Below, one piece after another: positions 1 through 64,000 of a DNA stretch of 64,000 nt. The translations under genes were made by a program, and so were the position numbers. The notes below the pieces were generated by a model that was given only the letters and a program-made list of their open reading frames with translations, did not search any database and was not told where the DNA came from. Source of the DNA: Peribolospora baueri (Eukaryota > Basidiomycota > Peribolosporomycetes > Peribolosporales > Peribolosporaceae); assembly GCA_029717555.1 (NCBI GenBank), contig JAMDHS010000035.1:142565-206564 (forward strand). Direction: 5' to 3'. Position 1 is the stretch's first letter. Each line of letters begins with the position of its first letter.

Positions 1-2435
1 TGCGGAACGCTTCCTTGGCCTTGGTCTCGTTGGGAAAGGCGGGGAAAAAATCGGAGGGGACGAGGTAATCGCGCTTGTGGTCCGCCTTGAATGAGTAGTA
101 CAAGTTCTTGGCCAGCTTTTTGGCCTCGGCAGGGCTGTTGATGTCCAAACCCAGTCCGGTTTTCCGGTTGGCGATCAGGCCCAGAGGGTCCTGTACCGCC
201 ACGCGGGCGAGCGTGCTCGCCGCGACATTGCCCACATTCTTCGCGACACTCATCGCACCCTTCTGCTTGCGCGCGATGTCCACCGCCGGTTGAGACTCGG
301 TCGAGTACGCCGTGCCGGGCGTCATGGGATCTGTGAAGGCGGTGGTGCTGCCGCCAGAGAGTGGGATTGACATGTAGTCGCTCGATTTGTGCCGATGCAT
401 AGGCGGACGCCGGTCCTCATGCTTCTTCTTCTTCTTGTCCTTGCTGGGACCCCAGCTGAACTTCTTGCTGCGCTCATCGCCTCTGTTGTGGGACTCGCCG
501 TGTGGGGGAGTAGTTATCTTCAAGGCCATCCCAGCAGAGGGTGTACCTGGCCGAGAGCTCGGAGCGGAGCCGCCGAACCGATTGCCCGAGTTCATGCGGG
601 GATAGGCGGGACGCTTGCGCTTGGGACGGTAATCTTTGAGCTTGTCGAAGACTGCATGCGGCACGGCGCGTGTGAGACCGGAAATGAGCTGAGCGCGCTC
701 GTCGTGAGGGGGCTTCCGCTCCGCTAGCGTTACTCACTCGCCAGCGCCTGGCCAATCTCGGCGATGCGGTCCGCGTACGCGACGCGATGGAAGTCCATGG
801 CTGCGAGTCATAGTCGAATCGGGGTCAAGAGTGCGAATCGAATGGCCGGAGAGAGACAAGCAGATGCATGCGGAAGCGTGTGCTTACAAACGAACTGGAT
901 GACGATCTTCTCCACGCAAACGATGACGAAGAGGAAAAAGAAAAATTCGACGACTTCGTACATCTTGCAATGTCCGAAGGGAAGGGGAAAAAGGTATCGA
1001 CGTGACGATCAACCTCGGGAGGGAGCGAAGCGAAGCGGTGCCCACCGTCGATGTTGGCTTACCCTGTAAGTATACGCGGCCGGACTTCCCTTGGGATCGG
1101 AATGGCTGTACAGGTGGTAGATGCCACCGAAGATGATTGCCCAGGAGCCTAAATGAGGGGAGCGAAGACGCAGACAAGAGAAGCAAGGACGTCGGCCGGC
1201 AAATCAGTGGAGGGGTCGGACGAAGTAAAAGAAAGCGATGCGGCGGCTCACCCCATCCCATGGAGGCATAGAAAATAGGTTTGATGTAGCCTTTTGCCGA
1301 GTTATAGATCTCGATGTAGCTGAGCAAGCGCTGACTGACGTCGCCCCACACGATCCTGACGAGGAGGAGGAAGAGGCGCGGAATGACCTCGACGAAGAAA
1401 TGAAGCCACCAAGAGACATGGATGTTGAAGGCAGCCCAGATGAGCCACGCCTCGACGTTGTCGGCGAGCATCCTGTTGGCATGGCTCTTGTGGCGGTAGA
1501 TGATGTGGACGACGATGGCAGGGGTGACGAGGGCGCCGGAGACGATCAGGTTTCCGAGAAAGGTTGTGCCGAGGAAGGAGAAGATACTGGGAGGGAGGCA
1601 CGAAGAAAGCCAAAAGCACTGCGATGAGACGTCTTCCGCCCGATATGCGTGTTGCGACGAGGCCCTCCAGGAAAGCAAACGGGTTCGACGCCACTCACTT
1701 CCAAGGGGAGCACCGCCCGCGCCACTTGCCCCTGATCTTCATTTCATGCTCCTCGTTGTACTTATCCGCTTCGTCCAGATCATCGTCGTCGCTCCAGTTG
1801 TACAAGTCCGCGGCGTTGTCATAATCATCGTCCGAGCTGTCGTCGTCGTCTCCTCCCCAGGGACGCTCCTGGCTGGCCTCGATGGGTGCGGTGGGAGGAT
1901 TGTCAGATTGTATGCCATGGCTAGGCAAGACGGGGGCGGAGTGCGGAGCGTGAGAGAGACGGGGCTGCGTCGCGAAGGGGTCAGACTCGGCGGGCCTGTG
2001 TTTGTCTGCCTTTCCCATATCGTCGATGGTCGGAACCATGGTGAGGGCGCTGCCGAGACTGGGCCTGCCGTCGTCGGGACTGGCGCCGCTGCCTGCGTCA
2101 GAGCGCAGCTTGCCGTGGTCGTTCTGGGAGCGGGTGTAGGCAGGAAGAGAAAACATCTCGTGGCCGTGAGCGGCGTCGTAGGGGGGCGACTGGGGCGGGT
2201 CTTCGAGGTTGAGCGCGACATGGGGAGTCTCCGGGTCGCCAGCGCGAGCTTGGCCGCTGCTGCTGCGACTGGACGTCGGGGACGGCATGGCGGGCGGCGA
2301 GGGCACGCCGGGCGGCGGGGGTTGGGAGGAAGATGGGTGTGTCGGCGGGCAGAGAAGAGGACGTCGGGAAGGGGGTTGAAGGGTCTTGGTCTTCTTCTCT
2401 TCTTGGTCAATGATGGTGGTGGTGAGTGTCGGCAT
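1..2435 (-). CDS. MscS-family mechanosensitive ion channel with EF-hand region, fungal type (3' end cut by window edge)
   Basis: Likely a membrane channel that opens under membrane tension and releases ions, often Ca2+, from ER or plasma membrane; this role is known for fungal Msy1/Msy2 and is inferred here. I read exons 2435-1699, 1586-1252, 1148-1063, 963-888, 800-738 and about 725-1. The N-terminal ~245 residues are disordered and end in an acidic stretch. Hydrophobic helices follow, with fungal-MscS features: a Trp-rich WWLHFFVEVIPR segment, then FHRVAYADRI, which closely matches the family's conserved loop. The last exon runs through a Ser/Pro/Lys-rich linker into a segment (LVPSDFFPAF) typical of the region just before or at the EF hand. 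The pore beta-domain must lie left of base 1. Exon phases agree at every junction. The start at 2435 is the first ATG of the open frame. Confidence 0.85.
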
Positions 2436-4128
2436 ATGTCCGCCAATCTCCTTTCAGGGGTCTTGATCAATCTCGGATCCGGATCCCGATCGGGGGTCGT
2501 CCCCATCGGCGTCCAGTTCGGACGGGCCCTTCTCTCCCCTACGTCCTCCTCATCGTCTGACGAGGCACGCAGAGCTCGCGGAAACTGCGAGGGCGAGGGC
2601 TGGGAGCGTGAGGGAGGGTGCCCACAAGGAACTCACATGGTCGCTCGTCACATACGTCCATCCTCATTTTACGTCTCGCCCGTCCCTACAGGCAGCCAAG
2701 AGGTCAGCGGCTGAGACGCCGACGCGACGACTCCCCCCGATCGAGCCCCAGGGCGGATCATGCCACCACGAAACCGCGAAGGGCCGCCCGTGAATAATCA
2801 AAGCTCGGATTCGATGATCTGCCTAGTCCCTCCTCGATGCGTTCAGCGATCTCGGTCGCCCGTGAGCCTCTTCCATACGGCAGCCTTCGTTGCGTCTCTG
2901 CTCACAGTCGTCTTCGGCGTGCCGGAAGACGGGGAAGACCGTCTCGCTCGTCGGCTTTTGACCGGAGCTTCGTGGAAACCGAGATGGGAAGGCGGGCTGC
3001 AGAAGACAGGGGAACAGCGGCTCGACGGCCTCGGTGACACAGGGGTTCCGTGCCAGAGTGAGAGCGATAATGGGCACGTCTTGTTCTGTCTCATCCGACT
3101 GACTGGCTTGCTGGCCGCGCCAAACCATCTCCAAAGGCGACGGATGTTATTGTAGCAAAACGAGGCAATATCTCTTTTGTTATTACACAAGATTCAAGAG
3201 ATGTTCAAGATCTTAATATAGTTCAAGATAGCGGGAATGGGCATGCATCGACTTACGCTGACATCAGCATGCCGTTCTATAGCCAGTACCTCCCGAGGAA
3301 CAAGCTTTTTTTTTTCCGATGGCTCATCAGCACTACAGATCAGCTCATTGAAATGCTCACACTGGGGGAGTTAGACCCCCGACAGCATTGCTGGGGCACC
3401 CTTGCCAAAACAGTCAGAATAGAAAAGAAATAGAAAAATTAAATAGCCGCTCATGTGATCTGATTAGATCGTCATAAGATCAACTCGACACGGGGATCGA
3501 CGGGCAGGCGAGTGATAGGGCAACGGTGGCGCTGAGCGTGCGTCGATGGCAGATGGGATCCCCGTAAACGGATGGTGAGGGGGTTCCAAAGGACCTCGCG
3601 AGACCGCTGTTCATCGTAGGGCTTTGACAGAACAGGAGATCATGTCTCACTCAGTGACTCGAAGCTTGGCAAAACTCGTCACCCCGGTCCGAGTCTCTCT
3701 TGCGGACCATGGCACGTTTTCTACTTATCTGGCTACCTGGTACCCCGTGGGTCTCGCCAGCAGCTCTCACACCATTCTAGTTGACAGGCAAGTAGATTTC
3801 CCTGCGGCCTTGATGAAGCGGACCAGCCGTCGCCCATCACGGCGAAAGGTGGCGGGAGGACGGACGAAAGCTGATCATGATATCATCGCTCTCTTCTTGG
3901 CAACTACGGTCACCCAGCATCGCCACCCGACCTGCCTCCCATCTTTCCACTACCACCACCACCACCACCGCCTCCGCCTTACCTCAGCGACACTTTCTCG
4001 TCCCAGCCTCGACGTTCTTTCTCTCCCCCGCCCTTCTCGCCTTTGCCACCCTCTCATCGCCACCGCCCCATCCCCATCAACCCCATCATCGGCGCTTCCC
4101 GACCGATCGACGAACAACGGAACCAACC
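2436..4128. other. Intergenic region with no recognised gene
   Basis: This is the shared upstream region of the MscS gene (minus) and the small membrane protein gene (plus). Open frames here have no recognisable domain or codon pattern. The part around 3160-3480 is AT-richer than its surroundings and holds three short copies of a TTCAAGA-type word near 3190-3230. It probably contains both promoters. Confidence 0.5.
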
Positions 4129-5065
4129 ATGGCCCGTCTGGCTACATCCATGAGCATCAGCGCACCGCTCACCATCCTCCTGCTTCTCTTGGCGTTCGCC
4201 TCGTCCGGCGTCCGAGCCTGTGAGTGGATGGCTCGAGCACTGGAGTACGGACGTCTGTCTGATCTCAACTTGACTTTGTCGCCCAACATCCACGGCCGTC
4301 TGTTGCCTTGTTGCGCCCAGATTGTCAACGTGAGTGGGCAGCCCGCCCGTGTCCAGCGCCTCGTGCCGTCTGACCTCACCCGGTCTCATACGTGTGAACC
4401 CGGATTCTCGCTCTTCCCCTCCTCTACTTCATTTCCCAGAGTACGATCGGTTTGGCAACTGCATGACGAATGGATGGTCCTATGGCGCCAGAGTAGGAGT
4501 CGGTGAGTTTCCTGGAGCCATGGACGCTTGAGCGTGTTGCCAGCCGGTCCTTGGCCGCTTCTTCTCGCGAGCCTGTCCTTCTCACACTTCCTTTCGCCTT
4601 GATGTCTTTGTCGTCTTTGTCCGGCGCAGGCATTGCTGTTGGTGAGTGGGATAGTGGTTAATAAGGCAGGTGTTTTTTATATCGCTTTTCCCTTTCCTGC
4701 TGATCCATCCCTGTCCGCCTCTTTTCTGTCCTCTCATCCCCCAACTCGGTTCCGATCGGTTCCGACCATCTTCAGCAGCCGCCTGCATCTTCATCATCGC
4801 CCTCCTCTTTCTCGCCCGCCGCAAGCGCCAGGCCGCCTTCTGGCGGCGAGTGCAGGCCCAGAATCAAGGGTACCAGCCTGGCTACTATGGCGGCGGCGCT
4901 CAGCAGCAGCAGCATCATCAGCAGTACGGGTACGCGCCGTACGTCCAGCCTGCGTCTTCTTACGGCGCTCAGCAGCAAGACGCCCCCGCACCCCAGTACG
5001 CCGCCCCGCCTGGTCCGCCGCCGCCGGCTTACGAGGACAAGCGCGAACGACCTCATCAGGCGTGA
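4129..5065 (+). CDS. Small single-pass membrane protein with signal peptide and cytoplasmic PPPAY motif (RCR-like)
   Basis: Predicted 153-residue type I membrane protein. Exons are 4129-4219, 4321-4329, 4440-4502, 4630-4641 and 4779-5065. Residues 1-30 form a signal peptide with a Leu-rich core. A short lumenal segment with two cysteines (YDRFGNCMTNGWSYGAR) follows, then a transmembrane helix (AACIFIIALLFLARRKR). The cytoplasmic tail is rich in Gln, Tyr and Pro and ends near PPPPAYEDKRE. PPxY tails of this kind recruit Rsp5/Nedd4 ubiquitin ligases in yeast Rcr1/Rcr2, which affect chitin deposition and trafficking; the same job here is inferred. Two of the exons are only 9 and 12 nt. I accept them because they keep the phase and restore a continuous membrane protein. 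The ATG at 4129 is chosen because it begins the signal peptide. Confidence 0.75.
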
Positions 5066-5649
5066 GATGAGCCGGAAGCGGAGAACGGCGCTTCCGTGGT
5101 CCATCCACATTCGTCCAACGGTGTTCTTTTCTACTTAGTAAATATATAATTGCTCGCACAACGATCTGTATTCTCACATTGCGCTCATGGTAACCGCGTA
5201 ACCGGTGTAGCTAGCTTTCGACCTGCTCGTCCTGTATCGCTTCGCTTCTCCTTTCCTCCTCTAGCCCTTCACTCGCAGTTGTGAATGTAACTTCTATAAA
5301 GCTCCCCGCGTCTTGACACAAACCCTTTCCATCGCTTCTGAAATACCTGTGCGCACCAGCTTTCATTCCTACCAGCAGCTCGAACTTCATCGTCGACCCG
5401 CAATGGCTCATCTTGCAGGCTCACATCTCGGAGGCGGAGGCGGAGGTGAACGGCCGTGACACGGCATCTCTCATTGCCATGCGCAAAGAGTGGAAGAAGT
5501 CATTCGACGAAAGAGAACCATCCGATCAACAGGACGAATTTTCCAAAAGTAACCGGTCCTCCCCTCCCTTTCTTCCGATCAAATTAATAAAAAAAAGGAG
5601 AGCGTTCCGCGCTTGGTATCTTTAACTGATCTTTTTGTATGTGCTTAGG
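5066..5649. other. Region between convergent genes, no supported gene
   Basis: Here the small membrane protein gene (plus) meets the borate exporter gene (minus). An ATG at 5403 opens a Gly-rich 17-codon frame, and a 70-codon frame starts at 5413. Neither has a recognisable domain or clean splice sites, so I call no gene. Both 3' UTRs should lie here; the AT-rich tract near 5140 and the A-run near 5590 could hold poly(A) signals. Confidence 0.4.
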
Positions 5650-8600
5650 TCAGATCGAGCCTCCCACAGAGCGAAGGGTAAATTCGGAGGCCGTCTAGAG
5701 GGCGGCGGTGACAGGTGGCGATGAGAGCGAGCAAGGCATGTCCGAGAGGAGGATGGGAGGAAGAAGACGGGGAAAGTGACGCAGCAAGAGGTGAGTGAGC
5801 GGCAGATGTCACGCGAGGCTCGTGCACGAGCAGCGGAATTGGGGTGCATAGCCGCCCGGTGAGAGCAGCCAAGGCCGACGAAAAAGAGAGAGCAAACTCA
5901 CTGGAGCGTCTAGAATCTTGAGCTCCTGGGTGGTGAAGAAAGGCATCTTGGGCATGAGGAAAGCACGAAGAGGGACGAGGAGAAGGATGGGGATCGGGAA
6001 ACCGACGGCGGCTGCCGGAAGGAAGGGAGGCGAGGCGAGGGATGGAGGTAAAAACATCACGCATGGAGAATGTCAGTGAGGCGCGCTCTCGCCTCTCTCC
6101 ACTTGCAAAAAACAACGCTCACCGATGGTCTGCGTGACGGCGAACGTGACGCCAAAGCCGACGAGCTCGCACGCCACGAACGCGATGAGAGCCGTCTTGC
6201 GCACCTTCCTGAGCGGCTCCACGTTAGGGTCGCGAGGGGTGAAGTGTCGGTCGCGGAGGAGAAAGTAGATCTTCTCCACAACGCCGTTCGTCTCGAGGGC
6301 CGACGCGCCCATATACCAGAAAAGGCCGGCGAGAACGCCTCGAGGGATGAGGCCGAGGACGTGAAGGAACGGTTCGGTCATGAGCACGAGGCACAAGCTC
6401 CCTTGCGCGAGGTTGGAGAAGCGCTGCTCGACAACGGCCACAGGTCGCTCCTCCACGTCATAGTCCTCGACGATGGTCTCCGACTCGTCCTCTCCCTCTG
6501 CCTTGGACGTCGGCCTACGACCCTCGTCCACGATTTTGGCCCCGAAGCCGTTTCCCACAGCGCGTTGAGAGGGGGAGGAGCTTGCGCTCGCCTTATTCGA
6601 CGCAGCCGTGTTACGGCGATTGAGCGTGGCCTTGCAGTCGTCGCCGCCTCCGCCAACCGACGGCGGCTCGTCACCGGCACGCGCGGCGACCTTCTCGTCC
6701 ACATTTGCCTGCTCGGGCGAGATGACGGCCTTTTCGCCGCGCTCGCCGAGGCCTTCGCGCTTCTTGCTCCGGTCATACTTCTTAACACGTTCGTATACGA
6801 GCAGGCTCTCGGTGTGGATCGGCGCCTGTGGGATGAGGCCGTTGGGGGCAGGGAGACCGAGAAGGGCGGCGAGAAAGGTGGTGATTCCGAGGAGGAAGAA
6901 GTCCCAGTGGAATCCCGGAGGCTTGCGGAGCGGGAACTCGGAGCCTTGGGCGATGAGCGACTGTGAGAGCGGACAAGGTCGTTGGCGCGGGGAAACAGCG
7001 TGCGCAGAAACGATGGAACACGTCGCGACTTACCGAAACGTTCGAGTCAAAGTAGAATAAGATGGTGAGAAGGATGCCGAAGGGCACAGCGACACCGACC
7101 CACTTAGCAGGGAGCTCCCAAAAGCGAACCAACCATTCGCGGCCGTTAGTGGGCGTGAACGCAGCCCCTGTGGGCAACGTGGAGATGTGAGAGCGGAGAA
7201 GCTTGCCCCAGTGGGGCACGGCGCTGATCGCGACGACGGTGATGGGCATTCCGTAGTCTGCGAAGACGCGGCGGACGACGTGGTGAAGAAAGGTGGAGAT
7301 GGAAAGGCGGTTGAAGAGGAAGCAGACGATGACGGTGAGGAGGCCACAGACGAGGGTAAGGAGCGCCTCGTCCTGCGCGTATTGGGAGAAGGAGCGGTCG
7401 ACCGTCTGGCAGCCGTATTGCAAATACACTAGCGCAACGTAGAGACCGAAGGCTGGCAAGGAGAAGGGGCGGCGTGAGGGTTGAGCGGACCGCTTTGCTG
7501 CATCTGGAAAGGGGAGAAGACTCACTGTCACAGCTGAACCTCGTCACGTATCTCAAAAAGTTTACGCCTGCGAGTTGGAAGGGAGAAGGGCAGACGAGAT
7601 AAGCGTCGTGTTTTTCCCACCGGCGTCGTCAACATTTTCCTTTTCTGTGCTCCTCAAAATCAGACCACTCACCGTTCAGGGCGGCGATCAAAAAGTGCAT
7701 CCAAGCGCCGTGGACGTAGACCCAGCCCATGAATGCGAGATAGTCCACGTTTTTGGGCAGGACTCTGTATGTGGTCTGGCTGAGCACGGTGATGGGACCG
7801 GTGACGCCGACGACGAGCAGGGGCTGGCCGCCAAAAATGGAGAATACGAATGCGGCCATGAAAGTGGACAAGAGGACCTCGTTGACGCCGTAGGATTGAT
7901 TCGTCTGGGTGAAGAGGTCAAAAGAGAAGGCGAGGGCAGGGAGAATGCTGTGGAGATGAAGAACAGGAGCGAGGAAGAGGAAAAGAGAGCCCGACCGAGA
8001 TAAAGATGAGTGGAGCCGCCGTCGGCAAAGGGGGCGGAGAGTAAGGTCAGCATGACATACAGCACGTTCCGAATCGCTAGAGGCCGGGAAACTGGGAGAA
8101 GGGATGAGGAGGTCTATAACCGCTTCCGGCGCGCCGTCTTCGCGGTCACCACTAAACCCGCCAGCGCCCTACGCACTCCCGCCCCGCCGTCGTTCGCCCG
8201 TTCTCTCGCTCGTCTTTCGGAGGACATGAAGGAAAAAAAGCACAGTAGCTCACTTGGCAAAAAACATCTGCACCGTGGAGGGAATGACTCTATAGTTCCA
8301 AGCGTCCGCCCAATCGGACCAGTAGTATGGCAGGCGCGCTTTGACGTCTCGGTACATGCCCCGGAAAGGGTGAATCCTGGCCCAGCGAGGACACGAGCGT
8401 CTGCGGCGGTGGTGTGTTTGCTGCTCTGGGCCGTCATGAAAGGCGTCGCCGGGCTGTCGCCCGGTAGCGGTACGCGGGGACGGTGGAGAGGCAGCCAAAT
8501 GCCTAGGACCGTCACCATCGCCGTCGCCATCGCCACCGCCATTCGCGGCGGACAACGTGGCGGGCGTGGCAGCACCTCCTTCGATGTCGGCGTCGTCGCC

Positions 8601-8741
8601 GGGACGAGCGGGATCGAAGAGGGTGCCGGAGGCGTTGGAGTCGGCGCCTCGTTGTCCTCCTCTACTGGTAGCTGGCGGGCGAGCGACGGAGGAAGAGGGA
8701 GAGCGGGCAGGGGTGGTGGATGGTCGGGGCTCTTCTATCAT
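5650..8741 (-). CDS. BOR1: Bor1-type borate/anion exporter (SLC4/HCO3- transporter family)
   Basis: Plasma-membrane transporter expected to export borate or exchange anions, by homology to yeast Bor1 and SLC4 proteins. Exons are 8741-8254, 7947-7673, 7567-7526, 7452-7034, 6960-6123, 6011-5902 and 5694-5650, giving 738 residues with all phases closing. After a disordered N-terminus comes the family's entry region (HPFRGMYRDVKARLPYYW), then ILPALAFSFDLFTQTNQSYG and the hallmark GGQPLLVVGVTGPITV. Later conserved blocks are CDTFGLYVALVYLQYG, the VPFGILLTILFYFDSNVS helix, and the C-terminal PFLHVLGLIPRGVLAGLFWY and ELKILDAP segments. A ~140-residue charged insert sits between helices around 6500-6780, typical of fungal members. 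The gene ends with TASEFTLRSVGGSI. It is divergent from the bZIP gene, 396 bp away. The start at 8741 is favoured over an in-frame ATG at 8930. Confidence 0.93.
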
Positions 8742-9137
8742 CGTGCGTCTATCATTTGTGAGACGAGGGAGGGGAGAAGGGGAGGAAGGCGAAGGAAGTC
8801 TATGAGACGACTGAGAAGGGGGACGACAGAGAGGGTCAGGAAGTGCCAGTGGATGGTGGTGAGAGACAGAGAGCGCATCGGCCGTCGTGCCAAGATCGTC
8901 ATCGTTCGTTCGTTCGTTCGTTCGTCGCACGCTGTCGGTCGAATCGAATCGATCAAAACGTTTTCCGTTCCTCCCACCATCCTCGTCGGCCCTCCAACTC
9001 CCTTCGTCGGCTGTCCGGGTCGCTCGCCGCTCACCTCAGCCACTGAGCTCGCACCGCCCGCCCGTCTGTACGATGGTGGTTAACTTGCACCCGCATCCTT
9101 CCGCCGGACCTCCGCATAACATCGTACGTACCGCAGC
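8742..9137. promoter_or_regulatory. Divergent promoter region between BOR1 and bZIP genes
   Basis: These 396 bp separate two head-to-head start codons and presumably carry both promoters. A short (TTCG)n tract lies at about 8904-8928. I see no clear TATA box. Confidence 0.45.
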
Positions 9138-10718
9138 ATGTCCCGCCGGCGCACACAAGCCAGCGGCCGAGCCCGAGCGCTCGCTCAACACGCTCACATC
9201 GCCGCCATGCTCGACAAGGGGAAGGGCCGGGCCCTCGCAGGGGACAGCCCCAGTCCCACCAACGACCACGACACGCCCTCATGCGCATCGTCCAAGGCGG
9301 AGCGAGACAGTAAGGCCTGCCGCGACGATGCCGGCGTCGACGCGGAGGGCATGCAGCGGAGGTTCTACAAGACGTCGGCGAGCAGGAGGGCGAGGAACCT
9401 CATCAGCCAGAAGGAATACCGTGAGCGTTGGCCGTCATCGGCCCCCCTTTTCTTGCAAACCATTCCTTCTCAAATCTCTTGTCTCAATTGGCTCGCCAGG
9501 AAAACGGCAGGTCCTGCACGTCTCCATGCTCGAGAACGAGAACGCCCTGCTCAAGCTGCGTGTTAAGGAGCTCGAGGCGTTCGTCCACACTCTCCTTCCC
9601 TCGTCTGTGCAGCTCTTGCCCCCCAGCGTTGCGCCCGCAGGGACCGCTACTGCGGTGGAATTGGGAACGGAGAGTAAAGATGGTGTTCGAGCGGGTGGTG
9701 CCGCCGTTGTGACGGAGCCCAGCGTATCCTCTTCTTCTACGACGGCTCCTCTCCCGACGGGGGACTGGATGGGCGGAGACGGTGGCATCGACCTCGGATT
9801 AGGCTTTGATGTCGTGAGTGCTTGGCAATCTTGAAGAACTACGGCGCCTCGCTGCCACTTTCTGGCTGACCGCGCGTACGGTCGGAATCTCGTCGCTCAT
9901 CTCAGACCACCTCAGGCCAGACGCTTTCTTTCCAAGACGAAGCTCGTGCGGCCCTCGCAGCCCTTCTCGGCACACCTCTGCCATTCGAGTCGGCATGCCA
10001 GTCTAACGCCCCTGCGCTGACGAGCCCTTGTTCTACCAACTTGGGCGCCCCGCCCCCGGCAGCCTTCGCTTTTGGTACCGACACTGCCGCCGGCCCATCC
10101 CTCTCCCAAACGTCGGCCAGCGTTGCTTCCACGGCGCTCGACCTTGGTGGAGGCCGCCAATCCAACTCAAGCTCCTTCCAGGCCCACGACGCCGCCGACA
10201 GTCTGCCATGGACGGCAGCTGTTACCGCGCCCATGGGCTTTGTCGACGCACTAGGCTTTGGCGTTGACTACGCGAGCGGCGAGAGTGACTCCGCCGCGAC
10301 CGGCCTCACCTTTACGACGCCCGCCCCGCCCACGTTCTTCGACCCTTTAGGCCTTGGCGTAGACTATCAGGGCGTGTCAGGGGTCGGCGCCAACTCAGTC
10401 GCGGCCACTCATGACGGCGACGGCCAGCGTGTCGCCTCGGCGCCCTTTCCCAGTGGGACGTCATTCCCATCCACAGCAATGACGACGACCCTCCGAACGG
10501 ACGGGTTCACCGCCAGCGCCGTCGTTTCCCCTTCCACCTTCTCATCCATGATCGTCCCTCGACCGTGCATGGACGTGTCGAATGCTTCAGGCACGTCGGC
10601 CGACCTCTCCGTAGCCATGGTAGACGGCCCTCGTTGTGCATGCGACCGATCCGCTCCTCCCGCCTCGGACGCGCGGCTGCCTCGCGGGCGACTGCGGCCA
10701 TCACGGCGACGGAAATAG
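9138..10718 (+). CDS. bZIP transcription factor
   Basis: Nuclear DNA-binding regulator. Exons are 9138-9420, 9500-9813 and 9906-10718, giving 469 residues. The basic region spans the first intron: RRARNLISQKEYR is joined to KRQVLHV. It fits the bZIP pattern of Asn followed by Ser-Gln and Tyr-Arg, and leads into leucine heptads (LENENALLKLRVKELEAFV). The rest is low complexity, with three related short motifs: DLGLGFD at the exon 2 end, ALGFGVDY and PLGLGVDY. These could be partner-binding or activation motifs. The C-terminus is uncertain. An alternative intron from about 10634 to 10718 would shift frame and end at 10786 with an acidic tail (MSIEDVLSVFSPAFGSR), which looks more natural. The targets are unknown; divergence from the borate exporter gene does not prove regulation of it. 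Confidence 0.8.
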
Positions 10719-12090
10719 CAAACTGGGCGGAGATGAGCATCGAAGACGTTCTCTCCGTCTTCTCTCCCGCCTTCGGTTCGCGGTGAACTGAAGCGGAGGG
10801 TCAGCGCAGATCCTTTGGGACCGGTCATAGTACGATTGCCTACTTGCTTCGCATTCCGTCCAAAGCCGGTTCGATCCGCATCACCTCGTCTCGCTGCGCC
10901 CCAACCCTTTTGGCCCCAGCGCTGCCCGCGCGCTCGGAGATCTTATCGCCGCTCTGGACTGACGGGGTTGCGCACTCCGCTGGCGGAGCCCGCCCCTTTT
11001 CTCACGTACGTCGAACGAGACCGACACGGATTGCTGACCGCCACAGCTGTCGATTGTTATGTATTTGCACGAACACTATGGTAGAAGGAATGTACACGAC
11101 TGTCTTTGCCCGTAACTCTGGTCCTTCCTTATCTTTGCTCCGCCCCCCCTCCTTTGAACCGTAAACTCGTCGCGTCCGGACGATGAGCGGCGCTAGGGTG
11201 CGTCTATCTATCATCATATCATCACTTCCAACTTGGTCGTTCTTGTTCCGCCGAGGGCGGCTATCGACGGTCATGTCGTGAAAATGCAGCGTTGGAAGTC
11301 ACGGGGTGGGGCAGCCGGTGGTGCGCAAGCGCAAGCGAGGCCAGGACAGCCGGACCTTTCCTCCTAGTCGAATGCCCTTATCGCCTCTTCCGAGCCCAAC
11401 CGTCGTCGCCCCGCCGGAGACGGCTATGCACGATCATGACGGACCACGTGAGCCATTCTTTGCAAACGCACCACGGCCTTGTTCTGCAGAAGAGTAGCGG
11501 CATTCTGCGCAGGTCGACAATCAACAGCCTCCGGTGGACGTGGCCGACGGGCCCAGCTCAAACAGACACTCTGAACTCGACACGACGCCGGTTCGAACGC
11601 CGCCCATTCCACTCCCCTTGGCTTCCCGTCCATCCGTCCGTCCGTCGTGTTCCAATCCAAGGCAAGCGCTCGCACACGACAGGTGCTTCTAGTCCCCGCA
11701 GCGGAGGCAGCCACGTGTCGGTCCGTGCTATCCCGGATTAAATAACAGCCGATCCGGTCCCACCGGCTTGGGCGACGCGCTCGGCGCTCGGACCGAGGGC
11801 CGGACATGGACGTCGGGCCTTCGGGCCGTCGATGGGACGTGAAGGCGCTCGAGGAAGGGCAGAGAGTCGAACGGAGTCGGTTACGGGATCGTATTGGCGT
11901 CGGGAGGGAGTGGCAGAGAGGCGCAAAGGCGGAGGGTCAGTGGCCAGCGTGATGGAGGAACGATTTCACGGCAGGCGGCGCCGGGATCCAGGGCGGCGGC
12001 GACCGCCTACATATATGCTCGCCGCGCCTCCTCTCTGTGGTAAAATCGTCCCCCCACCTCGACGTCGCCGGAGTACTCAGGCAAGATAAG
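10719..12090. other. Intergenic region with a likely TATA element upstream of the dehydratase gene
   Basis: No convincing gene. The sequence up to 10786 may be the true 3' end of the bZIP gene. Short open frames near 11290-11740 have no recognisable domain. An ACATATATGC word at about 12010 sits ~80 bp upstream of the chosen dehydratase ATG and is a plausible TATA element. Confidence 0.45.
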
Positions 12091-14501
12091 ATGACCGTGA
12101 CCGCGGCCAACTCGGAGAGCACAGGCTTGTCACACGCCACCGGTTCCACCGCCGGCCAAACCAACAATGCGGACCGATCCGCGGGCTCGCCGTTCGAGGG
12201 CTACATCGTGGGCGACGACTTCTCCGTGCACGATATCCGCTTCCCGACCAGCTTGTCTGGCGACGGCACCGATGCCAGTGAGGCCCGTTCCAGCTGATCG
12301 TCGTCTCGGCCTGCGTTTCGCGCTCGTCGCTGATCATCGCCGTGTCTTCCTTCGCTCCCGCTTGCCCTGCCCCTACGCGCCCGCCCTCTCCCTCCGTCCG
12401 ACAGTGAACAAGGAGTGCGACTACTCCGCCGCCTACATCGTTCTCCGCGCCGCCCCCCGCTCCTCTGCCACCGCCACCGTCGCCAGCGATGGCGTGCAAT
12501 CACTGGTCGGCTACGGCATGACCTTCACCATCGGACGCGGCAACGACCTCGTCTGTGCCGCCGTACGCTCCATCGCACGGCTGATCGTGGGCAAGGAGGT
12601 CGAGGAGCTGTTCGCGGATATGGGCAAGACGTGGGACATGCTCGTCGCCGATCCTCAGCTGAGATGGTGAGCGACTGCCGCTCGGCTTCTTGACGGAGGG
12701 AGAGCGCCGGTGACTGAAACACCACGAATTTTCTCTTCTTCTTCTTCTTCTCGTGCCTCGTGTCGACTCGGCCAGGCTGGGCCCGGAAAAGGGCATCATC
12801 CACATCGCCACCGCGGCCGTCATCAACGCAGTGTGGGACATGTTCGCCCGTGCACGTGGAAAGCCACTCTGGCGGCTCGTCACCGAGATGACGCCGGAGG
12901 AGATCGTCCGCTGTGTGAGCTTCCGGTGAGTCGTCGTCGTCGTCGTTGGCGCCGTCGAGAGGATGTATGCGTCATGTTTCCTGCCTCCGTATCTCAAGCC
13001 TCCGTCCTAGCCGTTCAGGTACATCACAGATGCGATCACCCCTGCCGAAGCGCTCGACATTCTCCGCAAATCCGAGAAGGAGAGAGCAGCGCGGACAGAG
13101 TACGTTCTTAAGCATGGCTTCCCTGCGTACACCACCTCTGTCGGTTGGGTGGGCTATGACGACGCCAAGGTGGCGCGCCTGACTCAAGAGGCGCTCGATC
13201 AGGGCTTCAATCATTTCAAGGTCAAGGTCGGCGCCAGTCTCGAGGACGATAAGCGCAGGTTGGGCCTCGTCAGGAGCATCATCGACGATGGTAAGAATTT
13301 CAAGGAGGGCAGGAAGATCCCTAGCAAGGAGAGCTTAGAGGGCAAGAATGCCAATGAGGTGAGCGGTGCGGGCGCCAACCCAGCTCGTATCCTCTCCAGC
13401 CGTCTCTGATCGAGCGTCGACTCGTCCACTTCGCACTTCGCTCGTTTCGGTTCTCTGTCGCTACGACAGAATCACTGCGTACTCATGGTCGACGCCAACC
13501 AGGTGTGGGATGTCGACCAGGCGGTCGAGTACATGACCCAGCTCAACGAGTTCAAGCCTTGGTTCATTGAGGAGCCGACTGCGCCAGACGATGCTCTGGT
13601 GAGCTCGCGCGAGAGCGCCAGTCGATGGGGGAGATGCCTTTGACGCACGACGGCGCCGGCACGTTCTCCGAGGTGAACCGTTCGCTCATCGCCCGTCCTT
13701 CGTCCCGCCTTCGACTCAGGGTCACGCCAACATCCGCGCAAGGTTGAAGCCACTCGGGATCAAGGTCGCGACTGGCGAGCATGCGCACAATAGGTGAGAG
13801 AGGGGCGCCTGCCTTTGTGTGAGCGCACGACGGCGAACCCCATCCCTGACTCCCTCCCACCAACGTTCTCCCGTCTTCACGGCACTCCGCACCGATCGTT
13901 CCCCCCTCTTCAGGATGCTCTTCAAACAACTCCTCCAAGCCCAAGCCCTCGACGTGGTCCAGATCGACAGCTGCCGCCTGGCAGGCGTCAACGAGATCCT
14001 CGCCGTGCTCCTTATGGCCAAGAAGTTTGGCGTGCCCGTTTGCCCGCACGCGGGCGGCGTCGGTCTGTGCGAGTACGTCATCCACCTCAGCTTGATCGAC
14101 TACATCGCCGTGAGCGGGAGCATCGAGCAGAACGTGAGTCGATGGAGCCTGCCTTGTTCCATTTCATCTGTTTCCTCGTTCGATGGCCGGGGCACTCGCT
14201 GCTCCCCTCCCCGTCGGTTGACACGATCCGGTCGACTCACCCGCCTACCTCCATTGACCGGTCATCCATCATCGCCTTTTCTGTGTCTCCGTCATCGTTC
14301 GCGACGCAGGTGCTCGAGTTCGTAGATCACCTCCACGAGCACTTCCGTTACCCGGTCAGCATCAACGACGGACGATACAACATTCCCGACGACCCGCGCG
14401 GAGGATACTCTATTGAGATGTTCCAGGAGAGCATCGAAGACTATAGCTTCCCCGATGGCGCCTACTGGAAGAGCGGCCAGGCGAGGATCGCTTGTAAGTG
14501 A
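12091..14501 (+). CDS. L-fuconate dehydratase-like enzyme (enolase superfamily, mandelate racemase group)
   Basis: Expected to dehydrate a sugar acid such as L-fuconate to a 2-keto-3-deoxy acid in cytosolic sugar-acid catabolism; the exact substrate is inferred. Exons are 12091-12277, 12405-12666, 12776-12925, 13019-13358, 13470-13598, 13720-13793, 13914-14133 and 14310-14501 (517 residues). Enolase-fold marks appear in order: SAAYIVLRA and the [11 protein letters not shown] capping region, the catalytic KxK (HFKVKVG), metal ligands in VDANQVWD and [10 protein letters not shown], then GEHAHNR, HAGGVGL and GYSIEMF. GTAAGA at 13291 is not used as a donor, because the following codons ([17 protein letters not shown]) match the family. 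The ATG at 12091 fits the TATA-like element at ~12010 better than an in-frame ATG at 12037. A ~35-residue Ser/Thr-rich N-terminal extension precedes the catalytic fold. Confidence 0.9.
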
Positions 14502-14709
14502 GCGCGAGGACAGGAAACGGGCAGACGGTCGGGGACACTCAGAGCGTAGTAGGCGCAATGCATGGCTGGCTCTGGTCGGAAATTCCCCATGTTGAGATCA
14601 ATGCGAAAGAGGGTGGTTTGCGCCGTTTCAACCTAGACTGGCGTCTGGCGAGGCAGTCTGAATGAAGACTTCGTCCGTACCATGTCGTTCATACGCGAGC
14701 ACATCAGAA

Positions 14710-15368
14710 TCATATATATCGGAACAAGTTGGCCTTTGAATGCCTCCCTAACCCTCCCTCGATCTGTCCGTCGACGATCCGCATATTGCTGACCCCGCCG
14801 TCCCGCTCTAGTAGCTTGGCCACGATTTCGGCGTCGGCGGCAAGGTCATTTTTGTCTTGGACGGGCTTCGCGTCCCTCGGAGGTGTCGCGTCGGCGCTGG
14901 GGGCCGCGCGGGACCCATGAGACAGAGAGCAAATCGATGGTGGAAGGACGGTGAAGGGCAATTGAGGAAAGGTTCGAATGCGGGCCGCCGAGAAAAGGGA
15001 AGGAAGTGGGACGGCTTGGCTTACCGCGCACTCGCGCCACCTCCTTCCTCCGTCCTTCCAGCTGCCCCATCACGTTGATTCTTCTCTGTACACTCGGCCG
15101 GACGCACTGCACTCTTTCCGCTCATCTCTCTCGTACCCTGCACTGCACCTCCCAACGCCCTCGCCCTCTCGCAGGCCGCACAGCCGCATCCTTCCCTCGC
15201 CCCCGCCCCAGCTGGCCCTACTCCTGCGGGTCGGTAGTCGAGCTTGAGAGAGGAGAGCGCCGGCTGCTTCAGGGTCGTGGCAGGGCTCGGGGCGGAGGTC
15301 CTGCAGAAGTAGTTGGAGAGCGGGTGGGAGCGGATGGAGAAGAGCGAGGTGGCGGCGCGTCGGGACAT
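14710..15368 (-). CDS. Hypothetical small protein with likely mitochondrial presequence
   Basis: I do not recognise the family. Two exons, 15368-15025 and 14896-14710, splice in phase 2 to give 176 residues. The N-terminus (MSRRAATSLFSIRSHPLSNYF) is Arg/Ser/Leu-rich, lacks acidic residues and looks like a mitochondrial targeting peptide. The middle is Gly/Ala-rich and low complexity. The C-terminal ~45 residues look conserved: KNDLAADAEIVAKLLERDGG, then a GQIEGGLGRHSKANLFRYI ending. That shape fits small mitochondrial assembly or regulatory factors, but no function can be assigned. The Gly/Ala part could partly be an unrecognised intron, so the middle of this model is weak. It converges with the dehydratase gene, 208 bp away. 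Confidence 0.5.
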
Positions 15369-16058
15369 GGTTGTCGTCGTCGTCCTCCTTGACCTGTGGT
15401 CGCTTGCGGAGGACGGATGTGACGATCGTCGATCGCCGGCGAACGGGTCATGTGATGCGCTCCGAACGCGAAGAGTCTCAGACCACCTGAGTGAGAAAAA
15501 AAAGGGCCAGGCTCCGACGACAGTTTCAAGATTCGTGCGCTTCGTTCATTCGTGGTAGGACGGGAGAAGATGCTATGGGATGAGCTAACTGTTGATACAT
15601 GGCTGAGACAGACGAGCGCGGACGGAACGGGATCTCAATTCTGAATGATGAAAGGAAAAGGTGCGAACGAGGAGAGGATGCGAATGCCATGTGTACGGCG
15701 GTTGTGGATCGACACTGTCGTCGGCCCAACCAGGCACCAGAAACGTCGCCTGAACGAAACGCGCGGGGAGTGCAGCGTCGCCGAAGGGGAGAAAGATGTC
15801 AGGGTCGGCGTGTGTGGTGCATGTAACAGCTTCCAGCGATCCCTGGGGCTGTTTATGATGTTGTACGAGAGGAAGAACCGAGACTGGGACGGGTGATGCA
15901 AGCTGGCGCGTCGACGGTCGGCGAGTGCGAGTTGAATAGGGGACGTCTTCATACGGCGTGAAGGTCGTCCCGTTGTCGCGTCACTTGAGAGCGATGGCGG
16001 CGAAACGGTGGCCATGTCGCTGAGAAGATCACCTACCGGACGACGAGATGGGCGATGA
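15369..16058. other. Intergenic region, no supported gene
   Basis: Lies between two minus-strand genes and probably holds the 3' UTR of the upstream one and the promoter of the 14710-15368 gene. A long minus-strand frame crosses it, but it is the read-through of the hypothetical gene's intron and lacks conserved character. Confidence 0.4.
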
Positions 16059-17437
16059 CTACAAGCCGTGTGAGAACGCAGGGGGCATGCAAAACTGCGG
16101 TGTGTGCGCGCGCGTGTGTGTGTATGTGAGATGGGCCGGAGGGAGGTGTCAGTACAAGAAAGAGGGACTTGGAGCAATGAAGAAAAAAGAATACGGGATC
16201 GATCACACACCTTTCGTTCCACCTCATCCGCAAACCCAGCCACGACGGCCCAGCCGTTCCTCCTCGCGTCGGTGTCCCTTTCAAACTTGCTCTGTGACGC
16301 CTCCTTCACGCTCCCCTTCATCTCTCGCGTCTCCTTCGAGGCCTCGTGCGCCTCCTCTGCAGCCCGTGCCCGCGAGACGGCCCACGTTCGACGGATCTCC
16401 TCCCTGGCCTCACGTCTGCGTTCGAGCAGCTCGAGTTCGCGGACTTTGAAGGATGACGAGAAGCGCCGGTCGGACCAGCGAGGAGCAACGTTGTCGTCTG
16501 ATTCGACGTTGGCGCCACTCGAGGCGGCGGAGGCGGACGTGGAGAGGGTTGCCGCCCTGGGCCTGGCGCTCGAGGAGGACATGCCGGCGGCGGCCGATGC
16601 TCGTCCAGCGGTGAAATTGGCGGCACGACGTGCGACGCGTTCGAGATGGGAAGGGGGGGGAAATGTCGCGGTGCTCCTGTGCGCCGACCCGTCCCATGCG
16701 ACCAGGCTGGCGATCCTGTTGCGCTCCTCCTCCTTCTTTCGCTTCATATCGCTCTCTGGCGCGTTCATCTCCGCCAACGTCTCCCGCTTCTGGACGTAGG
16801 GACGTGCGAAGTCGAGCGCGCGCAGGCTCGTGGGATAGGCGTGCATGGCCGACGAGTCCCATGCAGAGGAGGATGCGGGCGATCCGGTCAGGGAGGCGCC
16901 TTGCGGACAAGGAGACAAAAGAGTCGAGCTGGACGGGTTGGACGGCTTTGCGTTGGCACGCGCCACAAAGTCAAGGCAGCGCGGATCGAACGAGGCGGAC
17001 GGGGCAGGCGAGAAGGAGCGCGTCCTGTTCAGAGACGGCCTGACGGGTGAGCGACCGCGAGGACGAGTCGAGTCCGTAGCGCGGTCCGTGGCTGAAAATG
17101 CGGGCAGGACAGACGCGGAGGCCATTTCGTTCTCGTCCTTGACCGGTGGCTGAGCGTGCTTGGCCGAAATGGAAGGAGCGGCCGCACCGTCCTCCTTGAC
17201 CGCCGTCCTGGCGGCGTGCCGGCTGACGGCCCTCCAGGCCTCTCCTTCGCCCTTGGCGGCCTCGTACGCGAACCTGAGGGCGTCGCGCTGGTGGCGCACC
17301 CGGAGGGCGTAGGAGGCGAGGGCGAGCGTGGTGAGCGAGGCTGCGGTGAGCGTGAGGGTGGATGCGATGTAAGGCGTGGCGGCGTCGGCGGCCGGAGGGG
17401 TGGAGTCGTGTGCGGACATGGTGTGGAATGCGCGCAA
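16059..17437 (-). CDS. Hypothetical protein with N-terminal membrane helix and Arg/Glu-rich region
   Basis: Not recognised. The first exon (17437-16211) encodes ~409 residues. A hydrophobic helix lies near residues 24-45 (IASTLTLTAASLTTLALASYAL), flanked by basic residues, suggesting a signal anchor. A long Ser/Ala/Pro-rich disordered region follows. Near the end comes a charged segment (RELELLERRREAREEIRRTW) likely to be helical or coiled coil, then a short block around NGWAVVAGFADEVERK. A donor at 16210 and an acceptor at ~16095 add a 36-nt last exon coding FCMPPAFSHGL and a stop at 16059-16061. Without that splice the frame stays open to 15635 in low-complexity sequence, which I think is not protein. 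The start could also be the ATG six codons downstream. Confidence 0.55.
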
Positions 17438-18907
17438 GACGAAGTCGGGGCAAGTAAGGCTTGTTCTCGGGACAGAAGGGTGAGGTCTACGAGCGCTGCG
17501 AGACGAGGACGGGGATGATCAGCGAGCGCGCCGGGCGATTCGCGTTTGGACGACGACTGGAGTTGCGTGTGTCTTTCCTTCGTTCCTTCGTTCCTTCGTT
17601 CCTTCTTTCTTCCTCTGCCGCTGGGGAGAGAAGAGGGACGGTGTGTGCACGTAAGCCGGTCGGGATGAGCCACTCGTCCGTGCGAGCGGGTGTGAGAAGG
17701 TGGGAGAGATGCTGGTGAGCAAGCCGTGCCTGACTGCCCGTCCTCCACGCCCCGCCTTTTTATCAACGCGAGGACGACGGCGACGGGCGGTGCGCACCGA
17801 TGCTGGCTGCCGGTGGGCGGGCGGGCGGGCGGGTGTGGTGCTGAGCCGCCGCCCAATCTCCATCATCCATCGCGCGTCATCCATCCGCAACCCGGGGCCA
17901 TTTTAGACGGCCGAGACCGTGGTGAGGAGACAATGTGGGCGATGGGCCTTCCTTTTTCTCCGCTCCCCCGCGTCTCACTCCTGGTCTTAGATGTGGAGAA
18001 GGGCATGAGCGCCCGCGGGCAGGCCGCGCCCCCTGCGGGCGGACAATGGGGAGGATGGAAGAACGCCGGGCGTGGGGTCATGGTGACGAACACGATGAGC
18101 ATCTGCTTGCTGTCTTGGCCGGGAGAAGAGGAGGCCATTTCCTCTTAAGGAAGTCGCTTTCGAAAAACCTCGCTTCGGACTTGGGCGGCGTTGGCCGGAG
18201 CCTGAGGCCGGCCACATATGACGTAAGTGCAAGTCGCCGAAGCGCAATCACATGCGACGTAGTTGCCGCAGCAGCTACGTCACGCACCAGAGACGTTCCG
18301 AGACACGTTTCTTCCGTGGCCGTCGTCGACGCCAGTTCCCACGGCCCCCGTCTTCCCCAGGGTCGATCGACCCCGCTTTCTCGCGACAATGTCATTGATT
18401 ACTAGGGATTTTGGTGACAGCGGCACTAAAACAAGCAGAGGTATGCAGCGCAGGAGGGAGAAGGAATGCGCGTGCGCTCGATAGAGAGGCGAACGAAGCA
18501 AGCAGAAAAACATATGGAAGGACGCGGGGACGAAAGCAAGCGGAGACTGTCTCTATAGGTACGGACGGACGGCACGAGATGGCAAAGCAAGGAGCACGGT
18601 GACAGTGAAAACAGATTGAACGGTGCACTGGAAGACGCGGGATGAATAGACGCCGACGACGAGATTGCAAGATATCGGTGGTGCGGCGCACCAGAGGCAA
18701 GGACGTGGTGGGTTTGGACGGGCGAGCATGTTGAGCGGGCGAGCAAGCGTGCCGGGAAAGCAGGCAGAGAGCGGAGGAGAGACGGTACGATGCTGTGTTA
18801 GAGGGCGGAGCGGGCATAGAACAAAGGACGATGTGATGATAGCAGGGATTGGAGAGTGATGTCGTAGAATGTCGTGTCGCAGCCGCGTCGCGTGGAGGGA
18901 GGCTGGC
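17438..18907. other. Intergenic region, no recognised gene
   Basis: About 1.5 kb between two minus-strand genes. A repeated TTCGTTCC-type tract lies at about 17578-17602, and the sequence around 17800-17840 is G-rich (GGGC runs). Open frames on both strands lack domains. It should contain the promoter of the 16059-17437 gene and the 3' UTR of the SLC26-like gene. Confidence 0.4.
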
Positions 18908-21900
18908 TCAGGTAAGCTGGGAAACCATGTATCCCTGAAGAACGGTGTGCGCGGCATGTCCAAAGGCGAGAGAGCAGTGAGTCGAACGAGCACCGGACCA
19001 TTCAGATCATCCGTCCGCCTTTCTGTCCGCCCGCTCGCCCCACTCACCATCAGAACGTCCTGCTCCTCGACCGACACGCGGAGGATGATCTGGACGAACT
19101 CGGAGCACACCGACGGCAACTCCTTCTCCAATCTCTTCAGGCTGTCTGCGTCCAGCTGCCAGAGCGTGCACTCGACGTCAGCGGCGACGGTGGTGTTGCG
19201 CGGGTGCCGTGAGAGGAAGGACAGCTGGAGGAGAGAATGGGGAGAGGAACCTGAGTCACCTCTGGTCAGCAGGAAAAACGCTCCGTGCGCGCTCACCTCT
19301 CCGGCCAAAGTGCCAGCGAGCATGCACTCTTGAACGGTGAAATCTTCCTTGTCGTACGAGTACTTGGCCTTGAGGATGCCGGACTCGATCTTTGAATGGA
19401 GAGCCGAGCCATAAGTCAGCCTCTGTCATTCGTCCCCGTCCTCCATGCGAGTTCGCCCGTGACCTCGCCATCGAGGAAAACATGCCGTCCGAGCCCCACT
19501 CACGATGTACATGCTATCCGCCTCGTCGCCCTCTCGCCAGAGCACCTGCCCCTCAGGGACGACAAGCATTTTGAAATAGGGCACGAGCTTCCAGAAGAAA
19601 TCCTCCCTCTGGCCCGTGTACGCTCTGAACGTCTGAAGGAGCAGCGGCAAAGGCTGCGCAAAGTTGGGCCGAGCGAGCGCTTGCTCCGGCGATATGGGAC
19701 CGGGAGATCCAGCTACGTGAAGGGGGAGGGAGAGCGCGAGCGGTGGGGAGAAGCATAAGATAACGGCGAACACGCGATCCGGGGAGGGACCTCGTCAGGG
19801 ATAAGACTCACTTCCGACGGTGGAGACGATAGCCGACTTTGCCGCTTCGTGGAGCTGGACTCGACGCGGCGAGTTCTCGTAAGACTCGCTCAAACTGAAC
19901 ACGGCCGGTCCCGATGCCGCTGGCACGTCTGTGAAGAAGGCAAACATCCGACAAGTAAACACTGTCAGCGGACCGGTTCCTTGAGAATCGTCCTTGCGGG
20001 ACCGCATCGTTCGGTCACGCTCACCCAAACCAGCGCCGGCGGCGAACGAAGCCTGTCCGAAGGCTTTAGCAGCGTGGAGCTGAGAGGAGTACATGCCCCG
20101 CAAGTAGCTGTTCTCCGTCCACTCCAGCGCCTCGTTAAGGTCTTTGAGCACGCACACGCCAGACCGCAAATTGCCCGGTTCAGCCCAGAGGTCGATCCGC
20201 TGGAGCGCGTGTCCAATCTCTCCCTCGGGAGCGGCGCCACAGAAGACGAGAAGAACGTCTTTGGCGGAGAGAAGCCGCTGGATGCGCATGAAAGCCTCGG
20301 CGGCGCTAAAGTCGAGCCCGGTGACGAGGGTAAAGTCGACGATGAGGAAACGGATCGGGTCGCGCTGCCAGGTGGCAATGTCGAGGAGTTTGCGAATGTG
20401 CTGCTCGACCGAGGAGATTGTGCCAAAGAAGAGGAAACCTTGCAGCTTGAGGATCTGTGTCTGCGCGCCGGCCGACTTGAGGAAGGCGCGCTGGATGGGG
20501 TGACGGCGCACGGTCGACTTTGCCGACGCGCCCGTCAGCGTGGCTCGGATGGTGCGGCCGCGGGAATTCTGGACGACGAAGAAGACGCAGGCAAAAATGA
20601 TGCCGACGCCAATGCCGATAACAAAGTCCCAGAGGGTCATGACGACGACGATGATGACGATCGTCACGTACTCCCACTTGTTCACCCTCCCCCACGTGTC
20701 CCACACGGCCTCCTTGGTCAGGTCGATGCCGAGGACGAAGATGAGCGCGCCGACGACGACGATGGGCAAGTATGAGATGATGCCCGGTCCGAGGACCATG
20801 ATGCCAAAGGTGGCGGCGGCGAGCATGAGGCCGGAGAGCCTGCTGCCTCCGCCAGTCTTGTAGAACAGCACCGAGTTGACGTAGCAGAGGTAGTTCGGCA
20901 CCGTACCCATCACGCCGGCGAGCAGGTTGGAGACGCCATGCGCGACGAGCTCGCGGTCGGTGTCCACGTTGTCCTCACCGATCGAGATGCCGAGGGCGGG
21001 TACGTTGAGAGGGACGTGAAGGATGCCGAAGAAGGTCAGCGCGAGTTGCGTCGGCATGGTCGCCCAAAGTGCTTTCCAGCTGACGCTCCTGAAGTCTGAA
21101 CAACGGCAGAATGACGAGGGAAGCGGCGGCGTCATCAGGTCAAACGAAACCCAAAAGAGAACCGGCCATGGCTTTGAGCGGATAATCTCACCATAATACG
21201 TGTAGAACCTCCACCATGGCGTGTGTCCGCTCTGACCGACGTCAAAGACCCAGCCTTCCTTGCGAAGCGTCTCGAACGAGAGGCCAGCGGCGAAGACGAC
21301 GATGTAGAAGACGATCGGAATGCAAAGGAAGAAGACGGGAAATACGAGAGGATGGTGGAAGCGTTGGGTTATGACGCGTAGGAGGACGGCAAGAAGGAAA
21401 GGAGGCAGCCAGAGAGAGAGGATGTGCATGTTGCCGAAGAAGAGACGAAGGTAGTCGAGGGTGAACTCGATACCCCCTTCCAAGCGCGCGGTGACCTCGA
21501 GACTATAAAGGGGAGCGGCGCGGCGGCAGCACATAGCGGAGCACAGCGCGTAAGAGAGCCGAGGTCAGTATGCTCCCCATCGTCATGTCCCTGGCTAGCG
21601 CACGCGACTCACCCAGTGATGATCAGGAAAACGCCCACGCCGCCGATGCAGCCGACGAGGATGTGCCTGGGGAAGAAGGTGATGAGCACGCCGAGCCTAA
21701 ACTTGCCGAGGGCGAAAAAGACGAGGCCGGTGAGAATGGCGCTGAGGGCAAAGGCGACCATCGTGGTGGCGATGATGGCTCTCCCATTCTCCTCGCCGAC
21801 AACGCGCGTGATGATCTCGACGATAATGTGAAGGAAGGGCACGACCTCGATCATCATGCTCCCGTTTCCGCCCTTGAAGATAGATCCGCCGAGGGTGTAG

Positions 21901-23700
21901 ACGAGCTGGGCGACGATGCACGTCACGAAGAACATGGACACTCCGTCGCCGCCAAAGTCGGAGAAGATGAGCGTCCCGGTGGGGAACATGATCATCCCGT
22001 ACGACACGCCGTCGAGGATGTTGAGCAGCAGGCCCAGCACCACGGCGGGTAGAAGCCGGATCGGCTCCATGACGGCGTGCTCCACCACGTCTCGCATCGT
22101 CAATTTGCGGAGCGCGGTAGACACGTGCGAGATCCCTTGCGAGGGGATAGGCAAGCACTGGCGGAGCCTGCCCGCCGTGGTGGCGGTCGTCAGCCCTTCC
22201 TGACCAAAACGAATGTCGTCGGGCGAGCCGGAAAAGCCGCTGCCGCCGTTGTGGTCCGGGACCGCGGCCGCCCCGTCTCCAGGCGGACGGCGGCCTCCGC
22301 CTCCGCCTCCGCCTCCGGCGCCGGGCGGAACGTCGACGACCATGTAACCGGCGGTTGTGGGCTCGAAAGTGTTATACCGCGGTTTGCCTTCCTCGTGCGC
22401 CGACCGAGCCGACCTTGCGTTCAAGAGCGGCGCGCGCTCGCCTCGTGCCCTTCCCGCCTCAAGATCAGATTCGTCGGCAGTCAAGGAGATCTGGGAGCTC
22501 CCGCCACCCGCCTGCCAGGAGCCGGAAGGAACGGGGCTCTTGACGGCTCGGGTGGAGCTGAGACTCACCGCGCCAGAGGCGACGCCCGAGGCAATGTCCG
22601 AGACGACGCCTGAGGCAAAAGTCGGCTGAAAGGTGGCCTTGGGAGTGCCCTCCGTGCTGCTCGTCTTGGTGCTCGCTCCTTCCCCGTCCGGAGGGGTGGG
22701 AGGCGAGGTGCGTTGGAGTAGGACGCTCAGGCCGCTCGGGGCCTGGCAGGGCGCGCGGGGTGGAGAGGGGGAAGGTGCCTTGGTCAAGGTGATGGTGTCC
22801 CGTACGTCCTCTCCATCGTCCCTGCCACCCTCTTCTTGCAATTCGCCCTCTTCCAGCTCCCCCTCCTCATCCTCGCCCACGTCATCGAGCTCGCTCCCGC
22901 TTCCGGCATCGAAAGAAACCCGACTGCCTCTCGATTCGGCATCTTCCGAGTCGGACATACTGAGAGCCATACTGGCCAGCGCGGTGGTGTTGCCGCGAAT
23001 GTCCTGCGTGCTAGCGGTGTAGGAAGACGGAACGGCGACCGCCTGGGCGCCGGAGCCCTGACCGGCACCGCTTGCGAGAGCGTCAAAAGTCTGAAAGTGA
23101 CTGCGAGAGGAAGAAGACGAGGTGAGATTGGCATGACATGGCATCCCAGGTCGGCGTGCCCGACGGCGGGACTCACTAGTTCCTCCCGCCCAACACTTCT
23201 CCCTCTCTCAAGCTGAACGACGACCTCCTGTCCGCCGCCGGGTTCTTGCCGCCGGTGCCTGCTCCGAGGGAAAAAGCAGAGACGATGCCGCTGCTTCCAG
23301 CGTCGTCGGAGCTGGCGGCGCCGGCGCCGGCGCCGCTTCCCGCTCCGCCGCTGATGAAGGAGAACGCCGAGCTGAGCGCGCTTTGCGGCCTCGGAGGGAA
23401 GTTGAAGCGGTCGACTGCAGAGGCGGCGGAGGCCGAGCCGGCGTGCGTCGGTGTGGCCGCGCTGCCGGAGCGAACGCGGCGCTGTGCGTGGGGGGAGTGT
23501 GCGAAGGGATGTTGGTAGTGAGGATGGCCGTGGTGGGGGCGAGAGGGCGAGGGGGAGGACGAGCGGACGGAGGCGAGGCGTGGCCTGGTAGGGTCGCCGA
23601 CTGAAGCTGTTCGAGGGGAGACGGGCGGCGGCGACGAGGGGAGACGATCCGAGCGGTCGTTGGCCGCGGGCGACGCCGGGAGGGTTGAGGTCAAGGCCAT
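18908..23700 (-). CDS. SLC26/SulP-like transporter with STAS and cyclic-nucleotide-binding-like domains (YGR125W/Vsb1-like)
   Basis: Large membrane transporter of 1,338 residues. Exons are 23700-23177, 23100-21613, 21502-21192, 21095-20025, 19928-19812, 19712-19504, 19389-19297, 19224-19048 and 18934-18908; all phases close. Residues 1 to ~505 are disordered, Ser-rich and acidic. The SulP core begins near [21 protein letters not shown] and contains [12 protein letters not shown], the [21 protein letters not shown] segment, and about a dozen helices to residue ~950. A STAS domain follows ([20 protein letters not shown], then [20 protein letters not shown]). From ~1170 comes a cNMP-binding-like fold ([20 protein letters not shown], then [20 protein letters not shown]). 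This order matches yeast YGR125W (Vsb1), required for vacuolar storage of basic amino acids. A vacuolar role here is inferred. The last exon is 27 nt (GYMVSQLT). Confidence 0.88.
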
Positions 23701-25779
23701 GGCGAGCGAGAAGGAGAACGTCGGGATGGCGACGGCAAGGTGAGGTTGGGTCGGACGAGCCCGCCGGTCGTCGGTCGGTCGATTCCGTCCGTGCCGGCGT
23801 CGTCGATGCGGTCCGATACGGTAATGTTTCAGAGATTTCGGCGAATACGAGGGATAGGGGGTCGGGAATGGTCCAAAGGGGAGCAAAGGGACGTAGAGGA
23901 GGAAGGAGGCCGAGCGGTCAGTACTGGCGATAGCGGCCCGGAGCGGATGAGATGATGGTGTGACGACAACAGCGATGACGGCCCACGACGGACGCTGCGC
24001 TGCGCCAAGCGGGTCTGGCGCTCGGCGTGTGAAAGCGTCCGGCGTCGAGGACGTGCGGGCGTGTGCGAGGGAGGGGAGGTGTCGTACGACGACGACGACA
24101 ACGAGGGGGATACTCGGACGACACGACGTCGAGGCGGCCAGCAAGGCGTACCTCGCCCACCGACCAGCGCACGCACGCACCTTTGGACGACGACGACGCC
24201 ATCGTGGCCGGCCTGCTCGTGCTTGCCTCCGGGCCCGTCGACGGGCGTACCGCGTGCTGTGGTGTGCTGTGGTGTGGTGTGCGTGGAAGCCGACGGAGCG
24301 AAGGGCAAGGCAAGTGAGGGGACGGAGAGCGTCGACCCGAATCGACTCGACTCAACGAGACTCGACGAAACGCGACAACAGGTCTGCTGTTTGTTTGCTT
24401 GCTCGAAAAGAGGCCAGGGGGCCCGTCCAAGCCTCGCTCACTAACCCGTCTCTGTTCCTCTTGACGCGACGCCGACGACGCCGGCTGATCAGCTCCCGTT
24501 CGTCGTCCACACAGTCAGTCGCACCCGGTCTCACACCCATTCCAGCCAGCCAGCCAGGGTCTCGCCTCGGACCATCCTGCACCGAGCCCAACGTGCGGCC
24601 GCTGGACCGCTCCTCCTCCTCTCTCGGAGCGGGCAGAGAGAGCACTGGCAAATCATGTGAAAAAAGCGCGACAAGGGCCTAGACGAAAACATAGGGAGAC
24701 GGAACGACGTCGGGCCGTCTCCATCCTTCATATCAGTCTTGGGGACACGCGGACTAAGCCTTGGAGGATGTGATCATACACTGCAACCCCGCCTAGACTC
24801 TTTGTATGGATGGACTTTGGGCTCTCAAGCTCGCCTCCGTTGCCGAATGCCGTCGCCGGCGTAGTTGATACTGCCCGCCCCTTCCGTCCAGCCTGGCCCG
24901 CGAGGCTTATGGAATGGGCGGCAGCAGTGTCGGCGGAGGAGGACGGGGACCAGCCAGCCCTGGATGTGTGGCCCTTGGGCCATAAACAGGTAAAGAAGAG
25001 GTGGTGTGGTAACTGACTAGCCACCCCACCCACCGATACCGTGTTATCATTTGTATTCCGAAAACGTTGCCACGGTCAGGAACATATCTCCATGATACTG
25101 GGCTCAGCATGCCAGGGGAGTCGGATCAGAATCGCACGGCGAGAGGGAGGGAGGGGAATGAAGGCAATGAAGTCCGCCGACTCGCCGGCCAGCTCACACA
25201 TCTCCCAGACGCAGGCGATGGCTGCCATCAGTGGTGGAAGAGGGAGCGGCGCTGCGTGCGCTCGCTGCGATCATAGAAGCCCGCGAGAGGAGAGCTGAGA
25301 CTCGCTCGACCGACCCACAACGGCCGCCTGAACATGTCGCTTTAAGTTGGGAGTTCCTTGGCAGGATCCAATGTCCAACGCAGAATGGTCCTCCAGCCCT
25401 CGTGCTGCTGTCGATGCGAGGATGTGGCCGGCAAGCGGCGACGGCGTTGGTGGCCGACATTGGCGTCGAAGCCGGAGGAACGAATCGCCTGGCCTTGCCT
25501 GGCCTTGCCTGGCCTTGTCTGGCCTCGCTCGGCCTGGCGCTACGTCATACCGTTCGAGATCTGGCCTGCTTAGGTGGCTTTCACATTTTCGATCCCAACG
25601 CCTCCGTCCCGGCCTCTTCCCATCGGGCGGTCACGTGCCCTTCCAGCAGCGACGATGTGAAACGCACTCGCTCTCCTTTCCGCTCACCACCATCGACTGG
25701 CTCGCCGTCACCCCGTCGACTCGTTCCACCTTCGATCCTTCCCTCTCCCGCCGCGTTTTTCCTTCTCTTCTGTCACTCC
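23701..25779. other. Divergent intergenic region, no recognised gene
   Basis: About 2 kb between the SLC26-like gene (minus) and the oxysterol-binding protein gene (plus); it should hold both promoters. Open frames such as those at 23960-24682 and 25231-25905 are Arg/Ser-rich and look like shadow frames of GC-rich DNA. A 10-bp tandem repeat lies at 25488-25535. Confidence 0.4.
25488..25535. repeat. 10-bp tandem repeat (unit GGCCTTGCCT)
   Basis: The unit GGCCTTGCCT is repeated about four times with a final degenerate copy. It lies ~250 bp upstream of the oxysterol-binding protein start codon, so within or near its promoter. Confidence 0.8.
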
Positions 25780-27610
25780 ATGTCCGAGGACGGTGACATC
25801 GGCGCGGGCGTCCCCGCTCACCAGCGTCAGGGATGGGTGAGTCCTGCGGGGAGGTTCGACGATGGCCCCTCCAGGGCGCAGCGCTGGTCGGAGTCGTCGG
25901 CGTGAACAGGGCCTGACTGACGACTGGCTTCGGGTTGCCTTGACGCGATGCACCGTGCGCTGCACCACCGACAGGGTCAGTTCCTCAAGAACATCGCCTC
26001 CTTCTCCGGCGACCTCTCCTCCATGACCGCGCCCCCCTTCATCCTCTCCCCCGTGTCTTTGACCGAATACCCGTCCTACTGGGGCGAGCATCCCGACCTC
26101 TTCGCTGCCGTCAAGGACGGAAGGGACGAGGTGGAGCGTATGACCAACGTGCTCAGGTGGTTTATTGCCACGCTCAAGGGGCAGTACACCAGTCGCAACA
26201 CGAGCATGGGCACCGAGAAAAAGGTGAGTGTGGGACGAGCCATCTCGTTCATCTCCATGCCGACCACTTTGCTTACCTGCCCTCCTTCGACAGCCCCTCA
26301 ACCCCATCCTCGGAGAGATCTTTCTCGGCTCTTGGCCGGAAAAGGACGGCCGCGGCGAGACGGTGCTCATCAGCGAACAGGGTGGGCAAGCGCGTCCGCC
26401 CTCCCTCGGCACTTCCTTCATCTTGTCTGACTTTGTTCTTCCGTCTTCCGTCCGTCGTTGTGACTGCAGTGTCTCACCACCCGCCTATCACGGCGTACAA
26501 CCTCGCTAATGCCACGGCGGGCGTCTCCCTTGAGGGACACAGCGGACAAAAGACGTCGTGGTCCAAAGGGTCGATCATCGTCAAGCAGGTCGGCCACGCC
26601 GTCCTTCGCGTCGACCTCTCCAAGGTCCCTGGAGGCGGATCGGGCGAGGAGCTCTATCTTATCACCCTTCCGAAGCTCCGGATCGACGGTATTCTCTACG
26701 GAAGCCCTTACATTGAGCTCACCGAGACAAGTCACATTCAGAGCAGCACCGGTTATACCGCCAAGGTGAGCAGGCTAGCTTTATTCCCTCCCAAGTCGTG
26801 TTCTTCTCCCCTTGTCTTCGTTGCTTACGCTTCTTTTTCCTGCCCTTTTCGTGCATCGTCTGCAAGATCGACTACTCCGGCAAGGGCTACTTCTCCGGCA
26901 AAGCGCACACGTTCAAGGCGACGCTCTACAACTCTTCCTCCACTTCCTCCCACCCCCTCGCCGTCTTCGACGGTGTCTGGCATGAGACGTCCAAGGTCTC
27001 TTCCTCCTCCTCTTCCGCCATCGGCAAGGCCGGGGACGTGTTCTGGGACGCCACGACGCCGAGGGAGGAGCTCGTGGTAAAGCCCATCGAGGAGCAGGGG
27101 ATGTGGGAGAGTAGACGCGTGTGGGAGAAGGTTGCGAACGGCATTAGATCGGGCGACTATGAGACTGCCAGCAGGGAGAAGTCCAAAATCGAAGTGAGTG
27201 GACAGCGGCGCGTCTGGACCCAGCGATGGTCGTCTTAAAGCCCGCGCTGGTGGCGGTCCCCATTTTGACCCTTCTCCGTCTGTCTTCCCGTCTTCGATAC
27301 CTACCCTCCTTCCGCTCCTTCCTGCCCAGAACGAACAAAGACAGCGGCGCAAGGACGAGCAGGCGGCCAACACGCCGCATCAGCTCGAGTACTTTGTTCA
27401 CGTCGACGACGACCAGGAATGTGAGTCGCGTCATCCATTGTTCGAGCGGGAAGTAGTGGCCTGGGAGGTCGCGAGCTGGCGACCGTGTTAGTTCGAACGC
27501 TCACATGGCCTACCTCTTCTTTCGCGCCCCGCACAGACGCCGAGTTGACGGCCAAGTTCAACGGCGATCCGCCGAGAGAGGACGCTTACAGGCGGAAGCC
27601 GGCTGTCTGA
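25780..27610 (+). CDS. Oxysterol-binding protein homologue, Osh4/Kes1 type
   Basis: Soluble lipid-transfer protein expected to exchange sterol and PI4P between membranes, by homology to Osh4/Kes1. Exons are 25780-25836, 25975-26223, 26294-26381, 26470-26765, 26867-27193, 27330-27420 and 27537-27610 (393 residues, close to the short-form length). The signature EQVSHHPPI is rebuilt across an intron with a GTGGGC donor. Other family blocks are [32 protein letters not shown] (lid and entry), KPLNPILGE, and the C-terminal [12 protein letters not shown]. No PH domain or FFAT motif is visible. The first exon encodes 19 residues with no special motif. The protein ends at RRKPAV. Confidence 0.93.
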
Positions 27611-28471
27611 CAGACGACGGACCGACCATGCGGATCACGGACTGATTCGGCCTAGGTAGACAGACCCACGCACCCACACACTCTTCCTTTCTTCTTTTGT
27701 TCCACGCTCGTACTCGTCTTGTACAAGTACGCCGTCAGGCCGCGCCCTGCCTCTCCCCTTCCTTTCATTTCCTTTGTCCCGAACCGCTAGGCCAGAGAAC
27801 GCGACGGGGTCCGGGGCGGATGCCGGAGAAACGAACAAGGAGCCTTCAAGTACGGACGTCGTCGTTTCGCCGTGCTGCCGCGGAGGTCCTTGCTTCGCGT
27901 CGCTGCTCCCAGCCCCGTTCCCGCCCCCGTTCTGCGTCGTCCTTATGTTCGTCGTCCTGTCCCGAACCGTGGTGTCACGTGTACAAGATCTCGGAACTCT
28001 TCCCTCGTCGCGACACGGAGCACTACTCTCATGCTGCGTGCTCAACCAAACTTGGGTCGATTTGGTGGAGACTTTCCTGCGAGCCTGCATCGTCGCTTGC
28101 GGACTGGAAGGCGACCGGTCTGTCTCGCCTGTGCACGAGGTACTCACGGCATCCTTCTCCCCCATCACCTCTTTCCTTGGAGTTCGTCTTGCTGTCGTCT
28201 CATCTCGGACCGAGCTTCCGAGCCGTGTGAGTTGCCGCATGTTGCCGTTGCCGAGCGTCCGGTCCGGCCCTCCTCCACCTCCCGACCCCGCGCACGACTC
28301 GTCTTTTTCTTCTTACCCCACACCATCCACACCGCACACGACGGACGTCTCTAGACGCTCGCTCGTCTAACGACCACATACGCCCCCATCGTACGGTAGG
28401 ACAGACAGACCTCTGTCAGCCCAGCCCGTCTGCCGTCTATCCATCGCTTCCGACATCAGCACTCGCCGTCC
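27611..28471. other. Intergenic region, no recognised gene
   Basis: Lies between two plus-strand genes. A 201-codon minus-strand frame and overlapping plus-strand frames exist, but none has a domain or splice pattern. It probably holds the 3' UTR of the OSBP gene and the promoter of the carrier gene. Confidence 0.4.
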
Positions 28472-30396
28472 ATGAGTTCGGAACGCAAGCGTGCGTATCA
28501 CATGGACAGGACGTGACGGCCTCCGACCTCGGAGGACGGGGACGAGGCGAGGCGAGAGAGGTTCTCATTATTTCCTGGGTCGCTTCGCTCATCCGTGGTA
28601 TTCTGCTTCTCTGTTTTCCTCCCCTCTCATCCGCCCACCACGCGGCTGCCTCCGTCCTTGTGCCAATGCCCCCTTCGCAGCCCTGCCCTTCTGGGCCAAC
28701 TTCAGCGCGGGCGCGATCGCTGGCGTGACCGAACTGTTGTGTCTTTATCCTTTGGGTGAGTGGTAGCGCGATGCTCATTTGCTTCTGGCCGCTGGGAAGG
28801 TGTGAAGCGGACGGAAGGAGGCAGGGTGCCGGCGTGGATGGAGCGGAGTTAAGTCGGCTCAGGTCGTACCTAGAGCGATAGGAACTAGACGTCTTCGCCC
28901 GCTAGACACGCCCGCCCTTGCTCTCATCCGCCACTCCGCACGCATGCTCAACGTTGCTCTTCTTTTCCCCTTTCCCGACCCATTTACCGACCGCGATCGA
29001 TCTACCCTTCAGATGTCGTCAAGACCCGCATGCAGCTCCAATCCTCCACGGTCATTCCTGGCGTCGAGCGATACAATGGCATGATCGATTGCTTCAAAAA
29101 GATCGTCGCCGCTGAGGGGTGAGTTTTCAGATTCGCCTGGGGTGACGTGTGCGAGCCGGTGCCAGCAGGCGATACGACTGGAGAAGGGGGAGGATTGCTC
29201 CGTTTGGCCGGACGTTCGTGAAAGGCTAGCACAAACTGTTGACTTTGCCGAGGCGAATAATTGGACTATATGACCCGGGGGGAGAGGGAGACGAACGACG
29301 AACTTGGCGTCTACGTGCTTGTTTGCGATTTCGGTCCGATTTCGCTCATCCGTCCTTCTCCTACCCACTCCCTATCGGTGCCTCTCATCAGCGCCGGTCG
29401 ATTGTACCGAGGACTCGTCCCGCCTCTGCTTCTCGAAGCTCCCAAGAGGGCTGTCAAGTTCTCGTGAGTTGCCGCTCTTCAATCCCGCCGAGCTTTGTGA
29501 CCGATTTTTCATCCCCGTCTCGTGCAGTGCGAACGACTTCTGGGGAAAGACATACCGCAAAACGTTTGAAGTCAACCAGATGTCCCAAGGTCTTTCCATC
29601 CTGACCGGTTGCTCAGCCGGAGCGACAGAGTCGGTCGTCGTCGTTCCCTTCGAGCTCGTCAAGATCCGATTGCAGGACAAGGCGCAGGCCCACCTCTACA
29701 AGGGCCCTGGGGACGTGGTCAGGAAGATCATCCAGACCGACGGCCTACTCGGCATGTACGCCGGGATGGAGAGCACGTTCTGGAGGTGAGTCGGCGGCCG
29801 CATGAGCTGATTAGCGCTTGGTGCGTCGTAGGCGGATGAGAGCTTATGTCATTCTTCGTCCCGGCGCTTCCCGTGGTCACCGTCAGGCATGTGTGGTGGA
29901 ACGGAGGCTACTTCGGCGTCATCTTCCAAGTCCGGTCCCTCCTTCCCAAGGCAGAGAGCAAGGGCCAAACGCTGTTCAACAATTTCATTGCTGGCGCGAT
30001 CGGTGGCGCTGCCGGCACTATGCTCAACACGCCTTTCGACGTCGTCAAGTCAAGGATCCAGAACGTAAGCTGCTGGACCGATGCGCGCTCCTTTCTCTTC
30101 TATGGAAACTCTGGGCATGGGCCCGTCCGCTGATCATTATACCATTACCGGCCCCGGGCCCGCTCGATCCGTCCCGTGTCCTCTCACAGACGCCCAGAGT
30201 GCCAGGCCAAGTGCCCAAGTACAACTGGACGTACCCCTCCCTGGCGCTCATCGCCCGCGAAGAGGGCTTCGGCGCGCTCTACAAGGGCTTCGCGCCCAAG
30301 GTTCTCCGGCTCGCCCCGGGAGGAGGCGTCCTCCTCCTCGTCGTCGAGGCCGTCCTCTCTTCGCTTCGCAAGGTCCTTGGCCCTCCTTACAACTGA
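28472..30396 (+). CDS. ODC1: Mitochondrial 2-oxodicarboxylate carrier (SLC25 family)
   Basis: Inner-membrane carrier expected to exchange 2-oxoadipate and 2-oxoglutarate, linking lysine metabolism to mitochondria. Exons are 28472-28490, 28681-28755, 29013-29118, 29392-29463, 29528-29785, 29887-30064 and 30190-30396 (304 residues, the normal carrier length). Three carrier repeats are visible with their signature motifs: YPLDVVKTRMQLQ (rebuilt across an intron), PFELVKIRLQDK and TPFDVVKSRIQN. Each is followed by a GxxxxYxG-type segment (YRGLVPPLLLEAPKRAVKF, YAGMESTFWR, YKGFAPKVLRLAPGGGVLL). RLAPGGGVLL is characteristic of the Odc1/Odc2/SLC25A21 group. The first exon is only 19 nt (MSSERK plus one base), but it gives a proper start just before the first helix. 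Confidence 0.92.
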
Positions 30397-31035
30397 GTGT
30401 CGATCGATGGGACGGGCCCGTCGCAAAGGTCGTCTCTCTTCTCGCCCGTCTCAGTGGCCGCGGAAGGATGGACAGGGACATTCTCCATTCGCCCTTTCAT
30501 ACTTGCTCGCGATGCAAGCGCAGATAGACTTCTTTTTTTCATTCGTCTCCTCGTCTCACCGTTCATCCTTCAACCCTTCTCGTTCCCTTCGACATCGACG
30601 CCGGGGATCGTCACACGAACACGTACGCTAAGCCGACGCTTCCACACGCCCGTTTGGTCGCCCATCCCTCTCTTCTCTGCACGGATAGACCTCCCCCTTT
30701 CCCCTCCTCTCACGCCCCTCACGACCGCTTTCCATGTTGGATTTTGGCGCCGTGGTCGTTTACTTTTCTTTTCGGAGAACTGCGGAGGGAAATGAGAATA
30801 GATCGATCCGGCCGGCATCCGGAAAAAAATACAGTGGCCGTGCTGCGATGTGCCTGTCCAGGCGAGGACGTCTTTGGGCGACGTGGTGGGTACGTTAAGC
30901 CGGATGTGTGGAAGGAGTCTCGATGTTCGCACACCACCACTTCACGGCGCATCATCGGTACCTTGCCGCAGCACTCTCTCCAGGCGACATGCCCTGTATT
31001 CTCTCGTCTTCGTTACTGGCCGTTCGAATTCGACC
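30397..31035. other. Intergenic region, no recognised gene
   Basis: Lies between two plus-strand genes. Pyrimidine-rich DNA runs to ~30720, then mixed sequence. No supported frame. It should contain the ODC1 3' UTR and the ALG10 promoter. Confidence 0.4.
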
Positions 31036-33443
31036 ATGTCGGCGGCAATGCAAAGCTCGCTCCTCCCTCGGGCCGTGCTCGGCCTGTCGTCCGTGGTCGT
31101 GGCGTACCTAGTAAACACGCTGGTTCCAGAACCATACCTCGTGCGTCGCACCTTGCTCTCTCCAGCACGCCAACGCGATGAAGACCCCGGCGCTGGCGAG
31201 GGAACCACTGCTAACCGTCTCTCGCCTCCCCGCCGCGCTCTTCTCCCACTCCTGACGGGACTGTTCCGTCGTCCAGGACGAGATCTTCCATATTCCTCAA
31301 GCTCAGCGATATTGTACCGGGGACTTTACGACCTGGGACCCAAAGATTACGACCCCTCCAGGACTGTACGTGTCCACTCATCCTTCTGCTCCCGCATCGG
31401 TCTTCACCCCGTCCTGGGACATCTCACGGCATGGCCCACTCCCCAGTGCCTCACCTCTCCTCACTCCTCCTCCACTTGTCGTCTCTCCGTGCAGCTATCT
31501 CTTGTCCACTTTTTTCCAGCGACTCGTCCACCTGATATGGAACGTTCCCTGCGACCCCGCCTTCCTCCGCTCGACCAACCTCATCCTCCTCCTCGTCCTT
31601 CCGGACGTGTTCGCCAGCATCCTGTCCGCTATTTCTGTGCCCCTCATCTTCTCTTTGGACGATAGTAGCACATCCCACCTTGTCCCACCGAAGGTGCGGG
31701 GCACACTCGTCCGCCGTGTGGGCGCTGACGGACAAGGCGGCACAGAAGCAGAGAAGGAGTCGGCTCGGAAGGCCCGCTCGTTGGAAGGTGTCATCATCAC
31801 CAGTCTACCCGTGTTATGGTTCTTTGGTTATCTCTACTACACCGACGTCGCCTCGCTCGCTGCAGTATTGGTTTGCCAGGCCTTGGCGCTCAGAGAAAAC
31901 TATAAACTAGCTGCGTTGGTGGGTTCCCGCTTTCTCTCACGTTTCTGTGACCACACCTCAATCCGGGACGGCATGCGGATGTCCTCCGGTCTGACGGTAT
32001 TTCATTCTGATTTTATTTATTGTGTTTTGCTTGCCAGTTCGCTCTGCTGTCCCTGACGTGTCGGCAGACGAACGTGATATGGGTGGCCTTCGTCGCAGCG
32101 ACCGCGGCGTTAAAAGTCCTGCATCGTGAATCAAGCACGGCTGCTCGAGTGACCTTTTTTGACATTCCGGCGGAAGACGCCTCGTGGGGTGGGTGCTTCT
32201 GAAGGCGCATGTTAAGTCGCACCTCTAGCTCACATATAACCCCCCATCTTCGTCACGGCAGCCGACATCCCGCGAGTCTTCGTCAGATTTTTGACGACTT
32301 TGATTCACCATTGGCGGCCTGTCTTGCCCGTCGTTCTTCCCTTTGTCCCCGTTTTCGTGGCATTCGGTGCATTTGTGGTCTGGAACGGTGGGGTAGTCCT
32401 TGGTGAGTTGTCTCATGAGCGGACGCAAGGTACATCCAGCCTTATCCAACTTCTCGTCGCCCCCACTCTCCTTTTCCGGCTCAGGCGACAAGGCGAACCA
32501 CGTCCCCGTGCTCCACGTGCCTCAATTGTTCTACTTCATCGCCTTCACCACATTTTTCGCCTGGCCTCATCTGCTAGAAGACCGGCGGGCGCTGTGGAGG
32601 GCCACTGTTGGGTGTGTGCGGAGCTGGCGGTGAGTTGAGCGAATCGATGTGCGCTCTCTCTCGGTCCCTTCATTCTCCGCTCACGTCCTGACGGCCTCTT
32701 CGTCAACCTTCAGTAATGCGCTGATCCATGCTGTCCTCTGCGCGGCCATCGTCTTCGCAATACACCGTTATACGTGAGCGGTCGTGACTCCTTCTCATCC
32801 TCAAGGTCGTCGTCACTCACGCCGATCCAACCGATTCTTAACCAAAGCTACGAACATCCATTTCTCCTCGCGGACAATCGCCACTACGCCTTCTACGTCT
32901 GGCGCAAGCTCATCAAGCGGCATTGGGCTGTTAAATATCTCCTCGCACCGGTCTATTTGGTTTGTGGGCGATCGTGGTGGATCAAGCTCGGTGAGGCTCT
33001 GGACGAGGGTGTCAAGGAGAACATGATCCGAGAAAGGCACTGAACTGAGTGCCCCTGCATCGCTCACGTTCGCAGGCCGCTCGCAATCGCTCCTTTGGAT
33101 GCTCGGCTTTCTCGTCGCCCTCTTCCTCACCCTCGCCCCTTCGCCCCTGCTCGAGCCGCGGTACTTTCTCATTCCCTACATCCTCCTCCGACTGCACATC
33201 GCGTCCCCATCGCGGAACGCGGCGGCTGTCCAAGGTCCTCCGCCGGGCCAGGGCGCAAACGGAAGGCGATCGGCGGATGGCGAAAGCGGAGCGAGGCCGG
33301 CGCCTAGCGGCACGTCTCCTCTGCGGGTGCTCGCCGCGGAAGGGTGCTTCAACGTGCTCATCAACGTGGCGACCATGTATCTCTTCCTCTTCCGACCTTT
33401 TAAATGGCCCAGCGAAGACGGCTGGCAGCGTTTCATGTACTAG
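31036..33443 (+). CDS. ALG10: Alpha-1,2-glucosyltransferase ALG10/Die2 (dolichol-linked oligosaccharide synthesis)
   Basis: ER membrane enzyme that adds the last, third glucose to the dolichol-linked Glc2Man9GlcNAc2 oligosaccharide before N-glycosylation. Exons are 31036-31140, 31277-31365, 31495-31918, 32038-32188, 32262-32402, 32485-32629, 32714-32773, 32848-32990 and 33076-33443 (541 residues, all phases closing). The family signature [13 protein letters not shown], then [12 protein letters not shown], is rebuilt over exons 2-3. Multiple hydrophobic helices follow, including [18 protein letters not shown], then [18 protein letters not shown] and [15 protein letters not shown], all classic Alg10 blocks. 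The C-terminal loop has a low-complexity Gly/Pro/Arg insert. For exon 8, an alternative acceptor 35 bp upstream would leave an intron of only ~32 nt, so I prefer 32848. Confidence 0.93.
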
Positions 33444-33771
33444 GCAGTAGAAGGAACGAATGGATTGAATGAACACCGCCCGCAGACGTCATGATTCACG
33501 CTGGCTGCGGCAAAGACCGCCCGCAGACGTCATCATTCATGCTGGCTGTGGCAAAGAACCTCCGCCCCGCTGCGCTGGTCCGACCTTGGCAGCGTTAACG
33601 AGGTCGGCGTTGGAGGAGAAACGCCGAGGGCGAGTGGAGGAACAAAAAGGGACGGGACGGCCCATCGTCCCATCGTCACAGCACATCATCTCGTTGACCC
33701 TCCTCCCTCATACCTTCCCCTCTCGCTTGCTCCGATACCCAGAGATCAATACCGTCGTCAGCATATCCGAC
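33444..33771. other. Intergenic region containing a 41-bp tandem duplication
   Basis: Lies between ALG10 and the cystatin-like gene. Its only distinctive content is the duplicated 41-bp unit described separately. It is presumably the promoter of the cystatin-like gene. Confidence 0.5.
33476..33557. repeat. 41-bp direct tandem duplication, two copies
   Basis: Copies at 33476-33516 and 33517-33557 differ at three positions. Each contains GACGTCAT, a CRE/ATF-like core. The pair lies ~215 bp upstream of the cystatin-like start, so it may be a duplicated upstream activating element. Confidence 0.85.
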
Positions 33772-35050
33772 ATGGTGCGTCCGTGCGCTGCAAGGCCAGC
33801 TCAGTCGAGCGCACGGCCGTGGGCGCTGACGCCAGTCCCTTCTACTATCTCTCCCTACCAAGTCCCACGCAGAGCACCACCACAACCACCAGGTCGAAAA
33901 GACGGGTGACATGCCCGGCTCTCAGATGTCCGAGCCCAAGCCGGCCGATGAGGAGTGCAAGGCCGTGTTCAACGACGAGGAGGTCAAGCATGGCGTCCTG
34001 CACAAGGTGAGCTGAGCAGGTCTGGCTGGGCACGAGCCAGCTGCGTTCGGGAATCGTTGGCGCACGTCATGGGTGGGAGGGTCGTTACGTCGATGGAGGG
34101 AGTCGACGAAGACGTGAGGTCCCGGATCGCTTATTTGTTGGCTCATTCTCTTCTGTACGGACCACAGCTTTGGGTGCTGCACAAGGACGACGAGGTGCGT
34201 GTTTTCTGTTGACGCTTTGTGTGTGATCAGTTCGGTGCCCCGCGAGGTCGTGCGGTGACTGGAACGAATCTGTGTCAACTACGCTCCTCTTATCAGAGGC
34301 ACCACCTGCACGAAGTCAACAGTGAGTCCGACCTTCCGGACGAGTGTACTCTTTGTTCTTCGCTTGCTTCACACACGGCAGCTCAAACCTCGCACACGAC
34401 GATTTGATTGCCTCGACCTCTCTCCGTCCCTCCCTCCCTGTCCCGTACAGAGCTGAAGCACCTCGAACACTACGCGCCCCTTATCTATGCGACGGAGGCT
34501 GAGCCGTTCGGGACGAATTACTTCGCCAAGATCCTGCTCGACGACGAGGGTCACTGGTGAGATGGACCTCCGATGCGCTCACCTTACATTCAGGGCCAGT
34601 CCTACCCCGTCTTCCTTCCACGGCGTGGCTGTCTGACGCTCTCCGGGCCGTTCACGTTGTTTATTCTCTTTTGTCTCTCCAGCATCCACGTGCGGGCGTT
34701 CAAGTCCTCGGAGGGCGAGCTCAAGTTCCACGCCATGTGAGTTTATTCTGCCTGTCATGCTGCTCGCTATCGTCTACCTTACTCGAGCATTGATCATCCC
34801 TTTCTCATGGACATGGTTGATTTCTCGTCTCCTCCCTTCTCTGTCATCATCATCGCAGCCACTGGCGCCCCGACGAGGAAGGCGGCGCCGTCTTCACCAA
34901 GGAGGACCCGGTAAGCGCACCATTACCGCTCATCTAGCATCCGGCGGACGTTGAGTGACGCAATCACCCTCCCGTCGTGCTCCGCCTTCTCTCGACCCGC
35001 GAACCGACGTCTCATCCCTTTCCTTGCAGCTCAAGTACTTTGACTACTAA
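33772..35050 (+). CDS. Cystatin/stefin-like protein
   Basis: Small protein (133 residues in this model) resembling cytosolic stefins, inhibitors of papain-type cysteine proteases. Exons are 33772-33774 (ATG only), 33893-34006, 34168-34194, 34297-34321, 34451-34556, 34683-34736, 34859-34910 and 35030-35050. Stefin-like features are an N-terminal PADEECKAVFNDEEVK helix, the central APLIYATEAEPFGTNYFAKI strand pair, then HVRAFKSS, and a final LKYFDY. In stefins the segment before GTNYF carries the QxVxG inhibitory loop; here only the final Gly is kept, so protease inhibition is doubtful. The ATG-only first exon is inferred because the next exon stays in frame; translation could instead start at 33911. 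Eight exons for a protein this short is striking. Confidence 0.72.
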
Positions 35051-35404
35051 GCGATCAGCGGGTGACCCCCGTCTGAGGATCGGATGGAGATGAAATCAAT
35101 GCAAGAAAGTCTACACGCCCCCCTGAGCCTGCTGCTATTGTGCTCGCGAGGTGTCTCAAAGGTCGATAGAAATGCCCACTCGCTCTGGAGGGGGACAATG
35201 TTGCTCGAAGGAAGGTGGGACGCGGGCGCGTCGGAGAAAAATCGTGGATGGCACGCGTTCTCTACTGACCAATGAGTGGAGGGGACGAAACCTGCATAGC
35301 TTGCTACATGTCGAGGAACGAGTGACCTTGTCCCTCGCGCGAGGCTATAAGGTTTCAAGGTCCATGCTCGCAAAAGAGAGACGTGCTACACCTCGACCTT
35401 GAGA
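35051..35404. other. Convergent 3' region, no gene
   Basis: 354 bp between the stop codons of two convergent genes. Both 3' UTRs should be here; nothing else is visible. Confidence 0.5.
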
Positions 35405-37361
35405 CTACAGATAGGTGACCCTCGTTCCCATCCGGATCGTCTCGCCAACTTTGACCAAAGCCGCCCACCACAGTCGATAGATCCACCCAAGCAGCGGGCC
35501 TATCCGAGCGCCCTGTCGTTGCTTCCCCTCGCCGGCGCGCTTGTCCTTGCCCTGGGTCGCAAGGCCTCCCTGTTTCAGGCGGATGGAGTTGAGTACGTAG
35601 AGCAGCAGAACAGCCGTTCCCACCCATCGGACCAAGTCTGCAGCGTTCAGATTTCGGGATGCCAGAGCCCACCAAGCTCTGACGCGTGACGCTGGGTCAT
35701 TCACTGAACGCTGGTGCAGATGCCTCGGCGGAAGGAGGACGTCCCCTACGCCGTCGTCCGGCCCTTCGAGCGGGCGCGTCGCGAGATACCGAGACACTGA
35801 GCCGCGCAGGGCAGAAAAGGCACCTTGCTTGCCAATGATATCGTGGGTGCCACGGATATGCGATCCTCGTCGTTCATTCGACCCGCCGGACGGGGTCAGG
35901 AGAGAGGACTCGGACCTCTCTTCGCTCAATCTTCTGCGAGACCCTCCAGCGAAGGCTTGCTGATCACCATCATAGGCGCCGAGGTTAGAGCGCAGCGTCT
36001 CAGGAGACGCAGAGCTAGAACTCCTACCTCCCCCTCCCGTCGAACCTGCACGCCTTTCCGCTTTCGAAGACGAGTGGCGCCGGCCCACCCGCTCGCTGCC
36101 CGTGTCCCCGTTGGCCGTAGATACGCTCCCATTGTCGGAAGGAGGGCTCTTCCGCTGGACAAGACTGTCCAGACCACCCCGACGAGGCGTTTTGTCCTCT
36201 TGTCGCTGCGACTGCTGCTTGCGAAGTGCCTCTAACCTTGCTCTCTCTGCGCTCGCTAGCTGGGCTTGGCGCACCGCACGAGAGGCTTGCGAGGCGCGGA
36301 TCGTGGACAGCGATTCTAGCAAACACTGCAACAGCAAAGAGGATTCATGCGTATGTGAAAGCGGAAATAAGTAATCATTCTTCTGACGGAGGACGACCCC
36401 ACCTAAAAATCTAACTCACCCTTTTCCTTTCCTCCGTAAGATCCGCCAAGCCGACGAACGTCTCGGCGTACTCCCAGTCGCCGAGTCTACTCAGAACCTG
36501 GATGACATAGAGTTCGGCCACCTTGTCATACATTCCGTCACTGGTCTGCCCCCTCCGTGCGAAAACCTCCACACTCGCGTCCTCGCTGCCGGCCGCCCCG
36601 AGCCACCATTCGCACAGCCCTCGTGCCGACTGGGCGACGTCCAGCTTCAAGGCGGCGAAGACAATGGATGTGAGAACGGGGAGCGGAAGGTGAATGGCGA
36701 GAGGGAGAAGGTCCGAGTCGGGGCTCAAGGTGGTGGCGGATGAGACGTCGGTTCGGAAGGGGTCGGCCAATTGAGGTAGAGAAGGAGGCGGACGGCAGCG
36801 AGCAAAGCGCAAGACGGACGAGTAGGCAAGATAGGCCACCAGAGAAGAGGGGTGAGAGTTGCACAGGTGAGATAGCAAATGCCTTGCCGTATCTTCTTCT
36901 TCTTTCGTCACTCCTTGAGTGGTAGACTTGCTGCTGCCGCCGTCCTTGCATACCGAACGCATGGCGGAGCCGTCCGTCCCGGCGGTGGCCCAGAAAGTGA
37001 CGCGGAGCACGTCCACCTTTTCCTTCATCTTCTCCACCTTTTCAACGTCAATGTGATTGACGTCATGTTGTGATCCTTCTGAGCGACGCAGCTCTTCCTC
37101 TGCCCTACGAAGATACACGAGCGTCCAGACGTGGTCTCGATCGAGGAAAGCTCGGGCGGCTTGCGCGTACGATCTCCGCAACGCAGCCCATGATGACGGC
37201 AAAGAAGGCGATGATATGCCGTTCTCTGTCTGCTTGCCCTTGAGCATGAAGGCGGAAGGACAGGCGTCAGAAGAGGGAGGGGACGTTGGAGCGGGCATCG
37301 AATGGAGTTGCTGGTTGAACGTGCAGGAACACGTTGAGATCCGCCGGCCGGCACCGGCCAC
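35405..37361 (-). CDS. Hypothetical protein, helical N-terminus and C-terminal transmembrane segment
   Basis: Not firmly recognised. Two exons, 37361-36420 and 36325-35405, join in phase 0 to give 620 residues. The N-terminal ~300 residues look helical, possibly a repeat solenoid (AALRRSYAQAARAFLDRDHVW, then VAELYVIQVLSRLGDWEYAE). An Arg/Gln-rich coiled-coil-like segment follows (AVRQAQLASAERARLEALRK), then a long Ser-rich disordered part. A single membrane helix (LVRWVGTAVLLLYVLN) is followed by ~55 residues with an amphipathic end. The layout of helical domain plus near-C-terminal anchor resembles peroxisomal Pex26-type proteins or ER receptors, but this is only a shape argument. The start may be at the ATG at 37298, since the 37361 start leaves just 96 bp to the divergent GH5 gene. 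Confidence 0.65.
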
Positions 37362-37457
37362 ACTTTACCCCGGATTGGTGTAACCCTAACTCGATGGGCA
37401 AGCGTCGATCGTTCCGCGATCGCTCGTCCTCGACGTCAACAACTCCAGCGACGAACC

Positions 37458-39513
37458 ATGGCCTTTCGCAAGCTCTTGGACAAGGCCGAAGCCAAGCTGA
37501 AGGCAGCGGGCTCGACGCCAGGAGGAGGCGGAGGGGGTCCGCCTCCCATCCCTCCCAAACCTGGCTCGTCTCAAAGAGTCTTCGACGCCGGCGAGCACCT
37601 CCGCCTGAAAGAACACTTCGTCGCTCGTTCCCCGACAGATGGCGCTCTCACTCTGGGCGGCAAACTCTTCCGTTTCGCATCCTTTAACGCCCCCGAACTG
37701 CTCACCAATACTCCGTTTGAGCAGGAGGATACCTTTCGCTCTCTCAGCGCTATGGGCATTGGCGGGGCCGTCACGAGGACATACACGCTCAGGGTGAAGA
37801 GCTGGCGGGTGCCAACCGGAGCCCATATCGAGGGCTGGGACGCGGAGAAGGGAGAATGGATATGGAACGATCAGGCGATGAGGACGATGGACAGCTGCAT
37901 AGCCTTGGCGGGACAATGTAAGCGGTGTCTGAAGTGCTTGACGTCAGTACAGCGTCGTCGGTCCGCATGCTGACTGGATGTCTGTCTTGGAATCCTTGCT
38001 CGATCTTGCAGATGGCGTGAGGCTCATCATCCCCATCGTCAATCAGGATTACGGGAGTGAAGGTGTGTTTTAGCCTTATATTTTGGGGAAGTGTACAGTT
38101 TTCCGCTTGGTTCTGGTGGGGCGTTGGAACTGACTAGCCTTCCGAGGTCGAACGCATTCCTGGCACCAGAAACGAACTGGGTACGTGCGCGTCGTTGGAA
38201 GCTTGATCGCGGAGGCACCTGTCTCCCTTCAGATAGGTATTCACCCTTATGCTCTTGGTCGTGTTTTTTGCAGGTCGGAAACATAACTGATTTGACTAAA
38301 ATGGTCAAACCTGGCACCGATTGGTGGACTGACGTTGGTATGCGCAACGCCTTCAAGGTCAGCTTCAACCCCTTTGAGTGTATAGCCGTTCCCAGTTTTC
38401 ACACGATTCTCTTCGCGTTGTACGTGTTTATTTCACCCTCAGATCCTCCTGCATACCCTTTTGACCCGCACCAACACCGTCAATGGCAAAGTCTACGGGC
38501 AGGACCCAACCATCCTAGCTTGGGAAACGGGCAATGAGCTGCAAGAGCGCGCCCTGCGGCCCGCGAGGGGAGAGTGGACTGCCGACGTGGCCAAATTCAT
38601 TGCAGAAAGGAGCCAGAGTCTCGTCATGGACGGTGCGTGACGAATCCGGGGTCCAGGCGAGTCCCACACCTTAACAAGATGCTTACTGACGTTCATTGCA
38701 ACGCAGGCTCCTATGCTCGCAATGACTCTGTCGAGATGTGCTACGCCCCCGAGGCGCTTGCTTGCCCCGATGTCGCCTTGTTCAGCTATCACTACTATGG
38801 CGGCGGTGAGTGGCACCGTCTTCCCCATCCTCTAAGTTTTGATAGGCTGGACAATGTCCTCATCCCACATGATATATCGCGCAGGCGACTCCAAGCGGCT
38901 GTCGAAGGACATTGCTTACGTGTCCGGCGCTCATCGGAAAGCCTTTGTAGCGGGCGAGTTTGGTTTCTTCAAGACGGGCAAGGAGTTTTCCTCGTTCTTG
39001 TCCACAGCGCACAAGGAGGGCGCGACGGGCTCGCTCGTGTGGTCTCTGCGTCCGCACGACGAGCAGGGTGGCTTCAAGACACACAGCGAGGGCGACGGTA
39101 TATGGAGCTACCACGTACCGGGCTGGAACGTGCAGGACGCGGAGAAAAAAGGGTGGGACGTTCGCGAGAAGGACGTCGTCAAAGCCGTCCTCGAAGCGGC
39201 TCACGTCGCTGGAGGAGTGAAGAAGAGGGGCGTCTACCCGTCTCCCCAGGGCAAGCCCATCCTATTCAAGCGTGGTGACGGCAGCGTTGCATGGAAGGGC
39301 TCGGCATGGGCGGAGAGCTACGAGGTGTGGGTGAGATTGGAGGCGGAGGGTGCGCAAGGCGGCCAGGGTCGGTGTGTTTATGACAGAATGAAGGACACCG
39401 CTCCAGGAGGTACGTGGGGCCTGCCTCTGGGCGAAAGCGGGACGCTGGTGAGGGTGAGAGGGAGGGGCGTTGGCGGTGAGATGGGGGAGTGGTCCGACGA
39501 GCTGGTGCTGTGA
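37458..39513 (+). CDS. GH5-type endo-beta-mannanase-like glycoside hydrolase, no signal peptide
   Basis: Predicted glycoside hydrolase of 507 residues. Exons are 37458-37917, 38012-38062, 38170-38180, 38274-38357, 38443-38632, 38707-38805 and 38885-39513. The TIM-barrel marks are GGKLFRFASFNAPELL (first strand), LIIPIVNQDYG, TNWVGNITDL, TILAWETGNELQ with the acid/base Glu, ALFSYHYYG, and KAFVAGEFGFF with the nucleophile Glu. This set matches fungal GH5 mannanase-like enzymes; the substrate is inferred. The N-terminus is amphipathic and Pro/Gly-rich with no hydrophobic signal core, so the enzyme is probably intracellular or exported unconventionally. An 11-nt microexon restores the conserved TNW block. 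A C-terminal ~110-residue beta-rich extension follows the barrel. Confidence 0.87.
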
Positions 39514-40017
39514 GGAGGGTGAGCCTGGGAGATGGGAGTGGAAACGGGGTTTGACCCGGAAAGAAGAAAGGAAGGATGGCAACGAAAGGACAATCTCGGA
39601 CATTTTTCTAGAACCATACACGCACAATCATGACCTCCATGGACACTCAGGCCCCGACATTCCTCGTCGACTGCATGTAATCTTCCTCTCCATTTCATAT
39701 TGTGTCCTGATTACGAGACGATTCATATATGGACTTTCGTGATGACTTCTGTTCACCTCACTGGGATGATAGTGAGACGAAGCCGAGTTGGCTCATGCAT
39801 TTCGCAGTTTCCTGCGACGACATAATATTCCAAGGTCATTCCGGATGTCCATCCTTTCGTATACCTTTGGCCCAGGAAGCCCGCCAGACTCAGGCCGATG
39901 CGCTAACGTCCTTATAGACATCGAAGCGACCTGTGCGCACACAGACACGGTATGCGCAGGAGGGGCGGTGAGGGTGCCGCAAAGGCCTTCTGTCAGCTGT
40001 TATGTCAGACGTGCAAG
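39514..40017. other. Convergent 3' region, no gene
   Basis: 504 bp between the GH5 and omega-amidase stop codons. No supported frame; expected to hold both 3' UTRs. A minor alternative is an extra last exon of the omega-amidase gene here, because GTAAGG at ~40036 could act as a donor. Confidence 0.4.
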
Positions 40018-41752
40018 TCAAGCGAATAGCCCGGCCATGTCCTTACGTTGGGTAGTCACGGGGATACCCGTCCGCGCTGCCTGGAGGGGTTCGGTTGCTG
40101 AAGATGAGAGAAAAACAAAATGGATGGGAAATGGGTGAAAAGGAACGGTGGGTACGTCGTACGAGTGACAGGACTTGTTGCGGGGACAGACAAAAAATGG
40201 AATGCCAAGGGGGCTCACCGATATCGGCGTATACAATGCTCTCCTTCTCGTCAGTTGTGGCGATGACCGTGCCCCTGAGTTATCACACAAGCAAAGAAAG
40301 AGACGACTCAGCAGGATCGTCCCGACTTGCTCCTGTCCTTCTTCTATCAGCGGGAAGATGACAGGCATCGAATGAGTACTGACTGAGGATCCACGACCAT
40401 GGAATGTCCCCATGCGTGATAGGAGGCGTTCATGTCCCTAGCCGGGGAACACATCGCAACATAGACTGTGCAGGAATGGGCAATGGGACGCCGTCCAGGA
40501 GATGACAACTCATCAGGTCGACATCTTCTCGATAAAAGAGAGTGTCAGTAGAGCCGGGCTCCTTGTTCATTCGCTCACTCTGGTTGTCCACCGCACGCGC
40601 TCGCTGAAGGAGCTCCCAGTGCAAGGGGCCGGTAGTGAGGTTGAAGGCGGAGGGATAAAACATGGCGGCGCAACCTGGGATGTGCGGGGTCGAATCAAAT
40701 AGACAAAACCTCAGAGGTCCGGATGCGTTGCGCAAGGGCAGTGGGCGCCGAGCGTACCTCTGCGGGCTGCGATTTGGGCCATCTCGGGGCTGCACAAGGG
40801 GAGTCGAGGCGACATATAAGAGATGAACCGTGATCTGGCAAATGACGTCGAGCCTCGAAGACCGATTTCCTTACAATCGAATGTCATAGCAGATGCCGAT
40901 ACCAATCTTGCCGTATTCTGGGCCACCGTAGACGAGGCATGTTAGGATAAAAAGGCATAGAGATGGAGGACAGGAAAGAAGCTCACTAGTGTCCACCTCG
41001 GTCAACGCGTTCCCACCGGTCAGCGTCTCGCTCTCTTTGAAAGTAATCTTGCCAGGGATGTCAATATTGAACAAGTGGAGCTTGCGATGAATAGCGAGAA
41101 GCTTGCCAGACTCGTCGAAAATGGGACATGTGTTATACAGCTTGTCGGTCGTGGGGTCGCGTTCTGGGATGGAGCCTTAGGGTGCAGAAGGGCCGGGATG
41201 AGAACAAGCAAGGGCATGAGCACGAGAGAAGACAGAGACGAGCGTCCAACAAGGCTCACCTCCGATCAGCACCACTCCGGCCTCCTTGGCCACCTTGCTG
41301 AGCATCTTGATGCTTTCGCTTGGGCAGTCTTCCACCCTCCACCTTTCCCTCCTCATGGCGAGGTCATCCTCGACAGGCACATCCGTCTTAGCTGCCACAG
41401 CCTCCTCTCTGTCCACACGGTCCGACGACGGGGTCGCAGGCATGGGCCAGGCAACCTGCTCAGCATACTGCGGGAAGTAGCTGACTCCGTAAGGGCTGTT
41501 GAAGCACTCCGGAAGGACCACCACGTCTGCCTTGCCTTCCTGCTTCGCCTTGAGGACGGACCGGCGGGCGTGGGCGAGGTTGAAGGCCTTGTCGGCGCCG
41601 GTCTGGCCTAATTGGACCAGGGCGAGTCGGAAAGGAGTAAGCCGGGGCATGGGGGCCGCGGGAGGTGCGCTATTGGTAGACATTGTTGCTCGACAGAGGC
41701 TGGTGAGGTTCGAGGGGGTTCGGAGGACGCCGGCGAGAGCGTTGCGAAGCAT
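40018..41752 (-). CDS. NIT3: Omega-amidase (Nit2/Nit3-type, nitrilase superfamily)
   Basis: Hydrolyses 2-oxoglutaramate and 2-oxosuccinamate, salvaging products of glutamine transamination. Exons are 41752-41260, 41175-40987, 40917-40875, 40789-40758, 40674-40579, 40465-40384, 40274-40219 and 40097-40018 (356 residues). The Glu-Lys-Cys triad is in place: [28 protein letters not shown] and [10 protein letters not shown]. Family blocks [31 protein letters not shown] and QRARAVDNQ follow, then [10 protein letters not shown] and GIPVTTQR. Two in-frame starts exist. The ATG at 41752 begins an Arg/Leu-rich presequence like a mitochondrial signal, and the ATG at 41683 would give a cytosolic form. 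An insert of ~40 residues rich in charged residues sits after [10 protein letters not shown]. The gene converges with the GH5 gene. Confidence 0.93.
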
Positions 41753-42432
41753 CAAGTGATGGTTGGATGAGTCGATCTCCGCTCGACCCGACCGCCCTCC
41801 CGGCCTTATCAATTATCCCCGCCGATCACTTTGCCTCTCTATCGGCGTCTGTCTCCGTCGGCCATAGAAAGACGTGTGGACGCGGGATGACATCTCAGGG
41901 AATGGGGATGGACGAAGGACGCCGGGTTCCATGTTCACGCGAGGCAGGGAATGACAAGACAGAACCGGGACACGGGAATAAAGTACATACACCAAGACTG
42001 GATATGTTGAAGTGGACAGGGGCATCGGGGAATACGTAAGGAAGGGGTGTGGTACGTATGTTGAGGAATACGAGCAAGCAAAGCGAGGAGCGACAAAAAA
42101 AGGGAAATGTATGTTATCGGGGTGTGGCCCGACGAAGTCGTCCGATGGATAAATGCGGGAAAATCGAGATAATGTGAATTTGGCAAGGCAGAGAGGACAG
42201 ATGCGAGGCAGCCAAAGCAGAATGAGGAAGCCGCAGGAGCCGAAAAGAGAAGCGGACTGAGGCGGAGGCTATGGGGGTTTAAAGCGTGAAAGCGAAGAGA
42301 CCATTCAAAGGAGCGACGGAATAGGCTGTGTGTGGATCCGCACCGATGTGCGGCATCTCTCCAGGATCTCTCCAGGAAGAGCGTGGGGTCGTGGCCGATG
42401 TAGGGAGCGACCCGCACCGTTGGTCGCTGACG
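41753..42432. other. Intergenic region, no gene
   Basis: About 680 bp between two minus-strand genes: the omega-amidase promoter and the kinase 3' UTR. No supported frame or repeat. Confidence 0.45.
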
Positions 42433-45400
42433 TCACATGATGACGCAGTCCTTCTCCTTGTTGCCGAAGCTGAACCTGCGGTCCTTCCTCTTGCTGACCG
42501 TGTTCGGTGCCGAGACGGAGACGGCCTGCGCCGCCACGGAGGAAGAAGATATACGGGGGCGGTTCCCGTTGGAGCCCCAGTCGAACGACATGCCGCGCTT
42601 GCCGGCTCCGGCCGCCTTGGGAGTGGAGGAAGGGGAAGGGTGGTCACCGATGGACGCGTTGCCCGAAGCGGTGCGAGGGAAGCCCTTGCCGTTGCCCTCG
42701 CCCTTCTTCTTCGGCGTCGACTCGAATTGGCTCAGCTGCGGCGCGCTCGATGCCAGATTCTTGCCTTTCGCTGCCGCCCTGTTGGACGTGCTGGAGACGC
42801 TGCCCGATTGGGAAGCCGTGCTGAGGCTGACCGTCGAGGGAGCGCGTCCGGCTCCGTTAGGAGACGAGATCGCCGCGATGGATGGAGGACTACACGATTG
42901 CCCGCGGTCGGGAGAGCGCGATCTCAGTCGATCGAGCGGGGTGAGCGACTTTCTGGAAGGACGCACGGGCGTGAGAGGCGGGGCATCGCTCTGCGTGGGC
43001 GAGGAGGGTGACGGGGCCATGACCTCTTCTTCGGTGCCAGTCGACAAAGGGAAAGCGAGGCTATCCTTGTCCTCGGACGCTCCTCGCATGTCGGTCACAC
43101 TCAGCGGCACGGACGACGCGAGAGGAGGGGCCGGCGAAGCCTTGAGCTTGTCCTTCTTGTTCTTGCTGAAGCCGAATTTCGGGTGGAAGGAGAACGTGGA
43201 CGGCGACATAAGCGGGGTCTGCAGGATTGGCAGAGACGACGACTGGCTCTTGGGCGACGCCCTCGGCAGCTTGGGCGATGCGGGCACGCGCGACATCTCC
43301 CCAGACACTCGGTGCGGCGGAAACATGAGCAACTGAGCCCGTAGATTGCACGGTACGGGCGCATACGGAGCGCAGCGCTGTTTTCACGAAACGGGAAGGA
43401 CGGACCGTCAATCGTGCAATCCGACGCGCACGAGCGGCGAGACGCGAGGTCAACAAAAGACGTGCGACTCACAGCGTGGCAGATCAGCCCGCACTCTTCA
43501 CAGAGTACCGCGTGCCTCTTCACCGGCTGGCGACAGAGCTTGCACTCGACGGCTGCAGATCGAAAAAGGCCATGGTCAACAACACATCATCGGCCTCCGC
43601 CTTCCGGGTCGAGCGAGGGCCGAAGCTCACCTTTGCTGAACGTGCTCTTGACGAATGCGTGCGTCATCCTTTCCTCGCCGCTGGAAGACAAGTCGCCTTC
43701 TGCCGAGAGCGGTGAGGGCAGCTGCCCAGCCGAGACGCCCTCGTAGCCAGCGTTCGTGTCGGCGGCGGCCTGCCTATCGAGGCTGAACGAAACCCTGGGA
43801 AGAACGTTGGACGGCCTCGAGTCACTCGCGGAGGCAGGCAGCAGCATAGGCGAGGGCTGGGCGGAGGAAGGCGAGTTGGGAGACGACACCGAGTCGCGAG
43901 TCGTATGCGCTGCGCCATTGCGAAGGGCGATGGTGGCGGCCGGCGACGAAGACGAACGCTCCATCTTGTGCTTGCTCTCGCTCGGGCCCGGGTCGGCAAA
44001 GACTTTAGGGTCGAGCTTGCGATTGAAATCAGCGCTGATGCGGCGGAGGAAAGGCACGCTGTCCTGCGCCCGAAGCTCCTTGTGGCCGCCCCAAACGGTA
44101 CAGAGCCAGTGGTGCTCGAAGAGCATCTCGGCGCTCGGGCGGTACGCAGGGTCCTTGTTAAAGCATTGCTTGAGGAAGTCGACCAGCTCGGGCGAGCACT
44201 TGTCCGGGATGGGAGGGCAGTCGTCCTCGACGATGCGGTACATGGCCGACATGGCCTGGATGTCGCCGTACGGAGGCTTGCCCGTCATGAGCTCGATGAT
44301 GGTGCAGGCGAGCGACCAGATGTCAGCTGCCGTCGAGGCACCCTTCAACTCGATCACTTCTGGCGCCATCCAGTTTGGCGTGCCCACGGCGTCATTCTTG
44401 ATCTTCTCCATCGCCTTGAGGTTGAGCGAGACGCCAAAGTCGGAGAGCTTGACGTTGCCGTTCTTTGTGGTAAGAATGTTGGCCGCCTTCAGGTCGCAGT
44501 GAACGACCTTCTGCGAGTGCAGGTAGTGCAGGCCCTCGAGGATCTTGACGACGTAGCTCGACACGAGCTTTTCAGGGAAGTGTCCGAAAGCTTTGAGGGT
44601 GTGCAGGAGAGAGCCATTTTCGACGTACCTGAGAAGCGAGTGAGATACAGAGCGCGTGTGAGTGAGTGAGAGGATGGGAGGAAGCGGCGGCCCGCACGGC
44701 ATTTCCGCTCCGTCGTCCACGCCGCCGCGACACTCACTCCAAGATGATGCTGACGACGTCCGGGCCTCTTACGAGACCCTCGTACTTGACCACGCTCGGG
44801 TGAGCCAAGCTCTTGAGGAGGTCGACCTCGTTCATGAGCTGCGTCACTTCCTCCTCGCTCTTTCCCTCCAGCTTGATCCTCTTGACGGCCACCATCTGGC
44901 CGGACTGCAAGTTGAGCGCACGGTACACGCTGCCAAACTGGCCCCGTCCGATGCAGTTGCCGAGTTGGAACGTCGTGCTTGGCTTGCCCTCCTCGGTGAC
45001 GACCAGCTTGTGCTTGGAAATGGGAGAGCGCGAGAGCCGCGATCCCACCGCGGATGCGCCCTCATCGTGTGTGGTGCTGCCGAGGGTGTTGGTGTAGATC
45101 GAGCCGATCTCGGTGTCGTACCGCGATCGGAAGCCGAGGGCCGAACGTTCGTCACCAGACGTCTCGGAGCGGTAGCCGCCAAAGCCGGTCATCCCGAAGG
45201 ACCGGCGGGCGGCAGAGAGATGGAGATCGGAGGAGTAGCGCATGTGCCGGTAGGCCGACCTCGGCCCGGCGGCGGCGCCATGGAGCGGAGGAGGCGCCGC
45301 AGACACGGACGAGGACGTGGGAGACACGGACGAAGGCTGGGCGAGGGACGCGGTGCTGAGGGACAGCTGGCGTTGGACTCGACCAGCCCTGAGGGCGGGG

Positions 45401-48234
45401 AACTCGAGCGCGTTGGGCGAAGAAGGAGTGGAAGGGGAGCGAGGGAAGGGGACGCGCGGAGGCGACTGGCTGAGATTGCTCAACGGCGAGACTCTGTTGG
45501 GGCTCGTCGACAGGCTCGCGAGGCCGGGACCGGGCTGGGAGCGGTAGCTGGGCCTCCTGGCGGGCGATCGACCGATGGCCAGCGGCGAAGGGCTGCCGGC
45601 AGGGGAAGGGAAAGCATACTCGTCCAGACTCGGTCCGGCTGAGTTGCGAGGATGGCCGTACTCGCCGCTGGACCTCCGCGTCGATGAGCGCCTCTTCGTA
45701 GGCGTCTCCTGTAGTAGCGACGGCTCGCCGCCATGCAACATCAACGAGGCCGGACCGTCCGCCGCGTCGTCCTTGGACGGCGACGACGACAACATGGGCG
45801 AGAGAGGTCTGCGCGGGGTAGTCTGCAGGGACAGCTCCTCAATTTCCTCAGCCACGCCGGAAAGGCTCTGAGCCGACTCGCTGAGCTTGCGATCGCGATA
45901 GGGCATGGAAGAAATTCTGCCCGCCGTCGTAGACGATTCGCCCGTCTCGCTCGGCGGCTTCTGTTCGGCAAAGGTGATCGAAGGTGGTTTGACGGTACCG
46001 CTAGAAGAAGCGACCGTGCTCGCTCCGTCGTACGTCCTTCGCCGGCGCGCTTTCACCGCCACCGCCTGCTCAGCGTTCCAAGCCGAAGGAGGCGACGATG
46101 GGCGCTCGATCTCGGCCTCCGCCTGCCTCGAAGCCACGTTCGACCGCCTGGGACTCTTCTCGGGGCGGTTGGGAGAGGCGCCGGGCGAAGGCCTCGATCC
46201 GACCGAGCTGGGGAACGGCACATCGGAGGAGGAAGGAGGCCTGTCTGGCGGTTCGACCGATGGCGGAGGCGTGAGGGGTGTGGAGAGGGACGTGGAAGGC
46301 GAGGAGGAGCGGCAGTTATGCGAAGGGGGCCTGATGGCGGATGGGGACAAGATACCGAGGGCGGATTGTCCGGTGCGACCATCGAGGGCGACCCGCTTGA
46401 TAGCGAGGATGGTGTGCACGACGCGCTGGAGGCCGTCGGCGGTGCCGTCGGTGAGATCGAGGGTCTGGAAGAGGTCCTTGCTCCTCAGCTTGAGGTGATC
46501 CCTCGCAGCGCGGAGGAAGCGAGAGATGTTGTCCGCCCTGACAAAGTCAACGTCTCTTCGATCGATCTTCTCGATCGCGCCCAGTCTGAGCTTGTTGACG
46601 AGCAAGCAGAGCAAGACGCCGTCGCGGATGCTCTCCCAAAAGTCCGGCACCTCGCGCGCCGGATCGAGGAACTCGCCGAGTGCCTCCGCCTCTTTCTCCC
46701 TCGCGAACCATGCCAGTCGCCAAAGCCGCTCGTCGTCCTCGTTGGTCTGAGCGCCGGCGTCGGCGACCTGCATGAGGAGGAACGCCCTGGCGGCGCGTAG
46801 GCGCTTCGTGGCCTCCTCCGATTCGGCCGCGCTGGCGCTCATGCCGTCGATCCCCAGCGTCGTGTCCGTCCGTCCGGCCATGCTACGCCCAGAGTGGGTG
46901 GCCGCGGTGGCTGTGGTGGTGAAAGCGGTCGTCCCCGTGCCGGCGGTCGCCGAGCTGGTGGTGGTCAAGCCAGTGGTCGCTTGGCTCACCGTACTGGCCG
47001 GCGTGGTGGCCGCGGTGGCGCTCCAGCGCCTATTCCTCCTGAACCACGTCCCAGGAGAAAAAGCGTTAGGAGGGCGACGCTCCGGCTGTCCACCTTCCCG
47101 TCCCGCGGCAGCACCGATGACGGACGAAGGGCGAGCGTTTCTCGAGTCGGACGTGGTGGTCACGGCCGTGAACGGTGACGTCCCGCTGGAGCCGGAAGCC
47201 AAGGAAGGCAAAGGCGTCAGGGTTGGGGCGGGAGAGACGCTACCGGGGCGAACGGTGGCGTTGCTGCGTTTGCGCTCTCGCTTCGACACACGCTCTTGCT
47301 TGACGTGGCGGGTGGTGGGCGAAGGCGGACCCGCGCCCATGAGCATCTCGATACTGTCCTGCGGTTCGGCGACGGTCGTGCGGGATCTCGAAGGAGGCCC
47401 GGGGACGGAAACGCCTGCGCCGCTGACGACGACCAGCGTGCCGTCATCGCGCTGCTCGTAAATGGGCTCCTGCGTATCGAGCATGGGGTCCGAGGAGAGG
47501 TGCAGCTCCGGCGTCGACAGCCACGCCAGCTCAAGGTTGCGGTAGCTCAGACGCTGCGGCTCGCCGAGGCTGAACTGCTGGGCATGGTGGTGGTGGTGGT
47601 GGCCTCCTGAGGCCTGCATCGCAGCGCCAACCTTTTGGAGCCGCTTGGCCCTGCGCTCACCCGACGTTTCCCCGGCGACCTCGGCCCCTTTTCCCTTCTT
47701 GTCCCTCTTTCCCGCTTTGCTCTCCTTTCGCGCCATTCGATACTCAACCTGGCTGGCTGACTGTGACGGGGTGATGGAGGAGAATGTCATCTCCGTCGCG
47801 CCGTCGTCCACGCGTGAGGCCGACTCGCTCGGCCGTAAGGACGAGCTGCGATCGGAGGGCGTGAGGACGACAGTGGAGGGAGCAGGCGGGGGTGGTCGTG
47901 AGGGCCGCTTGGCCTTGGCAGACGGCGAAATGGGCGGCGCCTCCGGCGGCGAAGAGGACAGCCGCCCGCCGCGGGAGGCGACTGGGACTTTGGAAGAGAG
48001 CGCCGAGAGGGGCGAGGCCGTCTCGAGGTGGACATGCATTCCGGCCTCCTGCCAGTAAGAGGGGACGGGCAGCGGAGGCTCGGAAGGGTCGGAGTGGGAA
48101 GCCTGCGCGCGGTGCTGCACCGAGCTCGACCTGCGATGAGGCCGGGGCGCGGGCGAGAGGCCGTTGGAAGCCATGGTCAGCGGCTGGTGGACCATGAGCG
48201 GCGGTGAAGCGATGGACTGGGTGGTCGCGCTCAT
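42433..48234 (-). CDS. Cdc15/Cdc7-type (STE group) protein kinase with CH domain, C1 domain and C-terminal CaaX box
   Basis: Giant kinase of 1,839 residues from four exons: 48234-44738, 44628-43631, 43552-43473 and 43377-42433, closing exactly in frame. Residues ~1-470 are disordered with a short His run. A calponin-homology domain lies at ~480-620 (DFWESIRDGVLLCLLVNKLR, then FLRAARDHL). After more disorder the kinase domain spans ~1088-1350: GRGQFGSVYRA, VAVKRIK, HCDLKAANIL (HCD instead of HRD), DFGVSLN, GTPNWMAPEVI. It best fits the septation/mitotic-exit kinases Cdc7, SepH and Cdc15. Across exons 2-4 a full C1 motif is rebuilt with H-x12-C-x2-C, then CEEC, HARC and a final Cys seven residues on. 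The protein ends KEKDCVIM, a farnesyl-type CaaX box. The ATG at 48234 is preferred; the frame is open upstream to 48480. Confidence 0.88.
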
Positions 48235-49364
48235 CTCCGACGAGAGACAGATCGGCGAGACCCCTGGAAGGAGGGCATGGAAAAGGGAGTAAGGGCAACG
48301 GGGTGGGCTACTGCAAACGAGACCGGCAGCGCGCGAACGGCCAACGCTTACGAGCGGTTCCAAGACGAGTGCCCCCTTTAAGACGAGGGGAGGGCTCTCA
48401 CCCCCACTTGGCGCAAGTCGGGGAGGGGGGGGCGCGGGGAGAAGCCGGTCGCTGTGCGAGTCCCAGCGGGACGCACACAAGTTCGGGGCGAGGTGGAGGG
48501 ATGAAGAGGTTACGGCGAAGGCGAAGGGGGTATGATGACGACGGCCAGTTGACCGGGCGAGGGACGAGAGAAGAGTCGAGCGATCCGGGGCACGTCCAGA
48601 GCGAAGGGAGGGTCGGTTCGTTTAGAGAGCGAGGGCGACGGAGACGGAAAGGGGCGAGGAGGAAGAGGCGATGCAAGCCGAGTAGGGGTAAGTCGGGATC
48701 CAGCGATGCGAGAAACCAGTGCGACGAGCGGGATTATCATGCAGAGAGAGAAGGGAGGCAAAAGCGAGAGGCCGAGGGGGTCGTGGACCATGAGCGGGCC
48801 CGATATGGGCAGGGGAGGGGCGAGGGAGGGCCGAGGAGGGAGAGGGCGGGGCAATCATACGCAACGCATCGGGCGTGACGCGGAGGGAGGAGGAGAAAGG
48901 GAAAGGAGGGAGGAGGAGGAGGAGCGAAGAAGAGAGAGAGGGAAGAGCGTCGGATGGAGATGGAGATGGAAGTGAAGTGTTGGCGATGGTGGTGAATAGC
49001 CAGCCGACAGACAAGGCGACGAACGCGGGCGGCGGCGATCGTACGGTTCGAGGGCGGAGCCAACGCCACGTGGATTCGGACGCACGTGGAGAAGGCGGCG
49101 GCGCGAAAGGATCAAGACGCACGGGGCGAAGGGAGAAGGGACAGACAGGAAAGGTAGGAGGAGGCGAAGGGAAGCACAGGAGCGACGGAAGGAGGAGGGA
49201 TGGATGGAAGTGGAAAGGAGCAATGCAATGGAAGTGGAGGAACGAGCGATGCGAGCCGACGATCGGCGGAGGTTCGGGCCGAGCGGATTGGCACGCATGC
49301 AATTTCGGCCGAGCGATATGACGACGGAAGGAGATGGATAGATAGCGGCGACAGAGGCGCAGAG

Positions 49365-49389
49365 AGGGAGGGAGGGAGGGAGGGAGAGA
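49365..49389. repeat. (GGGA)n simple repeat
   Basis: Short tetranucleotide run, GAGGGAGGGAGG and onward, inside the purine-rich desert. Confidence 0.85.
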
Positions 49390-52300
49390 AAAGACGAGAA
49401 AGGACGGTCAGCGTCGGTTCCCAAGGAAAGGAGCGCATCGGCGACAAGAAAGAAGGAGAACAAGGAAGAGGAAGAGGAAGCAGATACGAGGTGATATGGC
49501 GAGCCGTGTCCAGGACGCGGCTCCGAGCGTCCCTCGCTCGGGGCGCACCGGGAGGAGCGAAGCACGACGACGACGACGACGAGCATGAGCACCGACCTTC
49601 GATGGCGACGTACTACCCACGGCGCCGCGGCGAGAAGGAACGGAGCGGGAAGGAAAGGAAAGGAAAACGTGCGTAGAACGGAGGAGCGAGCCCGGCGTCC
49701 GAAGCGGATCGCGACGGCGCTCGGCGGGGCGCAACAGGAAGCGGCCGTCAGGAACGCACATGCCACGATATAGAGACAGAATGCAAAGACAGGGCGGGCC
49801 AAGGTAGGCGTCGAGGACACCCATTGTTCCTGCGCCGTCCCCTAACGCCGTTCAAAGAACGAACATGGTGCAGAAACGGCTCGCGAGGAACGGGCAGGGA
49901 GGGCGAGGCGATGGCAAGGTAGAGCGCAAAGAAGGAAGGGCAGCGAGAAGGAGGACAGGTGAGGAGGTACGTAGCCACTCACGTTAGACCCGATCGCCTA
50001 AGCGAAGACAGGCTGAGCTCGGCAAACTGATCGACAAGCTCGGGTGACGGAGGAGGCGGAGGGAGACGAGAGGAAGGCGGATGGGGCGGAGGAAAGTCCG
50101 GTCTGGCCGGGATGGTGAGGACGAAGGAGGTTTGGAAAAGACTAGACGGGCAGATGGGCGAATGTGACGGTAGCGAGTGATGAGGAGGGTCGAGTCGGAA
50201 AAGGGAAAGTGGTGGTGTGATGTGATCAAGGGGAGCGAAAGCGACCACGAGGGGTGAACCAAGAGGGGGGACGAATAAATAGGGGCGACGATGGAAGGAG
50301 AGAGAGCGAAGAGGGTCACGTAGGTCGCGTCGAACGGCGAGCAGGGGCGAGAGCAGAGGTGAAGGCAAGGCGAGGCAAGGCGAGGCAAGGCGAGGAGAAG
50401 GAAGGGGACAAACAGAAACACGAAAAGAGGCGAACGCGGGACGCCGGCAAGCAAGCAGCAGGGAGAGGCAAGGCGAGGGTGTGAGTAGAAGAGCGCGCGG
50501 GCGGCAAGGTCGAGATAAGCGCGCGGGCGATGGCAAGCGAGGCAAGAGGAGTGCGGAGGTGACGAGAGGCGAGGGCGGGGGAAGAAGGCGATGATGCGAT
50601 GGAGGATGTTGGCGAGGTCGCGACGCCATCGAGATGCGCAACACGATGAAGTGCAGCGTTCATGTGGCGTGGGCGGTGCCGGCCATCGGAAGCAAGCCGT
50701 CGATGTCGGCCGGCGAGGGCGGGGTTGTGGGGAGGAGAGGTGAGACGAGACGAGTGACAGCAAGCAAGCAAGAAGCAAGCAAGTAAGCGCACGAGGCAGA
50801 GAGAAGAGGGGCGAGGGCGGGCAGCGGGAGTGGACGAAGAAAGGGGCGACAAGATGAGGGCACGACAGAAGGAGGAGCGTCGGACGACGAAGGGTTACGA
50901 GATAGGTGGGAAAATGAAAACAGCCACGAAAGTAAAGTTTGCGGAGGCAGGCCAGCGTACGGCGGCAAGTCGAGCCGGATGCCGGCGAGGAGGCCGATCA
51001 AGGTCGTACGGGATTACGGGATGATATACGAGCGAGAGGAGAGCAAAGTGGGAAGCGACGAGGTCAGCGAGCGATGCTCAGGCCAGCCGTCGACGGCATC
51101 GACGACATCACCACGTCGGGTGACGGGACGGGAAGGAAGGACGCACGGACCGACCCGATGCGCGGCCACAAACTCCAAACACGTCATCCTCCAAACGCCA
51201 AGCCAAGGCCGGGGACAAAAAAGGGAGGCAAGCTCGAGCAAGCGTGGAAAAAGCGAACCATGTGCGAACCGACGAGCGTCGACGGAGGGAATGGTGGGTG
51301 GCGAGGAAAGGACGGCTATCCAGCCATCACCAATGCTCGCTCGGATAAGCGACCCAGCGGGCACGATGATACGACACCGCCGATCAAGCCCGACACTGGC
51401 ACGACGAGACACGAGACGCGACAAGACGAGACGAGACGAGACGAGACGAGGAGGAAACTCAGCCAGTTGGCGATACGATATCGTCATCAGGCGTACCAGT
51501 CTGCACAGCACGCTTGACCGAGCCTCGCGCACACAGGCTCCCGGAGACAAGGCCGTGCCACGCTAAGCGCAGGTCGAGGACCGAAGCGTAAACGGGAAAA
51601 GAGCGAGGAACGAGGCGGTGCTGTCCTGCTGCCAACGCGGCAAGGCGAAAGATCCCGAATGCGAACGAAACGACGTGGACATGACGAGGCTACAGAAGGA
51701 ACAAGGCGCGAGGAGGGAGGAGACAGAGGAGTGGGTATCACTCACGTAATCCCCGAAGAGCGAGCTGGCCGCCGGAGCGACGTCGGCGCCGTCGTGTCAA
51801 AGCCGCCACACGACCTGGCGAACGCGAGCGCGAAAAGGCGAAAGAAAGTGCACGAGAAGCAAGAAAGGGGGCCGGACGCTGGCGGTGGCGGTGGTGGTAG
51901 CAGGCGGATAGGCTACCTATAAGAGCAGGGCGCTCATGAGGAATGGTGGCGGAGAGGGACGAGGATGGAGGTCGTGTCGTCGTCGTCGTCGTTCTCGTCG
52001 TCGTCGTCGGCTCCGACCTCGGTCCGTCGCCCACGAGCCTGGGAGCGCAAAGGGAGGAGGAGGAGGAAGGAAGGAAAGAGGAGATGGTCGGTCGAAGGGA
52101 GAGGGGAAGGGGATGCGAGAGGCAGGAAAAGATGGCGGCGGCGGAAGAGGGAGGGGTACGACAGGCGTTGATGCGAGAGTCGGTCGAGACGAGACGAGGC
52201 GATCGGAGACGACGAGGCAAGGAGTGAGAGTGGGAGTGGGAGGCGAGGGCGGGAGGCGAGCAGGCGGGGAAGCCAGGAAGGCGAGGGCGAGGGAGAGGAG

Positions 52301-52629
52301 TGAGTGGACGAGTGGAACGACGAGCTGGCTGCTGGCTGCTGGGAGCTGGCTGGCGTGAGCGGGGCCAGGCATGTTGAACACCAACGCGAACGCGACCGGG
52401 TCGGCGCGGCGGGTGCTCTGAAGACGGTGTACGGCAGCCGGTGTGGGATGGATGGGTGTGAGTGGTCCGTCAGTCAGTCAGCGCTAGGTGCGGAGCGCGT
52501 GCTAGTGGACGTCGTTAGCGGACGTTGCACAGAGATGGACACAGCTCGGCCCCACGATTCGTTCGTTCGGTCGGTCAGGTCGGCCGGCAGGTAGGAGGCG
52601 GTCATGTCCTGGCTTGCGTTGACAGCCTG

Positions 52630-52690
52630 TTCGTTCGTTCGTTCGTTTGTTCGTTCGCTCGCTCGTTCGTTCGTTCGTTCCGTCCGTCCG
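52630..52690. repeat. (TTCG)n imperfect tetranucleotide repeat
   Basis: About 14 units of TTCG with a few substitutions (TTTG, CTCG). A shorter tract of the same unit occurs at ~8904-8928, so the motif recurs in this genome. Confidence 0.85.
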
Positions 52691-53403
52691 TTCAGCAACT
52701 TGGCGGCAGCGACGTCGTCTCGCGGTGGCCGTGGAAGTAGGAGGGGTGCAAATTTTGAATCCGTCCGTCCGTCCATCCGTCGTTGGTCACCTGGGCTTTC
52801 GCCCGGCCGGGCCCTCTTTCGCGGCATTTTCCCGCTCGGCCGGCTGACATCTACTTAACCTACACTAGCTCGAGCGGGGAAGGACGCGGCGGTCGGCCAA
52901 CTTGCTGCTAAACGCCCGCCGCGCGCGGTGTTGCTGCCCGGCACCGGTGGCCACTTTCACTCTCACTCTCACGGCGGCGGGGATCGGGCGTTGATTTGGC
53001 TCGACGGGCGGGTGACGGGTATGAGTGACGACGGATCGGACGGACGGACAACACGGACTGACAACGGACGGCCTGACTGACGGACTGACCGACACAGACA
53101 GGACGACGAGCCGACCGGACTTGCTCGACGACGACGGTGATCGCCAGTCTGCTAGCAACCTCGGCAGTCCGCGCCATCGTTAGCACCCCCCTCTCCCATC
53201 CCATCGTCCCAACCGACCGAGCGGACGGAGCAGATAGATTCCCGCGCCAAGATGGCGCCGGTGCGGAAGAGAATGTGCACTCCGACTTGGTCTCATTCCT
53301 CCTCCTCCTCCTCCATTCCTCCTCTTCGTGGCGCCGCATCGGCTTTGTCCAAATCCGCTCGATGCAAACGTTTCCGCTGCCTCCGTCTGAACGCGACGGC
53401 CGT

Positions 53404-53432
53404 GACAGACAGACAGACAGACAGACAGACAG
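53404..53432. repeat. (GACA)n simple repeat
   Basis: About seven perfect GACA units in sequence with no supported gene. Confidence 0.88.
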
Positions 53433-53816
53433 TCGCGCCCGGAAGAGACGGTGAGCGCCGCACGACGACGTCGTCTCTCATTTCCTGCGCATATGCACCC
53501 AACGCCATCCAATGTCTGCGCGCTGACGCACGCACGCACCGTGTGCCCTTCGACACGGCTCGCAGCCGACGCGCCGCAGTCGGAACTCACGTGCCATCAC
53601 GTGCACATGGCCCGTGCGCACGGTGATCAAACCCAAGCAGAGGCTGCGCATGAAAGAACGAGACATACACAGCGCCGTCGACACCATCTTCGCTCTCCCT
53701 GGTGGCCCAGGACGGAACCCTTCCCACTGACGTGCGCGTTCGCTCGGACTTGGAGCTCTCTATTCCCGTAACGGGAGCGGAAAGGCGCTGACAAATATTC
53801 CTACGCCTGAAAAGCC

Positions 53817-54475
53817 TCAACCATCGTACGAGCCCGGCTCACATGTCAGCACGGGTGGAGTCAACGACCGGTCGACGGCCTTTAAGCCTAGAACACGGTA
53901 ATCGATGGCGTCGAGCAGGCTCATTGCCCCGGTCCAGAAGCGGAGACAGTCAAAGGAGAATTGAAGGTGAGCCAGTACATGCGTCTTGACGCGCGTCTCG
54001 AGTCTCGGGATTTCGGGATGGCTGATGCTGGGGTTGCCAATCTCGCAGACGTCGCGATGAAGGTGATGCTTCATGACGACGAAACGATGGATGACGAGAG
54101 CTCGGTTCTGCTCAGCAATGTGGATAAAGAACCTCGCGTCCTGAGAGCGAGCCTCGTTGGTGAGAAAGTTGACGAACGAAGGGTAGGTGATATCCATTTC
54201 GCCTTCCACCGATGACGTCGCGACTGCCACGGACATGCAAGATGGATCCAAGCAGAGAGACATCCTTCCTGGCATCGAGACGGATCATCGAATTTGGCCT
54301 TCGCCGACGGACAAGAGTGTTGAACGCCTCGTAGTCGAGCGGTCGACGACGAAGCGTGACGATGGCCCCCACGACCCGCCGGAGGGCGGGCAGAAGCTGG
54401 ACGGGCACCCGCTGTCAAAGATATGATCGAGGACCGTCCGATACAATTGATCGAGAGCCGCCTCAACAGAAGACG
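53817..54475 (-). pseudogene. Relic of a NACHT/NLR-like STAND protein (C-terminal part of NTPase module)
   Basis: Three adjoining minus-strand frames carry consecutive pieces of one conserved region seen in basidiomycete NACHT/WD40 proteins. First is ALDQLYRTVLDHIF near 54470-54425. Next is PALRRVVGAIVTLRRRPL near 54400-54350. Last is a longer frame from ~54210 to 53817 with DITYPSFVNFLTNEARSQ, DARFFIHIAEQN and HRDVCEIGNPS. In intact proteins these lie in one frame: the hinge after the NACHT domain, then a (H/Y)PSFxDFL block and an RFFID block. Here at least two frame changes separate them, no P-loop is visible upstream, and no WD40 or ankyrin tail follows before the stop at 53817. I conclude it is a truncated, decayed copy. 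The family assignment rests on motif memory, not a search. Confidence 0.55.
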
Positions 54476-55078
54476 CCTTCGCCCCATCTGTCGGGAACCG
54501 TACCTCGACTGACGCTGGTTCTGGTTCGGGTTGGCTCGGTGTGCGACCGGTCTGCTGTACGAGTCGATCCTAAGTGCACATGAAGCAGTTCTGTCCTGTT
54601 ACACGTATGAGTTCCACCAGGGGAAAACACGCCCCGGGCGGAGACTAGTCCTTTATATATACACGAACCAGGTCGGCGCGCGGACCTCAGCGGAATCCGG
54701 AGCCTCCCGAATCCCTGTGACTCTCCGCAGCGCACGGGCGTTCTTCCCACGAGCTTCCGTGCGCGCTTCGCCGCTTCGGCCGCTCGCGACGGCAGCTGCG
54801 CCCAGCATCGGCGACCGTTCCGTTGGCCCGGGGCCTTACATCACCCCGTCTCTTCCCAGGTGCGGCGTCCTCGTGGCACATCCTCGGCGAACTCTCGTCC
54901 CGTACCCGCGCTTCGTCCCAGCTCCGCCATCCGCGACTCGCCGTAAGTGTAGGAACGCCGTGGGGCCCCGCGACCGCTTGCGCGGGGACCCGGAGGCGGC
55001 GCTCGTGCACCCGCGCGTCAAGAATCGCGCGGCGTGTACGTACCGCAGCGCCCCTCGTTCCTTCGATTCTTGCTGATC
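54476..55078. other. Region between two relics, no supported gene
   Basis: A 181-codon plus-strand frame (54531-55076) runs here. Its part near 54720-54790 (RSARAFFPRASVRASPLRPL) vaguely resembles a mitochondrial presequence, which would suit the succinate-CoA ligase-like relic downstream. No ATP-grasp N-domain follows, so I do not call it. A TATATATA word lies near 54655. Confidence 0.35.
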
Positions 55079-56691
55079 TGATTACGGCGGACTTGACGTG
55101 GAGGCGAATATTGACGAAGTGGCGGGGGTGTCTTCGGATGGAGGTGAGTCGGTTCGTGGGTGTTGGCCGTGGGGTTGGGGATCTGCGCGGCGAGCTCGCG
55201 ACCCACCACCGTGCGGTGGTTCGTTCCTTGCGAGGCTCGCCTCTCCCCTGCAGTCGCTGCTGGACTCACTTCGCGAGCTCGAAGCCGAATCGTGTATGTT
55301 CTTGTCTTGGTCAACTTCGTCGAGCCCGTTTGCCCTTGGGCTCAAACTTGTCACCAGGCTTGGGCTTCTGCGGGTACTGTGCGTGAAACTCGTCCGCCAG
55401 GTCCTCACTTCGCTCGAGGTGCTCTGACGGCTCCCACGTCGTTTCCTCCGCGCCCTGGTATCCCATCCACTTGACCTTGCGTCTCCAAGAGGAGGAGCCA
55501 AAGGCGGTGATTCAACTGCCGATCGACCTCAGAAATGGGCTCAGCGTCAACCGGGCGTTCGATCTCCTCATCCGTACGGCCCAGCTCGCCGGACTCTCGT
55601 TTCCTGAGCCCCTCACGTGGGAGGCGGCAGAGGTGCTTCAGAGCATTTGGCGTATTTTTGACGAGCGAGAGGGACTTTGGTTTACCTTTAAGCTTTCCAT
55701 TGACGATGGAAAAGTGAGGGTGTGAGTGCTGTCTTTGATCTTATCCACGTCTGCCCTGCATGCAATGCCGATGCCGATGTCACTTTCTATCCGCATAGGT
55801 TGGACCCACACCTTGAGTTCGACACTTTTGCCCTGCATCGCCAGCCCAACTTGAAGGAGATTTACGACAAGCGAAACCGCAACGCAAACGCTGCCCTGGC
55901 CGAAGGTGGTAGCCTTTTTTACATCAAGCTGAACAACGGTAAGCGTCTCGCGCGTGTGGCGCAGTACTATTATGCAGTCCCGCACAATATTGGCACCATG
56001 AACTTTTCCTTCTAGACTCTGATCACGCTTTCCTCATCTTCGACCAATTATTGGTCTAAACAGGCGGAAATGTGGGCTGCTTCGGTTATGGTGCAGGCAA
56101 TGCAATGGCAACAATGGACGGCCTAAGCCTAGCAGGCGGCAAGATGAGCTCCCTAACCTCTCTTCCTCACCCTCTTCTTTCGGGCGCTGGCGGTCGAAAC
56201 GCTCAATCGAAACCCTGATGTGAAGGCGATTTTCATCAACAGTGCGTCGCCCCTGCTGCGTCGACGCTGCGCCGTTGCTCAATTATCTAACTATCTGACC
56301 GAATCTCTGCGCAGCTTTCGGCGGAATCACTCACACGAAGTGAGTCGCAACAATGCAGCGCTGATATCGCATGGAAGCATTAGCTTATCACCACTCCTCG
56401 TAATGCCTCGCCAGTGTTGTGGCCCAGGGCATCACTGAGGCTGTGCGCGAGAACAACATGAAGCAGCCCATCGTGGCGCGGATGAAGGGAACGGGAGCAG
56501 AGGAGGCCAAGAGATTGGTACGCGCCGGTCGCCTCCCGAAAACATGAGAACAGTACGCATGTCCGCTGACTGGGCGTGTTCTGGACTTGATATGACAGTT
56601 GCAAGATTCCAGGCTGCCCATTGCGACTTACGACGATTTCAAGGAGGCAGCAGCTCATGCTGTTCAAGCAGCGCAGACTGGCAGGTTGTAA
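55079..56691 (+). pseudogene. Succinate-CoA ligase beta-subunit-like gene, 5'-truncated and frameshifted
   Basis: The 3' two thirds of a divergent SucC/LSC2-type gene. Readable exons are ~55079-55143 (GGLDVEANIDEVAG, matching GGVDIEEVA), 55490-55721, 55799-55938, 56064-~56144, then ~56200-56241, 56315-56339, 56415-56517 and 56599-56691. The diagnostic block GNVGCFGYGAGNAMATMD matches the family's GxxGCxxNGAGLAMATMD. The C-terminal CoA-ligase half is well kept (NPDVKAIFIN, FGGIT, VVAQGITEAVRENNMKQPIV, LPIATYDDFKEAAAHAV). All later introns are canonical and in phase. Between 56064 and 56241 the frame is off by one with no usable intron. No ATP-grasp N-terminus precedes 55079, where an in-frame TGA lies. 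The LEINPL active-site block is also missing. It is a decayed or assembly-damaged copy. Confidence 0.6.
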
Positions 56692-58438
56692 ACGCGCACT
56701 GAGGTCGTCGCTGCACGCCACATGCGCGCACGACTTTAAGGTAGACATTCCTTTACAACTTTGATCTTAAATCCATATCTTTCAACACAGCTTCCAGCTG
56801 TAGCCTTCAAAACTGACTTACTTCAACTCACTCAACACGAGCACCGCTTGGAGACACGTGTGCAAAAAGAAATAGGTTTAGTGATATGCAAGCGACGAGG
56901 GAGCAGTGTCGCACGACGGGAGGGACCGGCGATGACCGACCGGTGGCGACGACGCGTCTCTCGACTACGGGCTGTCGGACCTAGCTCCGAGTGGCCCGTG
57001 CCCGACTCCTATGGCCCGTGCGCAACCCTAACCTGCGCCCACGGCGCCCTCACTGATACGGAAAAGGAAGGGGGACGGGGCGAAGAATGACGGGCGATTA
57101 AATGAGAAAGCGGACGTATAGATGGATGGAAGGAATTTTGGGTTACGTGTGAAGGTTAGACGTACGAGTGTCCATATGGGTAAAAGTATGAGCTTCAATC
57201 GGCACATTTCCGTACCTGGTATTTCTCTATCAAAGCTGTGCAGAATGTCGCCGGTGACGAGGAGGATGAGGGAACAAAGATGTCGCTGGGGAGAGAGGAA
57301 AAGGTATAAATGGCAGAGTACACCTCTCCGCTACGCACCCCTCCATCTCGTCCAACGCTCTTCTCCCAGCAATTTTTGAAGCCGAAAGCTTTCTGTTGGA
57401 TCTTCAGCATGTTCTTCACCAAGCATAGCACGACGAAAGCTGAGAAGGGTAACGAGGTGAGCAGCACGCCCACTGTATCTCTTCCAACGGCCGACATCGC
57501 CCGGCGTAGTCATCAGGATGGAGCCGAGGATCACGACACCCTTCCAAGGAGAGCCGGAGCGACACGCCTCGTAACGCACGGCGGCCGAAGGGAGCGTTTC
57601 TGGCTGTAGTGCCAAAAAGGCTCTCAGCGGATCTAACGTGTGCTCGATTGTTCGTTTATTTGCAGATGAGAGCTCGATTCAGGCTTGCGAAAGAGAACCA
57701 GGACTGTCGTAAGAAGGCTGCTTCTATGAACAGAAAGGAAGACCGTAATTATTGTGCATCTGTTGTTCTACATACAAGAAAGGGAGAAGGCGATCGTCGT
57801 CTATGTATGGCGCGTCGGAAGGATATTCAGGGAAGCAGGACTTGGCAAAGCTTTCAGCTATGAGCTGTCATTGCTATTTGTGTAAATATTACGGCGACTT
57901 CCACTGTTACCTTACCTTTTATCTACAAGCTTTCAGGCTTTCACTTGTTTGAGGTCAAACCCTACTTCCATTGTTTTTCATTAATTCAGAGATCCTGCCT
58001 TGGGATACGCCTCTCGGCTCGAAAAGCTCGACATCAGCAGACACCACGCGCTCAGGTGACGCCAATATGCAAAACGCGGTTTGGCAGTTGAGCCGAAATA
58101 TTAAATATTTAGTTTGACTCTGCACGCCGTTCAGAGTGAGTTCGTCCCCCCAGGCTCGAGCCCCACCCCACATGGTAAATAACAGGCTTCGGCCAATTCA
58201 TTTGGAGGGACGCGTGGAACAAAGTCCTCAAGTCCCGTGCCACTCTTCCTTGGCCCCTCTTCTTCCTTTTCTCTTCTCCTTCTCCTTTCTCTTCTCCACC
58301 GCTACCACGAGCACCACCCTGCCTCGCTCCACCGTAAGTCTGCTACGTTCATCACATCGCTCAATATATCCTCCTCGTACTATCTCGCCGCCTCTTTCCT
58401 CTTTTTGGTCTCCGTTCCATATATAGACTTGTTCAGCC
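56692..58438. other. Subtelomeric intergenic region, AT-richer, no recognised gene
   Basis: Nothing convincing. On the minus strand near 57600-57370 two overlapping frames hold hydrophobic stretches (VVILGSILMTTP and VLLTSLPFSAFVVLCLVKNM) that might be pieces of a degraded membrane protein; I cannot name it. A TATATAG word at about 58420 lies just before the next start codon. Confidence 0.35.
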
Positions 58439-59215
58439 ATGCCTTCCTCTCCGGAGCCAGAACTTCCAAGTCAGAGCCCAACAACCGAGTCTAGCGGCAC
58501 CTGGCCATCCGAACTGAGCCCCGGCGAGGAGGTTTACAAAAACTTCAAGACAAGGAGCGTTTCCCTTGTCGACGGTCAGATTTTACGAGTGCAGGATTTA
58601 GTCCGCAGCGAAACCGCAGACTTTCACTTACAGTCTCACGAAAACTACGCCGGAGCCGTACGATTCGTCAAGGCGAATACGACCATTCCCGTACCCGAGG
58701 TAAACCGCCTTGGAACAGTCGGTCCCTATGAATTCATGTACCTGGAGAAGATGGAAGGAACTCCTCTGCCGGATGACGACGACGCAGTGATCGAGGACAA
58801 CCTGGTGGCCCAAATACTAGCTTTTCGGGAGCAGCTACGGTCAATCAAAAGCGACGTGATCCGAGGCTTTGGACGGGACCAGAAGCTTACGGACCCGCGG
58901 CTCACCAAAATGGACATCCCTCTGTTACTGTAACCGTGTGGATCGGTTCTCGAGTACCTCATTCGCCGTCTTCGCGCCCTCGAAAGACCGCACATCGAAT
59001 CGCTGGATCGCCTGATTTCCCATTTGGAATCGGGCGCCATTCAGATCGAGCCGTGCGACATCGTTCTCTGTCACGGCGACTTGTCGGCGTGCAACATTCT
59101 CGCCAAGGACGGCAAAGTGACCGCGTTGTTGGACTGGGAATACGCTGGCTTCTACCCGGAGTATCACGAAGACTATTACCCCCACAAGAACGAGCCTCTG
59201 CATTACTTGGTATAG
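58439..59215 (+). pseudogene. APH-family (aminoglycoside phosphotransferase-like) kinase with premature stop
   Basis: Fungal APH-like protein of the kind common in basidiomycete subtelomeres; substrates of these enzymes are mostly unknown and probably not antibiotics. Exon-free frame: residues 1-164 (58439-58930) hold the N-lobe (YAGAVRFVKANTTIPVPEVN, then GPYEFMYLEKMEGTPL), ending at TAA 58931-58933. The same frame reopens immediately and carries GSVLEYLIRRLRALERPHIE, the catalytic CHGDLSACNIL and the metal-binding LLDWEYAGFYPEY, then stops at 59213-59215. A shifted frame just after it still reads YSDAWMDKFPTIAKIE, suggesting a second lesion. No intron fits the TAA site. A single C-to-T change would explain the stop. 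A sequencing error or readthrough is possible. Confidence 0.65.
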
Positions 59216-61270
59216 CGACGCTTGGATGGACAAGTTTCCGACCATAGCCAAGATTGAAAGATGCATCGCGATGGCAGGCAATAGGAAGGAAAGGGACATT
59301 TGTCCGAGTTCATAGAGTCTAATTTCGTCCTCTGATCCGTCCTTCCGTCTTAGGGCCGAGACAGTCGGCATGTACTTCAGTATTAATAGCTGATGCCAAC
59401 GCCAGGAATCCTACCGGTCTGTCGCCCCTGCTCCCCGCAGTCTCGATACCCCTCCTTCCTGGCCCTCGTCCTGCGAGCTTTCTCCGAGTCGTTTCCCTTG
59501 CCCCGCAGGGAAACCCCTGTATACGATGAGCGTTCGCACGATCCCTTAGAGGGGACATATGCCGACGCTTTGCAGGCAGCGAGAGCCAAGAAGAGAGTTA
59601 TGCACCAGAGTTCCATCTCCTCTACTTGACGTCCATACAGTTAGCGTGACAAAGAGGACAATTCATTTGAATAGCGGACCTTAAGAGGATTCCAATTCGG
59701 TGACACCCTTTTCCACTACCCCTCTTTCCTCACCTTTTGTCGCTTTCGTTCTTCTTTCATTCTTTTACCTCAACCACTACCACCTCCAACTCCAAACCAT
59801 GTCCCACTCCTCCGACACCCCTCGGCAGTTAGCCGCCCTCGCCAATCTTCGCGCACGAGTCCATCTCCCCGCACTTCGTAAGCACCCATTTGCCTACCTG
59901 CCGCCAACGCGATCAAGCAAAACACGAACATCGAAGTGCACGCCGGCAGACTCCCTGGTGTTTATGCTCGGCGGGGCTCTGCCATGCGAGAATGGCCGGG
60001 GTCGGTGACGACCATGCTGAGCAATCGTGTGAATGTTATCCAACCCTGAATATGTGCCGATGACGGGTGCCGACCAGTTCTGCATTCGCCAACGACGACC
60101 TAAGCTACTGTATGGCAAGCGCTTTGCGTGGCGCGTCGGAGTAGAAGCACGATAAGAACGAGGGGAGCCGCCGGATCGCATGAGTCCCAGCGGGCTAGAC
60201 CGTCATGACCGCGTCGTCTCCCCGTCCAACCATCTGCCCTGTTAGACCCCGAGTGGCAGGCAGCGTTGCAGATTCGCCTCCCAAACCTCTCCATCAGGGC
60301 CCGCGTCCGTCGAGACCCACCGACACGCCTATCTCGGCCTCGTCGCAGCCTTCTGCGCCCCCGCCTGTGCCCCCTTGAAGAGAAGGTCGAATTTCGTGAT
60401 GAAAAGGTCGACGTCAGTGACGGGGAAAGGGTGGCTTCAGGGTGAGCGCATGCGGGTCGGAAGGTCGAGGTGAGAAAAAGAAAGACGTAGGACACAATAC
60501 AGGGTGGCAGACTCACCGGCGGATGCGTTCTCTTGTTCAAGCAGGTCTCTTAGCTTCATCCGCCGACAAGCTCACATGTCTCGCCTAGCGCATCGTCAGT
60601 AGCGAGCGCCTTCAGAAAACGTCTATGGTGACGGTGGAAGAGTCTCGTGGGCGTCTCTGGGGCGGAGGAGTACCTCTTGGATCACTCCGTGTTGTGGAAG
60701 GAGTTCACGTCCGCCGTGGTGAAGCACATAACGGAGAAGATTCTCATGGGGAAGGAGGCGTGGACGCTCATGATTTTTTGCAGGGCGCTGACGCGGTGAA
60801 GGCGCCGTAGGATTCTAGGGTCAGAAGCGGTGCACTTCTATCGGTCCTTTGTGCCCTCGTTTCCTTTTGTTCTCTATGCTGACTCACATCACAAGGGTAT
60901 TGTGCGTGCAAACTTCTCCATACATATGGACTGCACGAGGTAGGGTTCTGTGTCTTGTTCCCAAGTATAAATGAGGGGCATCTGCTCAGCTTCGGCGTTG
61001 CCCACCTACCTCTTAACACTCATCATCTCGCCGCATCGTCTCTCTTTCAGTACGTCCCGCTAACCTAAACCCGAAATCTAACTCCACAGTCTTCTCACTA
61101 CGCTTGCGGGTAGTAGTCATCTTGCCTTCATACAGGTGGCGCTAGACTGAAGACCACACCTCCTATCTTTGCTCTGCACCCCAATTTAATTGCCCATTCA
61201 AGCGTCAATCACCTCCTCCGTTGGCTTGCCTGCCATTCGCCACATTCTGATCAATCTTCGTATCAGAGTC
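59216..61270. other. Subtelomeric intergenic region, possible gene fragments, nothing firm
   Basis: About 2 kb. An ATG at 59800 after a pyrimidine-rich tract opens a 27-codon exon-like stretch (SHSSDTPRQLAALANLRARV) ending at a GTAAGC donor at ~59879, which looks like a genuine first exon, but I find no continuation. Frames at 59393-59629 (plus) and 59383-59616 (minus, with an N-terminal hydrophobic stretch) overlap each other, and neither can be supported. The region near 61160-61270 should hold the promoter of the next gene. Confidence 0.35.
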
Positions 61271-62446
61271 ATGGGTGGAGCAGCCAGCAAATTCCTGCCC
61301 AGCGTTTGCCTGGGCTCGTCCGATTTATCCGCAAAACAGGAAGAGCCGGCGCGACAGGCAGGATATCAAATTGACCACGACAATGTCGTGCATCACCCGC
61401 TCGGAGCTGGATCCTACATTTTCCGAGAAGGGCTTATCCAACACCTAAACAATCATTGCACCAAGGGTCGCATCATCCTACATATCGGTTCGCAACCGAA
61501 CAGCTCTCCACACATGGGCACCATCGTCAACTTCGCGGTCGCATTCTTCCTAGCATCCAAGCTGTATCACGATCACGATCGCCCGGTCCTGGTCTCCCTC
61601 GATATCGTCGACACGGCTCCATCGGAGCAGCTTACCATAGACGGGATTCGCTATCAACGCAGCCAGCGCTTCACGCGTGAGATGGATGGGTATATGGGAG
61701 ACTTTATATCCGTACTTGAAGCCCTACGTCCCCGCACCGGCGTTGAATACAGGATCAGGACCCAAGCAGAATTCCTGTCCGATCCCTTGATGCCGGCGGC
61801 GCTCAGTGAAGTCATACGTGACCGAGACGTGCTCGGCCCCTCGTTCTCCCCAAAGACCCGCAAGCTAGCCATCCGCGCTGCGTGTCCTCACGTCGATTGC
61901 GGACTGGCAGACAAGGATGGGGTGCGGAACGTGTACGAAGACAACGTCATCACGTTCTCGTGCCCTCACCACGGATCGTACATCATCAATGTGTCGGATC
62001 CCCGGGATATACAAAGGCTAGAATTCAACACGCCCCTTCGTAATATCCTGCGGGCCAAGGTTTTTACTCGAGACCCGGATGCGTCCTGGATCCATGTCCC
62101 CGGAGCAGACTATGCGGGCTATTACCAAGAGCAGTTGCTCTGGCGTCACATAGACCAGCCGCTCTTGACCTTTTACTCCCCGCTGATCGTCGACTGGTCG
62201 GGCGCGAAGCTGTCGAAGAGCCTGTACGTCAGAAGCGGGGCGTACCAGTACCTCAAGGACGCGGGCATGGACTATCTGGTATCGTTTGCGAAGTTCAAGG
62301 AGCAGGGAAAGGACCTGGACGTGGTTTTTGATGAAGTGGCGGATTGTGTTGACCACCCGTATAAACTGTTCCGGTCATACAGTGTGGCGTACATCGACTC
62401 GCTGTTCAAAGGGGATACGCCGCACCAGGGAGAGATCGGTAAATAG
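61271..62446 (+). CDS. Intronless class I aminoacyl-tRNA-synthetase-like protein with predicted N-myristoylation site
   Basis: 391-residue protein with no intron, unlike nearly every other gene here. It has the two marks of the class I synthetase (HUP-type nucleotide-binding) catalytic core: a HIGH-like QPNSSPHMGT at residues 75-84, after strand RIILHIGS, and a KMSKS-like GAKLSKSLY at 311-319. Between them are a CPHVDC/CPHHG pair (C205, C210, C231, H233/H234), a possible zinc site, and GADYAGYYQEQLLWRHI. The arrangement recalls class I lysyl-tRNA synthetase, but the length leaves almost no anticodon-binding domain, so it may activate an amino acid for something other than tRNA charging. The first ATG gives MGGAASKF, a textbook N-myristoylation context. 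An upstream TTG at 61190 would extend the frame but is unlikely in a eukaryote. It converges with the ASCH-like gene. Confidence 0.7.
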   Translation: MGGAASKFLPSVCLGSSDLSAKQEEPARQAGYQIDHDNVVHHPLGAGSYIFREGLIQHLNNHCTKGRIILHIGSQPNSSPHMGTIVNFAVAFFLASKLYHDHDRPVLVSLDIVDTAPSEQLTIDGIRYQRSQRFTREMDGYMGDFISVLEALRPRTGVEYRIRTQAEFLSDPLMPAALSEVIRDRDVLGPSFSPKTRKLAIRAACPHVDCGLADKDGVRNVYEDNVITFSCPHHGSYIINVSDPRDIQRLEFNTPLRNILRAKVFTRDPDASWIHVPGADYAGYYQEQLLWRHIDQPLLTFYSPLIVDWSGAKLSKSLYVRSGAYQYLKDAGMDYLVSFAKFKEQGKDLDVVFDEVADCVDHPYKLFRSYSVAYIDSLFKGDTPHQGEIGK

Positions 62447-62571
62447 ATCTTCGTGTGAGGAGTGTTTATCTGAAGAATACATAGTATCGAGCGAAAGTGG
62501 CCTGCAATGAATGGGTTTGAATGTTCAAGTAGATCAAAACGGTTAAACGGGACTCACGGACACGAGACGAG

Positions 62572-63166
62572 TCAAAACAAGCGGATTTGATCCTCGACCA
62601 CGATATCCTTCACCATGCTCTCCGTCACATAAGCGAAACGCTGCGGGAAGGTCACCCCGTACTTTTCCTGCATCTCCGCCAAGGGCAATGGATGTCGAAG
62701 CTGGTAAAGTTCCTTGATCTCGTATGCGTACGCGGCCACGGCCTTCTTCAGCCCAGCGTTGAAATCCGCATTCCCCATTCCATCCTCAACCTCGATCTCG
62801 CCCGGAGATTTGCCATCACTGATGACGGCGATGTATCGTAGCGTCTGGTCTGGGCTGGAGGCATATAGCCTGCGGAGCGAAGTCATTAGAATAGCGCCAA
62901 CGAGGGTTCATGAGTGAACTGAAGGATTGCTATAACACTCACCACATCCTCTTGACCGAGTTGGAGATGAGATACTTGCGAAACTCGTGGTTCTTCGTAC
63001 GTGCGACAATATAGTCCATATAGACAGGCTTGATGGAAATCAGAATGTCCGCTTTGGACGTGGTCTCCTTCGACGCGGACGGGGCAGTTCGACGGCGAGA
63101 TCCTGAGGACAGCTCGGACACGGCGGCTTGCCGTTTTCGCTTTGTCGAGGCTGTCTCCTCCTTCAT
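62572..63166 (-). CDS. ASCH/PUA-like domain protein
   Basis: 173-residue protein from two exons, 63166-62943 and 62869-62572, joined in phase 2. The N-terminal ~45 residues are basic and Ser/Thr-rich (STKRKRQAA could be a nuclear signal). The domain begins ADILISIKPVYMDYIVARTK, NHEFRKYL, and continues across the intron as RMWLYASSPDQTLRYIAVI then GKSPGEI. This fits the ASCH/EVE branch of the PUA-like fold: an SIKPxYxxxI strand-helix, an E-x-R-K turn, and a (V/W)LYASSP strand. Such domains bind RNA or modified nucleic acid bases. The rest (AYEIKELYQLRHPLPLAEMQ, then GVTFPQRFAYV) is probably a helical wrap. It is the last gene before the telomere; its stop lies 125 bp from that of the convergent aaRS-like gene. 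Confidence 0.65.
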
Positions 63167-63902
63167 GACCAGATAGCGACTGAGTTTCAGGGGTAGCTTC
63201 GGCAGTGAACGACAACAACGTCGGATCGTAATTAGCGAGGGAAAGATTCTGGGGGAAAAACCCGGCTACGTACACGGCGAGGCTCCGTATAAAGGGAAAA
63301 CGTCTCCAGAGATGAGCGGCGTTGCGCGGGTTCAGCGGGGAGGCGAAGACGCGACTCGTCCAAGATTCGCGACGTTGATGCTTACACGTGACCGTGGAAA
63401 GAGGCTGAGCGCGTAATTGGCGCGTAAACATCACGCAGAGACAACGCAGAGAGATGTTGCCTTTCTGGGTTGCTTTACGCTCCTTCTACACCGTTGTCTC
63501 CGAGACGCAGACCTCCAAGAGAGGATACTCTATTAAGGTCTGCACCTCAACGCGCCCCTGGCACCGGACCACGACCTTCGACTTCCGAGTATGTATCCGT
63601 CGCGAGGACGACACCCAAGCTCGTGAGCTTTGTGGGTAGGCCGAGAGATCGGGCGCCAACGGCGTGGTGAAAGACTTTCACTGGGTGAGTACCCGGCGCT
63701 CGCCGACGAGCAAGACTCATGCGTGACCCTCTTTTGTCCTCCCGAGCGGTCTGCAGCTTCTTTAAGATGGCTTGAGGACGTTGTCGACGAAGCTTGACGA
63801 CACCGCACTGTTCTACGTCTTGATGTGAGCGCTCCGCGCCGCCGGCGCTTGAGCTGGTTTGCGATAAGCTTGACCGCTTGAAGGGCCGGAAACATTGGAA
63901 GC
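63167..63902. other. Telomere-proximal region, no supported gene
   Basis: About 740 bp between the last gene and the telomere repeats. Short frames exist on both strands but none has a domain. The first few hundred bases should be the promoter of the ASCH-like gene. Confidence 0.45.
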
Positions 63903-64000
63903 TTAGGGTTAGGGTTAGGGTTAGGGTTAGGGTTAGGGTTAGGGTTAGGGTTAGGGTTAGGGTTAGGGTTAGGGTTAGGGTTAGGGTTAGGGTTAGGGTT
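63903..64000 (+). repeat. Telomere, (TTAGGG)n
   Basis: Sixteen perfect TTAGGG units plus two bases run to the end of the window. The G-rich strand reads 5' to 3' toward the end, the correct orientation for a right-hand telomere. The array starts abruptly, with no degenerate units visible before it. Confidence 0.98.

Follow-up and report, generated by a model that had tools for sequence, protein, structure and literature searches.

The window (the whole stretch of 64,000 nucleotides analyzed here) ends where contig C107 ends, and close to that end lies an open frame for a short protein resembling a class I aminoacyl-tRNA synthetase. This locus raises the question of what such a protein derives from, whether it has a partner, and what it might do in a fungus. 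The features that bear on this question are as follows.

61271 to 62446, plus strand: stand-alone synthetase-like protein of the class I LysRS kind, 391 aa, encoded by an intact open frame in one exon

61271 to 61366, plus strand: codons of the fungal N-terminal extension, ~32 residues including MGGAASK (alignment A1)

61511 to 61522, plus strand: HIGH-like motif H81-M-G-T84 inside QPNSSPHMGT (12-row alignment)

61883 to 61972, plus strand: zinc-ribbon-like insert C205-x4-C210...C231-x2-H234 (invariance of the 4 residues; putative metal site)

62207 to 62221, plus strand: KMSKS-like motif KLSKS, residues 313 to 317 (12-row alignment)

62572 to 62869, minus strand: exon 2 of the ASCH-type A partner gene; predicted whole protein of 173 aa

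62870 to 62942, minus strand: predicted 73-nt intron of the ASCH gene (GTGAGT...CGCAG, GT-AG); frame and homology continue over the join

62943 to 63166, minus strand: exon 1 of the ASCH-type A partner gene (gene model, homology, profile match)

63903 to 64000, plus strand: telomeric TTAGGG array at the contig end (repeat scan)

The frame at 61271 to 62446 begins with MGGAASK and closes with a stop codon. A profile of alignment A1 without the fungal row (11 rows) matches this frame at an E value of 6e-104, and it is the sole match (E up to 10) among the 1003 stop-to-stop frames of at least 40 aa in the window. Since the profile was built without the fungal protein and matches nothing else, we conclude that 61271 to 62446 is a real gene. 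The nearest in-frame stop on the 5' side is at 61187, there is no ATG between it and 61271, and the second in-frame Met is residue 82. Therefore, MGGAASK is the start of the protein, barring an unseen spliced upstream exon. As the TTAGGG array starts at 63903, the gene ends 1457 bases before it. An earlier note on this DNA had described an intronless, subtelomeric gene ~1.5 kb from the telomere with an MGGAASK start, and this description holds, with the one proviso about the start. Elsewhere in the window, a 41-bp tandem repeat is present in two copies at 33475 to 33557 (92% matches).

In class I synthetases, the residues of the HIGH and KMSKS motifs serve ATP-dependent activation of a carboxylate. 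Residues invariant in all 12 aligned family proteins include Q75, N77, P80, H81, G83, T84, C205, C210, C231, and H234, and further G278, D280, G311, A312, K313, K316, and S317; H81, G83, K313, K316, and S317 are the class I motif residues. The invariance of the HIGH and KMSKS residues argues that the protein would be capable of ATP-dependent carboxylate activation. Of the signatures named in the earlier note, KLSKS is found at K313 to S317, the HIGH-like signature is present but was placed one residue off as "PHMG" (the motif is HMGT, H81 to T84), and the possible Cys/His site corresponds to four residues kept in 12/12 proteins, which are predicted to bind metal. A weak Pfam match of residues 199 to 236 to a Rieske iron-sulphur protein (E value of 0.038, 14.3 bits, cut-off of 20.3) was rejected because the relatives show C-x(2-4)-C...C-x2-H, mostly with no His between the first two Cys residues.

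Against the class I LysRS model PF01921 (tRNA-synt_1f), the fungal protein scores 10.6 bits, which is below the cut-off of 27. No Pfam model is matched over its cut-off, the NCBIfam search was also empty, and a phmmer search of solved structures at an E value of 1 gave nothing relevant. When PF01921 was run on other family members, 3 of 4 had no match at an E value of 1; the Macrococcus member L010 reached 21.9 bits (E value of 9e-5), again under the cut-off of 27. In a profile-profile comparison, the family matches PF01921 with a probability of 95.6% and an E value of 1.2e-8, over the N-terminal half only; the alignment pairs PNSSPHMG with PSGVPHIG and reaches into the Cys-rich insert. The family profile, run over 242 haloarchaeal genomes, has matches in 20 at E ≤ 1e-3, which are one truncated family member and 19 others. 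The 11 of these 19 that were fetched are all class I LysRS, 57 to 68% identical to L034, but since these loci (L056 to L066) were chosen by the family profile, their match is not a free test of LysRS kinship. Of two class I LysRS loci fetched by means of PF01921, L034 is matched by the family profile and L035, a divergent DPANN class I LysRS, is not (E value of 3.2). Ten more loci fetched with PF01921, which by eye are other class I synthetases, gave an E value of 0.005 for L040 and ≥0.3 for the other nine. Taken together, the profile and profile-profile comparisons support the view that the family has a putative class I synthetase-like core with kinship to class I lysyl-tRNA synthetase, in line with the class I core proposed earlier. 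A DPANN genome also carries a different stand-alone LysRS-I-like protein of 359 aa (L052, 1156 to 2235, minus strand), which PF01921 matches at an E value of 1e-12.

The reading frames of 11 of 13 class I LysRS are 537 to 604 aa in length, and the other two are longer open frames of 803 and 874 aa. In contrast, the fungal protein has 391 aa, with only 74 residues C-terminal of KLSKS, and we conclude that the family lacks the C-terminal anticodon-binding part, as its length had suggested. Between DYAGYYQEQ and KLSKS the fungal protein is 7 to 8 residues shorter than its relatives. Thus, the family shares with class I LysRS the HIGH region, a match that extends into the Cys-rich insert, and the KMSKS-like motif, but differs in its missing C-terminal part, in its scores below the Pfam cut-off, and in being accessory to another LysRS.

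The presence of another LysRS is a consistent finding. The fungal genome (22.1 Mb in 178 contigs, in which the fungal transcription-factor family PF04082 has 26 matching pieces) encodes a class II LysRS on contig C18 (546.6 bits with its pieces, cut-off of 427.6). Four other family-carrying genomes (G001, G002, G003, and G005) have a class II LysRS over the cut-off and two (G004 and G006) a complete class I enzyme, so that a separate LysRS is present in 7/7 family-carrying genomes examined. A housekeeping LysRS role was rejected because the fungus already has the class II enzyme.

The earlier note had overlooked a partner gene, a decayed second pair, and a wide prokaryotic family. The partner, an ASCH-type gene at 63166 to 62572, lies on the opposite strand and is convergent with the synthetase-like gene; in archaeal loci the ASCH-type gene lies downstream of the synthetase-like gene. 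The joined window ASCH protein is 38% identical to a Woesearchaeal ASCH protein (E value of 8e-28). An ASCH profile made without the window row matches both exons (E values of 2e-14 and 4e-9), and these are its sole matches in the window. Two types of ASCH partner occur. Type A proteins match the PADLOC family PDC-M11B (6/6 tested; E value of 4e-17 for the window protein), whereas type B proteins exceed the PF04266 cut-off (2/2 tested) and have no match among PADLOC models (0/2). The window protein has no match to PF04266, and the archaeal ASCH relative at L008 reaches 16.1 bits against the cut-off of 21.2. Four archaeal loci have type A followed by type B, and the actinobacterial plasmids and phages that have ASCH carry type B alone; the archaeal and actinobacterial type B proteins match each other (L008 against L012, E value of 4e-9).

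An ASCH gene is found within 1.5 kb in 30/33 distinct loci (28/31 outside the fungal genome), where a locus is counted by a family-profile match at E ≤ 1e-12. The loci without one are L006, L013, and L052, of which L006 and L013 hold full-length synthetase-like members. Type A is present in ten loci, type B in 25, and both in five, but the ASCH profiles were built partly from counted loci, and these seed loci match by construction. The type A seeds are the window, L004, L005, L007, L008, and L009, and the 13 type B seed proteins are from L004, L005, L007, L008, L012, L014 to L016, L018 to L021, and L024. Found without being seeds were type A in C10, L010, L011, and L051 and type B in L017, L022, L025 to L033, and L051. 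The 33 loci are partly alike and not independent (L010/L011; L029/L030; L014/L016/L017), and they exclude L001 and L002 (re-fetched, and counted as the window and C10), L046 to L050, L055, and the Picard phage locus L023, which is similar to L012. The type A profile has no match over the loci fetched for other synthetases.

The two genes are closely coupled at many prokaryotic loci. With start codons set by the annotators or by us, the genes overlap by 8 nt in 7 of the 12 loci compared (archaeal and Macrococcus) and by 4 nt in the 5 others (actinobacterial or phage). In six loci (L015, L019, L020, L021, L024, and L032), both genes fall within a single stop-free frame, which may mean that they are fused or else tightly coupled; four of these six are plasmid records, and there the annotation gives ASCH its own start. 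At L051 (G036, 1128 to 2832), a TGA-interrupted synthetase-like gene faces two oppositely oriented ASCH genes, giving the same convergent layout as the fungal pair. Relatives of the window ASCH protein also occur in plasmid records more generally (101 matched, including 91 from Enterococcus), and 19 rows among the 20 matches listed (H17 to H35) are Enterococcus plasmid relatives under features annotated as "SinI-family restriction endonuclease."

A decayed second pair, also convergent, is present on fungal contig C10 (~4332 to 5189 of L003, which is C10:36000-45900). Pieces of the synthetase correspond to residues 36 to 59 and 69 to 144 on the minus strand, and pieces of ASCH correspond to residues 58 to 81 and 87 to 166 on the plus strand, the synthetase gene being the more eroded of the two. 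The KLSKS half of the synthetase was not found at the C10 pair, which indicates that this copy is a remnant. Over these pieces the protein is 46 to 52% identical to the window synthetase, and the best match between the DNA sequences spans 72 bases at 69%; these low values show that the C10 pair is not a recent duplicate. No telomere was found beside it, either in the 1500 bases at the start of C10 or in the 1501 at its end. A search of the fungal genome with the window ASCH protein found two places only, the window and C10, and a search with an archaeal type B ASCH protein, run without a positive control, found none. The remnants lie in a stretch with a eukaryotic uS5 gene. Based on this, on the predicted GT-AG intron of the ASCH gene, and on the 206-kb length and telomeric end of contig C107, we reject contamination as the source of the window pair.

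Relatives were sought in genome contigs (by peptides of the fungal protein), plasmids, phage records, IMG/VR, and DPANN and haloarchaeal genomes; bacterial chromosomes were covered by the peptide-pattern scan alone, and eukaryotes by this one fungal genome. The contig scan confirmed six archaeal relatives: four from Woesearchaeota and one from Pacearchaeota, 40 to 43% identical to the fungal protein, and a truncated Halobacteriales copy, 44% identical across residues 269 to 382. The plasmid search gave 12 records, two of the Macrococcus kind at ~37% identity and others from Streptomyces, Pantoea, Prauserella, and Amycolatopsis at 23 to 29%. Three Streptomyces phage records and 12 IMG/VR loci were found, and a scan with A3 for viral relatives close to the fungal type found none. 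Of the hits, 11/12 from plasmids (all but H7) and 1/3 from phages (H1) were fetched. Nine of 279 DPANN genomes (the phylum of G002) matched at E ≤ 1e-3, with six clear members and three weaker ones; the six are the five already found plus G036, which has an in-frame TGA. The fungal protein matches phrog_35625 ("tRNA synthetase"; Streptomyces phages Picard and Mojorita) over residues 65 to 374 at an E value of 2e-18. This phage group belongs to the same family, and the Mojorita gene is followed by ASCH, but identity to the fungal protein is ~27%, and the phage ASCH is type B whereas that of the window is type A.

A tree of 25 rows (20 family members, L052, and four class I LysRS) joins the family at support of 80/98 on a long stem, with a program warning of long branches. 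The fungal protein is in an open fork with Pacearchaeota, Woesearchaeota, Macrococcus, Pantoea, and the actinobacterial group, and its nearest neighbor by tree path is L006. With this fork and a fungal end branch of 0.82, the tree does not place the fungal copy inside any one prokaryotic group. The existence of prokaryotic relatives is consistent with horizontal transfer, as the earlier note had proposed, and we infer entry into the fungus from a prokaryote; the direction itself draws no support from the open fork.

What might the pair do? In the explanation that we tentatively favor, although we would put it at somewhat less than an even chance, it is an accessory, mobile two-gene aminoacyl-ligase module of prokaryotic origin that works outside ribosomal translation. 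The 391-aa protein would be a free-standing catalytic core that descends from class I lysyl-tRNA synthetase; with ATP it would activate an amino acid, or a carboxylate resembling one, and pass it to an acceptor selected without an anticodon. Because there is no anticodon domain, the acceptor must be chosen by other means. Most likely, the ASCH (PUA-like) partner would bind or edit an RNA or nucleobase acceptor, replacing the missing domain, and the product would serve outside ribosomal translation. According to PMC7641849, domains of the PUA/ASCH group bind nucleic acids and as a rule have links to translation and RNA modification, and the group includes members with a predicted affinity for modified bases; PMC5615036 reports a Zymomonas ASCH protein that acts as an RNase on single-stranded RNA. 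These roles, together with the missing anticodon domain, favor an RNA or nucleobase acceptor. Against this module stand the PF01921 scores under the cut-off, the empty search of solved structures, the match confined to the N-terminal half, the unmatched L035, the lack of ASCH at L006 and L013, the convergent fungal genes, which form no operon, the fungal gap before KLSKS, and the partial overlap of ASCH profile seeds with counted loci.

The Macrococcus and Pantoea contexts point equally to small-molecule chemistry. If the core worked as a ligase in natural-product synthesis, acting on peptides or small molecules, the activated amino acid would go into a metabolite, alongside further ligases and exporters, and RNA would be uninvolved. 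In the two Macrococcus plasmids, two ATP-grasp genes lie immediately upstream and genes for an MFS transporter and an Rgg-like regulator are also present, and the run of two ATP-grasp genes, synthetase-like gene, and ASCH (L010, 4134 to 8048; L011, 7563 to 11477) looks like a small peptide-metabolite cluster. The Pantoea plasmid, in which the synthetase-like gene has no ASCH (L013, 7198 to 10978), carries genes for a methyltransferase, a SLOG-fold protein, an EamA transporter, and a Ham1-type pyrophosphatase. Paralogous class I synthetases are also predicted in peptide metabolite pathways (PMC2922099). Although the Macrococcus operon and the Pantoea cluster keep a metabolite pathway in view, ATP-grasp is annotated in only 2/12 plasmid and phage regions (both Macrococcus), the constant partner is a nucleic-acid-binding-type domain, and no biosynthetic neighbors of the fungal copy were identified in the partly annotated window; we consider this role unlikely, at perhaps one chance in a few. 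Beside the truncated haloarchaeal copy with ASCH (L009, 2456 to 7322), asparagine-synthetase-like and ABC-transporter-like neighbors were seen by eye, possibly a peptide cluster. A cyclodipeptide synthase suspected by eye beside L007 had no support from Pfam.

The carriage of overlapping two-gene units by plasmids and phages, the rarity of the family among the genomes searched (six members in 279 DPANN genomes), and the match of all six type A proteins tested to PDC-M11B, which is a PADLOC candidate family, make a conflict module conceivable. In such a toxin-antitoxin or anti-phage system, the synthetase-like protein would harmfully modify tRNA and ASCH would neutralize or sense this, or ASCH would recognize modified foreign nucleic acid. 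It is consistent with this that on C10 the synthetase gene is the more decayed of the two and that ASCH genes accompany predicted GNAT-EVE toxin-antitoxin operons (PMC7641849). However, of four synthetase-like proteins run against PADLOC only the Macrococcus one matches, and weakly (E value of 0.008), the two type B proteins tested match nothing there, and the convergent fungal genes are unlike a toxin-antitoxin operon. In addition, the PDC-M11A model PDLC04422 was not found in the fungal genome, which is weak evidence, as its controls matched nowhere. We regard a conflict role as rather improbable. The short protein and the decayed copy on C10 could also be taken to mean a relic or duplicate of an ordinary fungal tRNA synthetase with a lost C terminus, a case raised in the earlier note. 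This is largely contradicted by the family alignment, in which the relatives found are prokaryotic, similarly short, and alike in their retained catalytic residues, and by the class II LysRS of the fungus, and we give it hardly any credence.

Synthetase cores that act outside translation are already known, and GluQ-RS is one such paralog. Paralogous MetRS and cyclodipeptide synthases are others (PMC2922099), and the resemblance to the window protein is that of class I catalytic cores put to other use. They differ in that no class I LysRS paralog or ASCH partner is named in the passages concerned; the terms "LysRS" and "ASCH" are absent from the text of that paper, and "lysyl" occurs twice, at least one of these mentions concerning MprF lipid aminoacylation. 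The same paper describes fungal AspRS-MprF-like fusions such as AN0314.2, synthetase paralogs thought to act outside translation, but these join a class II synthetase to an MprF-like ligase, and neither is in the window pair. In open-licence PMC, we found no paper joining "ASCH domain" with "lysyl-tRNA synthetase" or "tRNA synthetase" and none joining "aminoacyl-tRNA synthetase paralog" with "PUA domain." Since no such paper was found, a LysRS-I-derived core with a conserved ASCH that occurs in archaea, on plasmids, in phages, and in a fungus may not have been described before, and it is this combination that may be new. Should the favored module aminoacylate RNA or a nucleobase, this would amount to a new route of modification. 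The compact two-gene form eases testing, and ASCH is a concrete partner for the fungal gene, which owes its interest more to this partner and to its family than to the points raised in the earlier note.

An N-myristoylation context is a start of the form MGxxx[ST]. MGGAASK fits it, and lies in an N-terminal extension of ~30 to 32 residues that is absent from the prokaryotic relatives, the bodies of which begin near residues 17 to 30. Such a context is uncommon, although attention was drawn to it only post hoc: of the 1467 ATG contexts without a stop in the window, 19 conform to MGxxx[ST], and 2, including this gene, also have K or R next. Going by the motif alone, the fungal protein may be N-myristoylated. 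A further extension of the favored module, in which an anticodon-blind LysRS-I-derived ligase with an ASCH acceptor reader, passed between domains of life and taken up by the fungus, would aminoacylate RNA or a nucleobase and work at the fungal membrane through an N-myristoylated terminus, seems to us a long shot. The fungal genome does contain an NMT gene.
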